In this document: positions 1 to 64,000 of the stretch, piece after piece
Position numbering within the stretch: the first letter of the stretch is position 1
Layout of the letters: each line of letters starts with the position of its first letter
NCBI RefSeq assembly: GCF_900218015.1
Contig: NZ_UFQQ01000022.1
Span: forward strand, 1-64,000
Direction: 5' to 3'
DNA from: Rhodopseudomonas pentothenatexigens
GTDB lineage: Bacteria > Pseudomonadota > Alphaproteobacteria > Rhizobiales > Xanthobacteraceae
Length of the DNA stretch: 64,000 nt
Translations under genes and position numbers: made by a program
The notes under the pieces: model-generated
What the model was told of the DNA's origin: nothing
What the model saw: the letters and a program-made list of their open reading frames with translations, nothing else
Database searches by the model: none

Positions 1-261
1 GAGGCAATGCTGCGCGAGCTCGGCATCGTGCACCGTTACACTCGGCCTTACCGCCCCCAGACCAACGGCAAGATCGAGCGCTTCTGGCGGACCCTGGACG
101 ACGACGTGATCGACGGAGCCACCTTCGACAACCTCGACCACTTCGCCAACGAGTTGTTCGAATACATGGTCTATTACAACAACTTCAGGCCCCACCAGGC
201 CCTCGGCGGCAAAACCCCGAAGGACTTCGCCGCCGACAAAAAAATCCGATCACCGAATTAG
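1..261 (+). CDS. Transposase, C-terminal part (integrase core), 5' end outside window
   Basis: The reading frame is open from base 1, so the start lies upstream of the window. The visible 86 residues are the end of an rve/DDE integrase core: the NGKIERFWRTL motif carries the third catalytic acid (the E of DDE), and YYNNFRPHQALGGKTP is the typical end of IS481/IS3-type transposases. The enzyme would cut and join the ends of its own element. Whether the copy is intact cannot be judged from this part; no frameshift or early stop is visible, and the stop at 259-261 is at the usual distance after the GGKTP motif. Confidence 0.85.
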   Translation, partial: EAMLRELGIVHRYTRPYRPQTNGKIERFWRTLDDDVIDGATFDNLDHFANELFEYMVYYNNFRPHQALGGKTPKDFAADKKIRSPN

Positions 262-346
262 TGAACTCGCACAGCAATGACGCGGTGAGGGTCGGTGCCA
301 TGAAGCGACGACGCGCTGAGGTTCGGTGTCAGGAAGCCGCGACACG
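1..346 (+). mobile_element. Right end of an insertion sequence (IS481/IS3-like), cut by the window edge
   Basis: The end of a DDE transposase gene is followed by about 85 bases holding two tandem copies of a 30-base repeat (286-315 and 317-346, 24 of 30 positions identical, 31-base period). Such repeats fit the terminal or subterminal transposase-binding region of an insertion sequence. The left end lies outside the window, so the family, full length and target duplication cannot be seen. The exact outer edge is uncertain; sequence from about 347 onward shows no further repeat. Confidence 0.6.
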
Positions 347-471
347 AATTTTCCCCTCCCCGGCCTGTTCGTGCTGTCGGTTGCACCGCCCCTCGCCCGT
401 CCTTATGTAATCCGTCCGCACGTTCCGGCTGCGTTCCGCCCTTCCCCGCGCCCGAAGCTTACCGAGCCCGC

Positions 472-1392
472 ATGGCCCCGATCATTTCCATCCAGAATCT
501 GAGCAAGACCTACGGCACCGGGCGCAAGGCGCTGAACGGGGTCAGTCTCGACATCATGGGCGGCGAGATCTTCGCGCTGCTCGGGCCGAACGGCGCCGGC
601 AAGACCACGCTGATCGGCACGATCTGCGGGCTGGTCAACCCGACCGGCGGCACCGTGACGGTCGACGGCCACGACATCATTGCAGACTACCGGGCGGCAC
701 GCGAGCTGATCGGGCTGGTGCCGCAGGAGCTGCACACCGATGCGTTCGAATCGGTGTGGGACACGGTGAGCTTTTCCCGCGGCCTGTTCGGCAAGCCGAA
801 GAACCCGGCCCATATCGAGAAGGTGCTGCGCGACCTGTCGCTGTGGGACCGCAAGGACTCCAAGATCATCACCCTGTCGGGCGGCATGAAGCGCCGGGTG
901 ATGATTGCGAAAGCGCTCAGCCACGAACCGCAGATCCTGTTTCTCGACGAGCCGACCGCAGGCGTCGACGTCGAGCTGCGCAAGGGGATGTGGGAGGTGG
1001 TGCGGGCGCTGAAGGCGACCGGCGTCACCATCATCCTGACCACGCACTACATCGAGGAAGCCGAGGAGATGGCCGACCGCGTCGGCGTCATCAACCACGG
1101 CGAATTGATCCTGGTCGACGAGAAGTCGGCGCTGATGCAGAAGCTCGGCAAGAAGCAGCTCAAGCTGCATCTCGACACCCCGATCGACACCGTGCCACCG
1201 CAGCTCTCCGCCTACGACCTCGCGCTGTCGGACGACCGCAGCAAGCTGATCTACACTTACGACACCCGCGCCGAACACACCGGCATCACCGCGCTGCTCG
1301 GCGACATCCGCGCCGCCGGCATCCGCTTCCACGATCTCGACACCAGCCAGAGCTCGCTGGAGGAGATCTTCGTCAGCCTGGTGAGGACGTGA
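472..1392 (+). CDS. ABC transporter ATP-binding protein (DrrA/ABC-2 type)
   Basis: A 306-residue ATPase of an ABC-2 type exporter, which would power export of an unknown substrate by the membrane protein encoded 2 bp downstream. All nucleotide-binding motifs are present: Walker A GPNGAGKT (residues 38-45), Q-loop VPQ (about 83-85), signature LSGGM (135-139), Walker B ILFLDEP (155-161) and H-loop histidine 192. The roughly 75 residues after the ATPase core match the extra C-terminal region found in DrrA/CcmA-like multidrug exporters. The substrate cannot be told from sequence. The long minus-strand open frames over this gene are shadows of its high GC codon use. Confidence 0.93.
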
Positions 1393-1394
1393 GC

Positions 1395-2156
1395 ATGAAT
1401 TGGCGAGCAATCCGCGCGATCTATCTGTTCGAAATGGCGCGGACCTGGCGGACGCTGATGCAGAGCATCGTGTCGCCGGTGCTCTCGACCTCGCTGTATT
1501 TCATCGTGTTCGGCGCAGCGATCGGCTCGCGCATCGACCAGGTCGAAGGCGTCGGCTACGGCAGCTTCATCGTGCCGGGCCTGATCATGCTGAGCGTGCT
1601 GACTCAGAGCGTCGCCAACGCCTCGTTCGGCATCTATTTTCCGAAATTCACCGGCACCATCTACGAGATCCTGTCGGCGCCGGTGTCGTTCCTGGAGATC
1701 GCGGTCGGCTATGTCGGCGCCGCCGCCAGCAAGTCGATCATCCTCGGCCTGATCATCCTGGCGACCGCCGGCCTGTTCGTGCCGCTGCACATCGCCCATC
1801 CGGTATGGATGTTCGGCTTCCTGGTGCTGACCTCGGTGGCGTTCAGCCTGCTCGGCTTCATCATCGGCATCTGGGCCGACGGGTTCGAAAAGCTGCAGGT
1901 GGTGCCGCTGTTGATCATCACGCCGCTGACCTTCCTCGGCGGCAGCTTCTATTCGATCTCGATGCTGCCGCCGGTCTGGCAGACGGTCGCGCTGTTCAAT
2001 CCGGTGGTGTATCTGGTCTCCGGCTTCCGCTGGAGCTTCTACGAGATCTCCGACGTCAATGTCGGCGTCAGCCTCGCCGCCACCTTCGGCTTCCTGCTGG
2101 CCTGCCTCGCCGTGGTGTGGTGGATCTTCAAGACCGGCTATCGGCTGAAGTCCTGA
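1395..2156 (+). CDS. ABC-2 type transporter permease
   Basis: A 253-residue integral membrane protein with about six hydrophobic segments, of the ABC-2 permease family (DrrB/NodJ-like). The ATG at 1395 is 2 bp after the ATPase stop, so the genes are translationally linked and surely form one exporter. The frame is open much further upstream but that part overlaps the ATPase and has no membrane character; the protein proper begins [19 protein letters not shown] conserved segment near residue 180 ([16 protein letters not shown]) is the usual ABC-2 motif before the last helices. NodIJ, daunorubicin-type and polysaccharide exporters share this layout; no nearby gene favours one. Confidence 0.92.
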
Positions 2157-2190
2157 TCACGCTGATTTCACCAACCACAATGGCTTTATA

Positions 2191-2220
2191 AAAGAAAAGG
2201 CGCGGCCGAACGGCCGCGCC
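2191..2220 (-). terminator. Intrinsic terminator of the glycine-zipper gene
   Basis: A perfect 9-bp GC stem (2199-2207 with 2212-2220, loop gaac) is followed on the minus strand by TTTTCTTTT. It lies just past the stop of the minus-strand gene 2243-2593 and also faces the end of the ABC operon, so it may act on both. Confidence 0.85.
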
Positions 2221-2242
2221 CCGTCGGATCGGACCCGCTCCC

Positions 2243-2593
2243 TCAGCGGCGGCGATAGCAGCGGAATTTGCCGCTGCGGGTGTAATAGCCCTTGCAGCGA
2301 TGGCCGCGGTGATAGCGATAGCGCGGGCCGTGGTTGGGCAGGCCCAGCACGCCGTTCACCGCACCGACCGCGCCGCCGACGCCGGCGCCGATCGCGCCGC
2401 CTACCGCCCCACCGATCGGACCGGCCGCACGATTGCCTTCGCGGGCGCCCTGCTCGGCGCCGCGGACGATGCCTTGCGAATGACCGGCAGTCGGAATCGT
2501 CAGCACCGCGAGCGCCAGGGCGGCAGCCGCGAACAGCGCTTTGAATGGGGTTTGCTCGGCGCGAGCGGCGAACGCCTTGGCAGTGATCTTCAT
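2243..2593 (-). CDS. Secreted glycine-zipper protein with basic C-terminus
   Basis: A 116-residue protein with a signal peptide (hydrophobic run ALFAAAALALAVLTIPTAG, likely cut after GHSQ). A glycine-zipper stretch of small residues with G spaced every four (GGAVGGAIGAGVGGAVGAV) follows, and then a short basic tail with two cysteines (KGYYTRSGKFRCYRRR). Glycine zippers usually mark membrane- or envelope-associated proteins; no catalytic motif is seen. The ATG at 2593 was chosen because GGAGGG lies just upstream and the signal peptide starts there; the frame is open further but without such features. Function unknown. It has its own terminator, so it is probably a single-gene unit. Confidence 0.8.
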   Translation of the reverse strand: MKITAKAFAARAEQTPFKALFAAAALALAVLTIPTAGHSQGIVRGAEQGAREGNRAAGPIGGAVGGAIGAGVGGAVGAVNGVLGLPNHGPRYRYHRGHRCKGYYTRSGKFRCYRRR

Positions 2594-2862
2594 CGATGTC
2601 CCTCCGGATTGAAACGCCCGACAGAACGCCGGGCGCGGACTCTGCGTCACATTAACACCGCGGCGCGTCCCGGGTTCCCGTTTCGCCGAGATTCCGCCGC
2701 GTCGGTGTCTTGATGCTGCCGCCGGCGTCGCGGAAGTGCTCTTAACGATGCCGAAGGTTTTGCTGCCGCGACGCGGCGGCGACTGGAAACCGTCGCAGCC
2801 GCTATGCATATTACCTTCGGGCGGGCAAGGAAGTGAAAGGATCGGGCCAGGAGGCCGGCACC

Positions 2863-3633
2863 ATGCGATCGTATCTCGTATCTCTCACCGGCCTGATCCT
2901 GCTGGCGCTCTCCGCCACCGCACAGGCGAAAGTCGCCATTACCGTCGACAAGGACAATCAGCAGCTCACCGTCGCGGTCGACGGCGTCGAACGCTACCGC
3001 TGGCCGGTGTCGACCGGCAATCCGTCGCACGAAACCCCGAACGGCAAATTCCAGACCTTCAGGATGGAAGCCGACCATTATTCGAAGGAGTTCGACGACG
3101 CGCCGATGCCGCACTCGATCTTTTTCACCAAGCGCGGCCACGCCATCCACGGCACCGACGCGGCCGGCAAGCTCGGCGTGCCGGTGTCGCACGGCTGTGT
3201 CCGTCTGTCGCGCGACAACGCCGCGACGCTGTACGCGCTGGTCGAGAAGGAAGGCGTGCTCAACACCACGGTGACGCTGACCGGCTCGTCGCAGGTCGCG
3301 CTGGCGCGGCTGAAGACCAAGGCCGGCAGTGCCGTCGCCCGTGCCGAACCGGCGCCCAACCCGACTTATGATGCTGCCGGCGAGCCGGTCGAGCTGGCGC
3401 CGAGCCAGCCACGGGTGGGACGTCCGCAGGTTGCCGACGACGGCTACATCTATCCGGCCGACGGCAGCTACGGCGACCGCCGCTACCCGGCCCCGCCCGG
3501 CTATCGCCGCGTCGCCCCGCCGCAATACGGCTACGTCGAGAACGACTCCTACGCCCAGGATTACGCGCCGCGGCGGCGTTATCAGCCGCGCGGCTTCTTC
3601 GACGACGGCTATGGCGGCTACTCGGCCTACTGA
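2863..3633 (+). CDS. L,D-transpeptidase (YkuD domain), secreted
   Basis: A 256-residue exported enzyme that would cross-link peptidoglycan stem peptides (3-3 links) or attach proteins to them. After a signal peptide (residues 1-22, ending AQA) comes the YkuD domain with the HAIHG...SHGCVRLS signature, histidine 96 and catalytic cysteine 112. The C-terminal 90 residues are rich in Pro, Tyr, Arg and Asp, low in complexity and probably disordered. The ATG at 2863 has AGGAGG about 8 bases upstream; a GTG at 2833 in the same frame would put extra residues before the signal peptide and is less likely. A strong terminator follows directly, so it appears to be one transcription unit. Confidence 0.93.
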   Translation: MRSYLVSLTGLILLALSATAQAKVAITVDKDNQQLTVAVDGVERYRWPVSTGNPSHETPNGKFQTFRMEADHYSKEFDDAPMPHSIFFTKRGHAIHGTDAAGKLGVPVSHGCVRLSRDNAATLYALVEKEGVLNTTVTLTGSSQVALARLKTKAGSAVARAEPAPNPTYDAAGEPVELAPSQPRVGRPQVADDGYIYPADGSYGDRRYPAPPGYRRVAPPQYGYVENDSYAQDYAPRRRYQPRGFFDDGYGGYSAY

Positions 3634-3656
3634 AGCCGAGCCAAGATCCGATTGCA

Positions 3657-3685
3657 ACGCGCGGCCTCCCCGGCCGCGCGTTTTT
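3657..3685 (+). terminator. Intrinsic terminator after the L,D-transpeptidase gene
   Basis: A perfect 10-bp stem (3657-3666 with 3672-3681, loop tcccc) is followed by a T run on the plus strand. It sits between two convergent genes. Confidence 0.9.
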
Positions 3686-3691
3686 CCTGGG

Positions 3692-5971
3692 TCACTCCTC
3701 GCCTTCGCGCAGCCGGCGCCACACCGCGCCGAGCACGTTGGAGTAATCGTCGGTCCACACCCGCTGGCCGGGCCGCGGCTCGGTCATGGTCCAGTCGTCG
3801 TCGCCGCCGAGCGCACCGACGTCGGCCTCGTCGCGTGCCGAGATCACCACCGAGGTGGCGAAGATGTAGTCGGCATCGCGGCCGGGATCCTGCGATGCGG
3901 TCCAGCTCTTCAGCCCGTTGGCGGCGGCGATGCCGACCGCGACGCTCGACAGTTCGAGGTGGCGGTTGGAAACGTGCATCAGCACCGCGCCCTGCGGCGC
4001 CAGCTTGGCCTTGTAGATCGCCATCGCCTCGCGGGTGGCGAGATGGATCGGGATCGCATCCGACGAATAGGCGTCGACGATGATCAGGTCGTAGGCGCCA
4101 TCGGGTTGGTGCGCGAAGGTCAGCCGGGCGTCGCCGACCACCGGCTGCAGATCCGGCGCGCATTTGCTGACGAAGCTGAAATATTTCGGATCGCGCGCGG
4201 TGTCGATCATCGACTGGTCGATCTCGAAGAACCGCCACTGCTCGCCCGGCGCCGACGCGCAGGTCAGTGAGCCGGAGCCGAGCCCGATCACCGCAACCCG
4301 GATCGGGCCGCCCTTGCGTTCGCGGATCGCGGCGATCGCCTGTCCGATACCGCCGTCCTTGTAATAATAGGAGATCGGCTCCGGCCGCCCGGTCACCGGC
4401 GTGCCGTCGTCATTGCGCACCCGCTCGGCGCCGTGGATCGTGGTGCCGTGCAGCAGCACATGGAAGCGGCCGTCCGCCGTCACCTGGATCTTGTGCACGC
4501 CGAAGAAGCTGCGCACCGTCTCGACCCGGCCCTCGTCGGCCGGATACAGCCGGATCAGCAGCAGCGCCAGCACCACGGTGGCGAGCAGCTTCGTCGGAGC
4601 GGCGCGCAGCACCAGCGCGATCACCGCGGCGAACGTCGCGACGTCGGCGATCATCAGCACGCGGTTGGTCGCGAACCAGTCGTGCAGCTTGCCGGTGGTG
4701 AACGCCGAGGTGATCAGCACCGCCGCCATCGCCCCGATCAGCAGCCAGATCGGCAGCGACCATTGCGGCCTGCGCTCCGGCATTTGCGGCCGGCACAGCA
4801 CCGCCAGCGCCAACAGGATCGGGTACTCGGCGATCCACGAGAAGGTGTACGGCGCCACCAGCCCGGCGAACAATCCGCCGACCATGCCGCCGAACGACAG
4901 CGCCACGTAGAAGCCGGTGAGATGCCGGGCCGGAGGCCGGGTGCGGGCCAGTTCGCCATGGCTGGCCATTGCGATGATGAAGAAGCACACCAGATGGCCG
5001 CCCAGCGTCAGCAGCAGATTGTGCTCGGCCGCCGACGACGCCAGCAGCACGATGATCACCGCGATCGCGACCGGCTGCAGCGCCAGCATCCATTTGTGCG
5101 GCAGCAGCGGCCGCGACTGGAACACCAGCACCCAGGTCAGCAGGTACAGCGACAGCGGCAGCACCCACAGCAGCGGTGCCGCTGCGACATCGGTCGAGAT
5201 GTGCGCGGTGACGGCGATCAGCAGCCCGGACGGCACCGCGGCGAGAAACACCCAGCGCGCCACCGTCAGCCATGACGGCGCCGGCGCGTCGCTGTCCTCG
5301 CCCGCGACGTCGGTCGCCGCCGTTGCCGGCGCCCGCAGCAGCAGCACGCCGCAGCCGGCGATCAGCAGGATCAGCACGCCGTAGCCGGCGGTCCAGGCCA
5401 GGTTCTGTAGCCGCAGCGTCAGCAGCGGTTCGAGCAGCACCGGATAGGACAATAGCGCCAGGAAGCTGCCGATGTTGGACGCGGCGTAGAGGAAGTACGG
5501 ATCGCGGCCGTCGGGATGGCCGGTGCGGACGAACCACGCCTGCAGCAGCGGATTGTTGGCGGCGAGCGCGAAGAACGGCAGGCCGATCGACACCGCGAAC
5601 AGCCCGAGCAGCCAGAACGCCGAGCCGTTCGACGGCGGCGTGCCCCAGCCGGGTGTGATCGCCAGCGGCAGCGTCAGCATCGCCCCGACCAACAGCAGAA
5701 GATGCACCGCGACCGGCACCCGGCGGTCGGCGAACCGGCTGAGGCCGTGCGCATAGGCGTAGCCGGCGAGCAGCAGCGACTGGAAGAACACCATCGCCAC
5801 CGACCACACCGCCGGCGAGCCGCCCAGCCGCGGCAGCACCATCTTGGTGAACAGCGGCTGCACCGAGAACAGCAGCAGCGCGCTGACGAAGATCGCGACG
5901 GTATAGACGATCAGGATCTGCCGGTTGCGCGACGGGCTGTTCGGGCCCGCGACGGGGGGCGACTCGGTCAT
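3692..5971 (-). CDS. Fused MFS-like membrane / spermidine synthase-like protein
   Basis: A 759-residue two-part protein. The first 480 or so residues are hydrophobic with about a dozen membrane segments, like a transporter. The last 230 are soluble and resemble spermidine synthase: a SAM-type nucleotide loop GLGSGS (about 563-568), an acidic EID (about 583-585) and DAYSSDAIP (about 633-641) where SpeE carries its catalytic aspartate. Such fusions are common, but substrate and reaction are not settled. ATG at 5971 is preferred over the one eight codons upstream (5995) because AGGAG lies 6 bases before it. It stands alone and converges on the transpeptidase gene. Confidence 0.85.
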   Translation of the reverse strand: MTESPPVAGPNSPSRNRQILIVYTVAIFVSALLLFSVQPLFTKMVLPRLGGSPAVWSVAMVFFQSLLLAGYAYAHGLSRFADRRVPVAVHLLLLVGAMLTLPLAITPGWGTPPSNGSAFWLLGLFAVSIGLPFFALAANNPLLQAWFVRTGHPDGRDPYFLYAASNIGSFLALLSYPVLLEPLLTLRLQNLAWTAGYGVLILLIAGCGVLLLRAPATAATDVAGEDSDAPAPSWLTVARWVFLAAVPSGLLIAVTAHISTDVAAAPLLWVLPLSLYLLTWVLVFQSRPLLPHKWMLALQPVAIAVIIVLLASSAAEHNLLLTLGGHLVCFFIIAMASHGELARTRPPARHLTGFYVALSFGGMVGGLFAGLVAPYTFSWIAEYPILLALAVLCRPQMPERRPQWSLPIWLLIGAMAAVLITSAFTTGKLHDWFATNRVLMIADVATFAAVIALVLRAAPTKLLATVVLALLLIRLYPADEGRVETVRSFFGVHKIQVTADGRFHVLLHGTTIHGAERVRNDDGTPVTGRPEPISYYYKDGGIGQAIAAIRERKGGPIRVAVIGLGSGSLTCASAPGEQWRFFEIDQSMIDTARDPKYFSFVSKCAPDLQPVVGDARLTFAHQPDGAYDLIIVDAYSSDAIPIHLATREAMAIYKAKLAPQGAVLMHVSNRHLELSSVAVGIAAANGLKSWTASQDPGRDADYIFATSVVISARDEADVGALGGDDDWTMTEPRPGQRVWTDDYSNVLGAVWRRLREGEE

Positions 5972-6130
5972 GGCGGCTCCTGCTGGGTCCGCCACAGCGG
6001 ACGCTCGACATCGTCGGCCATGGCGATGAATTCCGGCAGGCCCGTGACGCGCCGCATCCTAGCGTTGCTCTGTGAACGATGGCAAAACCGGGCGCGAACA
6101 ATCCTGTCGCACCGGTCCAGGAACCTTGCG

Positions 6131-7741
6131 ATGTCCGATTTCGACGTCCTGATCATCGGTGCCGGTCACAACGGCCTCACCTGCGCGGCCTATCTGGCGC
6201 GCGCCGGACTGAAGGTGAAGGTGGTGGAGCGCCGCAGCGTGGTCGGCGGCGCCGCGGTGACCCAGGAGTTTCATCCCGGCTTCCGCAACTCGGTCGCGGC
6301 CTACACGGTCAGCCTGCTCAATCCGAAAGTGATCGCCGATCTCCAACTGCACGAGCACGGGCTCAGAATCGTCGAGCGCAAGGCGCAGAACTTCCTGCCC
6401 GCGCCGGACGGCCAATATCTGCTCACCGGCGGCAACGCCACCGCCGCCTCGCTGGCGCGGCTCAGCGCGCATGATGCCGCGGCGTTCGGCGGGTTCGCCG
6501 CCGAGCTCGAAACCATCGCCGACGTGCTGCGGCACTTCGTGCTGCGCGCCCCGCCCAATCTGGTGGCACAGTTCGGCCTGCCAGCGATCCGCGAAAGCCT
6601 GAACGCGCTAGGAACGGCCAACCGGCTGCGCGCCCTGACGATCGAGCAGCAGCGGCTGCTGCTCGATCTGTTCACCTGCTCGGCCGGCGAGATGCTCGAC
6701 GCAAGGTTCGAGCATGATCTGGTCAAGGCGCTGTTCGGCTTCGACGCCATCGTCGGCAACTACGCCAGCCCGTATGCCGCCGGCTCGGCCTATGTGATGC
6801 TGCATCACGCCTTCGGCGAGGTAAACGGCAAGAAGGGCGTGTGGGGTCACGCGCTCGGCGGCATGGGCGCGATCACCCAAGCGATGGCCGCCGCCGCCCG
6901 CGCCGCCGGCGCCGAGATCGAAACCTCGGCCGGGGTGCGCGAGGTGCTGGTCGAGCAGGATCGCGTGGTCGGCGTCAGCCTCGACGACGGCCGCAGCGTG
7001 CGGGCACGGTTCGTGGCGTCCAACGTCAATCCGAAGCTCTTATACACCTGCCTGCTGCCGCAGGACGCCCTACCCGACGACGTCCGCCGCCGGATGCAGC
7101 ATTGGAAGACCGGCTCCGGCACGTTCCGGATGAACGTCGCGCTGGCGAAGCTGCCGTCGTTCACCGCGCTGCCCGGCGACGGTGACCACCTCACCGCCGG
7201 CATCATCATCGCCCCGGGCCTGGCCTACATGGACCGCGCCTATCAGGACGCCCGCGCCCACGGCTGGAGCCGCGATCCGGTGGTCGAGATGCTGATCCCG
7301 TCGACACTCGACGACAGCCTGGCGCCGAAGGGCCAGCACGTCGCCAGCCTGTTCTGCCAGCACGTCGCCCCCGAGCTGCCGGACGGCGCCTCCTGGGACG
7401 ACCATCGCGACGAGGTCGCCGACCTGATGATCGCGACCGTCGACCGCTACGCCCCCGGCTTCGCTGCCAGCGTGCTCGGCCGCCAGGTGCTGTCGCCGCT
7501 CGATCTCGAACGCGAATTCGGGCTCGTCGGCGGCGACATCTTCCACGGCGCGTTGTCGCTGAACCAGCTGTTCTCGGCCCGTCCGCTGCTCGGCCACGCC
7601 GATTATCGCGGCCCGCTGAAGGGCCTCTATCACTGCGGCAGCGGCGCCCACCCCGGCGGCGGCGTCACCGGCGCTCCCGGCCACAACGCCGCAGCCGCCA
7701 TCCTCAACGACCACCGCAGCCTGTTCGCAAGCCGTGGGTAA
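6131..7741 (+). CDS. FAD-dependent oxidoreductase, phytoene desaturase/CrtI-like
   Basis: A 536-residue flavoprotein. The N-terminus carries the dinucleotide-binding fold IIGAGHNGLTCA (G10, G12, G15), and the C-terminus has the second FAD-contact motif GAHPGGGVTGAPGHN usual in phytoene desaturase-like proteins. No carotenoid genes are nearby and this subgroup (PYROXD2-like) has no firmly known substrate, so a role in carotenoid synthesis should not be assumed. ATG at 6131 gives the normal N-terminus; the open frame upstream to 5516 overlaps the divergent MFS/spermidine-synthase gene and is a shadow. The stop is 16 bases before DnaA-box-like sites. Confidence 0.88.
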   Translation: MSDFDVLIIGAGHNGLTCAAYLARAGLKVKVVERRSVVGGAAVTQEFHPGFRNSVAAYTVSLLNPKVIADLQLHEHGLRIVERKAQNFLPAPDGQYLLTGGNATAASLARLSAHDAAAFGGFAAELETIADVLRHFVLRAPPNLVAQFGLPAIRESLNALGTANRLRALTIEQQRLLLDLFTCSAGEMLDARFEHDLVKALFGFDAIVGNYASPYAAGSAYVMLHHAFGEVNGKKGVWGHALGGMGAITQAMAAAARAAGAEIETSAGVREVLVEQDRVVGVSLDDGRSVRARFVASNVNPKLLYTCLLPQDALPDDVRRRMQHWKTGSGTFRMNVALAKLPSFTALPGDGDHLTAGIIIAPGLAYMDRAYQDARAHGWSRDPVVEMLIPSTLDDSLAPKGQHVASLFCQHVAPELPDGASWDDHRDEVADLMIATVDRYAPGFAASVLGRQVLSPLDLEREFGLVGGDIFHGALSLNQLFSARPLLGHADYRGPLKGLYHCGSGAHPGGGVTGAPGHNAAAAILNDHRSLFASRG

Positions 7742-7746
7742 GGCCG

Positions 7747-7776
7747 GGGATAAGCCTGTGGATAAGCTGTGGAAAA
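7747..7776 (-). promoter_or_regulatory. Pair of DnaA-box-like 9-mers
   Basis: On the minus strand TTATCCACA (7757-7765) matches the classic DnaA box exactly and TTTTCCACA (7768-7776) fits TTWTNCACA. They are 11 bases apart in the same orientation and lie in the gap between two convergent genes. No dnaA or other origin marker is in the window, so DnaA binding here is only a possibility. Confidence 0.4.
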
Positions 7777-7810
7777 CCTGTTGCCGACGCCGGCCTTTGC
7801 GCGCCGTGCC

Positions 7811-8113
7811 TCAGCCGCGCAGGCAGCGCTTGGCTTCGGCGATCTGGGCCCAGCTGTAGCCGTTCTTGATCGCCCAGGCGATCGACTTGGCGCGGCCGTG
7901 TTCGCCGACGTAGTAGCGCACCGTGACGCAGTCGACGCCCGCCGGAATGGCCGGCTGCCCGGCGGGGAAAGCCACCGGCGTGACGCCGCCTTGCCCGTTG
8001 GCGAATGCCGCGGACGTGCCGACCGGTGCGAACAAGGCTGAAACGGCTACAATCGCGGACAGTCCCCGACGCCGGGCGGCGGTCGCAAATGAAACTTCGT
8101 TGGCCTTGATCAT
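7811..8113 (-). CDS. Small secreted protein of unknown function
   Basis: A 100-residue protein with a hydrophobic signal-like segment (LSAIVAVSALFAPVGTSAAFA) and a C-terminal conserved-looking part with two cysteines (DCVTVRYYV...AEAKRCL) that could form a disulfide. I do not recognise the family. GAGGT lies a few bases upstream of the start; a GTG one codon earlier (8116) is equally possible. It converges with the FAD oxidoreductase gene. Confidence 0.65.
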   Translation of the reverse strand: MIKANEVSFATAARRRGLSAIVAVSALFAPVGTSAAFANGQGGVTPVAFPAGQPAIPAGVDCVTVRYYVGEHGRAKSIAWAIKNGYSWAQIAEAKRCLRG

Positions 8114-8576
8114 CACACCTCACGTTGGCTTGTCTGGGGTCGTCGCTGGCGGCGCTGTCAATCAAGCTGCGGCCGAGCGCGCGAACGCATTGGCCAGAGA
8201 TCAAGGCGACAACATGACGCTCACAACCAAAACTTGAAACGCAGCAAAATTGGAACTGGTTCCCCGGTCGAAGCTGGAACGATTGGATTTTCTGGCAGCG
8301 CCAGCGACGCGTCGTAGCGACCGTGCTCAAGCATCAGAACCTCGGCTGCGCCGAGCGTTTTCTACACCGCGGGCATGGACTTGGCGTATCTTCGTCACGC
8401 TGTGCACGAGTCTGTCGACAAGTCGCGTGAAGGCTGTGGACAGCCGGTGAATCTTCCGGATTCAACCCTGTGCATAAGTCATGGACAAGTTGTGCGTTTC
8501 CGGCGCAGAAGCGGTGGACGATCTGTTGAGAAATCGCTTCAGCCGCGCTCCCTCGCCGCCAACCTTCGGACCTGCC
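8114..8576. other. Intergenic region with DnaA-box-like sites
   Basis: A 460-base gap between the small secreted protein (divergent) and prmA. It holds TTATGCACA on the minus strand (8469-8477), a weaker match CTGTCCACA (8435-8443) and several related words around 8401-8500. Two plus-strand frames of 66-69 codons exist here but show no ribosome site, signal or family resemblance and were not called. It should also contain the promoters of both flanking genes; none is clear enough to mark. Confidence 0.5.
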
Positions 8577-9467
8577 ATGACTGATCCCGCCCCCACCGTC
8601 CGCGCCAGCTTCGTGCTCGGCGACGAGGCCACCGCCCGCCGCGTCACCGATCTGCTCGGCGAGTGCTTCGACGAGGCCGAGATGGCGATCGCAGCGTTCG
8701 AGCGGCCGGACCGCAGCTGGGAGGTCGCGCTGCATTTCGGCGAACAGCCGAACCTCGATCACATCCGCGAACTGGTGGCGCAGGCCGCAGGCCCCGAGGC
8801 CGCGCAGGCGATCAGCGTCGAAACCGTCGCCGCCAAGGACTGGGTCGCGGCGAGCCTGGAAGGGCTGGTGCCGGTGCCGGCCGGCCGCTTCGTCGTCCAC
8901 GGCAGTCATGACCGTGATCGGGTGCCGGCCAACAAGCTCGGCATCGAGATCGAGGCGGCGCTGGCGTTCGGCACCGGCCATCACGGCACCACCCGCGGCT
9001 GCCTGACCCTGCTCGACCTGGTGCTGCGCGCCGGCCCTCCGCAGCGCGTGCTCGACCTCGGCACCGGCACCGGCGTGCTGGCGATCGCCGCCGCCAAGGC
9101 GCTGCGTCACACCGTGCTGGCCACCGATATCGACAAGCAGTCGGTCGCGGTCGCGCGCGAGAACGCGCGGCTCAACGGCGTCGGCAATCTGGTGCAGGCC
9201 GAATGGGCGACCGGCTTCGCCTCGCCGGTGTTCGCCGCCCATGCGCCGTTCGATCTGGTGCTGGCCAATATCCTCGCCAATCCGCTGCGCAGCCTGGCGC
9301 AGCCGATGAGCGAGCACCTGGCGCCCGGCGCGCTGGTGATCCTGTCGGGGCTGCTGCAGCCGCAGGCGCAGAGCGTGATCGCGGCCTATCGGGCCCGCGG
9401 CTGCGTGCTGCTGCGGCAACTGGTGATCGAAGGCTGGAGCAGCCTGCTTCTGGTGAAGACGTTCTGA
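8577..9467 (+). CDS. prmA: Ribosomal protein L11 methyltransferase
   Basis: A 296-residue SAM-dependent enzyme that methylates ribosomal protein L11. The catalytic domain shows the family hallmark AFGTGHHGTTRGCL (about 130-143), SAM motif I LDLGTGTGVLAIAAAK (about 159-174), the acidic loop ATDIDKQSV and LANILANPL, where the family has its NxL/P post-motif. The N-terminal 100 residues form the L11-recognition part. ATG at 8577 gives the usual length; the frame is open 32 codons further up but that stretch crosses the DnaA-box-like region and has no family character. Confidence 0.93.
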   Translation: MTDPAPTVRASFVLGDEATARRVTDLLGECFDEAEMAIAAFERPDRSWEVALHFGEQPNLDHIRELVAQAAGPEAAQAISVETVAAKDWVAASLEGLVPVPAGRFVVHGSHDRDRVPANKLGIEIEAALAFGTGHHGTTRGCLTLLDLVLRAGPPQRVLDLGTGTGVLAIAAAKALRHTVLATDIDKQSVAVARENARLNGVGNLVQAEWATGFASPVFAAHAPFDLVLANILANPLRSLAQPMSEHLAPGALVILSGLLQPQAQSVIAAYRARGCVLLRQLVIEGWSSLLLVKTF

Positions 9468-9491
9468 CGGGGAGCGCCGCTGTGCGAGGGC

Positions 9492-9686
9492 TCAGTGCGC
9501 GGGCTTGTCGGGGAAGCGACTGTGGGCGTCGCCGTTCGGGTCGGTGCGCTTGACCGCCGACTGGACGAAGCGATCCAGGATCCGCACGATCACACCACGC
9601 GGCTGCTTCTGCTCGGGCTCGACGTTCGGAGGTGTACCACCCGGGCGGACCGGCGGGGAGATCTTCTCAAACGTAAAAGCAGGCAT
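9492..9686 (-). CDS. Small hypothetical protein (64 aa)
   Basis: A short, proline-rich, hydrophilic protein with no membrane segment and no motif I recognise. Support for it being a gene: an AGGTG ribosome site about 8 bases before the ATG, and a position filling most of an otherwise empty gap between prmA and pepP. The plus-strand frames over the same bases look like shadows. Function unknown. Confidence 0.5.
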   Translation of the reverse strand: MPAFTFEKISPPVRPGGTPPNVEPEQKQPRGVIVRILDRFVQSAVKRTDPNGDAHSRFPDKPAH

Positions 9687-9883
9687 GGTGTATCACCTCG
9701 TCATTGAGTTGAGACACTCCCGGGATTTGTCCCGGACGCGTTGTCGGAGCTTGTTGCAGCTGGCACTGCGGAGCTCCCGCCCGTCTCTTGCGGGCTCGAT
9801 AAATCAAGCATAACTCGTGCCATAAGCTCAGCTTTATGCATGCCGGGTGAGCAGTGCACAACAGGTCCAGGGAGCAGACCGCT

Positions 9884-11713
9884 ATGTTCGAGTCGCATTT
9901 CCAGAGCTTCGAGGAGCCCGAGAGCGGCGTCGCACTCACCGCGCGGCTGTCGGCGTTCCGCGAAGAGCTGCTGCGGCGCAAGCTCACCGGATTTGCGATT
10001 CCCCGCGCCGATCAGCAACAAAACGAATATGTGCCGCCGTCCGAAGAGCGGCTGGCGTGGCTCTCCGGCTTCACCGGGTCGGCGGGTCTGGCCTACGTGC
10101 TGATCGATCAGGCCGCTTTGTTCGTCGACGGCCGCTACACGCTGCAGGCCGCCAAACAGGTCGACGGAAATGCCTGGCGCATCGAGTCACTGGTCGAGCC
10201 GCCGCCGGAACGCTGGCTGGAGACACATCTGAAAGCCGGTGATCGCCTCGGATTTGATCCGTGGCTGCACACTTCTTCGGCAGTCGAGCGGATGCAGGCC
10301 GCCTGCGCCAAGGCCGGCGCCGAGCTGGTGGCGGTCGACGGCAATCCGGTCGATGCGGTGTGGAGCGAACGCCCCGCGCCGCCGCTCGGACCGGTCAGCA
10401 TCCACGGCGTGGAATTTTCCGGCGAGAGCGAGGCCAGCAAGCTCGGCCGCATCAACGACGAGCTCGCCCGGTTGAAGGCGGATGCGCTGGTGCTGTCCGA
10501 CTCGCACGCGGTGGCCTGGACCTTCAACATCCGCGGCGCCGACGTCTCGCATACGCCGCTGCCGCTGTCCTACGCGCTGCTGCCGAAGGACGGCCGCCCC
10601 ACCATCTTCATCGACGGCCGCAAGCTGTCGAACAGCGTGCGCGACCATCTCGAACAGACCGCCGAGGTCGCCGAGCCGGCCGCGCTGGCGCCGATGCTGC
10701 GCGAGCTCGCCAAAACCGGCGCGACGATCGCGCTCGACAGCGCCACCGCGGCCGATGCGCTGACCCGGCTGATCCGGGATGCCGGCGGCAAGCCGCTGCG
10801 CGGCGCCGATCCGGTGGCGCTTCTGAAGGCCGTGAAGAACTCCGCCGAGGTCGACGGCACCCGCGCCGCGCATCGCCGCGACGCGGTGGCGCTGGCGCGC
10901 TTTCTCGCCTTCATCGATGCGGAGGCGCCGAACGGCACGCTGACCGAGATCGACGCGGTCGAAGCGCTGGAGACGTTCCGCCGCGACACCAGCGCGCTCA
11001 AGGACGTGTCGTTCCCGACCATCTCCGGCACCGGCCCGAACGGCGCGATCGTGCATTATCGCGTCACCCGCAAGAGCAACCGGCGGATCCAGCCCGGCGA
11101 TCTGCTGCTGATCGATTCCGGCGCGCAGTATCAGGACGGCACCACCGACGTCACCCGCACCATCGCGGTCGGGACGCCTTCGGCGGAGATGCGCGACCGC
11201 TTCACCCGCGTGCTGCGCGGCCATCTGGCGATCGCCCGCGCGGTGTTTCCCGACGGCACCACCGGCGCGCAGCTCGACACCCTGGCGCGGCAGTTCCTGT
11301 GGCAGGCCGGGATCGATTTCGAGCACGGCACCGGCCACGGCGTCGGCAGCTATTTGTCGGTGCACGAAGGCCCGGCGCGGATCTCCAAGCTCGGCACCAC
11401 GCCGCTGAAGCGCGGCATGATCCTGTCCAACGAGCCCGGCTACTACAAGACCGACGGCTTCGGCATCCGCATCGAGAATCTCGAACTGGTGGTCGAGAAA
11501 CAGATCGGCGGCGCCGAGAAGCCGATGAACGGCTTCGAGGCCCTGACGCTGGCGCCGATCGACCGCCGCCTGATCGACGTCGCGATGCTCAGCGCCGAGG
11601 AACTGGAATGGCTGAACGCCTACCACGCCCGCGTCCGCGAAACCGTCCGCCCCCACCTCGACGGCCCGATCCAGCTTTGGCTCGACGCTGCGACAGCGCC
11701 GTTGGAGGCCTAA
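9884..11713 (+). CDS. pepP: Xaa-Pro aminopeptidase (M24B, long form)
   Basis: A 609-residue cytosolic metallopeptidase that would remove N-terminal residues before proline. It has two N-terminal creatinase-like domains (about residues 20-300) and a C-terminal pita-bread catalytic domain. Metal ligands are visible: two Asp in LLIDSGAQYQDGTTDVTRT, His in GTGHGVGSYLSVHEGP, Glu in ILSNEPGYY and Glu in GIRIENLEL. The length matches eukaryotic-type APP1 rather than the 440-residue E. coli PepP. ATG at 9884 has GGAG upstream; a GTG ten codons earlier is the alternative. The symbol is used for the activity, not to imply orthology to E. coli pepP. Confidence 0.9.
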   Translation: MFESHFQSFEEPESGVALTARLSAFREELLRRKLTGFAIPRADQQQNEYVPPSEERLAWLSGFTGSAGLAYVLIDQAALFVDGRYTLQAAKQVDGNAWRIESLVEPPPERWLETHLKAGDRLGFDPWLHTSSAVERMQAACAKAGAELVAVDGNPVDAVWSERPAPPLGPVSIHGVEFSGESEASKLGRINDELARLKADALVLSDSHAVAWTFNIRGADVSHTPLPLSYALLPKDGRPTIFIDGRKLSNSVRDHLEQTAEVAEPAALAPMLRELAKTGATIALDSATAADALTRLIRDAGGKPLRGADPVALLKAVKNSAEVDGTRAAHRRDAVALARFLAFIDAEAPNGTLTEIDAVEALETFRRDTSALKDVSFPTISGTGPNGAIVHYRVTRKSNRRIQPGDLLLIDSGAQYQDGTTDVTRTIAVGTPSAEMRDRFTRVLRGHLAIARAVFPDGTTGAQLDTLARQFLWQAGIDFEHGTGHGVGSYLSVHEGPARISKLGTTPLKRGMILSNEPGYYKTDGFGIRIENLELVVEKQIGGAEKPMNGFEALTLAPIDRRLIDVAMLSAEELEWLNAYHARVRETVRPHLDGPIQLWLDAATAPLEA

Positions 11714-11747
11714 CCTTTGAGGCGGTGAGCGCCGCCCTCTCCACGAG

Positions 11748-11891
11748 TCATTCCGGGGCACGCGCATAGCGCGTGAGCCCGGAATCCATAGCCCCTGGAC
11801 TCGCGGAGAAGCACGGCGGCTGCGCCCCTCCTCCATCACAGACGCCAGGGGATATGGATTCCGGGCTCGCGCTCCGCGCGCCCCGGAATGA
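11748..11891. repeat. Palindromic repeat, family B
   Basis: Outer arms tcattccggggc and gccccggaatga enclose further inverted arms around ccggaatccat. The same arms occur at 13449-13557. It lies between two same-strand genes and would form a large cruciform or RNA hairpin. Small dispersed palindromes of this kind are typical of the Bradyrhizobium/Rhodopseudomonas group. Confidence 0.85.
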
Positions 11892-12082
11892 CAGTCGAGA
11901 GTCTCTGCGCACACTCCAGAATGACGCGTGGCTGACGATCGGCCACTGCCGACACCGCCCCCGCCCGCCCTCCGCATAGCCTTATGCCGAAAAACCGCCT
12001 GTTAGCATCGTTCCGGCAGGCTACAGTCGTTTCACCAGCTCACATCCTTCGCCACGGCAGGCCCGTCGGGAACCGCTCACGC

Positions 12083-13369
12083 ATGCACGGAATCGTCGGC
12101 AGATACGCAACGATCGACGCCAGCCGGCGCGACGCGCCGCCGTCGAAGCTGCTGCTTCTGCTGCTGGTGCTGATGAACGGTGCCGCACCGATCGCGCTGT
12201 ACATCTTCGTGCCGGCGCTGCCGGTGCTGGCGAGCGATTTTTCCAGCGACATCTCGGTCGCGCAGATGACGGTGTCGCTCTACATGGTCGGGCTGGCCTG
12301 CTCGCAGCTGATCATGGGGCCGTTGTCAGATCGGTTCGGCCGCCGCCCGGTGCTGCTCGGCGGGCTGGCGTTGATGGTCGCGGCCAGCATCGGCTGCATC
12401 TTCGCGCAGACGCTGCCGCAACTGATCGCCTTGCGCTTCCTGCAGGCGCTCGGCGGCGCTTCGGGCATGGTGATCAGCCGCGCCATCATCCGCGATCTCT
12501 ACAGCCGCGACCGCGTCGGCGGCATGCTCAGCCTGGTGATCGCCGTGATGATGATCGCGCAGATGCTGAGCCCGCTCGCCGGCGGCGTGATCGAAACCGC
12601 GTTCGGCTGGCGCGCGATCTTCTACGCCGTCACCGCCGGGGCGATCGTCGTCGCCGCCGCGATCACACTGGCGCTGCCGGAAACATGCCGGCGCAGCGCG
12701 CCCGCCGCGCCGCGCGGCGGCTTCCGCACCGACCTGCGCAGCCTGTTCGGCAGCCGCGCCTTCATCGGCTATGTGCTGTGCCAGGTGCTGGCCTCGGCGA
12801 TCATCTTCATCTTCGCCGGCGGCGGCCCCTACGTCGTGGTGACGCAGATGGGCCGCAGCAGCGCCGAGTACGGCGCCTGGTTCGCCAGCTCCGGCTTCGC
12901 CTATCTGATGGGCAATTTGTTCTGCGTGAAGTTCTCGCCGCGGCATTCGCTCGACCGGCTGATCTGGTTCGGCCTCGGCTTGCAGATCGCCGGCGCGGCG
13001 CTCAATCTGGCGTGGGGCGTGCTCGGCTGGAATCAAGTGCCGAGCTGGCTGTTCGGCACCCACATGATCATCATGTTCGGCAACGCCGCGGTGATGGCCA
13101 ATGCCGCCGCCGGCGCGATCAGCATCCGGCCGCAGGCGGCCGGCACCGCATCCGGTCTGATGGGCTTCACCCAATTCGGGTTCGGCTCGCTATGCTCGCA
13201 GGCCGGCGCCTGGCTCGGCGGCCATTTCGCGACGCCGCTGCCGCTCAACATCGCGATCTTCGGGACGGCGCTCGCCTGCGCCTCGGCGATGATCTTCCTG
13301 GTGCCACGCCGCAATCTGATCGCGACCGAGGAGATGATCGAACAGGCGGAAGAAGAGACGCTGGTGTAG
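12083..13369 (+). CDS. Drug resistance MFS transporter, Bcr/CflA family
   Basis: A 428-residue, twelve-segment major facilitator antiporter, likely a drug/proton exporter. MFS motif A is clear between helices 2 and 3 (GPLSDRFGRRPVLLGG), and motif C-like glycine/proline residues occur in helix 5 (QMLSPLAGGVIE). Similarity to the Bcr/CflA (DHA1) subgroup is suggested by the N-terminal pattern LYIFVPALPVLASDF. Two starts are possible: ATG 12083 (used) and ATG 11984; neither has a strong ribosome site, and the longer form would add 33 residues without membrane character. Palindromic repeats lie on both sides, so it is probably transcribed alone. Confidence 0.88.
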   Translation: MHGIVGRYATIDASRRDAPPSKLLLLLLVLMNGAAPIALYIFVPALPVLASDFSSDISVAQMTVSLYMVGLACSQLIMGPLSDRFGRRPVLLGGLALMVAASIGCIFAQTLPQLIALRFLQALGGASGMVISRAIIRDLYSRDRVGGMLSLVIAVMMIAQMLSPLAGGVIETAFGWRAIFYAVTAGAIVVAAAITLALPETCRRSAPAAPRGGFRTDLRSLFGSRAFIGYVLCQVLASAIIFIFAGGGPYVVVTQMGRSSAEYGAWFASSGFAYLMGNLFCVKFSPRHSLDRLIWFGLGLQIAGAALNLAWGVLGWNQVPSWLFGTHMIIMFGNAAVMANAAAGAISIRPQAAGTASGLMGFTQFGFGSLCSQAGAWLGGHFATPLPLNIAIFGTALACASAMIFLVPRRNLIATEEMIEQAEEETLV

Positions 13370-13380
13370 ACCGATCCCAG

Positions 13381-13622
13381 CGTCGTCCTCCGCGAAAGCG
13401 GAGGATCCAGTATCCCAGAGACTCACGCGTTCACATCGAAGCGCCTCAACGAGTCATTCCGGGGCGCTCACGCAAGTGAGCGAACCCGGAATCTGACACG
13501 CGGATGGACTGCAGCGAGATTCCGGGTTCGCGCTACGCGCGCCCCGGAATGACTCGTGGAGGGGACGGCGGACCGCCTCAAAGCTCTGGGATACTGGTTC
13601 GCCCGCCTGCGCGGGCGATGAC
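13381..13622. repeat. Family A repeat carrying an inserted family B repeat
   Basis: Outer inverted arms ccagtatcccagag (13407-13420) and ctctgggatactgg (13584-13597), each next to a small GC hairpin, define a family A element also seen at 33413-33514 and 61648-61770. Inside it sits a complete family B palindrome (13449-13557) with perfect 17-base arms acgagtcattccggggc. The nesting suggests insertion of one element into the other. No coding sequence lies in the interval. Confidence 0.85.
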
Positions 13623-13642
13623 GGATGGGGGGATGTCGACGA

Positions 13643-15802
<2,160 letters not shown>

Positions 15803-15804
15803 TT

Positions 15805-15947
15805 ACCTCTCCCCGCAATGCGGGGAGAGGTCGACCGGCGAAGCCGGTCGGGTGAGGGGCAAGGCACGGTGCTAACCGCACAACTCGGCCTCGCGGATAC
15901 GCCCCCTCACCCCGCCCCTCTCCCCGCGCGCGGGGAGAGGGAGAAGA
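15805..15947. repeat. Palindromic repeat, family E, between recN and ligA
   Basis: Two GC-rich hairpins (cctctccccgc...gcggggagagg, twice) with an inverted gtgaggggc/gccccctcac pair between them. The element begins 2 bases after the recN stop codon, so it could act as a transcript stop or as an mRNA-stabilising structure between recN and ligA. Confidence 0.8.
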
Positions 15948-15948
15948 C

Positions 15949-17634
15949 CTACCCCGCCGCCTTGATCAGCCGGTCGGCCGCGGCCCGCGCCTCTGCGGTG
16001 ATCTCGGCCCCGGCCAGCATGCGGGCGATTTCTTCGCGGCGGTGTTCTTCGGCCAGCGCGGCGACGCGGGTGGCGACGCGTTTGCCCTTGTCGAGGGCGG
16101 CTTTCGAGATCAGCAAATGCTGGTCGGCGCGGGCGGCGACCTGGGGCGCGTGGGTGACGGCCATCACCTGGACCTTGGAGGCGAGCCGCGCCAGCCGGGC
16201 GCCGATCGCGTCGGCGACCGCACCGCCGACGCCGGTATCGATCTCGTCGAACACCAGGGTCGGCGCCGAGCCCTTGTCGGACAGCACCACCTTCAGCGCG
16301 AGCAGGAAGCGCGACAGCTCGCCGCCGGATGCCACCTTCATCAGCGGGCCCGGCCGCGTGCCCGGATTGGTCTGCACCCAGAATTCGACCCGGTCGATCC
16401 CCTGCGGCCCCGGAGCCGCCACGTCGGCCTCGACCTGGGTCATGAACTTGGCGCGTTCGAGCTTGAGCGGCGCGAGCTCGGCGCCGACCGCCTTGTTGAG
16501 CTTGTCGGCGGCCTTGGCGCGCGCCGCGGACAGCTTGGTCGCCGCAGCGCTGTAGCGGGCGTCGGACTCGGCGGCGTCCTTCTCCAGCACCACCAGCCGA
16601 TCGGCGCCGGCGTCGATCAGCGCGACGTCGGCGACGTATTGCGCCGCCAGCGCGGCGAGCGAATCCACCGGCGTCGAATATTTCCGGGCGGCGGCGCGCA
16701 AAGCAAACAGCCGCTCCTCGATCCGCTCCAGCTCCAAGGGGTCGAAATCCGCCGCCGCCAGCGCCGCATTGAGCAGCTGGTCGGCCTCCTCCAGCGCATT
16801 GATGGCGGCGTCGATTGCTTTCACCGCCGGCTCGACCAGTTGCGGCGCGGAGCCGGCGCGGCGCTCCAGCCGGCGCACCGCGGCGGCGAGCGAAGCCACC
16901 GGCGAATGATGCCCTCCGACCGCTTCCTGGGCCTCGCGCAGATCGGCGGCGATCTTCTCGCCCTGCATCATGGTGGCGCGGCGCTCGGCCAGCGAGGTCT
17001 CCTCGCCGTCCTGCGGCGCGAGTTGCTTCAATTCGTCGGCGGCGTGGCGCAGATAGTCGGCCTCGCGCGCGGCGCGCTCCATCCCGGCGCGATGGGCGTC
17101 GAGCGCGGCCCGCGCGGTGCGGCGGCCCTCCCACAGCGTCTCCAGCGCGGCGACGTCCTTGTCGAGGCCGGCGAAGGCGTCGAGCAGCCGGCGATGGGTG
17201 GCGGCATCGACCAGCGCGCGCTCGTCGTGCTGGCCGTGGATCTCGACCAGCGTCGCGCCGACGGTCTTCAGGGTCTGCACGCTGACCGACTGGTCGTTGA
17301 TGAAAGCGCGGGTGCGGCCGTCGGCGAGCTGGACGCGGCGCAGGATCAATTCGCCGGATTCGTCGACCTCGCGATCGTCCAGGCCGTTGGCCTTGAGAAT
17401 CGCGAACGCCGGGTGGGTCCTGGCGACGTCGAAGGAGGCGGTGACCTGGCCGTGCTCGGCGCCGTGGCGGACCAGCGCCGCATCGCCGCGGCCGCCGAGC
17501 GCCAGCGCAAAGGCATCGAGCAGGATCGACTTGCCGGCGCCGGTTTCGCCGGTCAGCACCGCGAGGCCACGGGAGAATTCGATGTCGAGCCGCTCGATCA
17601 ACACGATATCGCGGATCGAAAGGCGCGCCAGCAT
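15949..17634 (-). CDS. recN: DNA repair protein RecN
   Basis: A 561-residue SMC-like ATPase for double-strand break repair. The N-terminal half-site holds Walker A GETGAGKS (residues 29-36) in the usual LTGETGAGKSILLDA context. The middle is Ala/Glu/Arg-rich coiled coil, and the C-terminal half holds signature SGGELSRF, Walker B LVFDEIDTGVGG and the H-loop VTHAPQVAA. Length is normal. It starts 12 bases downstream of the bamD stop, so the two are probably cotranscribed, an arrangement common in alphaproteobacteria. Confidence 0.95.
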   Translation of the reverse strand: MLARLSIRDIVLIERLDIEFSRGLAVLTGETGAGKSILLDAFALALGGRGDAALVRHGAEHGQVTASFDVARTHPAFAILKANGLDDREVDESGELILRRVQLADGRTRAFINDQSVSVQTLKTVGATLVEIHGQHDERALVDAATHRRLLDAFAGLDKDVAALETLWEGRRTARAALDAHRAGMERAAREADYLRHAADELKQLAPQDGEETSLAERRATMMQGEKIAADLREAQEAVGGHHSPVASLAAAVRRLERRAGSAPQLVEPAVKAIDAAINALEEADQLLNAALAAADFDPLELERIEERLFALRAAARKYSTPVDSLAALAAQYVADVALIDAGADRLVVLEKDAAESDARYSAAATKLSAARAKAADKLNKAVGAELAPLKLERAKFMTQVEADVAAPGPQGIDRVEFWVQTNPGTRPGPLMKVASGGELSRFLLALKVVLSDKGSAPTLVFDEIDTGVGGAVADAIGARLARLASKVQVMAVTHAPQVAARADQHLLISKAALDKGKRVATRVAALAEEHRREEIARMLAGAEITAEARAAADRLIKAAG

Positions 17635-17646
17635 GAGAGACAGGTC

Positions 17647-18555
17647 CTATCCGAGGCCGAGTTTCTTGAACGACCTAGAGATCCAGGAGCCCTTGTTCTC
17701 GGTCGGTTCGAGTCCACCCGACTTTACAAGAGTGTAGGCGTCTTTGTACCACTTGCTGTCAGGAAAGTTGTGGCCAAGCACGGCGGCGGCGGTCTGCGCC
17801 TCGCCGACGATGCCGATCGCCATATAGGCCTCGGTCAGCCGCGCCAGCGCCTCTTCGACGTGGCGGGTGGTCTGGTAGCGCGTCACCACGGTCTTGAACC
17901 GGTTGATCGCCGCGGCGTAGTCGCGCTTGCTCATGTAATAGCGGCCGATATCCATCTCCTTGCCGGCGAGCTGGTCGCGGGCGCCTTCCAGCTTCTGCTT
18001 GGCGCTGTTGGCGTATTCGGAGGTCGGATATTTGCGGATCACCTCTTCGAGCGCCGCGATCGCCTTTTCGGTGCGGCCCTGGTCGCGCGAGATGTCCGGG
18101 ATCTGGTCGTAATTCGACGCCGCGATCAGATACTGCGCATAGGCGGCATCCGCGCTGCCGGGATGCAGCGTGACGTAGCGGGTGGCGGCACCGATACAGC
18201 TGTCGTAGTCGCCGGCCTGATAATAGGCGTAGGCCGACATCAGCAGCGATTTGCGCGCCCAATCCGAATACGGGTGCTGGCGGTCGACTTCCTCGAACTT
18301 CTTGGCGGCGCCTTTGATGTCCTTGTCCTTGTTCATCAGGTACAAGCCCTCATTATAGAGCTTGTCCGCCGGCTCATCGATCATCTTGTCGTCTTTGGCC
18401 AGGAACTTGTCCCAGATCGCGCCGGTGCCGCAGCCGCCGAGCGGCAGCGACAGCGCGAGCAGACTGAAGATCATCGGAAGGCCGCGCCGCAGGCGATCGC
18501 CTCTGCGAGAAGTATTTCCGTTCCGCAGTCCGAGCGCGATCCGCTGTGCCGACAT
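17647..18555 (-). CDS. bamD: Outer membrane assembly lipoprotein BamD
   Basis: A 302-residue lipoprotein of the BAM complex that inserts beta-barrel proteins into the outer membrane. Lipobox SLPLGGC puts the lipidated cysteine at about residue 42; an unusually long, arginine-rich n-region precedes the hydrophobic part of the signal. The mature part consists of TPR-like helical pairs (LYNEGLYLMNKDKDIKGAAK, KYPTSEYANSAKQKLEG and others), as in BamD/ComL. ATG at 18555 has GGAA-type ribosome sequence. Its place between lpxC and recN is typical of the Rhizobiales. Confidence 0.93.
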   Translation of the reverse strand: MSAQRIALGLRNGNTSRRGDRLRRGLPMIFSLLALSLPLGGCGTGAIWDKFLAKDDKMIDEPADKLYNEGLYLMNKDKDIKGAAKKFEEVDRQHPYSDWARKSLLMSAYAYYQAGDYDSCIGAATRYVTLHPGSADAAYAQYLIAASNYDQIPDISRDQGRTEKAIAALEEVIRKYPTSEYANSAKQKLEGARDQLAGKEMDIGRYYMSKRDYAAAINRFKTVVTRYQTTRHVEEALARLTEAYMAIGIVGEAQTAAAVLGHNFPDSKWYKDAYTLVKSGGLEPTENKGSWISRSFKKLGLG

Positions 18556-18784
18556 CAATTCCAACCCGACCAATGGAGAACGGTGAGCCCGGCATCCGGC
18601 CGAGGCTACGATGGCCTTCAGCCATCGAACGACGCCGGACGAAAACAGGCGACCGCCGGCTGTTTAGCCGAAAAAGGCGACTTCACCAACCGGTTACGCA
18701 GCCAATTCGCCGGGAATAAGGCGGCCGGCTCAATCGGTTAACAGGCGGCATCGCTGTGGAAAATCACCTGACGCGCTGTTGCGG

Positions 18785-19747
18785 TCAGGACACGTCCGGG
18801 CCGTAGGCCGGGGCCACCATGCCGCCGACCAGACCAGTGACGGCTTCCGCGTGGCCGCGCACCGCGCGGCGGGCCGGCTCGGCTTCGATCACCCGCCAGG
18901 CGCTGCGATCGGCCAGCAGAGTGGTCAGCGCGGTGTGGTTCAGCTTGTGGCCGCCGCGCACCGAGCGATAGGCGCCGAGGATCGGCAGGCCGGCGAGCGC
19001 GAGATCGCCGATCGCGTCCAGCGCCTTGTGGCGGGCGCATTCGTCGGCGTAGCGCAGGCCTTCAGGGTTCAGCAGCCGATCGTCGTCGAACACCACCGAG
19101 TTTTCGAACGAGGCGCCGAGCGCGTAACCCATCTTCCACAGCCGGGCGACGTCGTTCATCCGGCCGAAGGTGCGGGCGCGGGCGACTTCGCGGCGGAACA
19201 TCTCCGGCTCGACGCCGAGAGCGTAATTCTGCTTGCCGATGTGGGGGTTGGCGAAGTCGATTTCGACTTCGACGCGGAAGCCGGACGCATAGGGGCGGAA
19301 TTCGCCGATGGATTCGCCGATCGCGGCCGAAACCGGCTTCAGAACCTGCAGATACCGTCGGGGAGCAGCCTGCTCGCGGATACCGGCCTGGTCGATGGCG
19401 GCGACGAACGGGGCAGCGCTGCCGTCCATGATCGGGACTTCGGGACCGTCGACTTCGATGGTGGCGTTATCGATGCCCATGCCGCGCAGCGCGGCCAGAA
19501 CGTGTTCGGCGGTGGAAACCAGCGGTCCGTCGCTATCCCCCAGGACGGTGGCGAGTTCGGTGGCGACCACCGATTTCGACGTCGCCTTGATCTCGCGGTC
19601 GGCGCCGTCCAGTCCGGTCCGGACAAAAAGAAAACCCGCATCGACATCTGCGGGTCCCAACGTCAGAGTCACAGGACGGCCCGAATGAACACCTACGCCC
19701 GTCACCGTGGCTTGCGAACGCAGCGTGGTTTGCCGGCTGAACTTCAT
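18785..19747 (-). CDS. lpxC: UDP-3-O-acyl-N-acetylglucosamine deacetylase
   Basis: A 320-residue zinc amidase making the committed step of lipid A synthesis in the cytosol. Zinc ligands fit H82 (in STAEHVLAAL), H240 and D244 (HKALDAIGD); E81 is the likely general base and H267 (GGHKLNH) the second catalytic residue. ATG at 19747 gives the standard N-terminus KFSRQTTLRSQATVTGVGVH. The frame is open 31 codons further up but without family resemblance. It lies 230 bases upstream of bamD and about 350 bases downstream of ftsZ, whose terminator separates them. An odd terminator-like hairpin lies inside the gene, about 100 bases after the start (see findings). Confidence 0.96.
   Translation of the reverse strand: MKFSRQTTLRSQATVTGVGVHSGRPVTLTLGPADVDAGFLFVRTGLDGADREIKATSKSVVATELATVLGDSDGPLVSTAEHVLAALRGMGIDNATIEVDGPEVPIMDGSAAPFVAAIDQAGIREQAAPRRYLQVLKPVSAAIGESIGEFRPYASGFRVEVEIDFANPHIGKQNYALGVEPEMFRREVARARTFGRMNDVARLWKMGYALGASFENSVVFDDDRLLNPEGLRYADECARHKALDAIGDLALAGLPILGAYRSVRGGHKLNHTALTTLLADRSAWRVIEAEPARRAVRGHAEAVTGLVGGMVAPAYGPDVS
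19625..19655 (-). terminator. Terminator-like hairpin inside lpxC
   Basis: On the minus strand the 7-bp stem ACCCGCA/TGCGGGT (19649-19655 with 19634-19640, 8-base loop) is followed by TTTCTTTTTG. It overlies codons of residues about 31-41 of LpxC. It has the form of an intrinsic terminator in the sense direction but sits in coding sequence; whether it works is unknown. Confidence 0.5.
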
Positions 19748-20094
19748 CAATAAAGTGTCCCACTGACGCAGTGCGGAGATCTTTCCGGTCCTGACGGCCG
19801 GGCGACTCGCTCTGTGCGTCCCCAAGTCCGGATTGACCATAGCACTGCCCCAAATCGCGCCAACTCACGCTTTTTTACGGATTGTTACCCCAACTCCGCC
19901 GTATTACCGCCGCCTCGCGATCGAATTCGACATCAATCGTGATCGCGCCGGCATTCATTCAAACTTGGCCAAAAGTCGCAAACTGGCGATATTTCAGTAG
20001 CTTAAATCGCAGTGACGAAAACCCGGGCTTGCCACAAAAAAGGGCCCCGGCGGTTCGCCGAGGCCCTGCTTCATGTCAGATTTCAGACACTGTT
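19748..20094. other. Region between ftsZ and lpxC
   Basis: About 350 bases holding the ftsZ terminator (20036-20067) and an AT-richer segment (about 19880-20030) that most likely carries the lpxC promoter and leader on the minus strand. No open frame with coding character is present. Confidence 0.5.
20036..20067 (-). terminator. Intrinsic terminator of ftsZ
   Basis: A long GC stem (AGGGCC...GGCCCT arms at 20041-20046 and 20062-20067 enclosing a second GGCG/CGCC pairing) is followed on the minus strand by TTTTTGTGG. It lies 27 bases past the ftsZ stop. Confidence 0.85.
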
Positions 20095-21879
20095 TCAGGT
20101 CGCCTGCCGCCGCAGGAAGGCGGGGATATCGAGATGGTCGTCGCCCTGTGGCGCGGGGGCCACAGGTGCCGGCCGGCCGTGGATATCGAGTCCCTGCGGC
20201 GCCGGGCGCTTGGCGTACTCCGACACCGGCTCCTTGCCCATCTGTTCGGCGACGCTGCGCTGCGGCCGACGCTCGGGCATCGGCGGCATCTGTGGCATCG
20301 CCGGACCATTGCCACGGGCGATCGGCTGTTCAGCCGGCTCGTCCTCGCGGCGGCCGAGGCCGTTAGCGAGTCGCTGCAGCAGCGACAGCCGGTTCTTCTG
20401 CGGGTGATCGTCCTCGGCCTCGCCGCGGACCGCCTGACGGATTTCGTTCTGGGCCGGCACCGGCAGTTCGTCGAACCGCGGCATCCGCGGCGGGCGCATC
20501 GCGGCGCGGTCGGCCGCCGGCGGCACGAAGGCTTCCGGCGCGATCGTCTCTTCGGCGACGACGCGCGACTGTTCCGGATCCGGGAACAGCGACGGCTTCT
20601 GCGGGATTGGGCGGACGGTGACGTCGCCATACGACGCCGGCTGCACCGGGGTTTCCGCCTGCGGCATCGGCTCGTTGCCGACAGCGGCGGCAATCGCGGC
20701 CAGCGCGGCGCGCTCGACATTGCTGGCCTGCCGCGGCGCGGCCGGCTCGGCGGCCGGGGCGACCGGCGCGGTGGCCTGGGCGGCACGCAGCGCGGCGGCT
20801 TCGGCGATCCGCTGATTGTCGGCCCGCAGCTTGGCTGTCAGCTCAGCCAGGCGGCTGTCGTTTCCCACCGCACTCGGCGCGGCCGCCGGGGTGCCGGCGT
20901 TGCGCGACAACTGCGCCTGCTCGATGCCGGTGGCGACCACCGACACGCGGATGATGCCGTCGAGGCTCTCGTCGAAGGTGGCGCCGACGATGATGTTGGC
21001 GTCCTGGTCGACCTCTTCGCGAATCCGGGTGGCGGCTTCGTCGACTTCGAACAGCGTCAGGTCCTTGCCACCGGTGATCGAGATCAGCAGGCCACGGGCA
21101 CCCTTCATCGAGCTATCGTCGATCAGCGGATTGGCGATCGCGGCTTCGGCCGCGGTCAGCGCGCGCTTCTCGCCGGAGGCTTCGCCGGTGCCCATCATCG
21201 CCTTGCCCATCTCGCGCATCACGGCGCGGACGTCGGCGAAGTCGAGGTTGATCAGGCCTTCCTTGACCATCAGGTCGGTGATGCAGGCGACGCCCGAATA
21301 CAGTACCTGATCGGCCATCGCGAACGCGTCGGCGAAGGTGGTCTTCTCGTTGGCGACCCGGAACAGGTTCTGGTTCGGGATGATCAGCAGCGTGTCGACG
21401 ACTTTGTGCAGCTCGGTGATGCCGCTCTCGGCGGTGCGCATCCGGCGCGCGCCCTCGAAATGGAACGGCTTGGTCACCACGCCGACGGTCAGTATACCCA
21501 TCTCGCGCGCGGCCTTGGCGATCACCGGCGCGGCGCCGGTGCCGGTGCCGCCGCCCATGCCGGCGGTGACGAACACCATGTTGGCGCCCGACAGATGGTC
21601 GCGGATCTCGTCGATCACTTCCTGCGCGGCGGCCGAGCCGACGTCCGGCTGCGAACCGGCGCCCAGACCCTGAGTCACCTGCGTTCCCATCTGGATCAGC
21701 CGCTGGGCCTTCGACATCGTCAACGCCTGCGCGTCGGTATTGGCGACCACGAAGTCCACGCCATCGAGCCCGGCCGTGATCATGTTGTTGACCGCGTTGC
21801 CGCCGGCGCCACCGACGCCGAACACGGTGATCCGGGGCCGCAGCTCGCGAATATCCGGGACGTTGAGATTGATGGTCAT
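20095..21879 (-). CDS. ftsZ: Cell division protein FtsZ
   Basis: A 594-residue tubulin-like GTPase forming the Z ring. The GTP-binding signature GGGTGTG is at 109-115 and the synergy (T7) loop NLDFADV at 211-217. The globular domain ends near residue 320. A very long Ala/Pro/Arg-rich linker of about 260 residues follows, ending in the conserved C-terminal peptide [11 protein letters not shown] that binds FtsA. The long linker is a known trait of Rhizobiales FtsZ. It starts 93 bases after ftsA. An 850-codon frame on the other strand is a shadow. Confidence 0.97.
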
Positions 21880-21972
21880 GGTTGCCTCTCGATTACGCGC
21901 GCGTTGGTTCGTGACGTCCCCGGCGAACGAACCGGGCGATCTGTGAAAGCGGAAGGGGGCGGAAAAGAGTCA

Positions 21973-23295
21973 TCAGAACCCCTCGCGCAGCCAGCGGCCG
22001 ACCTTGCCGAAGTAACCGGCATGGGCGTCGGAGCGAACGTGACGGGTGTGGCGGGGCTCGATATGTTCGAGATGGGCGTATTGCGGATACACCAGCAGCC
22101 CGGTCGGCACCGCGAACGAACCGCTCTTGGCTTCGTTCGGCAAGCGGCTGACGCCGAGCGGCCGGCCGACCCGCACCGAACGGCCGAGGATCCGCGTCGC
22201 GAGCTCGGGCACGCCGGTGAGCTGCGACGCGCCGCCGCTGAGCACCACCCTCGCCCGGGGCTCTGCCGCGAACGGCGAATCCGCCAGCCGGTCCCTGACC
22301 ATTTCAAAAATCTCCTCGGCCCGATGCCGGATGATGTTCGCGATCGTGGCGCGGGAGATCACTTGCGGGCTGTCCCGCTCGTCCCCGGCGGCCGGGATCG
22401 ACATCAACTCGCGCGCATCGGAACCGCCAGTTAGCACCGTGCCATATAACGTCTTGATTCGCTCGGCATCCGCAATGCAGGCGCCGAGTCCGCGTGCGAG
22501 ATCCATCGTGATGTGCTGGCCGCCGACGGCGAAGCCGCTGGCGTGGACGAAGCGCCCGCCGGAATAGATCGCGATCGTCGTGGTACCAGCCCCCATCTCG
22601 ATCAGTGCGGCGCCGAGATCGACCTCGTCGTCGGTCAGCATCGACAGGCCGGCGACGTAGGGGCTCGCCGCCATCGCCTCGACGTTGAGGTGACAGCGCT
22701 CGACCGCCAGCATCAGGTTCTTGGCGACGGTGGCGTCGGTGGTGACCACGTTCATGTCGACGCCGAACTGCCGCGCCACCATGCCGCGCGGATCGCGGAT
22801 GCCCTTGACGCCGTCGAGCGTGTAGCCGACCGGCAGCGCGTGCAGCACGGCGCGGCCGATCCCGGTGGCGTGGTGCATGCCGGTCGAGGTGACGCGGCTG
22901 ATGTCCTCGGCGGTGACGGCGCCGCCCTTGATGTCGGAAGTCGCTTCGATCAGCTGGCCCTGCAGCCGGCCGGCGGACACTGACAGCAGAACCGACTCCA
23001 CCCGCACCTTGGCCATGCGTTCGGCCAGCGCCACGGCGTGGCGGATCGCCTTTTCGCACTCGCCCATGTCGACCACGGCGCCGGCCTTGACCCCGCGCGA
23101 CTGGATCTGGCTGAAGCCGACCAGTTCGACGGCGTGGGTGCGGCCGCGCAGCGCATCCTGCGGCGGACACGGCTTCAGCCGCGCGATCATGCAGGCGATC
23201 TTGCTGGTGCCGATGTCGAGCGACGCGACCATCGCGGTGCGATGCGGCGGCATCGGGCGCGTCTTCGGCGTCTGGGTGCGATCGAAGCCGGTCAC
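21973..23295 (-). CDS. ftsA: Cell division protein FtsA
   Basis: A 440-residue actin-like membrane anchor for FtsZ. The phosphate-1 motif VASLDIGTSKIACMIA (about 23-38), the phosphate-2 region (LIEMGAGTTTIAIY) and the adenosine motif (VVLSGGASQLTGV) are visible. The end (GRWLREGF) is a short amphipathic membrane-targeting helix. Start is GTG at 23295, overlapping the ftsQ stop by 4 bases (GTGA), so translation is coupled. Confidence 0.96.
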   Translation of the reverse strand: MTGFDRTQTPKTRPMPPHRTAMVASLDIGTSKIACMIARLKPCPPQDALRGRTHAVELVGFSQIQSRGVKAGAVVDMGECEKAIRHAVALAERMAKVRVESVLLSVSAGRLQGQLIEATSDIKGGAVTAEDISRVTSTGMHHATGIGRAVLHALPVGYTLDGVKGIRDPRGMVARQFGVDMNVVTTDATVAKNLMLAVERCHLNVEAMAASPYVAGLSMLTDDEVDLGAALIEMGAGTTTIAIYSGGRFVHASGFAVGGQHITMDLARGLGACIADAERIKTLYGTVLTGGSDARELMSIPAAGDERDSPQVISRATIANIIRHRAEEIFEMVRDRLADSPFAAEPRARVVLSGGASQLTGVPELATRILGRSVRVGRPLGVSRLPNEAKSGSFAVPTGLLVYPQYAHLEHIEPRHTRHVRSDAHAGYFGKVGRWLREGF

Positions 23296-24278
23296 GCGTC
23301 ACCAGCCTTCTTCTTGGACTTCTTGTCCTTGCTGAACTGCTCCTCGCGCGCCTTGAAGGCGGCGTCCGACAGCCGCACCGTCAGCCGGTCCGGCAGCCGC
23401 ATGTCGATCGCGGTGATGTCGCGCGAGAACAGCTTGTCGTCCTGATCGAGCTTGCTGAGCATCGTCAGCGCGTTGCCGACGTCGTGCTCGGGCATCCGGA
23501 TGACGAGGCCGCTGGTCAGCCAGACGTTCCAGCGCCGCTCGCCGACCAGAGCGACCGCGCGGGTCTGCGACCACACCTGCGGATAGCGCTTGAGCAGCGC
23601 CAGGAAATCCTTGGCGCGTTCGCCGGCGCCCTTCCCGACCACCAGCGGCAGCGACAGAAACCGACGTGCGACGTAGGGCTCGAGCACCGCGCCGTCGTCG
23701 GCGATCACCGACATCTGGCCGTCGAGCTGCCAGCGCGCGAACGCGGTGCGCTCGACGACGTCGATCTGCAGCTCGCCCGGATAGAATTTCAGCACGGTGG
23801 CGTCGGCGATCCACGGATTCGCCTTCAGCTTGTCGCGCACCGCGGCGGCGTCGAGAAACAGCAGCGAGGAACGGCCGGTGATGCCGCCGATCGCCAGGAT
23901 TTCGTCCTGGGTGAGCTGCTTGCGGCCGGCGATCGCCACCTGCTTGATGCGGAAGCCGGCGAGATTGGCGGCGGCGTTGCGGGTGTCGTCCAGCGCCTGG
24001 ATGAATTCGTCGACGTGCCCGCCCTTGACGATGCCCATGCCGGCACTGCCGAGCAGGATCAGCGCGGTGAAGGCGACGCCGACCCGGCGCGGCAGCCAGC
24101 GCTCCAGCGCCGCGATCAGCCCGCGTTGCGGCTCGGGCCGCACCAGACGTTGCGGCTGCGCCTTCTTACGCGAACGGCGCTCGCGCAGCAGCACAGCCAC
24201 CGCGACGGCGACCGCTTTCAGGTCAGATTGAAGCCTCGACAGTCGCGACGACCGGGCGAGGCGCCCTCCACCATCCAT
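23292..24278 (-). CDS. ftsQ: Cell division protein FtsQ
   Basis: A 328-residue bitopic divisome protein. A basic cytoplasmic N-terminus (about 65 residues, many Arg/Lys) leads to one membrane segment (about 66-84). A POTRA domain (FRIKQVAIAGRKQLTQDEI, about 107 onward) and the FtsQ/DivIB beta domain follow. The C-terminus ends in a lysine-rich tail. It links the peptidoglycan synthases of division with FtsB/L. The upstream gap of about 320 bases suggests its own promoter for ftsQ-ftsA(-ftsZ). Confidence 0.93.
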   Translation of the reverse strand: MDGGGRLARSSRLSRLQSDLKAVAVAVAVLLRERRSRKKAQPQRLVRPEPQRGLIAALERWLPRRVGVAFTALILLGSAGMGIVKGGHVDEFIQALDDTRNAAANLAGFRIKQVAIAGRKQLTQDEILAIGGITGRSSLLFLDAAAVRDKLKANPWIADATVLKFYPGELQIDVVERTAFARWQLDGQMSVIADDGAVLEPYVARRFLSLPLVVGKGAGERAKDFLALLKRYPQVWSQTRAVALVGERRWNVWLTSGLVIRMPEHDVGNALTMLSKLDQDDKLFSRDITAIDMRLPDRLTVRLSDAAFKAREEQFSKDKKSKKKAGDA

Positions 24279-24597
24279 TGCAAAAGCTCGTTACACGTTG
24301 CGCCCGCACCTACTTCCGGGCATTGGCGCAGGTGACGTCTCGGTGGTTCCGGGCCCGCCCGCGGGGCCGGTCCGTCTGCCTGTAATGCCAACCGAAACGG
24401 ATGATGAGCTCCGCCCGGCTCACGCCACGACAGCCGAGCGCCAGGATGCGCCGCCAGCGTTAACCTTCGGCCCTCCTGGTAAACAAATCGTAAAGCAGGC
24501 CTCGGCAGAGCCGAATTTGTTTCGTCCGGAGAAGGATTTGCGGCGAAACCGCGGCTTTTCTGCACGCCCCTCGGAGGGAACCGGCGGGGCTGTCCGG
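24279..24597. other. Region between ddl and ftsQ
   Basis: About 320 bases without a gene. On the minus strand there is TTTA-N7-TTTA (24481-24495), close to the alphaproteobacterial CtrA consensus TTAA-N7-TTAA with one mismatch per half, about 200 bases before ftsQ, and a TTAAC word about 20 bases closer. This is the likely ftsQA promoter region; no -35/-10 pair could be assigned. Confidence 0.4.
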
Positions 24598-25590
24598 TCA
24601 GCTCCGGACGCGGCGCTCGGCTATCGCGATCTGGCCGTGCAGGAAGTCGGCGAACGCGATCCCCTGCGCCTTCAACGCCTTGGGGTAGAGCGAGGCCTTG
24701 GTCAGGCCGGGCAGCGTGTTGGTCTCCAGGAAGATCGGACCGTTCTCGCCGACGATGAAGTCGGAGCGCGAGTAGCCGCGGCACGACATCACCCGATGCG
24801 CCCGCACGGCGTAATCCATGATCGCCGCCGCGATCTCGGGCGCGAACCGGCCCGGGCAGATCTCCTGGGTCGACTTCGCCAGATATTTCGCGGTGTAGTC
24901 GAAGCCGCCGTCGGCCGGCACGATCTCGATCGGCGGCAGCGCCTGGAGTGAGCCGTCCTCCGCCTCCAGCACGCCGCAGGTCGCCTCGATCCCGGCGACG
25001 AACGGCTCGATCAGATAGTCCTCGGTCTTGGCGGCGTTGCGCACCGCGACCAGGTCCTGCTCGGCATTGATGAAGAACAGGCCGTAGCTCGAACCGTCGC
25101 AGGCCGGCTTGGCGATCAGCCGGCCGTGCGTCTCGAGCGCCGCCTCGGCATCGGCGAGCGACACGCCGGTCACGGTGCGGATGCCGGCGATCGCCGCGAA
25201 GCGCTTGGCCGCGACCTTGTCGAAGGCGAGATGCGACGCCGCCGCGCCCGAGCCGGTGAACGGCACCCGGCGCAGTTCGCACATCGCCTGCAATTCGCCG
25301 TTCTCGGCGACGCCGCCGTGCAGCCCGAGCACCAGCAACCGCTGCTCGGCTGCGGCGCGGTCGAGCGCCGCTTCGAGCGCGCCGACCACCTCGCCGTCCG
25401 GCACGAACGCTTCCTCGAACGGCCGTGCATGCGCCAGCAGCGTCTGCGCCGACACCGCATGGACGCTGTCGTCGTCGTTCCAGAACCACAGATCGGCGTC
25501 CGGCAGCGCATCGTGCAGCGCCTGCGCCGAGGCGACCGACACCAGGCGCTCCTTGCTGGTGCCGCCGAACAGAATGGTGTGTCGCATCAT
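24598..25590 (-). CDS. ddl: D-alanine--D-alanine ligase
   Basis: A 330-residue ATP-grasp ligase that makes D-Ala-D-Ala for MurF. The N-terminal fold begins HTILFGGTSKERLVSVAS, a central HGGVAENGELQ loop follows, and the ATP-grasp domain ends with FLETNTLPGLTKASLYP, where metal-binding Glu/Asn and the conserved LPGLT loop lie. A GSSYG loop (CDGSSYGLF) replaces the usual GSS(V/I)G. ATG at 25590 follows GGCGGA; a second ATG comes at once. The frame is open far upstream but overlaps the next gene and has no family character there. It is separated from murB by two non-cluster genes. Confidence 0.93.
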   Translation of the reverse strand: MMRHTILFGGTSKERLVSVASAQALHDALPDADLWFWNDDDSVHAVSAQTLLAHARPFEEAFVPDGEVVGALEAALDRAAAEQRLLVLGLHGGVAENGELQAMCELRRVPFTGSGAAASHLAFDKVAAKRFAAIAGIRTVTGVSLADAEAALETHGRLIAKPACDGSSYGLFFINAEQDLVAVRNAAKTEDYLIEPFVAGIEATCGVLEAEDGSLQALPPIEIVPADGGFDYTAKYLAKSTQEICPGRFAPEIAAAIMDYAVRAHRVMSCRGYSRSDFIVGENGPIFLETNTLPGLTKASLYPKALKAQGIAFADFLHGQIAIAERRVRS

Positions 25591-25694
25591 CGATCCGCCG
25601 CGCGGTCCCTGTTGAAGTCGAAGAACGGCGGCTGCGTCCCGCGGGCCGGCGCGCGGCGCAATCTTGCCGATTTGCTCGATTCGGAGAAGCGGCG

Positions 25695-27038
25695 TTACGG
25701 CGGCGCTGCGGCGCGCCGCAGACAGACCATTCCCCAGATCGCCAGCGCGATCAGCGCCGGGGTAACCAGACCGATCACCCGCAGCGGCTGCCACAGGCCG
25801 CCCTCGGTGGCGATCATGCCGAGCCACATCACCCCCGCCCAGGCGACCAGCGCCGGCACGATGTCGACCCGCCCGCTCCGCCGCCACGCCTCGAGCTGAA
25901 TCGCCGCCACCAGCGGGGCGACGAAGGCGACGTAGTTCGGCTGCGACACCGACAGCATCACCGGCAACGCCGCGGCCAGCAGCGCGCCGCCGATCAGCAA
26001 CGCTTCGCCCGGCTGCGGCTGCGGCCCGTTCAGGCGCCAGAACCGGCCGTGACCGATCCACACCAGCGCAATCAGAAAGACCGCATCGAAGGCGAGCTGT
26101 GCGGCGGTGGCGAAGCGCGGCAGCGTGTCGGTCTCCGGCAGGCCGCCGGCGGCGATCCGCGACAGCATCGCGCCGATGCTGAGCATGTCGTAGGACGTGA
26201 AGGTGATCTCGCCGGCGATTTTCGGATTGGGCACGCCGGTGAAGATGCCGCTGAGATGCTCGGTCCACATCGCCTGATACAGCGCCACGACTTCCGACGG
26301 TCCCAGGCACAGCATCGGCACGACGAACAGGAACACCAGGCTGAAGCCGGCGGTGGCGAGGACGGTTCTGAGATCGCCGCGCAGCACCGGAAAGATCAGC
26401 AGCGCCAGCGGAAACAGCTTGATGGTGAAGCCGAGCGCCAGCGCGCAGGCCGCCAGATAGATCCGGCCGCGCACGTACAGCACCAGGAACGCCACCATGG
26501 TGAGCAGCACCACCGCACTCGGCTGGCCGCGGCCGAGGCCGTCGCCGAAGAACGGCAGCAGCGCCGCCAGCGGACCGAGCCGCAACAGCCACCACGCATT
26601 CCAGCCGGACTGATCGAGCGACTGCGGCGTGAAGCGCTGTAGCCCCCTCGCCCACAGATCGAGCGCCGCCAGCATCGCCAACGCGCTCACGGCGTACCAG
26701 ACGCCGACCGAAACCGGCAGCGGCAGCGCCCAGCTCGGCTTAGGAAGGCCGTCGACTGGGTGGGCGAATACACCCATCAGCAAGGCGAAGAACGGCGGGT
26801 AGTGATAGGTCCAGCCGTGATGATCGGCGACCTGATACAGCGGATAGCCGGTCCACACCGCCCAACCGGCCCGGAAGAACACCTGCACGTCGCCGAAGCC
26901 GTGCACCGCGGCGCGCCGCACCACGACCGGAAGGTAAATGCACAGGGCCAGCGTTATCGCGGCGATCAGGAGGATTTCGTACCAGCGCAGAGCCCGCCAG
27001 CGGGGTGCAAATCGCGATTGCAAGGCAGGATGCTCCAT
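25695..27038 (-). CDS. Polyprenyl-phosphate-dependent glycosyltransferase-like membrane protein (GT87/DUF2029)
   Basis: A 447-residue protein with about ten membrane segments. Shortly after the first helix comes an acidic extracytoplasmic loop (GFGDVQVFFRAGWAVWTG) followed by YHYPPFFALLMG. The D-x-x-F-AG...G-x-x-LY...Y-x-YPP pattern is that of GT87/DUF2029 mannosyltransferases, which use lipid-linked sugars in the periplasm. The acceptor here is unknown. ATG at 27038 puts the first helix about 25 residues in; longer frames exist but add a hydrophilic, unrelated stretch. It is on the same strand as ddl and 105 bases upstream of it, inside the division cluster. Confidence 0.75.
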   Translation of the reverse strand: MEHPALQSRFAPRWRALRWYEILLIAAITLALCIYLPVVVRRAAVHGFGDVQVFFRAGWAVWTGYPLYQVADHHGWTYHYPPFFALLMGVFAHPVDGLPKPSWALPLPVSVGVWYAVSALAMLAALDLWARGLQRFTPQSLDQSGWNAWWLLRLGPLAALLPFFGDGLGRGQPSAVVLLTMVAFLVLYVRGRIYLAACALALGFTIKLFPLALLIFPVLRGDLRTVLATAGFSLVFLFVVPMLCLGPSEVVALYQAMWTEHLSGIFTGVPNPKIAGEITFTSYDMLSIGAMLSRIAAGGLPETDTLPRFATAAQLAFDAVFLIALVWIGHGRFWRLNGPQPQPGEALLIGGALLAAALPVMLSVSQPNYVAFVAPLVAAIQLEAWRRSGRVDIVPALVAWAGVMWLGMIATEGGLWQPLRVIGLVTPALIALAIWGMVCLRRAAAPP

Positions 27039-27255
27039 CTCGGTCAACGGTGTACTTCGCAGCCAGGTCGGGCGGAACCGTGGCGCTCCAGCCCACATAC
27101 GTGCAGAGCAGCCAAACCCCTCGCGCCGCTTTCCGTGGACGATCGGTGCGAAAACCGCCATGGTTCGTGCAGAATCGGCGTCCTGCGCGCCCGAAATGCC
27201 ACAACGCACCGCTGTAAGACCGTTTCCTGCGGCAGCGGGAAACAATGAGAAACAT

Positions 27256-28059
27256 ATGATCCACGCCTGGCTCGATCTTCCTCCGTTCGGCTCCTTCGTC
27301 ACATTGGCCGTACTCTACTACGGCGTGGCGGCGCTACTGATCGCAGTAGTATTCGCATCTCCGCTCCGAGGTCCGATCGCGCGGTTTCAAGGCGTTGTCG
27401 CGCCGTTCTTCTCCTCGGTGGCGGTGCTGTTCGGGCTGTTGACCGGCTTCCTCGGCTACGATGTCGCCGAACGCAACCGCCAGGCGACGCGCGCGGTGCA
27501 GGCAGAGGCCGGCGAGTTGCAGAACGTCTACACCCTCAGCGTCGCGGCGGCCTCGGACATGCGCGACATTCGGGTTGCGCTGAAGGCCTACGCCGACTCC
27601 GTGCTGAAGAACGAATGGCCGACGGTGAACGGCGTCGCCGCCCCGTCCACCAGCCTCGCCTACGACAGGATGCTCAACGAGATCAGCGCGCCGGCGATCA
27701 CCCGCGATTCCGGCGCGGCGGTCCACGTCGCGCTGTTGAGTGCCGCGGTGCGGGTCGGCACCGCCCGCAACACCCGTATCAGCCTGTCGACCGACCGCAC
27801 CAGCGATCTGAAGTGGATTTCGGTGATGTTGCTCGGCGTCATCACCCAGGTGGCGCTCGCGCTGGTGCATCTCGACAAGCCGCGGCCGATGCTGGCCGCC
27901 CTGACCGTGTTCGCGACCGGAGCGATCGTCGCGCTCGGCCTGATCGCGCTGCAGGAGGATCCGTTCAGCGGCATCTTCCGGGTGTCCGCGGTGCCGCTCG
28001 AACACGTGCTGTCGCTGCCGGATACGCCCGAGCTGCCGACCGGCCCGCGGCCGAAGTAA
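27256..28059 (+). CDS. Membrane protein of DUF4239/bestrophin-like type
   Basis: A 267-residue protein with two helices near the N-terminus (about 13-35 and 48-67), a soluble central part (about 70-190), two more helices (about 195-245) and a short tail. The arrangement and the EAGELQNVYTLS segment resemble the DUF4239 family, distantly related to bestrophin channels; function unknown. It is the only plus-strand gene inside the minus-strand division cluster. It is divergent from the GT87 gene (217-base gap, presumably both promoters) and convergent with murB (9-base gap). Confidence 0.7.
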   Translation: MIHAWLDLPPFGSFVTLAVLYYGVAALLIAVVFASPLRGPIARFQGVVAPFFSSVAVLFGLLTGFLGYDVAERNRQATRAVQAEAGELQNVYTLSVAAASDMRDIRVALKAYADSVLKNEWPTVNGVAAPSTSLAYDRMLNEISAPAITRDSGAAVHVALLSAAVRVGTARNTRISLSTDRTSDLKWISVMLLGVITQVALALVHLDKPRPMLAALTVFATGAIVALGLIALQEDPFSGIFRVSAVPLEHVLSLPDTPELPTGPRPK

Positions 28060-28067
28060 CAACCACC

Positions 28068-29473
<1,406 letters not shown>

Positions 29474-29490
29474 CGGCGCCTCGTGTCGCG

Positions 29491-30897
29491 TCAGCCGCCC
29501 AGCGCCTTGAGTTCGCCGGGCAGCGCATAGGCCCACTGGGTGATGTTGCCGGCGCCGAGGCAGACGACGTAGTCGCCGTTCCTAGCAATGCCGGCGACGA
29601 CGCCGGCGAGCGAGGCGGAGTCCTGCAGCGGATGCACCTCGCGATGGCCGTGGGCGCGCAGGCCGAGCACGAAGTGATCGCGGTCGACGCCTTCGATCGG
29701 CGCCTCGCCGGCCGGATAGACGTCGGCGACAATCACCGCGTCGGCATCATTGAAGCAGGTGCAGAACTCTTCGAACAGCGACTGCAGCCGGGTGAAGCGA
29801 TGCGGCTGCACCACCGCGATCACCTTGCCGGCGGTCGACTGCCGCGCCGCCTTCAGCACCGCGGCGATCTCCACCGGGTGGTGGCCGTAGTCGTCGATGA
29901 TGGTGACGCCGTTCCACTCGCCGGTCTTGGTGAAGCGACGGCGTACGCCGCCGAAATTCGCCAGCGCCTTGCGGATGGTGTCGTCGGACAGCCCCAATTC
30001 GTGCGCCACGGCGATCGCGGCGGTGGCGTTGAGCGCGTTGTGGCGGCCGGGCATCGGCAGTTTGAGATCGGCGATCTCGTGCGCGGTGCCGGCCTTGCGA
30101 TCGCGGAAAGCGACCTTGAAGCTCGATCCGCCGCCCGACGGCGTCAGGTCGAGCAGCCGCGCGTCGGCCTGCGGGTTCTCGCCGTAAGTAATGATGCGGC
30201 GGTCTTCGATCTTGCCGACCAGCGTCTGCACCACCGGATGATCGATGCACATCACCGCGAAGCCGTAGAACGGCACGTTCTCGACGAAATTGCGGAACGC
30301 ATCCTGCACGGCGTCGAAGGTCTTGAAGTGATCGAGATGCTCGGGATCGACATTGGTGACGATCGCCACGTCGGCCGGCAGCTTCAGGAAGGTGCCGTCG
30401 CTCTCGTCGGCCTCGACCACCATCCAGTCGCCGGCCCCGAGCCGCGCATTGGTGCCGTAGGCGTTGATGATGCCGCCATTGATCACGGTCGGATCGAGCT
30501 CGCCGGCGTCGAGCAGCGCCGCCACCATCGAGGTCGTGGTCGTCTTGCCGTGGGTGCCGGCGATCGCGACGCAGCTCTTCAGCCGCATCAGCTCGGCCAG
30601 CATTTCGGCGCGCCGCACCACGGGGATGCGCTGGGCGCGCGCCGCCAGCAGTTCCGGGTTGTCGCGCTTGATCGCGGTCGACACCACCAGCACGTCGGCG
30701 CCCTTGATGTTGTCGGCCTGGTGGCCGACGTGGATCTCGATGCCCTTCTCCCGCAGCCGGTTGACATTGGCGCTTTCGGACGCGTCGGAGCCCTGCACGG
30801 TGTAGCCGAGGTTACACAGCACCTCGGCAATGCCGCTCATACCGATACCGCCGATCCCGACGAAGTGGATGGGTCCGATCTCGCGCGGCAGTCTCAT
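29491..30897 (-). CDS. murC: UDP-N-acetylmuramate--L-alanine ligase
   Basis: A 468-residue Mur ligase adding the first amino acid of the stem peptide. N-terminal Rossmann motif [20 protein letters not shown] loop [11 protein letters not shown] (about 114-124), central [10 protein letters not shown] and the C-terminal [12 protein letters not shown] motif are all present. Length is standard. It lies 136 bases upstream-to-downstream from murG, a larger gap than elsewhere in the cluster, which holds a degenerate palindrome of the ccgggctcgtcccgg type. Confidence 0.96.
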
Positions 30898-31033
30898 GGG
30901 GAGGGTCTCTATCGTTGTTCGCCGTGCCGGGCTCGTCCCGGGCGTTCGCGATTCAGGGTCACTTCATGCAAGACGGGGATGGCCGGGACAAGTCCGGCAA
31001 ATGCGCCGAGCCGACGTTTTCCGCGCGCCGGAC

Positions 31034-32134
31034 CTAGGTGCCTGCGACGCGGCCGACCACGTCGGCGAGCCGTTCGGCAGCGTCCAGACGGCCGATTTGC
31101 CGCGCGGAGGCGGCCATTTGGGCGAGTTTGGCCGGATCGGCCGCCAGCGCGGTAATCTCGGCGGCGAGCCGGTCCGGGGTAAAATCCGGTTGAACGATGC
31201 GCAGCGCACCGCCCGCATCGACGAGCACGCCGGCATTGGCGAACTGGTCCTGATCGAGCGCGCCGGGCAGCGGCACCAGGATGCCGGGGCGGCCGATCGC
31301 GGCGAGTTCGGCGACGGTGCCGGCACCCGAGCGCGACACCACGAGCTGGCTCGACGCCAGCCGCTGCGGCAGATCGGTGAAGAACGGCGCCAGCTCGCAG
31401 GTCAGCTGCAATCGGTCGTACACCGCACGGACGCGGGCCATGTCCTCGTCGCGGACCTGCTGGGTCAGGACCAGCCGGCGCAGCAGCGCCGGGTCGAGCT
31501 TCTGCAGCGCCGGCGGCACGATGTCGGCCATCACCCGGGCGCCCTGGCTGCCGCCGAATACCAGCACCCGCAGCGGCCCGTCGGCGGCCGGCGGGTCGTA
31601 GGCGACGGTCGCAGCCTCGGCGACGGCCGGACGGATCGGATTACCGGTATTGCTGATCTTGGACGCGAGCGCCGGCCAAGCGGTCTCGTGGCCGGGAAAG
31701 CCGGTGGCGATGGCATCGACCCGCGGCGCCAGGAAGCGGTTGGCGCGGCCCATCACCGCATTCTGCTCGTGGATCAGGGTCGGCACCTTGCGCCAGGTCG
31801 CGGCGAGTAGCGGCGGCAGTGTCGGATAGCCGCCGAACCCGACCACCGCGGCCGGCTTCAGCCGTCCGATCAGATTGAAAGCCAGCAGCGCGCCGGAGCC
31901 GAGCTTCAGCGCGGTCTTCGCCAGCGCCCACGGGGTTCGGCCGCGCACCGTTTCGCTCGGCACCACGTCGGTGGTCTCGGCGGTGAACAGCCCGCTGTAG
32001 CGGGTGGCGCGATGATCGGTGACCAACCGGACGCGGTAGCCGCGCCGGATCAGCACCGCGCCGAGCGCCTCGGCCGGAAACAGATGGCCGCCGGTGCCGC
32101 CGGCGGCGAGCAGGATCAGGGGTGCGTCGGTCAT
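31034..32134 (-). CDS. murG: Lipid II synthase (UDP-GlcNAc transferase) MurG
   Basis: A 366-residue GT28 enzyme that adds GlcNAc to lipid I on the cytoplasmic face. The N-terminal GGTGGHLFPAEAL loop and the C-terminal donor site SRSGAGTVAELAAIGRPGILVP (read as two parts) are clear, as is HEQNAVMGRANRFLA. ATG at 32134 is 4 bases after the ftsW stop. A longer frame adding 12 residues (32170) would run into ftsW and is less likely. Confidence 0.96.
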   Translation of the reverse strand: MTDAPLILLAAGGTGGHLFPAEALGAVLIRRGYRVRLVTDHRATRYSGLFTAETTDVVPSETVRGRTPWALAKTALKLGSGALLAFNLIGRLKPAAVVGFGGYPTLPPLLAATWRKVPTLIHEQNAVMGRANRFLAPRVDAIATGFPGHETAWPALASKISNTGNPIRPAVAEAATVAYDPPAADGPLRVLVFGGSQGARVMADIVPPALQKLDPALLRRLVLTQQVRDEDMARVRAVYDRLQLTCELAPFFTDLPQRLASSQLVVSRSGAGTVAELAAIGRPGILVPLPGALDQDQFANAGVLVDAGGALRIVQPDFTPDRLAAEITALAADPAKLAQMAASARQIGRLDAAERLADVVGRVAGT

Positions 32135-32138
32135 GGCC

Positions 32139-33281
32139 TCACGCGTAGCTTCCCGCCGCCTCGATCGCATTGACCTCGGTCTTGGGGCGCTGCCGCGTCA
32201 GTGCCAGCATCATGCCGACGCCGTAGGCCAGCGACACCATCGACGAGCCGCCATAGGAGATGAACGGCAGCGTCATCCCCTTGGCCGGGATCAGTTGCAG
32301 GTTGACCGCCATGTTGATCGCGGCCTGGATGCCGAACAGGATCGCCAGCCCGGAGGCAGCGAAGCGCGAGAACAGATCCTCGCTGCGATAGGCGCGCGAC
32401 AGCGTGCGCAGCACGATGAAGGCGAACAGCGCCAGCAGCGCCAGGCACAGCACGATGCCGAATTCTTCGCCGGCGACGGCGAACACGAAGTCGGTGTGGC
32501 TGTCCGGCAGGTTGCGCTTGGCGATGCCTTCGCCGGGGCCGAGGCCGAACCAGCTGCCGTTGCTGAACGCCTCGCTCGCCATGTCGACCTGGAAGGTGTC
32601 GCCGGAGGCCGGATTCATGAAGCGCTTGATGCGCCCGGCGACGTGCGGGACGAACAGATAGGCGGTGAACAGCCCGCCGGCCGCGACGCCGGCGAGCCCG
32701 AACACCCACACGATCCGCATTCCGGCGATGAAGAACAGCGCGCCCCACACCATCAGCACCAGCATGGTCTGGCCGAAATCCGGCTCCAGCACCAACAGCG
32801 ACACCAGCGTCAGCAGCAGCATCATCGCCATCGAGGTCGCCGGCATTTCCGGCCGCCGCGCCGCTTCCGAGAACAGCCAGGCGGCGAGGACGACGAACGA
32901 CGGCTTGGCGATCTCCGAGGCCTGGATGTTGATGCCGATCAGCGTGATCCAGCGCCGCGCGCCCTTCACTTCCGGCCCGAACAGCAGCGTCGCCACGATC
33001 AGCGCGACCGACAGCCCGAACACCAGCAGCGCCGAGCGCCGGATCTGCCGCGGCGACAGGAACGACACCCCGATCAGCACGATCAGCGACGGCGCCAGGA
33101 ACAGGACATGGCGATTGAAGAAGTGGAACGGATCGAGCCCGATCCGGGTCGCGACCGGCGGCGACGCCGCCAGCGACAGGATCACGCCCGCCAGCATCAG
33201 TGCGATCAGCGCCACCAGCAGCACGCGGTCGACGGTCCACCACCATTCGGTGAACGGGGTGCGTTGGTCACGGGAGATCAT
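32139..33281 (-). CDS. ftsW: Division-specific lipid II polymerase FtsW
   Basis: A 380-residue SEDS protein with about ten membrane segments. It polymerises glycan strands with FtsI at the septum. Family landmarks: a loop with PEVKGARRWI, the extracytoplasmic GPGEGIAKRNLPDSHTDFVF region (conserved in SEDS proteins) and the C-terminal LPFISYGGSSMVS. It leads a murG pair with a 4-base gap. A family A repeat separates it from murD. Confidence 0.95.
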   Translation of the reverse strand: MISRDQRTPFTEWWWTVDRVLLVALIALMLAGVILSLAASPPVATRIGLDPFHFFNRHVLFLAPSLIVLIGVSFLSPRQIRRSALLVFGLSVALIVATLLFGPEVKGARRWITLIGINIQASEIAKPSFVVLAAWLFSEAARRPEMPATSMAMMLLLTLVSLLVLEPDFGQTMLVLMVWGALFFIAGMRIVWVFGLAGVAAGGLFTAYLFVPHVAGRIKRFMNPASGDTFQVDMASEAFSNGSWFGLGPGEGIAKRNLPDSHTDFVFAVAGEEFGIVLCLALLALFAFIVLRTLSRAYRSEDLFSRFAASGLAILFGIQAAINMAVNLQLIPAKGMTLPFISYGGSSMVSLAYGVGMMLALTRQRPKTEVNAIEAAGSYA

Positions 33282-33412
33282 CGGCGATCCTGGGCAAAGA
33301 GATCGCCCATTGGTGCGCCCACGTGGTTGCCAGGGGGTTAATGCTTCGAGGCGGAATTGAGATGTGAACGGGAGAGTCTGTATCGCCGGGGCACAGCGGT
33401 CATCCCGCCATC

Positions 33413-33514
33413 GTCGTCATCCCCGCGAAGGCGGGGATCCAGTATCCCAGAGCCTATCTCTTCAATCGAAAAGCCCTGGAATACTGGGTCGCCCGCCTGC
33501 GCGGGCGATGACGG
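33413..33514. repeat. Family A palindromic repeat between murD and ftsW
   Basis: Inverted GC hairpins (catccccgcgaaggcgggg and gcccgcctgcgcgggc) flank a ccagtatcccag/ctggaatactgg pair with a short central loop. The same family occurs at 13381-13622 and 61648-61770. It sits inside the otherwise continuous minus-strand division cluster. Confidence 0.85.
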
Positions 33515-33542
33515 GCGTGTGTTTGGCGGCGCAGTGCCGGCG

Positions 33543-34952
33543 TCACACCGCCGCAACACCATCCAGCGCCGTCACCAGCTCACGGAACCTGGTGCCGCGG
33601 ATCTCGAAATTGCGGAACTGGTCGAACGAAGCGCAGGCCGGCGACAGCAGCACAACCGGCTGGGTCAGCCCCGACGCCGCGGCATCGCGGGCGGCGGCCG
33701 GCACGGCGGCTTCCAGCGTCTCGCTGATCTCGTACGGCACCCGGCCCTCCAGCGTGGCGGCGAATTCCTGCGCGGCCTCGCCGATCAGGTAGGCTTTGCG
33801 GATGCGCGGGAAATACTCGGCCAGGCTTTCGATGCCGCCGGTCTTCGGCTTGCCGCCGGCGATCCAGAAGATCTCGCCGAACGACGCCAGCGCCTTCGCG
33901 GCCGCATCTGCATTGGTGGCCTTGGAGTCGTTGACGAACAGCGTCGTCCCGTTCTCGCCGACCTGCCGGCCGACCTGCTCCATCCGGTGCGCGAGACCGG
34001 GGAAGCTGCGCAGCCCTTGCTGCAACTGCTCCGGCGATACGCCGAGCGCCAGCACCGTAGCCGCTGCGGCCGCGGCGTTCTGTGCGTTGTGCAGCCCGCG
34101 CAGCGAGCCGATGCCGCCGATCTTAGCGACTTCGGTAGAATTGCCGCCGTCGACGCGGCGAATGGTTTCAAGATCGGAGGTGATGCCGGACGTAACCGGC
34201 CCCTGCACCGACATCCGCACCACGCGCTTGCCGGCGCGCTCGATCCGGTCTGCGGCGGCGCGGCCGAAGTCGTCGTCGACGCCGATGATCGCGGTGCCGC
34301 CGTCCTGCACGCCGGCGACCAGCCGCTCCTTCACCGCGGCGTAGTGCTCGATGGTGCCGTGGCGGTCGATGTGATCCTCGGTGACGTTGAGCAGGATGCC
34401 GACGGTGGGATCGAGCGACGGCGTCAGGTCGATCTGATACGACGACATCTCGATCACGTGGACGCGGCCGTCCTTCGGCGGCTCCAGCGACAGGATCGCG
34501 GTGCCGATATTGCCACCGAGCTGGGTATCCCAGCCGGCCTCGCGCAGCAGATGCGCGATCAGCGCCGTCGTGGTCGATTTGCCGTTGGTACCGGTGATGG
34601 CGACGAACGGCGCGTGCGGCGCATGCGCCTTGCGCTCGCGGCAGAACAGCTCGACGTCGCCGATCACTTCGACGCCGGCCTCCTGCGCCTTCAGCACGGT
34701 CCAATGCGGCGTCGGATGCGTCAGCGGCACGCCGGGCGTCAGCACCAGGGCGGAGAAATTGGTCCACGGCAGATTGCGCAGATCGGCGGTGATGAAGCCG
34801 GCCTGCGCCGCCTCGACCATGCGGTCGAGATTGTCGTCGCACGCGATCACTTCGGCGCCGCCGGCCTTCAACGCATGGCAGCTCGCCAGCCCCGACCCGC
34901 CGAGCCCGAACACCGCGACCGAGGCGCCGGCGAAGGAGGTGACGGGGATCAT
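33543..34952 (-). CDS. murD: UDP-MurNAc-L-alanine--D-glutamate ligase
   Basis: A 469-residue Mur ligase adding D-Glu. Motifs: N-terminal [20 protein letters not shown] loop [12 protein letters not shown] (about 119-130), [10 protein letters not shown] and [29 protein letters not shown] and the C-terminal [16 protein letters not shown] signature that is typical of MurD. Palindromic repeats lie on both sides, so its transcription may be partly set apart from mraY and ftsW. Confidence 0.96.
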
Positions 34953-34977
34953 GCTGACGCTCCGACTACAAGGACGA

Positions 34978-35075
34978 CCTCATCCTGAGGAGCACGCGCC
35001 AGCGCGCGTCTCGAAGGATGATTATTTGGCACATCCTTCGAGACGCGGCCCTGCGGACCGCTCCTCAGGATGAGG
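34978..35075. repeat. Palindromic repeat, family D, between mraY and murD
   Basis: Perfect 16-base arms cctcatcctgaggagc (34978-34993) and gctcctcaggatgagg (35060-35075) enclose a second inverted pair around gtctcgaaggatg/catccttcgagac. No gene lies in it. Confidence 0.88.
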
Positions 35076-35103
35076 CTGTGCCTACTCGATCGCATTAACA
35101 ACA

Positions 35104-36189
35104 TCACCGCAGCTTCAGCGTCGACAGGCCGGCGAGCGCCAGCATCACCGCGATGATCCAGAACCGGATCACGATCTGCGGTTCGGTCCAGCCCTTCTGT
35201 TCGAAGTGGTGGTGGATCGGCGCCATCTTGAACACGCGCTTGCCGGTGAGCTTGAACGAAGCGACCTGCACGATCACCGACACCGCTTCGAGCACGAACA
35301 AGCCGCCGATCACGGCGAGCACGATCTCGTGCTTCACCGCCACCGCGATCGAGCCGAGCATGCCGCCGAGCGCCAGCGATCCGGTATCGCCCATGAAGAT
35401 CGAAGCCGGCGGCGCGTTGAACCACAGAAAGCCCAACCCGGCGCCGAGCAGCGCGCCGCACAGCACCGCCAGTTCGCCGGTGCCGGCGACGTAGTTGATC
35501 TGCAGATATTCGGCGAACACCGCGTTGCCGGCCAGATACGAGATCAGTCCGAAGCTCGCCGCGGCGATCATCACCGGCACGATGGCGAGGCCGTCGAGGC
35601 CGTCGGTCAGGTTCACCGCATTGCCGGCGCCGACCACCACGAACGCGCCGAACGCCACGAACGCCCAGCCGAGATTGAGCATCACTTCCTTGAAGAACGG
35701 AATCACCAGCGAGCTCGACAGCGGCGCGCGGCCGAGCCACACCAGCGCGAAGCACGCCGCGCCGGCGATGGTGAATTCGATCAGCAGCCGGGTGCGGCCG
35801 GAAATGCCGGCGTGGGTCTGCTTGGTGACTTTCATGTAGTCATCGTAGAAGCCGACGAAGCCGAAGCCGAGCGTCACCGCCAGCACGATCCAGACATAGG
35901 GATTGAGCGGATTGGCCCACAGCACGGTGCCGACCGTCAGCCCGGACAGGATCATCAGGCCGCCCATCGTCGGCGTGCCCTTCTTGGACACCAGGTGCGA
36001 TTGCGGGCCGTCGGTACGAATCGGCTGCCCCTTGCCCTGGCGCAGCCGCAGATTGTCGATGATCCACGGCCCGAACATGAACACGAACAGCGCCCCGGTC
36101 ACCATCGCGCCGCCGGTGCGGAAAGTGATGTAGCGGAAGACGTTGAACGCCGGAAACGAGGTGGACAGGTCGATCAACCAATAAAGCAT
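35104..36189 (-). CDS. mraY: Phospho-N-acetylmuramoyl-pentapeptide transferase
   Basis: A 361-residue integral membrane enzyme making lipid I from UDP-MurNAc-pentapeptide and undecaprenyl phosphate. About ten membrane segments. Catalytic aspartates lie in FYDDYMKVT and [10 protein letters not shown], and the histidine motif [11 protein letters not shown] is near the C-terminus. The start is 11 bases after the murF stop. Standard length and sequence. Confidence 0.97.
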
Positions 36190-36199
36190 TCAAGCCGCC

Positions 36200-37639
36200 T
36201 TACACCGCTGCGTCGTCGCGCGCGGCCTTGCCGGGGAAGCGCTTCTCGAGCGCGGTGACAATCGTTTTCATGCGCGATCCGAGCGAACCCTTCACCATCA
36301 CGGCGTCGCCGGCTCTGATCGCGGCGACGACCTGGGATTCGAGCGCGGCCGCGTCGCCTGCATAGCCCCCTCGTTTGCCGGAGGAAAGGGCGTCCCACAG
36401 ATTGCGCATCAACGGTCCGCAGCAGAACACCAGGTCGATGTCGTTGGCCCGCACCGCAGCCGCCAGGTCGCGGTGCAGCTTCGGCCCGGTCGGGCCGAGT
36501 TCGAGCATGTCGCCGAGCACCGCGATCCGGCGGCCCTGCAGCCCGATCTCGGCGCGGCCGAGAACTCCCAGCGCCGCCGCCATCGAGGCCGGATTGGCAT
36601 TGTAGCTCTCGTCGATCAGGATCGCTTCGTCGGCGCCGATCCACAGCGGCTTGCGCGCGCCGCGGCCTGCGGCGGGCTGAATCTGCGACATCGCCAGCGC
36701 GGCGAGCGCGAGGTCGGCGCCGGCGAGGTCGGCGGCGGCGAGCACCGCCAGCGAGTTCAGCGCCATGTGCCGCCCCGGCATGCCGACCTTGTAGGTGACG
36801 TCCTGGCCGAGAATGCTGGCGTGCACCGCCGAGCAGTCGGCATGCAGTGCGACGTCGAGCAGCCGCGCATCGGCCGCGGGATCGGCGCCGAACGTGACAA
36901 TGCGGCCGACATTGGCGCGCAACGCATTGGCGCTGAGCCGATCGAACATCGGGGTATCGCGGTTGAGCACCGCGATGCCGCCGGGCTCCAGCCCCGAGAA
37001 GATCTCCGATTTGGCGTCCGCAATGCCTTCGATGCCGGAGAAGAATTCCAGATGCACCGGCTCCACCGTGGTGACGATCGCGATGTGCGGTCGCACCATC
37101 TTCACCAGCGGCTCGATCTCGCCGGCATGGTTCATGCCGATCTCGAAGACTGCAAAGCGCACGCCGGCCGGGCAGCGCGCCAGCGTCAACGGGACGCCCC
37201 AGTGATTGTTGAACGACGCCACCGAGGCGTGGGTCGGGCCTTGCGCGCCGAGCACGCCGCGCAGGCCTTCCTTGGTCGAGGTCTTGCCGACCGAGCCGGT
37301 GACCGCGATCACCTTGGCCGACAGCCGGGACCGCGCCGCGATGCCGAGCCGGCGCAGGCCTTCGAGCACGTCGTCGACCACCAGCAGCGGCGCGTCGGCG
37401 GCGAATTTGGCGCGCTGTGCCTTCTCGACGACGGCCAGCGCAGCGCCGGCGTTGAGCGCCGCCGCGACGAAGTCGTGGCCGTCATGGACGTCGCCCTTGA
37501 TCGCGAAGTAAGCGTCGCCCGGCGCCAGCGTGCGGCTGTCGATCGAGATCCCGAACACGTCGCGCGGCAACGTGCCACTGCGCGTCGCGGCCATCGCCTC
37601 CGCCATCGCGTCGGAGGTCCAAAGCGGTTCTGTGCTCAT
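36200..37639 (-). CDS. murF: UDP-MurNAc-tripeptide--D-alanyl-D-alanine ligase
   Basis: A 479-residue Mur ligase adding D-Ala-D-Ala. The N-terminal substrate domain has SIDSRTLAPGDAYFAI, the ATP loop is GSVGKTSTKEGL (about 115-126), and SFNNHWGVPLTLA plus DESYNANPASMAA are MurF hallmarks. ATG at 37639 overlaps the murE stop by 4 bases (ATGA), so the two are translationally coupled. Confidence 0.96.
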   Translation of the reverse strand: MSTEPLWTSDAMAEAMAATRSGTLPRDVFGISIDSRTLAPGDAYFAIKGDVHDGHDFVAAALNAGAALAVVEKAQRAKFAADAPLLVVDDVLEGLRRLGIAARSRLSAKVIAVTGSVGKTSTKEGLRGVLGAQGPTHASVASFNNHWGVPLTLARCPAGVRFAVFEIGMNHAGEIEPLVKMVRPHIAIVTTVEPVHLEFFSGIEGIADAKSEIFSGLEPGGIAVLNRDTPMFDRLSANALRANVGRIVTFGADPAADARLLDVALHADCSAVHASILGQDVTYKVGMPGRHMALNSLAVLAAADLAGADLALAALAMSQIQPAAGRGARKPLWIGADEAILIDESYNANPASMAAALGVLGRAEIGLQGRRIAVLGDMLELGPTGPKLHRDLAAAVRANDIDLVFCCGPLMRNLWDALSSGKRGGYAGDAAALESQVVAAIRAGDAVMVKGSLGSRMKTIVTALEKRFPGKAARDDAAV

Positions 37640-39093
37640 GCGGCGCTCGCTGACAGCGCCGCTCTGGCGGCGTCGTGATCGCTGAACGGCAGCACGCGGT
37701 CGCCCACGATCTGCCCGGTCTCGTGGCCCTTGCCGGCGATCAGCAGCGCATCGCCCGGCTGCAATTCGCCGATCGCGGTGCGGATCGCTTCGGCGCGGTC
37801 GCCGATCTCGCGCGCGCCGGGGGCGGCGGCGAGAATGGCCGCGCGGATCGCGGCCGGATCTTCGTTGCGCGGATTGTCGTCGGTGACGATCGCGGCGTCG
37901 GCGTGCTCGGCCGCGATCGCGCCCATCAGCGGCCGCTTGCCGGCGTCGCGGTCGCCGCCGGCGCCGAACACGACGACCAGCCTGCGCTTGGCATAGGGCC
38001 GCAGCGCCTGCAGCGTCTTGGCGAGCGCATCGGGCTTGTGCGCGTAGTCGACGAACACCGGCGCGCCGCCCCGGGCGCCGACCAGGTCGAGCCGGCCCGG
38101 CGCGCCTTCGAGATGTTCGAGCGCGGCGAAGCTCGCCGCCGCATCACCGCCGGTGCCGATCACCAGACCAGCCGCGACCAGCGCATTCTCGATCTGGAAT
38201 TCGCCGACCAGCGGCAGCTTGACCGCAGAGCGCCGCCCCTCGTGCTCGATCGTGAGCCTCTGTGCGAAGCCCTCGACTACGGCGTCGATCAGCCTGATGC
38301 CCGCGCCCGGATCGCCGTTGCGGCCGATGGTGATCAGCCGCAGGCCGCGCGCGCGCGCCGCTTCGATCACTTCAGAAGAACAATCGTGATCGGCGGAGAT
38401 CACCGCAGCGCCGCCGTCCTGCACCAGATTGCGGAACAGCCGCAGCTTGGCGTTCAGATAGTGCGCGACGTCGGGGTGATAGTCCATGTGATCGCGCGAC
38501 AGATTGGTGAAGCCGCCGGCGGCGACGCGGACGCCGTCGAGCCGGAACTGATCGAGCCCGTGCGACGAGGCTTCCAGCGCCAGATGGGTGACGCCCTCTC
38601 CTGCGATCTCGTCGAGCGAGCGATGCAGCGCGATCGGGTCGGGCGTCGTCAGCGAGCCGTAGACGCTGCGGGTCGGCGTCACCAGGCCGATGGTGCCGAT
38701 GCTGGCGGAGGCGCGGCCGAGTCGCTGCCAGATCTGCCGGGTGAAGGCCGCGACCGATGTCTTGCCGCTGGTGCCGGTGACCGCGGCGATCACGCCCGGC
38801 TGACGCGGGTAGAACCGCGCCGCGGCCTGCGCCAGCCCCAGCCGCGGATTGCCGAGCTGCACGAACGGCACCGCCAGGTCGCCGTCCGGCCGATGCGCGC
38901 CTGCGATCGCGACTGCGCCGGCCGCCACCGCCGCCGCGACGAAGCGGGCGCCGTCGGTCTTGGCGCCGGCGATCGCAAAGAACAGATCGCCCGGTTGCAC
39001 CGCGCGGCTGTCGACGGCGAGACCGCCGATGGCGAGGTCGGCCGCCGGCGCGGCGATCTCGGCCTCGTCGCTGAAGAGGTCGCGGAGCTTCAT
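37636..39093 (-). CDS. murE: UDP-MurNAc-tripeptide synthetase (meso-DAP adding)
   Basis: A 485-residue Mur ligase adding the third residue. The N-terminal domain has AVDSRAVQPGDLFFAI, the ATP loop is GTSGKTSVAAFTRQ (about 107-120), NLSRDHMDYHPDVAHY and FGAGGDRDAGKRPLMG follow, and the DDNPRNEDP motif contains DNPR, the signature of meso-diaminopimelate specificity. A 110-base gap separates it from ftsI. Confidence 0.96.
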   Translation of the reverse strand: MKLRDLFSDEAEIAAPAADLAIGGLAVDSRAVQPGDLFFAIAGAKTDGARFVAAAVAAGAVAIAGAHRPDGDLAVPFVQLGNPRLGLAQAAARFYPRQPGVIAAVTGTSGKTSVAAFTRQIWQRLGRASASIGTIGLVTPTRSVYGSLTTPDPIALHRSLDEIAGEGVTHLALEASSHGLDQFRLDGVRVAAGGFTNLSRDHMDYHPDVAHYLNAKLRLFRNLVQDGGAAVISADHDCSSEVIEAARARGLRLITIGRNGDPGAGIRLIDAVVEGFAQRLTIEHEGRRSAVKLPLVGEFQIENALVAAGLVIGTGGDAAASFAALEHLEGAPGRLDLVGARGGAPVFVDYAHKPDALAKTLQALRPYAKRRLVVVFGAGGDRDAGKRPLMGAIAAEHADAAIVTDDNPRNEDPAAIRAAILAAAPGAREIGDRAEAIRTAIGELQPGDALLIAGKGHETGQIVGDRVLPFSDHDAARAALSASAA

Positions 39094-39204
39094 GGTCCTC
39101 GGGCGTCCGATTCGAGACAGGTGTTCTCACGCCTGCGAGGCTTTTAGCGCAAGCGGGGCGCAGCGCAACTCGGCGGAAAACCGCCCGCCCGGCTCAATCG
39201 GGCG

Positions 39205-40959
39205 TTACTGACCGGCCCGCGATGCCGCAAGAATAAGGCGGTCCGGCGGCGGCAGGTCGAACCGCGGCTCGATTCCGAGCAGCGGCGCGATTCGCTCGAT
39301 CACCTTGCCGCCGGTCGGCACCGCGTTCCAGCCCGAGGTGATGAAGCCGTGGGTTTCCGGCAGCGCCTTCGGCTCGTCGAGCATCACCAGCACCTGGAAT
39401 TGCGGATCGTCCGCCGGCAGGATCGCGGTGAACGAATTCAGCACCTGCTTCTTGGCGTAGCGGCCGTTGATCACCTTCTCCGAGGTGCCGGTCTTGCCGC
39501 CGATGTAGTAGCCCCTGGCGATCTGGTCCGCGGTCTTGGCGGTGCCGACCTCGGCGTTGAGCCGCATCAGGTAGCGGATCTTGTCGCTTGTTTCCTTCCT
39601 GACCACGCGCTTGGCGAGCTTCAGCGCGTCTTCCTCGCTGCGCTTCAGGAAGGTCGGCGGGATCAGATAGCCGCCGTTGACCATGGCGTTGATGCCCATC
39701 ACCGCCTGCAGCGGAGCCACCGCGACGCCGTGGCCGAACGAGATGGTGATGGTGTTGAGTTCGCTCCAGCGTTTCGGCACGATCGGCGACGCGCTTTCCG
39801 GCAGCTCGGTGCGCAGCCGGTCGAGCTGGCCGACCTTCTTCAAAAACGCCTTGTGGGCGTCGACGCCCATCGACAGCGCGATCCGCGCCGCGCCGACGTT
39901 CGACGAATAGGTGAACACTTCCGACAGTGAGATCGCCCGGCCCATGTTGTGGGAGTCGTGGATCGCGAACTTGCCGTAGTGCAGCGGCCCGCGCGCGTCG
40001 TACATCGAATGCAGGTTCGCCTTGCCGGCATCGAGCGCCATCGCCAGCGTCAGCGTCTTGAAGGTCGAGCCCATCTCGTACACGCCGGTGGTCAGCCGGT
40101 TGATGCGATCGGGGTCGTTGGCTTCGCGCGGATTGTTCGGATCGAAATCCGGCAGCGACACCATCGCGACGATCTCGCCGGTCTTGACGTTGGAGACCAG
40201 GCCCGAGGCCGCCTTGGCGCTGTATTTCTCCTTGGCCTTGAGCAGTTCGTCGCGCAGCGCGTGGGTGACTCGGACGTCGAGCGCCAGTTCGATCGGCCGC
40301 TGCATCCGGTCGGACGCGAAACCGGCGCGGTGCAGGTCGGCGAGCCCATTGTTGTCGAGCCACTTCTCGATGCCGGCGATGCCCTGGTTGTCGATGTTGA
40401 CCAGGCCGATCAGATGCGACACCTCGGCGGCGTTGGGATAGACGCGCTTGTTCTCACGCAGAAAGCCGATGCCGGGGATGCCGAGCTTCTTGATCTCGGC
40501 CTGCTGCCGCGGCGTGATTTCGCGCTTCAGCCAGACGAAGCCCTTCTTCGACGCCAGCCGCTCGCGCACCTCCGGGGTTTCGAGGTCGGGCAGCGTCGCG
40601 GTGAGCAGCTCGACCGCCTCGTCCTGGTCGATGATCCGGCGCGGCTCGCCGAACAGCGACGGCGTCTTGACGTCGGTGGCCAGGATCTGGCCGTTGCGGT
40701 CGACGATGTCCGGCCGCGCGGTGGCGACCGCGTCCTGCGAGACGCCGCGACGGGCGCCGTGATTGTCGCCGAACACCGCGATCGTCATCAGTTTGAACGC
40801 GATCACGCCGTACACCGCGGCGAACGCGATCATCGCCAGCCCGACGCGGGCGCGCGCCTTGGCGTCGCGATCGACCTCGCGGCCGTAGATCAGGCTGCGG
40901 ATCAGCCGCTGGTGCCATTTGACGTGGTGGCCGACGAGCGGCAATGCGGGTTCGGTCAC
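39205..40959 (-). CDS. ftsI: Septal peptidoglycan transpeptidase FtsI (PBP3)
   Basis: A 584-residue class B penicillin-binding protein. A short cytoplasmic part and one membrane segment (about residues 33-55) precede a pedestal domain and the transpeptidase domain with SxxK (GSTFKTL), SxN (TYSSNVG) and KTG (GGKTGTSEK) motifs. Start is GTG at 40959, overlapping the ftsL stop by 4 bases (GTGA); the longer open frame beyond it overlaps ftsL and is a shadow. It works with FtsW in septal synthesis. Confidence 0.95.
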
Positions 40960-41339
40960 TGGACGGGCTCCGGAGCCGGCAGCGAGCCGGTGACGATGTC
41001 GGGATCGATTTTCTCGATCATCGAGGCGATCGGATCGGGAGCGTTGGGATCGACGATCGCCGGCGGGCGCTCGGGCAGGTTCTTGAGCTGATCGAATTGC
41101 CGTGCCGACACCGGCTTCAGCTTGAGGTGACGGGCGGCGAGCCCCTGCAGCCGGCCCGGCGAGTCGAGCTTGGCCCATTCGGCGCGCAGCCGCGCGATCG
41201 CCTCGCGCTCCTTGCGCAGCTCGGCCTGGATCTGCAGCACCTTCTCGGTGCGGACCGTGGACTCCATCTTGATCCGGTAGACATAGGCCGCGGCGAACAC
41301 CAGCATGCCGATCACCAGCACATGCACCAGGCGCATCAT
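40956..41339 (-). CDS. ftsL: Cell division protein FtsL
   Basis: A 127-residue small bitopic protein: one membrane segment (about 3-22), then a leucine-zipper-like coiled coil ([20 protein letters not shown]), then a proline-rich tail. Sequence is poorly conserved in this family; the call rests on size, topology and its place between rsmH and ftsI. ATG at 41339 overlaps the rsmH stop by 4 bases; a second ATG comes next (41336). Confidence 0.9.
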
Positions 41340-42334
41340 CGGCCGGCCCTCATCACGCTGGCGAGGGTGGGCCATCCCGGCAGTTCGCCGGCGGCGTGGG
41401 CCGGCGCCGCGGTGCGCTCGGCGCCGCGCAGCTTGGCGGAGCGTGCGCGCGGATTGGCGGCGACTTCGGCATCGCCGGCCACGATCGGCCGCTTGGACAG
41501 CAGCGTGAAGCTCGGCGCCGCCTGCGCCAGCTCCGGCAGATGCCGCGAACCGCCGCCGGTCCGGCTGCGCTCGGCCAGGAAGGTCTTGACGATGCGGTCT
41601 TCCAGCGAATGGAACGACACCACCGCCAGCCGGCCGCCCGGCTTCAGCACCCGCTCGGCGGCGTCCAGCGCCTGATGCAATTCGTCGAGCTCTTCGTTGA
41701 CGAAGATCCGCAGGCCCTGGAACGTGCGGGTCGCCGGATGGATCTCGCCGGGCTTGGCGCGCACCACCTTGGCGACGATGTCGGCGAGCGCCTTGGTGGT
41801 GGTGATCGGCGCCTCGCCGCGCGCCGCCACGATGGCGCGGGCGACGTGGCGCGAATAGCGCTCCTCGCCGAAGATGTAGATGATGTTGGCGAGATCGGTT
41901 TCGGAGGCGCGCGCCACGACGTCGGCCGCGCTCGGGCCGTCGCGCCCCATCCGCATGTCGAGCGGCCCATCGAACCGGAACGAGAAGCCGCGCTCGGCCT
42001 GATCGAGCTGCATCGACGACACGCCGATATCCATCACCACGCCGTCGACCGTCGCGACGCCCTGCGCGGCGCAGACGTCCGCCAGATTGGAGAACCGGTC
42101 CTGCACCAGCGTCAGCCGGCCGGCCGCTTCGGCGACCAGCTCGGCACCGCCGGCGATCGCGGTCGGATCGCGGTCGATCGCGATCACCCGGCTGCCGGCG
42201 GTCTGCAGGATCAGCCGGGTATAGCCGCCCGCCCCGAACGTGCCGTCGAGATAGATCCCGCCGTCGCGCGGCGCGAGCAGTCCGACCGCCTCGGGCCCGA
42301 GCACCGGAACGTGCCGTGCAGCGGAACCGGTCAT
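41336..42334 (-). CDS. rsmH: 16S rRNA (cytosine1402-N4)-methyltransferase
   Basis: A 332-residue SAM enzyme (formerly MraW) that modifies the ribosomal P site. It shows [15 protein letters not shown] at the N-terminus, the SAM loop [14 protein letters not shown], the [18 protein letters not shown] motif and [15 protein letters not shown] at 42334 gives the usual start. It is the first gene of the division cluster here; no mraZ gene precedes it. Confidence 0.95.
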
Positions 42335-42917
42335 GGCGATACCCCGGGCGCGCCGGGGCCGCGCCGGCCCCGCTTCGCGCGGACGCCGGACGGGCGGCCC
42401 ATCGGCTTGCTGCAGGGCAATCGGCCCATCATGCCTCGCCTCGTCCCATTGCGCCGGCGGGGCCCCGCGCCAGCCAGCCGAGACGACCGACCAACCCGGC
42501 GCTCCGCTTGGAATCTGGTGGAGTTCCATCGGCTTATGGGGCGTTACAGGAGAATTTGCCGGGGTTTTGGACACCGGCCGTTCACCTCTCAGTAACGGCG
42601 CTTACGCTTAAGAAACCGTTGACGGTCGGACGGTCCGTTCAGCCCAGAAATGACGCCCCCGGTCAGCCGCGCGTTTCGCTGCGCTGCAGGATGCGGAACC
42701 CGGCCTCGTCCACAGAAAATGGCGAAATCGTGAATACAGCGCGTTGCAGGAAGCGGCGGGGACTCAGATAGTAAATCGGAAGTTGCAGTCGGCGTTGATC
42801 AGCTTCGCCGTTGTCCTGCCAGTATTGAGTCGTCCGATGTTGTCAGGTTCGTTAGCGTCCGCTGGTCCGGAGTCGAAACGTCGACGCGCCCTCCCTTTGC
42901 CCAAGGGCATGGTGCCC
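42335..42917. other. Upstream region of the division cluster
   Basis: About 580 bases between divergent rsmH (minus) and the amidase gene (plus). No mraZ-like frame is found. It must hold the promoters of both. A TTAA-N7-TTGA word (42608-42622), one base off the CtrA consensus, lies about 275 bases before rsmH. The frames extending rsmH or the amidase into this region have no family character. Confidence 0.5.
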
Positions 42918-43703
42918 ATGCAGACCTTCACGCCCGACTCGTCGATGGTGTCCGATGTCATTCCCTCGCCCAATCATGGCGAACGGAACAAGGCGCGCCG
43001 GCCCGACATGATCGTGCTGCACTACACCGGCATGCCGGACGTCGAAGGCGCCCTGACGCGGCTGTGCAAGGCCGGCACCGAAGTGTCGGCGCATTACGTC
43101 GTGCTCGAAGACGGTCGCATCCTGCAATGCGTCCCGGAATCCAAGCGTGCCTGGCACGCCGGCGTCGCCTGCTGGGCCGGCGAGGAAGACATCAACTCCT
43201 GCTCGATCGGCATCGAGATCGTCAATCGCGGCCATGATTGGGGCTATCCGGATTTTCCGCTGCGCCAGATCGCGGCGGTGATCGCGCTGTGCCGCGGCAT
43301 CATCCTGCGCCGCGAGGTGCCGCCGCATCGCGTCGTCGGCCATTCCGACGTCGCTCCGGCGCGCAAGAAGGACCCCGGCGAAAAATTCCCGTGGCGGTCG
43401 CTCGCCGCCTCCGGAGTCGGCCTGTGGGTCGAGCCGGCGCGGATCGTGCCGGGTCCGGCGCTGAAGCAAGGCGCCGAGGGCGACGACGTGCGGCTGATGC
43501 AGCAGGCGCTGGCCGATTACGGCTACCGCGTCCCGGTCAACGGCAGCTACGACCACGCCACCACCGACGTCGTCACCGCGTTCCAGCGCCACTTCCGCCC
43601 CGACAAGGTCGACGGCATCGCCGACGCCTCGACGCTGGCGACGCTGCACGCGCTGCTCGCACGCCTCCCGATCGAAGCCCGCGCGGTCGCGGCGCTGGGC
43701 TAA
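42918..43703 (+). CDS. N-acetylmuramoyl-L-alanine amidase with peptidoglycan-binding domain
   Basis: A 261-residue AmpD/AmiD-like zinc amidase. The Amidase_2 domain has IVLHYTGMP (first zinc histidine), HYVVLEDGRILQCVPE, SIGIEIVN and HRVVGHSDVAPARKKDPG (the other zinc histidine and the aspartate that completes the site). A C-terminal PG_binding_1 domain (about 185-250, GDDVRLMQQALADYGY) follows. No clear signal peptide begins at this start; longer starts exist (42837, 42909), and the first would add a hydrophobic stretch, so location is open. AAGGG lies 10 bases before ATG 42918. It would recycle or trim cell-wall fragments. Confidence 0.88.
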   Translation: MQTFTPDSSMVSDVIPSPNHGERNKARRPDMIVLHYTGMPDVEGALTRLCKAGTEVSAHYVVLEDGRILQCVPESKRAWHAGVACWAGEEDINSCSIGIEIVNRGHDWGYPDFPLRQIAAVIALCRGIILRREVPPHRVVGHSDVAPARKKDPGEKFPWRSLAASGVGLWVEPARIVPGPALKQGAEGDDVRLMQQALADYGYRVPVNGSYDHATTDVVTAFQRHFRPDKVDGIADASTLATLHALLARLPIEARAVAALG

Positions 43704-43728
43704 CCGTTTCCTCCACGCCACTTGCGGC

Positions 43729-43757
43729 TTGACGATCGCGGCCCGAGCCCGCATGGC
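43729..43757 (+). promoter_or_regulatory. Possible rnpB promoter
   Basis: TTGACG (43729-43734) as -35 and a weak CATGGC (43752-43757) as -10, 17 bases apart, would start transcription about 43764-43768, where the folded RNA begins. Confidence 0.4.
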
Positions 43758-43767
43758 TTGCCGCGTC

Positions 43768-44246
43768 AGTCGGCCGGACGGCCGCTCCGGCAAGCGCCGA
43801 AAGGCCGCCGGGGAGGAAAGTCCGGGCTCCATCGACATACGGTGCCGGATAACGTCCGGCGGGGGCGACCCCAGGGAAAGTGCCACAGAGAACGAACCGC
43901 CCGCCTACGCCCCTTCGGGGCTTCGGTGCGACAAGCCCCCGGGCCTGCCGCGCCATAGCAGCGCAAGCTGCGACGGCGGGTAAGGGTGAAAAGGTGCGGT
44001 AAGAGCGCACCGCGTCGCCGGCAACGGAGACGGCATGGTAAACCCCACCGGGAGCAAAACCGAATAGGGACGGCATCGCGGATAGTTCGCTGCTTGCAGC
44101 GATAACTCCGCAGGGCGATGTCAGGCTCGCCGTCCGGGTAGGTTGCTCGAGGCGCTGTGCAAACAGCGTCCCAGAGGAATGGCCGTCGCGTAGTGCCTGC
44201 GCAAGCGGGCGCTGCCCTCCAGAACCCGGCTTACAGGCCGGCTGAT
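43768..44246 (+). ncRNA. rnpB: RNase P RNA (class A)
   Basis: The catalytic RNA that matures tRNA 5' ends, about 480 bases. Conserved parts are plain: gaggaaagtccgggctcc near the 5' end (about 43812), gggaaagtgccacagagaac (about 43875), gtaaaccccaccgggagc, agaggaatggccgtc and the 3' ccagaacccggcttac. The terminal helix pairs agtcggcc (43768) with ggccggct (44237-44244). The exact ends are estimated from this pairing. Small open frames over it on either strand are not genes. Confidence 0.95.
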
Positions 44247-44258
44247 ACTTGATCCATG

Positions 44259-44286
44259 AAGGGCTCGGCCGAAACGCCGGGCCCTT
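44259..44286. terminator. Hairpin after rnpB
   Basis: Stem aagggc-cggc with gccg-gccctt, one unpaired base on each side and a short loop. It lies between rnpB and the convergent small-protein genes. The T run after it is weak (ttcgcctatt), so it may be a processing or bidirectional stop. Confidence 0.5.
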
Positions 44287-44289
44287 CGC

Positions 44290-44475
44290 CTATTCGCCCG
44301 GCGGCATGTAGCGACGCGTCGTACCCAAAAAGCGACTCCCGCCAGCACTTGCGGCGAGCTTCTCAGCGCGCTCCACGCCGCGGCGGTCGAGCCAAGCCTC
44401 GACCAGTCCGACCACCGCCATAACCGCCGCCAACACAACCGGCGACATGAGTGCAAACCACTGAAAGGCCGTCAT
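44290..44475 (-). CDS. Small membrane protein (61 aa)
   Basis: One hydrophobic segment (about residues 5-27) followed by a charged tail (LDRRGVERAEKLAASAGG). ATG at 44475 overlaps the stop of the gene upstream by 4 bases (ATGA), which is the main reason to believe it is real. I do not recognise the family. Its position right after a pair partner of similar size suggests they work together. Confidence 0.55.
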   Translation of the reverse strand: MTAFQWFALMSPVVLAAVMAVVGLVEAWLDRRGVERAEKLAASAGGSRFLGTTRRYMPPGE

Positions 44476-44714
44476 TCCTCAAGCCCTCCAAGAGCCCATC
44501 GCCCCGCAAAACGTAGGAACACACCGGCAGCAATGCAAACGAGAAAACCAACGGTGCGGGAAAAATCATCGGCCGCAGCAGCCGTGGTTCCGTAGATGAT
44601 CGTCCAGAATGGCGACAGAAATCCGGCGACCAACACCGCTATCGACGCGTTATTATACCACGTTGCACGCAGCTTCCGTCGTTCATTCCGGACCAATTTG
44701 TTCGGCTCGGCCAT
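44472..44714 (-). CDS. Small membrane protein (80 aa)
   Basis: A basic N-terminus with NERRKLRATWYNNASIAVLV, then two hydrophobic segments (about 22-45 and 55-75). N-termini with ERRKLxAxxxN followed by two helices recur in small alphaproteobacterial membrane proteins of unknown role. The local GC content looks lower than in the neighbours, hinting at acquisition. It is the first of a two-gene unit with 44290-44475. Confidence 0.6.
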   Translation of the reverse strand: MAEPNKLVRNERRKLRATWYNNASIAVLVAGFLSPFWTIIYGTTAAAADDFSRTVGFLVCIAAGVFLRFAGRWALGGLEE

Positions 44715-44792
44715 GTCGCGCTCCTATCGCTATCGTAGGAGAGGACATCGCGGACGGCTATTCTTCTAACGAGGGAAGTTGCGCTGAGTGTC

Positions 44793-46388
44793 TCAATGCC
44801 CCCCGCCGCCCGCCGCGGCCATCGGGTTGGCCGGCTTGGCGAGCAGGAACACCAGCGTGCTGAGTCCGAGGTAGAAGATCGTCAGCAGGAAGAACGCGTC
44901 GCCGTAACTCATCACCACCGCCTGGCGGTGGACGATGCTGCTGAGCTGTTTCAGCGCCATCATCGAGGCGTCGCCCATGCCCTGGAAGCGCTGGGTGAAG
45001 GTGTTGAGCAGTTCGACCGCCTGGGCGTTGCCCCAGGTCACCTTGTCGTGCAGCCGGGAGATGTGGAAGTCGGTGCGGCCGTCGAGCGCGGTGTTGATCA
45101 GCGCCAGTCCGAGCGCGCCGCCGAGGTTGCGGGTCAGGTTGAACAGGCCGGAGGCGTTCTTGACCCGGTGCGGCGGCAGCGTGCCGAGCGCGATGTTGTT
45201 GACCGGCACCATCGCCATCATCATGCCGACGCCGCGGAAGATCTGCGGCCACAAGAGCTCGTAGAAATCGAAGTCGCGGGTGATCCAGGTCATCTGCCAG
45301 GTGCCGCCGGCGAACAACAGCAGCCCGACCGCGATCAGGATCCGCATGTCGACCAGCGCCATCAGCCGGCCGACCAGCGGCGCCGACAGGAACATCGCGA
45401 TGCCGGAGACGAACATCGTCTCGCCGATCATCAGCGCGCTGTAGCCGCGCACTTCGGCCAGATAGCGCGGGTAGATGTAGGTCAGGCCGTACAGCCCTAT
45501 GCCGACGCAGAACTGGAACATGCAGCCGATCGCGAAATTGCGGTCGGTGAAGGCGCGGATGTCGACGATCGGCTCGCGCGCGGTCAGCACCCGCCAGAAG
45601 AATGCCACCGCCGACACCACGCCGACGATCGCGAAAATGAAGATCGACTCGTCGTTGAACCAGTCGTTGCGCGGCCCCTCTTCCAGCACGTATTCGAGCG
45701 AGCCGAGAAAGCCGGCCATGAAGCCGAGCCCCCACCAGTCGAAATGATCGAGCAGCTCGTAATGCGGCTCGTCGAAATCGACCAGCGCCAGCACGCCGAT
45801 GGTGATCAGCACGCCGGGCACGACGTTGATGAAGAACAGCCAGTGCCACGACATCAGGTCGGTGATGTAGCCCCCGACCGTGGGCCCGATGGTCGGCGCC
45901 AGCGTCGCGACCAGGCCGATGATCGGGCCGACCATGTTGAACTTGGAGCGCGGGAACACCGTATAGGCCGAGGCGAACACGGTCGGGATCATGCCGGCGC
46001 CGAGGAAGCCCTGGATCGCCCGCCACACGATCATCTCGGCAATCGACGAGGTGAAACCGCACATCAGGCTGGCGAAGGTGAAGCCGGCCGCGGAGATCGC
46101 GAACAGGTTGCGGGTGCCGAGCGCGCGCGACAGGAAGCCGGACAGCGGGATCGCGATCACTTCGGCGATCAGATAGGCGGTCTGCACCCACGAGACTTCG
46201 CTCGACGACGCCGACAGGCCGGCTTGGATTTCCGACAGCGACGCCGAGACGATCTGGATGTCCAGGATCGCCATGAACATCCCGAACACCATGATCAAGA
46301 ACGCGATCAGCCGGCTCGCCGGAACATGCTCCGACGGCTCGGCGGGCGCTTGGGCTGGTGCTGCGTCAGCGGTGGTCGATGCCGACAT
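44793..46388 (-). CDS. emrB: DHA2-family MFS multidrug exporter (EmrB/QacA type)
   Basis: A 531-residue, fourteen-segment proton antiporter. It shows the DHA2 pattern ILDIQIVSASLSEIQ in helix 1, SWVQTAYLIAEVIAIPLSGF, and motif C in helix 5 (TIGPTVGGYI). ATG at 46388 has GAGGA 7 bases upstream. It should form a tripartite pump with the adaptor encoded 150 bases upstream and an outer membrane channel not in the window. A family C palindrome lies between the two genes. Its 1029-codon antisense frame is a shadow. Confidence 0.92.
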   Translation of the reverse strand: MSASTTADAAPAQAPAEPSEHVPASRLIAFLIMVFGMFMAILDIQIVSASLSEIQAGLSASSSEVSWVQTAYLIAEVIAIPLSGFLSRALGTRNLFAISAAGFTFASLMCGFTSSIAEMIVWRAIQGFLGAGMIPTVFASAYTVFPRSKFNMVGPIIGLVATLAPTIGPTVGGYITDLMSWHWLFFINVVPGVLITIGVLALVDFDEPHYELLDHFDWWGLGFMAGFLGSLEYVLEEGPRNDWFNDESIFIFAIVGVVSAVAFFWRVLTAREPIVDIRAFTDRNFAIGCMFQFCVGIGLYGLTYIYPRYLAEVRGYSALMIGETMFVSGIAMFLSAPLVGRLMALVDMRILIAVGLLLFAGGTWQMTWITRDFDFYELLWPQIFRGVGMMMAMVPVNNIALGTLPPHRVKNASGLFNLTRNLGGALGLALINTALDGRTDFHISRLHDKVTWGNAQAVELLNTFTQRFQGMGDASMMALKQLSSIVHRQAVVMSYGDAFFLLTIFYLGLSTLVFLLAKPANPMAAAGGGGH

Positions 46389-46421
46389 CGGCAAGTCCTC
46401 GGAGGAGTTCGCTCGTCCTCA

Positions 46422-46512
46422 TCGTCATGGCCGGGCTCGTCCCGGCCATCCACGTCTTTGTTGCAGCGATCTCAGTCGGGCGTGGATGCCCGGCACAAGG
46501 CCGGGCATGACG
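46422..46512. repeat. Palindromic repeat, family C, between emrA and emrB
   Basis: Inverted arms gtcatggccggg and cccggcatgac-like (gccgggcatgac at the far end) with a shared internal block. 38 bases from about 46424 are identical to the copy at 56738. It falls in the gap between the two pump genes. Confidence 0.85.
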
Positions 46513-46541
46513 AATGGTTGGCGCCCCGGCTGATCGGCCGC

Positions 46542-47813
46542 TTACTCGCCCGTCCGGGTGTCGACGTCGACATACACCGACATGCCGGCGCGCAGCAGGT
46601 TTTCGCCTGCCACGTCGGCGGGGACGCGGATGCGGACCGGGACGCGCTGCACGATCTTGGTGAAGTTGCCGGTGGCGTTGTCGGGCGGCAGCAGCGTGAA
46701 CACCTGCCCGGCGGCCGGCGACAGGCTGTCGACGATGCCTTCGATCTTGCGGCTGGAATAGGCGTCGACCGAGATCGCCACCTTCTGGCCCGGCTTCAGC
46801 CGGCGAAGCTGGGTCTCCTTGAAATTGGCGTCGATATACACGCCGTCGAGCGGCACGATGTTGGCCATCCGCTGGCCGGCATTGATGAAGTCGCCGACAT
46901 TGACCAGCCTGTTGGAGAACACGCCGGTCACCGGCGCCCGCACATTGGTGAAGGCGAGATCGCGTTCGGCCTTGGCCAGCGCGCTCTGCAGTTCGACGAG
47001 CTGGGCGCGGGCTTCCGCCTGCTGCGCCTTGGTCACTTCGACGTTGTCGCGGGCGGCGTCGAACGCGGCCTTGGCGGCGGCCACCGAAGCGATGGTCTGA
47101 TCGCGGCTCGCCTGCGAGGTTTCGAACACCGCGCGCGAGGCGAAGCCCTTGGTCGAGAGCGCCTGCTGGCGATCGAAATCCAGCGCCGCGCGCCTGGCTG
47201 CGGCCTCGGCGGAGTCGAGCTGCGCCTGGGCCTGCTCCACCGCGCTCTGCTGCGCGGCGATCTGGCGGCCGATCCGCGCGATGGTGGCTTCCTGGGTGCC
47301 GATCTTGGCGCGGGCGGTGTCGACCGCGATCTTGTAGTCGCCGTCGTCGATCCGGAACACGACGTCGCCGGCCTTCACCTCGGAATTGTCGCGCGGCAGG
47401 ATCGCTGCGAGGTGACCCGAAACCCGGGCGCCGAGCGTGGTGTTGTTGGCGCGGACATAGGCGTCGTCGGTCCCGACCATGAAGCGGCCGACCAGCATGT
47501 ATTGCGTGCCGAAATAACCGAGCGCCGCCAGCGCCGCGATGCCGACGCCGATCAGCACGAACTTCTTCTTGCCGGGCGGCTTGGCGGCGGCGGGACGCGC
47601 CGGCGGCGCGATCGGTTCCGACTCGGTTTCGGGCTCCGGCGGATCGGCGAGCTTCAGCGTCGACGGATCTTCCAGCAGCGAGCGCAGCGCCTCGGCCTGC
47701 GACGGCGCGGTTTGCGACGGCGCCGCACTCGCCTGCGCACCGGCGGCGGGCACCGCCTCCCCGTTCTCCGGATCGGGGCGCAGCACGCGGGCAGCCTGGT
47801 CGCGTCCGGACAT
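46542..47813 (-). CDS. emrA: HlyD-family membrane fusion protein (EmrA type)
   Basis: A 423-residue periplasmic adaptor. A long proline/alanine-rich cytoplasmic N-terminus (about 80 residues), unusual for EmrA, precedes one membrane segment (about 84-105). The VGTDDAYVRANN motif then starts the barrel/lipoyl part, followed by an alpha-helical hairpin (about 160-265), the second lipoyl half (NVRAPVTGVFSNRLVNVGD) and the beta-barrel end (DANFKETQLRRLKPGQ). It is divergent from the TetR gene across a perfect palindrome, which implies repression by that regulator. Confidence 0.92.
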   Translation of the reverse strand: MSGRDQAARVLRPDPENGEAVPAAGAQASAAPSQTAPSQAEALRSLLEDPSTLKLADPPEPETESEPIAPPARPAAAKPPGKKKFVLIGVGIAALAALGYFGTQYMLVGRFMVGTDDAYVRANNTTLGARVSGHLAAILPRDNSEVKAGDVVFRIDDGDYKIAVDTARAKIGTQEATIARIGRQIAAQQSAVEQAQAQLDSAEAAARRAALDFDRQQALSTKGFASRAVFETSQASRDQTIASVAAAKAAFDAARDNVEVTKAQQAEARAQLVELQSALAKAERDLAFTNVRAPVTGVFSNRLVNVGDFINAGQRMANIVPLDGVYIDANFKETQLRRLKPGQKVAISVDAYSSRKIEGIVDSLSPAAGQVFTLLPPDNATGNFTKIVQRVPVRIRVPADVAGENLLRAGMSVYVDVDTRTGE

Positions 47814-47887
47814 CGAGGTCTCCTGAAATCAGCTCGCGCGAAAAGCGCTGCCCGGACGGTAGCCCTGGCAGGTATTCTCGTCTAGCA

Positions 47888-47908
47888 TTGACCGAACGGT
47901 TCGGTCAA
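47888..47908. promoter_or_regulatory. Operator palindrome for the TetR regulator
   Basis: Two perfect 10-base arms, TTGACCGAAC and GTTCGGTCAA, around a single central base, placed 75 bases upstream of emrA and 83 bases upstream of the tetR gene. Position and symmetry are those of a TetR-family operator controlling both divergent genes. Confidence 0.85.
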
Positions 47909-47990
47909 CCTACTATCTGACATCAGGGTAGCAGGTGAGCGTTTCTGCTCATGCTCCACCGCCCGTGATTTCGCAGGACAGGCTGAACCA

Positions 47991-48638
47991 ATGGTTGCGA
48001 CAGCATCGGTGGCGCCGCTTCACAGCGACGACGACAGCGCCAAGCGACGCCAGATCCTCGAGGGCGCCCGCGCGGTGTTTCTGGAATTCGGCTTCGACGG
48101 CGCCAGCATGGGCGAGATCGCCCGCGCCGCCGGCGTCTCCAAGGGCACGCTGTACGTGTACTTCGCCGATAAGAACTCGCTGTTCTGCGAGATCGTCGAG
48201 CAGGAGAGCCTGGTGCAGGGGATGCTGTCGTTCGACTTCGTTGCGGATCGCGGCATCGAAGCGACGCTCCAGGCGTTCGGCAACGCCTATATCGGATTGA
48301 TCTGCAATCCGCGCGGCGCCTCGGCGATCCGCACCGTGATGGCGATCGCCGAGCGGATGCCGGACATCGGCCGGCGCTACTACGAGCGGGTGATCGCCAA
48401 CACCATCGGCCGGTTCGCGCGCTATCTGGAAGGACAGGTCGCGGCGGGCGCGCTGGCGATCGAGGATTGCGAACTCGCCGCCGCGCAGTTCATGCAAGCC
48501 TGTCAGGCGACGCTGTTCCTGCCGTTCATTTTTCAGACCGCCGAGCCGCCCTCCCCGCAGCGGATCTCCGGCGTCGTCGACAGCGCGACGCGGATGTTTC
48601 TCGCGGCCTACCGGGCGGAGCCGGGCGCCGGATCCTGA
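47991..48638 (+). CDS. TetR-family transcriptional regulator
   Basis: A 215-residue repressor. N-terminal HTH domain (about 18-65: [40 protein letters not shown]) and a larger ligand/dimer domain, like AcrR-type regulators of efflux pumps. It likely represses emrA-emrB and itself through the palindrome at 47888-47908 and is released by a pump substrate. ATG at 47991 puts the HTH at the usual distance. Confidence 0.93.
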
Positions 48639-49874
48639 CTAATCGTCCTCGGCCTCGTCGCGGTCGACCTTGTGGCGCGAGGCGCTGCGGCTGATCGAGC
48701 CGGTGACGCCGTTCCAGCCGGGGCCGCTGCTGCCGGCATAGGGATTACGCTGCTGCAGCCGCTGGGCGATCACTTCGCCGGGCACCGCGGCCGGCTTGCA
48801 GATCGAGCGCAGGTTGCGCCGGCGCATCAGGTCGACGTGGATGTGATCGTAGTGATACACGTTCGAGCCCGGTGCCAGCACCGTGTTGAACACCCGGCAC
48901 GCCGAATCCTGGACATCGTGCAGGAACGCCTGCTCCTCCGGCAATCCGCGCCAGCCGCCCTTGACGGTGATGCGGCGGCCGTCGGCCAGCACGAAGGCCG
49001 AGATGTCGAGCGCGTTGCCGAACGCGTGCTCGGAGATGTGCGCGTTCGGATTGCCGTTCATGCCGCGACAGGAATACGCCGAGATCTGCTTGATCTCGAC
49101 CACCCGCATGCCGAACCAGCGCATCGCCGCCGGCTGCACCGATTCCGCCAGCCAGCGATCCAGCGCCGACACGATCGGACACGCCAGCGTCGCGGTCGGC
49201 TTGATCGCAACCGGGCCGACCGAACCGGTGACGCCGCCCTGCTGCGCCGGGCCGAGCCGCGGCAGCGGGCGCTCGTCGACGCCCGGATAGCGCGGGGGCG
49301 GCGAATAGTTGCGGTCGTGCGGATAGCCGGTGACGTTCTCGGCCGGAGGCCGCCCGGCTGCAGGCTCGCCCTCCGGCGGCAATTCGATGTCGTCCTGAGA
49401 GGGCACCACGCCGGGCGCGTTGAGCGAGACCGGACCGTTGCCGTAGCCGGTTTGCGGCGCGCCGTAGCCGGCCTGTGGCTGTGCGCCGTAGTTCGGCGCC
49501 CGCGCCGGAGGCTCGCCGTAACCGCGATGCGTGGTCGCGTAGTTCGGTTGCGGCTGGGCGCCGGGCCAGCGCGGCTGGCTGGTGCCGCCGATCGATCCCG
49601 GCGGCCGCAGATCGTCGGCATAGCCGATCGCGCCGGCTTCGCCGAGCGCCGCCACCTTCAGCGGAAACTCGGCGCCGCAGACGCCGGGGCCGGAAATCGG
49701 ATCGATCCGGACCACGTCCGGCCCTTCCTTGACGGCGCCCGATTTCAGGCACGCGATCTCGGCCTCGGCCCGCCACGGTTCGCGTTCGGCGATCTGAAAC
49801 AGACCGCGGCCGCAACCCGCGAGCGACACGAGGACGAAGGAGCCGACGAGATACAAACGAACTCCGCGCGTCAT
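48639..49874 (-). CDS. Extensin-family lipoprotein with LAS-peptidase signature
   Basis: A 411-residue envelope lipoprotein. The signal peptide ends in lipobox SLAGC (lipid cysteine 21). A cysteine-containing segment, a long Pro/Gly/Tyr/Gln-rich disordered middle (about 100-235) and a C-terminal extensin_C-type domain follow. That domain holds SEHAFGNALDI, fitting SxHxxGxAxD of the LAS (VanX/MepA) zinc peptidases, and YHYDHIHVDL with the later HxH. The family name comes from plant-like repeats and gives no function; the residues suggest a peptidoglycan peptidase. ATG at 49874 begins the signal peptide. Confidence 0.82.
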   Translation of the reverse strand: MTRGVRLYLVGSFVLVSLAGCGRGLFQIAEREPWRAEAEIACLKSGAVKEGPDVVRIDPISGPGVCGAEFPLKVAALGEAGAIGYADDLRPPGSIGGTSQPRWPGAQPQPNYATTHRGYGEPPARAPNYGAQPQAGYGAPQTGYGNGPVSLNAPGVVPSQDDIELPPEGEPAAGRPPAENVTGYPHDRNYSPPPRYPGVDERPLPRLGPAQQGGVTGSVGPVAIKPTATLACPIVSALDRWLAESVQPAAMRWFGMRVVEIKQISAYSCRGMNGNPNAHISEHAFGNALDISAFVLADGRRITVKGGWRGLPEEQAFLHDVQDSACRVFNTVLAPGSNVYHYDHIHVDLMRRRNLRSICKPAAVPGEVIAQRLQQRNPYAGSSGPGWNGVTGSISRSASRHKVDRDEAEDD

Positions 49875-49997
49875 CCGCGCACAGTCCACCAATCTGATTA
49901 AAGAGAATTGAACGGTATCGGGCGACGATTCGTTAACTATGCGCGGCGCCGCGGAGCGCACTGCTCCGCAGCGCCGCGATGTCGCCGTACTCGCCGA

Positions 49998-51953
49998 TCA
50001 GGCGGCGCGGACTTCGCGCAGGAAGGTTTCGACCTGGGTCCTCAGCGCCTCGCCGCTGCGCGACAATTCGGACGCGGATTCGACGACTTGCGTCGCCGCC
50101 ACGCCGGTCTCGCGCGCAGCTTCGTTGACGCCGGTGATGTTGCCCGAAACCTCGGTGGTGGAGCGCGCCGCCTCGGCGACGTTGTGGGCGATCTCGCGCG
50201 TCGCCGCGCTCTGCTCGCGCACCGCGCTGGCGATCGCGGTGGCGATCTCGTTGATCTGCGCCACCGTGCCGGTGATGCCTTCGATCGCCTGCACCGAGGA
50301 CTGGGTCGCCTGCTGGATCGAGTTGATCTGGGTGGTGATCTCCTCGGTCGCCTTCGAGGTCTGCTCGGCCAGCGCCTTGACCTCGGCGGCCACCACTGCG
50401 AAGCCGCGGCCGGCGTCGCCGGCGCGCGCCGCCTCGATCGTGGCGTTGAGCGCCAGCAGGTTGGTCTGCGAAGCGATGTCGCTGATCAGCGTCACCACCT
50501 CGCCGATCTTCTGCGCCGCTTCCGCGAGGCTCCTGACCTCTTCGTTGGTGCGACCGGCCTGGGTCGCGGCGTCGCTGGCGACGCGCGCCGACTGGTCGAC
50601 TCGGTTGCCGATCTCGGTGATCGAGGCGTCGAGTTCTTCCACTGCGGCAGCCACCGCCTGGGCATTGGACGTCGCCTGCGACGACGCCGCGGTCGCCGCC
50701 ACCAGCCGGCGCTCGGATTCGCGCGCGGTGCCGACCATCGAGTCGGCGGTGCCGCGGAGTTCGGTCGCCGCCGAGCCCACCAGCGCGACCACACTGCCGA
50801 CGCCGGTCTCGAACCGCGCCGCCAGTTCGTGCATCGCCTTGCGCCGCTCGCTCTCGTGGCTGATCCGCTGCTCGTCCTGCGCGGCGCGCAGCCGGCCGGT
50901 CTCGATCAGCCCTTCCTTGAACACTTCGACCGCCTTGGCCATCGAGCCGATCTCGTCGCGCCGGCCCTTGCCGGGCACCTCGACGTCGTGACGGCCGCTG
51001 CTGATGTCGCGCATCGCGCTCTCCAGCGCCTGGATCGGCTTGGCCATGCCGCGGCCCAGCCACACCGCGACCGCGGCCGCCGCCAGCACGGCGGCGATCG
51101 CGGCGAATGCCAGCCACTGCATCGACTGCCGCTCCAGCGCCGCATAGGCGCTGGCGTCGCGCACGATCTGCAGCACCGCGACCGGATCGCCGGAGAACCG
51201 CTTGATCTGGCCGAAGGTGGTGGCGATCGCCTTACCGTCGGCTTCGCCCTTTTCGATCACCAGCTCGCCGCCGAACGCGCGGCGCAGCGTCGCAAGATCG
51301 GTGCCGGGGCTCGCGAGGCTCGACGCGATCACGTTGACCTTGTCGCCGTTGAGCTGAAGAATGGCGACGTCGACGCCGAACCGCGCCTTCATCCGCTCGA
51401 CGAAGGCCTTGCCGAACGGCGCGCCGATATCGACCGTGCCGATCACCTTGCCGTTCTCGAGCATCGGCGTGGTGCCGAACACGGTGAGATTGTCGAGGCC
51501 CGGCTCGATGCCGCCGACCGCCTGGCCGGTGGTCATCGCCTGCACCACCATCTTGCGCCGCGGCGACACGTCGTCGCCGAACGTCTTCGGATTATGGATC
51601 CGGACCAGCGTCGTCGCCGGCGGCACCTGGATCGTGTACAGCGACAGCCCACGCAGCGTGGTCAGATCGCGGCCTTCCTTCAGCAGCTTCATCAGCCCGT
51701 CGCGGTCGCCGGCCTTGGTGGCATCGCGCACCGGTTGTAGCGCCGCCAGACTATCGCTGAGTGCGAGTGTGGTTCGGGTCTCGGCCTCGGTCGCCGCGGT
51801 GATGTTGGCGTAGTCGGCGCGTAGTTCACGCTCCAGCGCAACGTCGATCGTCGCCTGCTGCCGCCACAGGCTGAAGCCGGCCAGAACCGCGCACGAGCCG
51901 ATCGCGACCAGCGTGATGGCCACAATCATTCGGGCCGAAATCGATTTGAGCAT
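49998..51953 (-). CDS. Methyl-accepting chemotaxis protein
   Basis: A 651-residue chemoreceptor. First membrane segment about 9-29, a periplasmic sensor of Cache type (about 30-275, with [12 protein letters not shown] and [18 protein letters not shown]), second membrane segment about 279-299, HAMP (about 300-355) and the signalling domain. The conserved tip is [20 protein letters not shown]. The ligand is unknown; no chemotaxis kinase genes are nearby, so it is an orphan receptor. It appears to be transcribed alone. Confidence 0.93.
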
Positions 51954-52147
51954 TCCGCGGTCCTTCTTCCCGTCACGTGCTGTTGGTTCGTTGGATCCAT
52001 AACTAAGCGCAAGGCCACAAGAAGCGGTTAACGATTACCTCGTAGAACTACGAAACAAGCAGACAAATCCCGTCCCGGTAAGGTTGACTGGTTAGGTTAA
52101 GACCGCAATCGCGTTGACCGCGCGCGCGCGCCCGGTCAACTAACCGC

Positions 52148-52387
52148 ATGATCAAGGACGACGACTACGAACTCGACCGCTTCGGCAACCGCGTGCTGAT
52201 CGGGCTGACGGCGGAGGAAACCGCCGAATATTTCCGCTTGGAGGAAATCATCAGCAAGAGCATGCCGCTTCCGCAGGTCACGCGCGACGAGTGGTACCGG
52301 CCGGAGGACCGCCGCTGGCTCGAGCTCTACGAGAAACACGAATCCGCCCGCCGGCCGTTCCTCAAGAGCAGCAAGACCATGCATTGA
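52148..52387 (+). CDS. Small hypothetical acidic protein (79 aa)
   Basis: A hydrophilic protein with many charged residues (MIKDDDYELDRFGNRVLIGL; EWYRPEDRRWLELYEKHES) and no membrane segment. The amino-acid makeup is balanced and unlike frame shadows, which supports a real gene; no clear ribosome site is seen. I do not recognise the family. It stands between the divergent chemoreceptor gene and the convergent autotransporter gene. Confidence 0.6.
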   Translation: MIKDDDYELDRFGNRVLIGLTAEETAEYFRLEEIISKSMPLPQVTRDEWYRPEDRRWLELYEKHESARRPFLKSSKTMH

Positions 52388-52426
52388 GGGCGCCGGTCCG
52401 CACACTTACGGCGGACGGCTGCGCAG

Positions 52427-55400
52427 TCACCACGAATAGCGCAGCACGCCCTTGCCGGCGTAGCTGCGGGTGACGTCCGAGAACTCGCCCTCGAACGCGG
52501 CGGCGACAGAGAAGCCGTTCAGCCAGTTCAGTTCCGCCGACACCGTGGTCAGCGCCGCGTCCCGCGCCGGGCGGGCGCCGTTCACCACGAAGCTGGCGCC
52601 CGGCAGGGCCAGAAAGGTGGCCGCGACTGAACGAACGGCGTCGAATTCGTGCGCCCACGCCGCGCGCCCGCGCAGCGTCAGCAGCGCCCCGTCCAGCGCG
52701 AACGATTTGTCGCTGCGCAGGCCGAGTTCGCTGCGCGTCGAGGTCACGGTCTTGGCGTCGTAGCCGAGCGCGAACACGCTGCTGCCGCCCACCGCCCGCT
52801 CGGTATAGGCCGGCAGATCGAAGGCGGTGACCTGCGCGGCGGCGTAGGGCGTGAGGCCGACGCCGCCGAACGCCGGTGCAACCCAGCGATGGCCGGCTTC
52901 GACACGGGCCGAATAGCTATGCGCATTGAAGTCGGCGCGCAGCTGATCGAAGCCGCCGACGACGACAGTCCGTTCCGTGGTGATGTCCTGCCAGCCATAG
53001 GCCGCCGCGGCGGTGAGATAGCTGGCGCCGAAGCTGTGGCGGAGGAAGCCGCCGACCTGCATCAGATCGGAGCGCCCCGAGCCGAGCCCGTTCGCCAGGC
53101 CGAACTGGGTGGCGCCGCCCGCCATCGCGAAGCCGGCGACGGTCTGCGGCGACAGCCAGTAATCGGCGCCGGCGGCGATGCCGGCGAGCCGGCTGGTCGC
53201 GGTGGCGGAGCCGAGTGAAGCATTGCCGTCGGTGGTCTGCGCGCCGCCGAAGCCCGCGGCCCACATGTTCCAACGCGGCTCGAACGCCGCCGGCACCGGA
53301 GCCTTGGTCATCATCGCATTCGCATCGCGCACTGCGCCGGCACTCGTCGCGGCGAACGGCAGCAGCCGGCTGTCCGCACCCGGTGGCTCGCGGCCGTTGC
53401 CGAACGGATCGGTCAGCAGCCCCATGAACTGCGTCATGGCGTTGAAGGTCGATTGCTGCGCGCCGGTGGCGGTCTCGCCCGACACGGCGCTGAGCCCGTT
53501 CGCGTTCAGTGCGCCGAACACGATCGGAATGCTGCCGGTCCGCGTAAAGTAGTTCGTCAGCGCGTTGGCGACCGCAGTCTGGTTGGCGTTGAGGCCGCTG
53601 TTGACAACCGGCGGCGTCGGTCCGGGCGGCGTCGGCGGCGTGTAGTCGAGCACCAGATCGAGATAGGCGTTGTTGGCGTCGTAGCCGAGGCTCGATTTGA
53701 AGCCGGACGGCAGGTTGGTGTTGACCAGCGTCCCGAACGTCCCGGCGATGCCGCCGGTCGCGTTGACGATGGTGTATTGCCGCTCGACATAGCCGCCGGC
53801 GGCGAACGACGCATTCACCGTCGCGTCGCCGAGCGTCGCAATGCCGGTGACGTTGACGCGATCGGCGCTTGTCGGCGACACTTCGACCATGTAGCTCGAC
53901 GCCGCCGTCAGCGTCAGGTTGCCGCTGACATTCAGCGTGCCGATCGAATTGCCCGGCGCCAGCGCGCCGCCATTGATCAGCGTGGTGCCGACGGTGCCGT
54001 TGCCGCCGAGCGCCGCGCCGGCATTCACCGTCGTGAGCGACGACGACGCGATCGAGCCGTCGACGCTGAGCGTGCCGGCTTCGACCGTGGTGGCGCCGGT
54101 GTAGCTGCTGATGCCGGTCAGCGACAGATTGCCGGCGCCGCGCTTGATCAGTTGGCCGCCGCCGGAAATCGCGCCGCCGAAGCTGGTCGCGTCGGAGCGA
54201 TTGAAAGCCAGCGTCGCGCTGTTGCCGACATCGCCGACGATCGAACCCGACGTCCCGCCGTCGCCGATCTGCAGTGTGCCGCTGGAGACGGTCGTGCCCC
54301 CGGTGTACGTATTGGTCCCGGTCAACGTGAAAACGCCACTGCCGCTGCTGCCGCCGAAGCTGATCAGATTGCCTGCGCCCGAAATCGAACCACCAAACGT
54401 GTTGGCGTCGGAGCGGGCGAACTGCAGCGTTCCGTTGTTGACGACGTTGCCGACGATCCACCCCGTGGTGCCGCCGTTGCCGACCTGCAAGAAGCCGCTG
54501 CTGATGGTCGTGCCGCCGGTGTAGGTGTTGTCGCCGAACAGGATCAGCGCGTCGTTGCCGAGCTTGGTGACGCTGCCGGTGCCGGAGATCACGCCGCCGA
54601 AGCCCGCGGCATCCGAGCGGTTGAACACCAGCGACGCATTGTTGACGACGTTGCCGGTGATCGAGCCGGTGGTGCCGCCGGTGCCGATCTGCAGTGTGCC
54701 GGCCGAGATCGTGGTGCCGCCGGTGTAGGTGTTGGCGCCGGTCAGGGTCAGCGTACCCGCCGCGATCTTCTCGAGCGATCCACTCCCCGAGATCACACCG
54801 CCGAAGCCGATCGAATCGTGTCGATTGAACTGCAGTACGCCGTTGTTGACGACATCGCCCACGATCGAGCCGCTGGTGGCGCCGTTGCCGACCCGCAGCG
54901 TGCCGGCCGAGATCGTGGTGCCGCCGGTGTAGGTGTTGTTGCCGAGGAGCGCCAGGATGTCGCTGCCGTACTTGATCAGGTTGCCTGTCCCGGAGATCGC
55001 GCCGCCGAGGCTGGTGCCGTTGCTGCGGTTGACCGTCAGCGTCGCATTGTTGGTGATGTCGCCGGTGATCGAGCCGCTGATGCCGCCATTGCCGAGTTGC
55101 AGCGTTCCGCCCGAGATCGTGGTGCCGCCGGTGTAGAAATTGTCGCCGGTGAGCGTCAGCGTGCCGGTGCCGGTCTTGCCGAGCGCGAATTGTCCGCCGT
55201 TGTCGATCAGCGCGCCCGAGAATTCCGTGGAGGTGTTCAGGCTGCCGACCGTCAGAGTCTGCACCGGAACCCCGCTCACCACCGTTGCCGCAACGACCCC
55301 GCTGCCCGACAGCGACCCGATCGAGATCGCGCCCAAGCCGGAGCGCAGGCCGATCGTGCCGTTGTTGACGATTTCGGCCGTTCCTCCCGACGAGGATTGG

Positions 55401-55894
55401 CTGAACAGCAACGTGCCCCCGCTCAGAGTGGTGAAGGTCGCATTGCCTGCGGTGCTGGAGCCCACAAAATCGATCTGGCCGCCGGGACCGATCAGGAAGT
55501 TCTGGGCGTTGCCGGAGTTGTTGACGATGCCGGCGCCGCTCATGTTGAGCTGCCCGCCGGACGCCACCCCGATCGTATAAGTCGGTGCCCCGGCCTCGAA
55601 GGTGAAGCCGTCGGGGCTGCGCGTGGCCGTCAGCAACACCGAATTCGACGCGCCGTTATTGGTGAACACCGCAGTCGAACCGGTGTCGGGCACGGCCGCG
55701 GGACCGCTCCAGTTGGACGCCGCGTTGAAATCCTGACCGGCGCCGATCCAGACCTGCTGCGCTGAAGCGGGCATCGTGACCGCGACCAGCGCCGTGGAAG
55801 CCAGGAGCGCCGACAGCAGGGTCCGCCTTCGCGCAGCGCCCGCCCGATCCGTCGCCCCCGGCCTCAGTTCCTCACCAATTTCACCAACCTGCAC
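52427..55894 (-). CDS. Autotransporter (type Va) with beta-strand repeats
   Basis: A 1155-residue secreted/outer-membrane protein. The signal peptide (about residues 22-45, ASA/QQ) has an extended N-terminus. The passenger is Gly/Ser/Thr/Asn-rich beta-helix. From about residue 247 to 600 it carries five full and one partial copies of a 68-residue repeat (autotransporter-associated strand repeat, core NTYTGGTTIS.GTLQIG). A proline hinge (PPTPPGPTPP) and a C-terminal barrel of about 280 residues ending in the aromatic LRYSW signature follow. It has no cysteine-rich or protease motif; an adhesin role is likely but unproven. Start is GTG at 55894. Confidence 0.9.
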   Translation of the reverse strand: MQVGEIGEELRPGATDRAGAARRRTLLSALLASTALVAVTMPASAQQVWIGAGQDFNAASNWSGPAAVPDTGSTAVFTNNGASNSVLLTATRSPDGFTFEAGAPTYTIGVASGGQLNMSGAGIVNNSGNAQNFLIGPGGQIDFVGSSTAGNATFTTLSGGTLLFSQSSSGGTAEIVNNGTIGLRSGLGAISIGSLSGSGVVAATVVSGVPVQTLTVGSLNTSTEFSGALIDNGGQFALGKTGTGTLTLTGDNFYTGGTTISGGTLQLGNGGISGSITGDITNNATLTVNRSNGTSLGGAISGTGNLIKYGSDILALLGNNTYTGGTTISAGTLRVGNGATSGSIVGDVVNNGVLQFNRHDSIGFGGVISGSGSLEKIAAGTLTLTGANTYTGGTTISAGTLQIGTGGTTGSITGNVVNNASLVFNRSDAAGFGGVISGTGSVTKLGNDALILFGDNTYTGGTTISSGFLQVGNGGTTGWIVGNVVNNGTLQFARSDANTFGGSISGAGNLISFGGSSGSGVFTLTGTNTYTGGTTVSSGTLQIGDGGTSGSIVGDVGNSATLAFNRSDATSFGGAISGGGQLIKRGAGNLSLTGISSYTGATTVEAGTLSVDGSIASSSLTTVNAGAALGGNGTVGTTLINGGALAPGNSIGTLNVSGNLTLTAASSYMVEVSPTSADRVNVTGIATLGDATVNASFAAGGYVERQYTIVNATGGIAGTFGTLVNTNLPSGFKSSLGYDANNAYLDLVLDYTPPTPPGPTPPVVNSGLNANQTAVANALTNYFTRTGSIPIVFGALNANGLSAVSGETATGAQQSTFNAMTQFMGLLTDPFGNGREPPGADSRLLPFAATSAGAVRDANAMMTKAPVPAAFEPRWNMWAAGFGGAQTTDGNASLGSATATSRLAGIAAGADYWLSPQTVAGFAMAGGATQFGLANGLGSGRSDLMQVGGFLRHSFGASYLTAAAAYGWQDITTERTVVVGGFDQLRADFNAHSYSARVEAGHRWVAPAFGGVGLTPYAAAQVTAFDLPAYTERAVGGSSVFALGYDAKTVTSTRSELGLRSDKSFALDGALLTLRGRAAWAHEFDAVRSVAATFLALPGASFVVNGARPARDAALTTVSAELNWLNGFSVAAAFEGEFSDVTRSYAGKGVLRYSW
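54090..55150 (-). repeat. 204-bp tandem repeats within the autotransporter gene
   Basis: The conserved Tyr-Thr-Gly-Gly codons recur at about 55135, 54931, 54727, 54523, 54307 and 54103: three steps of exactly 204 bases, one of 216 (a four-codon insertion) and one of 204. Each copy encodes one strand repeat. Confidence 0.85.
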
Positions 55895-56070
55895 GCAACT
55901 GTCCCGCCACCTCTCAGGTCATTGGCGACCTGATTCAGGAATCAGCCTAGAGGTTCGGGATCGGGATGCAAATAGGAACCATTATTGGAACCCACATCGG
56001 CGATCAGGCTGGTCCCCACCGCCGACGCATGCTAGCGCTCCCGCAAACAACAGCGGGGAGACGGAACGCG

Positions 56071-56709
56071 ATGATCGAGGCGGTGATCTGGGATTTCGGC
56101 GGGGTACTCACGAGCTCGCCGTTCGAAGCGTTTGCACGGTTCGAGACCGAGCGCGGGCTGCCGATCGACATCATCCGCCGCACCAACGCCGCCAATCATT
56201 TCGAGAACGCCTGGGCCAAGTTCGAGCGCGCCGAGATCGATCTCGACACGTTCGACGCGCTGTTCGCCGAAGAATCCCGCGCGCTCGGCGCGGAAGTGCG
56301 CGGCCGGGACGTGCTGCCGCTGTTGTCCGGCACGCTGCGGCCGGAGATGGTCGCCGCTCTGAAGATCATCAAACAGAACCACAAGACCGGCTGCATCACC
56401 AACAACCTGCCGGCCAACGCGATCGGCTCGGCGTCGGGGCGGACGCTGTACGTCGCCGAGGTGATGGCGCTGTTCGACCATGTGATCGAATCCGCCAAGA
56501 TCGGCCTGCGCAAGCCGGACCCGAAGATCTACCGGATGATGACCGACGCGCTCGGCGTCGACCCGAAGGCCTGCGTGTATCTCGACGACCTCGGCGTCAA
56601 CCTCAAGCCGGCGCGTGAGATGGGGATGGCGACCATCAAGGTGACGAGCGGCGAGCAGGCGATCGCCGACCTCGAGGCCGCAACCGGGCTGAACCTCCGC
56701 AACGGCTGA
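56071..56709 (+). CDS. HAD-like hydrolase (ACAD10/YihX-like subgroup)
   Basis: A 212-residue HAD-superfamily protein. Motif I is WDFGGVLTSS: nucleophile Asp8, with the usual second Asp replaced by Gly, as in the sEH N-domain, YihX and ACAD10-type groups. Motif II is near CITNNLPAN, motif III lysine in GLRKPDPKIY and motif IV VYLDDLGVNLKPA. The sequence around ETERGLPIDIIRRTN recalls the HAD part fused to acyl-CoA dehydrogenases in ACAD10. The substrate is unknown. ATG at 56071 has a GGGAG site; the earlier frame overlaps the autotransporter's upstream region. Confidence 0.88.
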   Translation: MIEAVIWDFGGVLTSSPFEAFARFETERGLPIDIIRRTNAANHFENAWAKFERAEIDLDTFDALFAEESRALGAEVRGRDVLPLLSGTLRPEMVAALKIIKQNHKTGCITNNLPANAIGSASGRTLYVAEVMALFDHVIESAKIGLRKPDPKIYRMMTDALGVDPKACVYLDDLGVNLKPAREMGMATIKVTSGEQAIADLEAATGLNLRNG

Positions 56710-57068
56710 TTCTTGTTTCGCCCCAGGCCTCGGCACCCGTCATGGCCGGGCTCGTCCCGGCCATCCACGTCTTTGCGACGCGCGGAGGGAAAGGCGTTGA
56801 TGCCCGGGGCAACCCGGGGCATGACGACCTTGCGACGGCGACACGCCCCGAATCAGCGCGCTTCCAGCACGACTGGTTACCGATTTCTTAATACCCGTTC
56901 CGCGCCCGGGCTCACGGCCGCACTTTATTACTTCGCCCCGGGCGCCGCGCAGCTTTGATTGCGCGGCGAAAGACGTTAATGATTCGTCGAGCGCGCCGTT
57001 TGTGGTGAGTTGCCGGCGGCTCGAGTCGCCTTGCGTCCGACAGCCACGTAAGCCGAGCCCAGCACCCG
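56710..57068. other. Gap upstream of the radical SAM operon, with a repeat
   Basis: About 360 bases. The first part is a family C palindrome (56737-56827). The rest should hold the promoter of the radical SAM/SDR operon; it is AT-richer around 56875-56935, but no clear -35/-10 pair, riboswitch or frame is seen. Confidence 0.5.
56737..56827. repeat. Palindromic repeat, family C
   Basis: Second copy of the family at 46422-46512. Arms gtcatggccggg and gcccggggcatgac-like; 38 bases from 56738 are identical to the other copy. Confidence 0.85.
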
Positions 57069-58967
57069 ATGACCAAGCTCGCCAGCCCGCCCTCGCCCGT
57101 GGACCACGCGCTCATCCGCGCAGACTTCGCGCGCTTTGCCGCCGCGCGGTCGCTGAGCCGGCCGAGCGACCTGATCCTGATCCAGCCGGCGCTGGTGCCG
57201 GAGAAATTCTTCGACGTCACCACCGCACGCAACGGCGGCTACTACAACTTCCCGCCGGCCGGGCTGCTGTATCTCGCCGCCGCGGCGCGCGCCGCCGATC
57301 CGGAGATCGGCATCCGCCTGATCGACATCAATCACCAGTTGCTCAAGGCCGCGCACAGCGACGGCTTCGATTACGACCTGTGGCGCGATCTGGTGCGCGA
57401 GGCGATCGGAGCCTGCGCCCATCCGCATGTCGCCGTATCGTACATGTTCGGCACCACCAAGCCGTGTTTCGTCGAGGTGATCGAGCTGATCCGCAGCGAA
57501 TTTCCGCAGGTGCCGATCCTGTCGGGCGGGGTGCAGGCGACGTTCGACTATCAGGAAATCCTTCAAAGCGGGCTGTGCGACATCGTCTCGCGCCACGAGG
57601 GCGAGCGGCAGTTGATGAGCTATCTGGCGGCGCTGGCGGGCGACGCCGACGCCGTGCCGGAGGGCATGGCGTTCGCCGATGGCGGCCGGATCGTCGAACT
57701 CGGCAAGCCGCACAGCGACAATCCGGTGAACTGGGACATCCTGCCGTTCTACGACGCGATCAATGTCGAGGAGTATCATCGCTACGGCGGACTCGGCGCG
57801 TTCTCGCGCTATGTCGGCGAGGACAAGCCCTACGCCACCGTGCTCGCCACCCGCGGCTGCCGGGCGCGCTGCACCTTCTGCACGGTGCGCAACTTCAACG
57901 GCTTCGGGCTGCGCCAGCGCACGGTGCAGGACGTGATCGACGAGGTGAAGCACCTCGTGACGCATCACGGCATCCGTTACATCGACTGGCTCGACGACGA
58001 TCTGCTGTGGGACCGGGAGCGGACGCTGGCGCTGTTCAAGGGCCTCGCCGAACAGGTGCCTGGATTGGAATGGACCGCCAGCAACGGCGTGATCGCAGTG
58101 GCGATCGACGACGAGATCATGCAGGCGATGGTCGCGTCCGGGCTGCGCGCCTTCAAGATCGGGGTCGAGTCCGGCAACGACGCGATGCTGAAGACGATCA
58201 AGAAGCCGACCACCAAACCGAAATTGCGCGAGCGCGCCAGGCTGTTCGCGAAATACCCGGAGGTGTTCGTCTCGACCAATTTCATCATCGGATTTCCCGA
58301 CGAGACCTTCGGCCAGATGATGGACAGCTACGATCTCGCGGTCGAGCTCGCCAGCGACTGGGCGAGCTTCTACATCTGCCAGCCGCTGAAGGGCACCGAG
58401 ATGTTCTCGGCTTTCCAGTCGCTCGGCGACGCGCGCACCAAAGAAGAGCGCTACGACAAGACCATCAATCCCGGCCGCTCCGCCGAGCGCGGCGAATTCG
58501 GCTATCGCTTCGCCGCCGACCGCGAGCGGCTGCGCACCGGCTGGGAGGTGTTCGACATCCCGCACCAGGCCGTGCCCGATCTCGAGCAGCAGAAGGAGAT
58601 CTGGTTCAGCTTCAACCTGGTCGCCAACTTCCTCGACAACCCGAACTTCCGCCCCGGCGGCAATGTCGCCAAGCTGGCGCGCTGGATCGAGGCGATCCAC
58701 GATGGTTATCCCTACGACGCCTCGATGGCGGCGGCGCTGGCGCACGCTTACTGGCTGCTCGGCGATCAGGTGCGCCACGCTCACCACCGCGCCGATTTCC
58801 TGCGGCTGACCGAGACTTCGCCGTATTGGCAGACCCGCGTGGCGCAATTCCCCGAACTGCTGTCGCTGGCGCATGTCGACGAAGCGCCGGCCTGGTTCGC
58901 CGGTTCGCCGCCGCTGGCTCTGACCAGGCCGCTGGCGTTCGCCCGGCCCGGACAGGTGCCGGCGTGA
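57069..58967 (+). CDS. B12-binding-type radical SAM enzyme, unknown substrate
   Basis: A 632-residue protein. The N-terminal part (about 35-185) has the fold of the B12-binding region of this enzyme class (DLILIQPALVPEKF, NFPPAGLLYLAA, PILSGGVQATFDY), but a DxHxxG cobalamin motif is not evident. The radical SAM domain has the iron-sulfur cysteines C264, C268 and C271 (CRARCTFC), followed by GIRYIDWLDDDLLW and the GVESGND motif. The C-terminal 150 residues are of unknown fold. It is the first of three genes with 4-base overlaps; its product is probably processed by the two reductases downstream. Class members include BchE and HpnP; no detail ties it to either. Confidence 0.82.
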   Translation: MTKLASPPSPVDHALIRADFARFAAARSLSRPSDLILIQPALVPEKFFDVTTARNGGYYNFPPAGLLYLAAAARAADPEIGIRLIDINHQLLKAAHSDGFDYDLWRDLVREAIGACAHPHVAVSYMFGTTKPCFVEVIELIRSEFPQVPILSGGVQATFDYQEILQSGLCDIVSRHEGERQLMSYLAALAGDADAVPEGMAFADGGRIVELGKPHSDNPVNWDILPFYDAINVEEYHRYGGLGAFSRYVGEDKPYATVLATRGCRARCTFCTVRNFNGFGLRQRTVQDVIDEVKHLVTHHGIRYIDWLDDDLLWDRERTLALFKGLAEQVPGLEWTASNGVIAVAIDDEIMQAMVASGLRAFKIGVESGNDAMLKTIKKPTTKPKLRERARLFAKYPEVFVSTNFIIGFPDETFGQMMDSYDLAVELASDWASFYICQPLKGTEMFSAFQSLGDARTKEERYDKTINPGRSAERGEFGYRFAADRERLRTGWEVFDIPHQAVPDLEQQKEIWFSFNLVANFLDNPNFRPGGNVAKLARWIEAIHDGYPYDASMAAALAHAYWLLGDQVRHAHHRADFLRLTETSPYWQTRVAQFPELLSLAHVDEAPAWFAGSPPLALTRPLAFARPGQVPA

Positions 58968-59683
58968 CGCTCGCCGGCAAGGCCGCGCTGGTCACCGGCG
59001 GCAGCAAGGGCATCGGCTTTGCGATCGCGCGGGCGCTGGCGCAGGCCGGCTGCGACGTGATGATCTGCGCCCGCGACGACAGCGAGATCGCCCAGGCTCT
59101 GCCGGCGCTGCGCGACGGCGTCGCCGGCCGGGTTCACGGCGTGGCGTGTGACGTTCGCGACGAGTCGGAGGTGCGCCAGCTGATCGACCACGCCGTCACG
59201 GCGTTCGACGGCCTCGACATTCTGGTCAACAACGCCGGCATCGGCCTGCTCGGCCCGGTCGAGAGCTTCGCCCCCTCGAATTGGCGCGCGACGATCGATA
59301 CCAATCTCACCGGCGCGTTCTATTGCTGCCACTACGCGATCCCGGCGCTGAAGGCGCGCGGCGGCGGCGCCATCGTCAACATCGGCAGCCGTTCCAGCGT
59401 CAACGCCTATGGCGGCGGCGCGGCGTATTGCGCCTCGAAATTCGGCCTGCTCGGCCTGTCGGAATCGCTGCTGCAGGAGCTGCATCCGTACGGCATCCGC
59501 GTCAGTTGCGTGATGCCCGGCCGGGTCGCCACCGACTTCGCCGACGAACCGCCGCAGGACTGGCACCTGTCCGCCGACGATGTCGCGCAGGCGGTGATCG
59601 ACGTGCTGTCGTTCGCGCCGCGGGCGCTGGCGAGCCGGATCGAGCTGCGGCCGGCGCGGCCGCCATCGCCGGCGCCGCGATGA
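58964..59683 (+). CDS. Short-chain dehydrogenase/reductase (first of two)
   Basis: A 239-residue classical SDR. Cofactor loop TGGSKGIG (11-18), NNAG (about 89-92) and the catalytic triad Ser (NIGSRSS), Tyr-x-x-x-Lys (YCASK) are present. The C-terminus is short and ends ARPPSPAPR. GTG at 58964 overlaps the radical SAM stop (GTGA), and its own end overlaps the next gene (ATGA), so all three are translated together. Substrate unknown; cofactor preference not clear from the loop. Confidence 0.9.
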   Translation: MTLAGKAALVTGGSKGIGFAIARALAQAGCDVMICARDDSEIAQALPALRDGVAGRVHGVACDVRDESEVRQLIDHAVTAFDGLDILVNNAGIGLLGPVESFAPSNWRATIDTNLTGAFYCCHYAIPALKARGGGAIVNIGSRSSVNAYGGGAAYCASKFGLLGLSESLLQELHPYGIRVSCVMPGRVATDFADEPPQDWHLSADDVAQAVIDVLSFAPRALASRIELRPARPPSPAPR

Positions 59684-60501
59684 GCGATAACGCCGCCCTG
59701 CCCCTGTACGGCCGCCGCGCGATGGTCACCGGCGCGGCGCAGGGCATCGGCCTGGCGATCGCGCGCACGCTGGCGATGCAGGGCGCTCAGGTCGTATTGG
59801 TCAACCTCAGGCACGATGCCGGCGAAGCCGCGGCGCGTGCGATCAACGACGCGGGCGGCGATGCGCACTTCATCGTCGGGGACATGAGCGACGAAGCGGC
59901 GATCGCCGCGACCGTGGCGGCGAGCGTCGCCGCGATCGGCGGGCTCGACATCCTGGTCAACAACGCCGCGCCGTCGCAGCGGGCGCGGCCGCCGTTCGCC
60001 GAGCAGAGCGCCGCGTTGTGGGACGCGACCGAAGCGGTGATGCTGCGCGGCTACATGCTCACCGCGCAGGCGGCGCTGCCGCATCTGGCGCAAGCGCGCG
60101 GCGCGATCGTCAACCTGTCGTCGGTGCTGGCGCGCAGCGTCGCGCACGAGACCGCCGCCTATCACGTCGCCAAGGCCGGGGTCGAACAGCTCACCCGCTA
60201 TCTCGGCTGGCACCTCGGCCGCAGCGGCGTGCGGGTCAATGCGGTGGCGCCCGGTGTCGTCGATCGCGATGCGGGCGCGAGGCTGAGCGACGATCCGGTT
60301 AATCGCGCGGTGATCGAAGCGGCGGTGCCGCTCGGCCGCGCCGCCACCGCCGCCGAGATCGCCGAGGTGGTGGCGTTCCTGTGCTCACCGGCGGCCGGCT
60401 ATATCACCGGCCAGACGCTGGTGATCGACGGCGGTCTGTCGCTGTGCGAGCCGTTCGGCGTCGCCCGCAGCGCGGTGCGCGCCGCCACCGGGGAGAGGTG
60501 A
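59680..60501 (+). CDS. Short-chain dehydrogenase/reductase (second of two)
   Basis: A 273-residue SDR. Cofactor loop TGAAQGIG (17-24), NNAAP in place of the usual NNAG, serine in NLSSVLA and catalytic YHVAK. The C-terminal GQTLVIDGGLS is standard FabG-like. It differs enough from its neighbour that the pair does not look like a recent duplication. It ends the operon, 18 bases from the convergent acr3 gene; no terminator is obvious. Confidence 0.9.
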   Translation: MSDNAALPLYGRRAMVTGAAQGIGLAIARTLAMQGAQVVLVNLRHDAGEAAARAINDAGGDAHFIVGDMSDEAAIAATVAASVAAIGGLDILVNNAAPSQRARPPFAEQSAALWDATEAVMLRGYMLTAQAALPHLAQARGAIVNLSSVLARSVAHETAAYHVAKAGVEQLTRYLGWHLGRSGVRVNAVAPGVVDRDAGARLSDDPVNRAVIEAAVPLGRAATAAEIAEVVAFLCSPAAGYITGQTLVIDGGLSLCEPFGVARSAVRAATGER

Positions 60502-60518
60502 CGCGCCCCAGTGCGCGC

Positions 60519-61571
60519 TCAGCCCGGCGTCCGCGCCACCGGCGCCTCGGCGTCGGCCTCGTACCAGCGCTTGGAGCGGTTGACGATCGCCACCACCGTC
60601 AGCATCACCGGCACCTCGATCAGCACGCCGACCACGGTGGCGAGCGCGGCGCCGGATTCGAAGCCGAACAGGCTGATCGCCGCGGCGACCGCGAGTTCGA
60701 AGAAGTTGCTGGCGCCGATCAGCGCCGACGGGCCGGCGACGCAGTGCTGCTCGCCGGAGAGCCGGTTGAGCAGGTACGCCAGCCCGGCGTTGAAATACAC
60801 CTGGATCAGGATCGGCACCGCGAGCAGCGCGATCACCAGCGGCTGCCGGATGATCTGCTCGCCCTGGAAGCCGAACAGCAGCACCAGCGTCGCCAGCAGC
60901 GCCACCAGCGACAACGGCTGGAACACGCCGAGCAGCCGCTGCAAGCTCGCCTCGCCGCCCGACGCCAGCGCCCAGCGCCGCAGGCCCTGCGCGATGATCA
61001 CCGGCACCACGATGTACAGCACCACCGACAGCACCAGCGTGTCCCACGGCACGGTGATAGCCGACAGGCCGAGCAGGAGACCGACGATCGGCGCGAACGC
61101 GAACACCATGATGGTGTCGTTGAGCGCGACCTGGCTCAGGGTGAAATGCGGTTCGCCCTTGGTCAGGTTCGACCACACGAACACCATCGCGGTGCACGGC
61201 GCCGCCGCCAGGATGATCAGGCCGGCGATGTAGGAGTTGATCTGGTCCGCCGGCAGATACGATCTGAACAGGTAGCCGACGAACAGCCACGCCAGCGCCG
61301 CCATCGAGAACGGCTTCACCGCCCAGTTGATGAACAGCGTCACGCCGATGCCGCGCCAGTGCTCGCGCACCTGGCCCAAGGCGGCGAAGTCGATCCGCAC
61401 CAGCATCGGAATGATCATCAGCCAGATCAGCGCCGCCACCGGCAGATTGACCTTGGCGATCTCCGCCGCCCCGATCACCTGAAACGCCCCCGGCATCAGA
61501 TGCCCGAGCGCGATGCCGACGACGATACACAGCGCGACCCACAGGGTGAGGTAGCGTTCGAAGGTGGACAT
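60519..61571 (-). CDS. acr3: Arsenite efflux transporter, Acr3 family
   Basis: A 350-residue inner membrane exporter with about ten segments. The conserved AAAPCTAMVFVWSNL with the functional cysteine and the GEPHFTLSQVALND region identify the ACR3 group of the BASS superfamily. ATG at 61571 was chosen because the hydrophobic first helix follows closely. It is the last gene of the arsenic locus and exports arsenite made by the reductases. A family A repeat separates it from arsC. Confidence 0.93.
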   Translation of the reverse strand: MSTFERYLTLWVALCIVVGIALGHLMPGAFQVIGAAEIAKVNLPVAALIWLMIIPMLVRIDFAALGQVREHWRGIGVTLFINWAVKPFSMAALAWLFVGYLFRSYLPADQINSYIAGLIILAAAPCTAMVFVWSNLTKGEPHFTLSQVALNDTIMVFAFAPIVGLLLGLSAITVPWDTLVLSVVLYIVVPVIIAQGLRRWALASGGEASLQRLLGVFQPLSLVALLATLVLLFGFQGEQIIRQPLVIALLAVPILIQVYFNAGLAYLLNRLSGEQHCVAGPSALIGASNFFELAVAAAISLFGFESGAALATVVGVLIEVPVMLTVVAIVNRSKRWYEADAEAPVARTPG

Positions 61572-61647
61572 GGAATGATCTCTAACCCGTTCTCTGGACT
61601 CTTTTGTCGAATGATCTGTTGGCCGCTCCGCCCACCAAACTAACAAA

Positions 61648-61770
61648 CGTCATCCCCGCGTAGGCGGGGATCCAGTATCCCAGAACGCCCGACTTCAACT
61701 ACTCACATCGCCGCGCGAACTCAGCGGCGCTCTGGGATACTGGGTCGCCCGGACAAGCCGGGCGATGACG
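61648..61770. repeat. Family A palindromic repeat between arsC and acr3
   Basis: Arms catccccgcgtaggcgggg and gcccggacaagccgggc flank ccagtatcccag and ctgggatactgg. The loop between them is about 45 bases. Same family as 13381-13622 and 33413-33514. Confidence 0.85.
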
Positions 61771-61818
61771 GTGGGTGGAGATGGAAGCGCCCTGCTTCCT
61801 CTCCACCTCGAACGAGCA

Positions 61819-62247
61819 CTACACCGTCGCCACGCGCCGGCCGCTGGCGTCGATCACCGGCTCGCCGTCTTCCTTGAAAAACTCGCCGCGTTGCGGCGGC
61901 AGCAGGTCGAGCACGTCCTCCGAGGGCCGGCACAGCCGCACGCCCTTCGGCGTCACCACCAGCGGACGGTTGATCAGGATCGGATGCGCCATCATCGCGT
62001 CCAGCAGAGCGTCGTCACTCAGCGTCGGATCGTCGAGCTTCAGCTCGGCATAGGGCGTGCCTTTTTCGCGCAGCAATTGCCGCGCCGTCAGCCCGGCGCG
62101 GGCGATCAGCTGCTCGAGCAGCGACCGGCTCGGCGGGCACTTCAGATACTCGATCACGTGCGGCTCGATCCCGGCGTTGCGGATCAAGCCGAGGGTGTTG
62201 CGCGAGGTGCCGCAGGCGGGATTGTGATAGATGACGACGTCCATCAT
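61819..62247 (-). CDS. arsC: Arsenate reductase, glutaredoxin-dependent type
   Basis: A 142-residue ArsC/Spx-fold enzyme. Catalytic cysteine 12 in YHNPACGTSRNTL, then the KGTPYAELKLDDPTL and the LINRPLVVTPKGVRLCRPSE motif (arginine residues that bind the oxyanion). ATG at 62247 overlaps the stop of the other reductase by 4 bases (ATGA). It converts arsenate to arsenite using glutathione and glutaredoxin. Confidence 0.94.
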   Translation of the reverse strand: MMDVVIYHNPACGTSRNTLGLIRNAGIEPHVIEYLKCPPSRSLLEQLIARAGLTARQLLREKGTPYAELKLDDPTLSDDALLDAMMAHPILINRPLVVTPKGVRLCRPSEDVLDLLPPQRGEFFKEDGEPVIDASGRRVATV

Positions 62248-62771
62248 GCCACCTTCGGCCGGCCGAAGCTGACGCCGGCGAGCAGGCCGATCTCCTGCAG
62301 CTTGGTGCCGAGCGCGACGCCGTCGAGCATCTTGATCGGCAGCGCGTTGAAGGCGTCGATCCGGTTCTTCAGGAACCGGAACGCCTGGACGAAGGCGCGT
62401 TCCTTGTCGAGATCGCTGCCCTCGACCGCGGCGGGATCGTCGATCCCCCAATGCGCGGTCATCGGCTGGCCGGGCCACACCGGACAGGCCTCGCCGGCGG
62501 CGTTGTCGCAGACGGTGAACACGAAATCCATCACCGGGGCGTCGGCGGCGGCGAACTCCTGCCAGCTCTTGGAGCGCAGCCCCTCGGTCGGATAGTTGCC
62601 GTCCGCCAGCACTTTCAGCGCGAACGGATTGACCACGCCTTTCGGCTGGCTGCCGGCCGAGAACGCATGGAAACGGCCGGCGCCGTCCTTGCGCAGAATG
62701 CTCTCGGCCATGATCGAGCGGGCGGTGTTGCCGGTGCAGAGAAACAGCACGTTGAAGATGCGATCAGACAT
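62244..62771 (-). CDS. Arsenate reductase, LMW-phosphatase type
   Basis: A 175-residue enzyme of the low-molecular-weight tyrosine phosphatase fold. P-loop LCTGNTARSIMAE with nucleophile C12, a CDNA-type cysteine region (FTVCDNAAGEACPVWPG) and a HWGIDDPA loop with the general-acid aspartate. This fold normally works with thioredoxin. It overlaps arsR by 8 bases and the glutaredoxin-type arsC by 4. Some members of this family are phosphatases, but the context supports arsenate. Confidence 0.88.
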   Translation of the reverse strand: MSDRIFNVLFLCTGNTARSIMAESILRKDGAGRFHAFSAGSQPKGVVNPFALKVLADGNYPTEGLRSKSWQEFAAADAPVMDFVFTVCDNAAGEACPVWPGQPMTAHWGIDDPAAVEGSDLDKERAFVQAFRFLKNRIDAFNALPIKMLDGVALGTKLQEIGLLAGVSFGRPKVA

Positions 62772-63120
62772 CGACGGTCTCTTTCGAAGGACAACAGGGG
62801 GTCAGGTCGGCAATCAGCGGAGCACAGATGTCGCTGCGGCCGTCGCAGCAATCCATCAGCATGAACAACATCAGGGCTCGGAACCGCGCCAGGTCGGCGC
62901 GGTACACGATCGAGCGGCTGTGCCGCTCCGAGGTCACCAGGCCGGCGCGGCTCAGCACGCCGAGATGCACCGACATGGTGTTGGCCGGCACTCCCACCGC
63001 TTTGGCGAGGTCGCCGGCGGCGACGCCGTCCGGCTCGCGCCGGACCAGCAGCCGGAACACCGCGAGGCGGGTTTCCTGCGACAGGGCCGACAGAGCATCG
63101 AGGGCTGCTGTTGATTCCAT
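62764..63120 (-). CDS. arsR: ArsR-family arsenic-responsive repressor
   Basis: A 118-residue winged-helix repressor. HTH around residues 35-70 (AGDLAKAVGVPANTMSVHLG). The classical CxCxxC/CVC site in the recognition helix is absent; instead a C-terminal set of cysteines, C91, C92 and C99 (DCCDGRSDIC), plus C109-C110, could bind arsenite. It presumably represses the arsenic genes through a site overlapping its start (63115-63138). It heads the arsR-arsC-arsC part of the locus. Confidence 0.92.
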   Translation of the reverse strand: MESTAALDALSALSQETRLAVFRLLVRREPDGVAAGDLAKAVGVPANTMSVHLGVLSRAGLVTSERHSRSIVYRADLARFRALMLFMLMDCCDGRSDICAPLIADLTPCCPSKETVDV

Positions 63121-63138
63121 ATTTCAAGAATAATGGAA
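63115..63138. promoter_or_regulatory. Possible ArsR operator
   Basis: Inverted repeat TTCCAT (63115-63120) and ATGGAA (63133-63138) with a 12-base AT-rich centre. It covers the arsR start codon and the bases just upstream, a typical place for autorepression. Confidence 0.45.
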
Positions 63139-63174
63139 TTATAAGGACCAGTCAAGTCCTCTCGCGGAGGCCCG

Positions 63175-63411
63175 TCAGCTCGACAGCCAGGCCGCGATGC
63201 TCTCGGCCTTCGGAAGCCCGCCGGCATGCACCACCTTGCCGTCCACCACCACGCCCGGCGTCGAGGCGATGCCGAATTTGGCGATCTCAGCGTAGTCGGT
63301 GACCTTCTCCAGCCGGATCGGCACGCCGAGACGGTCCGCCTCGCCCTGCACCAGAGCGGCGGTTTCGATGCAACGCTTGCAGCCCGAACCCAGCACCTTG
63401 ACGTCCTTCAT
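63175..63411 (-). CDS. Small thioredoxin-fold protein (CXXC)
   Basis: A 78-residue protein of the small redox/thioredoxin_3 type (TM0996-like). Active-site GSGCKRC (C11, C14) and the cis-proline region IASTPGVVVDGKVV. It lies 12 bases downstream of a permease gene and 55 bases upstream of arsR. In arsenic loci such proteins go with ArsP/DUF318 permeases; a role in thiol chemistry of arsenic or its organic forms is inference. Confidence 0.88.
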   Translation of the reverse strand: MKDVKVLGSGCKRCIETAALVQGEADRLGVPIRLEKVTDYAEIAKFGIASTPGVVVDGKVVHAGGLPKAESIAAWLSS

Positions 63412-63422
63412 GACCTTCTCCT

Positions 63423-64000
63423 TCAGCCGAACAGGAAATTGAACAGATAGCCGACCGCCAGGATGCCGAGGCCGACGACGGCGACGAACACGGCGATCAG
63501 CCGGACGTTGAGCACCTTGCGCAGGATGATCAGTTCCGGCGCCGACAGCGCGGTGACGCTCATCATGAACGCCAGCGTGGTGCCGAGCGCGGCGCCCTTG
63601 CCGAGCAGCGCCTCGACGACCGGGACGATCCCGGCGGCGTTGGAGTACATCGGAATGCCGATCGCCACCGCGGCCGGCACCGACCACCACGCCTCGCGTC
63701 CCATGATCCCGGCGAGCAGCCCCTGCGGCACCCAGCCGTGAATGCCGGCGCCGATCGCGATGCCGGCAATGATCCACGGCCACACCCGCCCGACGATGTC
63801 GCGCACCGCCTCGACCCCGGCGTCGATCCGGTCCGACACGCTGAGGCGTTCGGCTGCGAGCGGCGCCGCGTCGGTGCGCAGCGCCCGCACCCAATCCTCC
63901 AGCCAGCCTTCGAGATGCAGCCGGCCGATCACCATGCCGGCGACGATCGCGACCGCGAGGCCGAACAGCAAATACAGCAGCGCCACTTTCCAGCCGAGCA
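63423..64000 (-). CDS. Permease, ArsP/DUF318-like, 5' end outside window
   Basis: The visible 190 or so residues contain about five hydrophobic segments. The segments IPMYSNAAGIVPVVEALLGKG and SVTALSAPELIILRKVL match the C-terminal half of the two-fold permease family that includes ArsP. The frame stays open to the window edge, so the true start is upstream; the GTG at 63986 is internal. With the neighbouring CXXC protein it likely belongs to the arsenic locus, possibly exporting organoarsenicals. Confidence 0.85.
   Translation of the reverse strand, partial: LGWKVALLYLLFGLAVAIVAGMVIGRLHLEGWLEDWVRALRTDAAPLAAERLSVSDRIDAGVEAVRDIVGRVWPWIIAGIAIGAGIHGWVPQGLLAGIMGREAWWSVPAAVAIGIPMYSNAAGIVPVVEALLGKGAALGTTLAFMMSVTALSAPELIILRKVLNVRLIAVFVAVVGLGILAVGYLFNFLFG

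Follow-up and report, generated by a model that had tools for sequence, protein, structure and literature searches.

In the window, the whole stretch of 64,000 nucleotides of Rhodopseudomonas pentothenatexigens DNA that was analysed, three overlapping genes encode a radical SAM enzyme (rSAM) followed by two short-chain dehydrogenases/reductases (SDR1 and SDR2), and we propose, with a probability of about one half, that this operon serves as an optional module in the making of a C-branched surface sugar. That the operon acts in a glycan pathway is quite probable, and the involvement of a C-branched sugar is slightly favored. We propose a role in unusual surface sugars because relatives of rSAM and the SDRs often sit in sugar clusters beside carbon-branching enzymes.

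The three genes and both of the four-base overlaps (GTGA and ATGA) described in the original prediction were found at their positions (Table 1). The rSAM protein exceeded the Pfam gathering scores for both the B12-binding domain (45.3 bits, cut-off 32.1) and Radical_SAM (61.9 bits, cut-off 29.5), which, together with the CxxxCxxC motif, assigns it by sequence to the class B type of the B12-binding-domain radical SAM superfamily. SDR1 and SDR2 both matched Pfam adh_short/adh_short_C2 and kept the TGxxxGxG and YxxxK motifs. Pfam and the motif search therefore bore out the description of a B12-type rSAM without DxHxxG followed by two SDRs. DxHxxG was not found in the rSAM sequence of the window, and its absence is normal for the rSAM family, since only 2 of 52 aligned members (window included) hold the motif. 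As the three genes form one operon with coupled overlaps, they probably serve a single pathway, as had been predicted.

Table 1. Features of the window, with coordinates counted from its first nucleotide
Feature	Coordinates	Strand	Remarks
Radical SAM (rSAM) enzyme with B12-binding domain	57069..58967	+	632 aa; CxxxCxxC at residue 264; unnamed family
SDR1 (short-chain dehydrogenase/reductase)	58964..59683	+	239 aa; GTG start overlaps rSAM stop (GTGA)
SDR2 (short-chain dehydrogenase/reductase)	59680..60501	+	273 aa; ATG start overlaps SDR1 stop (ATGA)
HAD-family hydrolase (TIGR02247), flanking, outside the system	56071..56709	+	in 16/16 genus genomes, operon in 4/16
Presence/absence cassette, approximate extent	56701..60550	.	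between HAD gene and gene 60519-61646(-); blastn
Downstream flanking gene of cassette	60519-61646	-	

The host is a purple photosynthetic bacterium. Within its genus the operon was present in 4 of 16 genomes, and the other three genomes with rSAM all showed the gene order rSAM-SDR1-SDR2. The HAD-family hydrolase upstream had been suggested as a fourth step of a stand-alone pathway. Its reading frame is real (TIGR02247, 224.5 bits, cut-off 125.4) and lies 360 bases from the operon in the same orientation, but the gene was present in all 16 genomes. When window positions 52000-64000 were compared by blastn with the flanking regions in 8 of the 12 genus genomes that lack the operon, a clean empty site between the HAD gene and the downstream gene was seen in 4 of the 8 (G015, G006, G012, and G001). 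Because its presence and absence are not shared with the operon, we judged the HAD gene to lie outside it, and the four-step reading to be extremely improbable unless the HAD protein also serves another function. The cassette is not marked by its base make-up, since the GC3 of rSAM, SDR1, and SDR2 (89-91%) resembles that of the HAD gene (91.5%), and foreign origin by composition was rejected as a reading. A plasmid search gave one weak match to rSAM (29% over half of the protein). Bradyrhizose, a Bradyrhizobium sugar considered as the product because of kinship with that genus, was dropped; rSAM orthologues occurred in 4 of 391 genomes of the taxonomic family, all 4 within the genus.

A genome scan, from which the best 80 of 102 relatives were kept, gave 79 distinct loci; 54 of these were offered for alignment, and L048, L078, L107, and L116 were dropped for unknown residues or stops. 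In the resulting tree, for which we chose as outgroup two rows with long branches, one called BchE by eye, the window rSAM fell in a clade (SH-aLRT 100) spanning alphaproteobacteria, cyanobacteria, Elusimicrobia, Omnitrophota, and Lindowbacteria, with sugar-nucleotide and surface-glycan loci. Relatives of SDR1 (53% identical) adjoin rSAM in the alphaproteobacterial loci L044 and L049, where relatives of SDR2 are 48-49% identical (35-37% in L046); the Prochlorococcus locus L050 holds diverged counterparts of both in the same order. Of the 8 closest loci, 3 (L044, L049, and L050) had an SDR pair immediately next to rSAM, and in L044 the gene order was ThDP-SDR-SDR-rSAM. The expectation that the SDRs stay linked to rSAM held for the two alphaproteobacteria and, in diverged form, for Prochlorococcus, but not for the family at large, where only 14 of the 79 loci had a same-strand SDR no more than 1 kb away; among the controls the count was 0 of 20 (p 0.066). 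No sugar genes adjoin the operon itself, and no ThDP carboligase was seen by eye among the reading frames of window positions 52000-64000. The earlier statement that no pathway gene lies beside the operon is accurate for the window; it does not extend to the relatives, which have sugar-nucleotide genes and ThDP carboligases as neighbors.

Three types of ThDP carboligase are known from C-branched sugars, and a gene of at least one of them occurred in 47 of the 67 family loci of at least 10 kb (the ratios do not include 12 of the 79 loci, which were shorter), compared with 3 of 20 control sugar loci, all alphaproteobacterial and hand-picked from DegT places for long contigs; the score thresholds for ThDP, island-gene, and SDR counts were set after the scores had been seen. 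Among alphaproteobacterial family loci alone, with L044, L045, and L050 (the sources of the ThDP queries) omitted, the count was 18 of 24 vs the same 3 of 20. No clade-specific enrichment was found within the family (7 of 8 clade loci vs 40 of the 59 remaining loci of at least 10 kb, p 0.42), and the 11-kb contig of L048 carried no ThDP gene. The enrichment is that of the rSAM family over control loci, not of the clade over the family. The ThDP types clustered on the rSAM tree when labels were set by hand: E1 required 5 changes vs 8.5 after shuffling (0 of 500 as low), YerE 5 vs 8.5 (2 of 500), and TK 7 vs 8.5 (51 of 500). In this labeling the window and L036 counted as E1 on account of an island located elsewhere in their genomes. 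L094 was labeled YerE despite having E1 as well, L111 despite having both E1 and TK, and weak E1 matches were entered as 'none/weak'. Rule-based labels for 23 single-type loci gave 7 type changes where the least possible is 2, a figure without a shuffled baseline.

That island lies on another contig of the window's genome (G000:C42), between two flagellin genes. It contains pyruvate-dehydrogenase-E1-like alpha/beta genes, a YerE-like ThDP enzyme, a Zn-alcohol dehydrogenase, a methyltransferase, a GT41-type glycosyltransferase, epimerase-like proteins, and kinase/nucleotidyltransferases; one further gene, labeled 'FkbM' by eye, had no Pfam match at 1e-5. The ThDP enzyme is 44-45% identical to that of L044, itself YerE-like by best PDB match. 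Judged from sequence, the genome would hold two types of C-branching carboligase, E1 alpha/beta and YerE-like, together with sugar-nucleotide genes. Relatives of the island's class I methyltransferase occurred in 28 of 67 family loci and 0 of 20 controls; those of the Zn-ADH (9 of 67), the GMD-like protein (8 of 67), the first epimerase (10 of 67), and the SIS protein (9 of 67) were not significantly enriched over the 20 controls (p range 0.11-0.19). Of the 16 genus genomes, 10 had the island, and all 4 genomes with the operon were among the 10, a co-occurrence that is not significant (210/1820 = 0.12, calculated by hand for the 16 genomes). G012 lacks the operon, yet its island has identical gene content and order, so the island does not depend on the operon; the two may nevertheless cooperate. 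The position of these related pathway genes, with a flagellin gene on either side, makes flagellin a likely acceptor among others.

In the excerpts of three papers on C-branched sugar pathways (PMC12247030, PMC4425429, PMC4753412), the carbon-branching enzymes are YerE, AviB1/B2, Pau11/12, and transketolase-type ThDP carboligases, with no mention in those excerpts of a radical SAM enzyme. A full-text literature search combining radical SAM enzymes and branched-chain sugars found only papers on other subjects, as judged by titles and the beginnings of abstracts. According to parts of PMC12247030, the sugar product is not known for most predicted YerE-like C-branching enzymes, a C-branched sugar, 'ropiose', is reported for a strain of R. 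palustris, and acceptance of ketones by the R. palustris ThDP enzyme RhopE was not yet seen after heterologous production. The branched sugar of R. palustris is named with RPEPS-30, and as part of a review (PMC9133744) calls the latter an extracellular polysaccharide, the acceptor may not be flagellin.

We compared the predicted structure of rSAM with solved structures by VIA-align. The best match was AprD4, a sugar diol dehydratase (Z 24.6), and in overall fold the modeled rSAM resembles AprD4; MgmA was second, lower by 1.0 (Z 23.6), followed by CysS, TsrM, and OxsB (Z 21.7-22.2), with TokK also among the best. The modeled fold thus matches both cobalamin users and AprD4, and by sequence MgmA scored above AprD4. 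Like AprD4 with its reductase, rSAM is accompanied by candidate partner reductases, the two SDRs of the operon. We propose that rSAM may abstract a hydrogen from a sugar, perhaps nucleotide-linked, or from its branch, which would give a carbonyl-bearing deoxy or rearranged intermediate; SDR1 and SDR2 could then reduce or oxidise adjacent carbonyls, by analogy with AprD4 and its reductase AprD3. The carbon branch would be supplied by a ThDP carboligase, and flagellin might be one acceptor of the product. AprD4-like chemistry, rather than methylation or a ring change, is possible but doubtful.

No named family cut-off was reached by rSAM in a search of NCBIfam models. One competing reading makes it a cobalamin-dependent C-methyltransferase acting on the sugar or its branch, with the SDRs only opening and closing a needed ketone or adjusting stereochemistry. 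The B12-binding domain above cut-off, the matches to MgmA, CysS, TsrM, and TokK, and the P-methyltransferases Sden_1168 and PhpK among the top scores (117 and 67.2 bits; both models matched at E 1e-10 by all 52 aligned family members) all speak for it, but the last two fall far below cut-offs of 575 and 600, as does every listed methyltransferase model; a separate class I methyltransferase relative is often present in the locus, and plain methylation should need no two reductases. We consider this reading unlikely. We consider it very improbable that rSAM acts on lipids or tetrapyrroles in the manner of BchE, HpnJ, or HpnP, as other radical SAM proteins of these bacteria do. BchE (TIGR02026, 112.8 bits) and HpnJ (TIGR03471, 96.9 bits) gave some of the highest scores of all curated models, and HpnJ, according to part of PMC12583986, also acts on a sugar part, that of a hopanoid; yet the cut-offs of 481 and 578 were missed by hundreds of bits, and inspection of eight clade loci by eye revealed no hopanoid or pigment genes. 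The protein thus stands outside BchE, HpnJ, and HpnR, of which BchE had been named in advance as capable of overturning the prediction. HpnR (hopanoid C-3 methylase, TIGR04367) and AprD4 (NF033070) gave 43.7 and 43.8 bits against cut-offs of 650 and 500, and among the 25 NCBIfam families matched at E 0.001 none was named HpnP (hopanoid C-2 methylase).

Another conceivable reading is that the module modifies a surface sugar independently of any carbon branching, in which case the ThDP genes would be no more than frequent fellow travelers in complex glycan loci. The complete island of G012 and the 20 of 67 family loci of at least 10 kb with no ThDP gene at threshold fit such a view; the excess of ThDP genes over controls, in the alphaproteobacterial loci as in the whole family, the clustering of their hand-labeled types on the rSAM tree, and the gene order in L044 argue against it, and we regard it as distinctly unlikely. 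Returning to the proposed role in a C-branched surface sugar, we tentatively extend it, with the odds somewhat against us: the large unnamed multi-phylum rSAM family may serve ThDP sugar-branching enzymes as their dedicated radical partner. It would catalyze a step not yet described, such as a deoxygenation, a rearrangement, or a change of the ring, on branched or about-to-be-branched sugars, with rSAM-SDR-SDR as a minimal portable module that would alter a flagellin sugar or another surface sugar of Rhodopseudomonas. A family that accompanies all three kinds of sugar-branching ThDP enzyme offers a list of loci for new sugars and radical chemistry, and Rhodopseudomonas provides a natural on/off experiment, since among genomes with the flagellin-flanked island some have the operon (G000, G003, G010, and G004) and others lack it (such as G012, G015, and G006). 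To our knowledge, sugar biosynthesis other than that for antibiotics has few known radical SAM enzymes.

The cobalamin-dependent radical SAM enzymes MgmA, TsrM, OxsB, CysS, and TokK act, as far as we know, on different substrates, none a sugar nucleotide, and have no SDR partners. AprD4 and AprD3 are the radical SAM 1,2-diol dehydratase and NADPH reductase of the apramycin pathway. AprD4 is 18% identical to the window rSAM, works with one reductase where the operon has two SDRs, and belongs to an antibiotic cluster, whereas the relatives of rSAM lie in surface-glycan loci; unlike AprD4, rSAM has an N-terminal domain that passes the B12-binding Pfam model. With the known C-branched sugar pathways, as described in parts of PMC12247030, PMC4425429, and PMC4753412, the rSAM loci share the three carboligase types, keto-sugar chemistry, and reductases.

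The three genes were present where the original prediction had placed them (see table), with a GTGA overlap between the B12-binding-type radical SAM gene (rSAM) and the first short-chain dehydrogenase/reductase gene (SDR1), and an ATGA overlap between SDR1 and the second (SDR2). Both SDRs retained TGxxxGxG and YxxxK; rSAM contained a single CxxxCxxC, at residue 264, and a motif search confirmed the lack of DxHxxG. Because only 2 of 52 aligned members of its unnamed family, the window's included, had DxHxxG (51 had CxxxCxxC), its absence is a family trait and nothing odd.

Features discussed, with positions in the window unless a locus is given
Feature	Position	Size	Description
Autotransporter-like ORF	52427-55894 (-)	1155 aa	
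HAD hydrolase gene	56071-56709 (+)		
Cassette	~56.7-60.55 kb		
rSAM	57069-58967	632 aa	Pfam B12-binding and radical SAM domains
SDR1	58964-59683	239 aa, GTG start	Pfam short-chain dehydrogenase domain
SDR2	59680-60501	273 aa, ATG start	Pfam short-chain dehydrogenase domain
Arsenic-like cluster	60519-63986		
First flagellin	L147 6118-8793	892 aa	Flagellin_N, Flagellin_C over cut-off
Second flagellin	L148 4425-7085	887 aa	Flagellin_N, Flagellin_C over cut-off
Both flagellins and island	G000:C42:218117-239087		
Split transketolase genes	L045 4913-6666		Separate N and C halves

The window's rSAM reached the cut-off of none of the 25 NCBIfam models matched at E 0.001. It fell outside BchE, as expected of an uncharacterised enzyme (113 bits; cut-off 481), and scored 117 bits against the Sden_1168 P-methyltransferase (575), 97 against HpnJ (578), 81 against ApyD (750), 80 against the MgmA-type model (360) and 44 against AprD4 (500). 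Bit scores were weighed against cut-offs for this protein; for the 52 aligned members, the lowest E-value among the models listed was 1.2e-40 (Sden_1168).

Among 391 genomes of the host's taxonomic family, rSAM occurred in four, all of the same genus (4 of 16 genus genomes: G000, the window's own, G003, G004 and G010), and SDR1 and SDR2 accompanied it in each. The flanks of the operon site were examined in 8 of the 12 operon-less genus genomes. In G015, G006, G012 and G001 the two flanks, HAD and downstream, adjoined or lay ~30 bases apart, a clean empty site; 1.6-1.9 kb of other DNA occupied the site in G002 and G005, and no joined downstream flank was visible in G008 and G013. We concluded from the empty sites that the operon lies in a presence/absence cassette, which was not distinguished by GC3. 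The HAD gene, which had been suggested as a possible fourth pathway step, was present in 16/16 genus genomes; as the operon was in only 4/16 and four genomes had empty sites beside HAD, that suggestion was abandoned and HAD is a neighbour by chance. Directly 3' of the cassette, ORFs resembled by eye an arsenic cluster (ACR3-type transporter, arsenate reductases, ArsR-type regulator, permease). The 1155-aa ORF had by eye the appearance of an autotransporter with passenger repeats, and blastn aligned its region to its own counterpart as shifted copies about 65-75% identical.

A contig scan gave 102 rSAM relatives; the 80 best were retained, as 79 loci (L044-L122), and eight viral-collection contigs (L123-L130) also carried family members, 27-38% identical. 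A tree built from 52 family proteins, with two outgroups from the host genome, placed the window's rSAM in one clade (SH-aLRT 100) with those of L036 (G010), L044 (Rhodospirillaceae), L049 (Tistlia), L045 (Elusimicrobia), L046 (Omnitrophota), L047 (Microcoleaceae), L051 (Lindowbacteria) and L050 (Prochlorococcus); a 56% identical relative in L048 (Elusimicrobia) was outside the tree owing to unknown residues. The expectation that both SDRs stay linked to rSAM was borne out in part. The pair adjoined rSAM in L044 (SDR1 53%, SDR2 48%) and L049 (53%, 49%), and in L050 rSAM was followed by two diverged SDRs in overlapping genes. Of all SDRs compared, SDR1 matched the first of these best (about 1e-9) and SDR2 the second (about 2e-10); gene order and identity are thus common to the cyanobacterium and the window. 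L046 had an SDR2 relative (35-37%). Across the family, however, a same-strand SDR lay within 1 kb of rSAM in just 14/79 loci, versus 0/20 control genes (p 0.066). In L061, L062 and L110 a radical SAM gene, an SDR gene and another radical SAM gene of this family stood in a row, and a second family member lay nearby also in L064, L069, L089, L094 and L098.

Inspection by eye and comparison with the island described below showed sugar-nucleotide dehydratases/epimerases, glycosyltransferases and methyltransferases in the eight clade loci, and aminotransferases in several of them. L044 had the almost gapless order ThDP enzyme, SDR1, SDR2, rSAM, and the top PDB match of this ThDP enzyme was 8rph (354 bits; acetolactate synthase second, 284), described as JanthE, a YerE-like enzyme coupling aldehyde units to ketones (PMC12188165). 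The known ketone-accepting ThDP enzymes are described as belonging to three superfamilies, in each of which some members have been connected with C-branched sugars (PMC12247030): decarboxylases (YerE-like; YerE itself, PMC4753412), alpha-keto-acid dehydrogenase-type E1 pairs, and transketolases. AviB1/AviB2 and Pau11/Pau12 are described as E1-like (PMC4425429). When family loci of at least 10 kb were searched with examples of all three types and compared with 20-kb DegT-centred sugar loci, a ThDP gene was found at >=90 bits in 47/67 versus 3/20 controls (p 1.6e-5), at 150 bits in 30/67 versus 3/20 (p 0.019) and at 200 bits in 28/67 versus 1/20 (p 0.0022). The excess persisted without the three query-source loci (44/64, p 2.7e-5) and, with query loci removed, in alphaproteobacterial loci alone (18/24, p 8.7e-5); the median rSAM-ThDP distance was 3.8 kb over the 49/79 loci with a ThDP gene. 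Since the clade did not exceed the rest (7/8 versus 40/59, p 0.42), the link is a property of the whole family. With hand-set labels on the rSAM tree, the E1 (0/500 shuffles as low) and YerE (2/500) types clustered and transketolase did so less (51/500); rule-set labels for 23 loci, given without a shuffled baseline, required 7 changes (minimum 2). Split transketolase genes occurred in L045 and in L052, L054, L055 and L063, the latter four belonging to a neighbouring clade of the rSAM tree.

On a separate contig of the host genome, two large flagellin genes flank an island encoding a SIS-domain protein, two NAD-dependent epimerase/dehydratase-like proteins, a small methyltransferase, E1-like alpha and beta, a Zn-alcohol dehydrogenase, an HldE-like kinase/nucleotidyltransferase, a sugar nucleotidyltransferase, an SDR related to the 277-aa SDR of L044, a ThDP enzyme, a TPR/GT41-type glycosyltransferase and one protein without a Pfam match. 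Both flagellins carry DUF1522 domains, and the TPR/GT41-type glycosyltransferase adjoins the second. Relatives of several island genes were commoner in the 8 clade loci than in the remaining 59 family loci of >=10 kb: Zn-alcohol dehydrogenase (6/8 versus 3/59, p 2e-5), GMD-like (6/8 versus 2/59, p 7e-6), E1-beta (5/8 versus 5/59, p 0.0012), 277-aa SDR (3/8 versus 0/59, p 0.0012), methyltransferase (7/8 versus 21/59, p 0.008) and the protein without a Pfam match (2/8 versus 0/59, p 0.013). E1-alpha, kinase, SIS, first epimerase, nucleotidyltransferase, ThDP enzyme and glycosyltransferase showed no significant excess in this comparison. Relatives of the L044 ThDP enzyme (44-46%) and 277-aa SDR adjoin in 10/16 genus genomes, all four operon carriers among them; by chance this pattern would arise in 12% of draws (210/1820, hand calculation), and the overlap agrees with a link and proves none. 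Island genes and order were identical in carriers G003 and G010 and non-carrier G012, so that the operon seems to be an optional extra.

We conclude that this is a real operon, conserved and portable, whose radical SAM family is often encoded in surface-sugar loci alongside ThDP carboligases. Most probably the operon would carry out reductions and a radical step on a sugar within a C-branched-sugar pathway, in the host perhaps jointly with the flagellin-flanked island; its chemistry, its acceptor and its link to the island are what we infer. Searches of an open-licence library, judged by titles and abstract openings, yielded no paper on a radical SAM enzyme in the biosynthesis of C-branched or flagellin sugars. 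R. palustris is described as making the C-branched sugar 'ropiose' (PMC12247030), and RPEPS-30, named together with the branched sugar of that species, is called an extracellular polysaccharide (PMC9133744); flagellin is therefore only one acceptor candidate.
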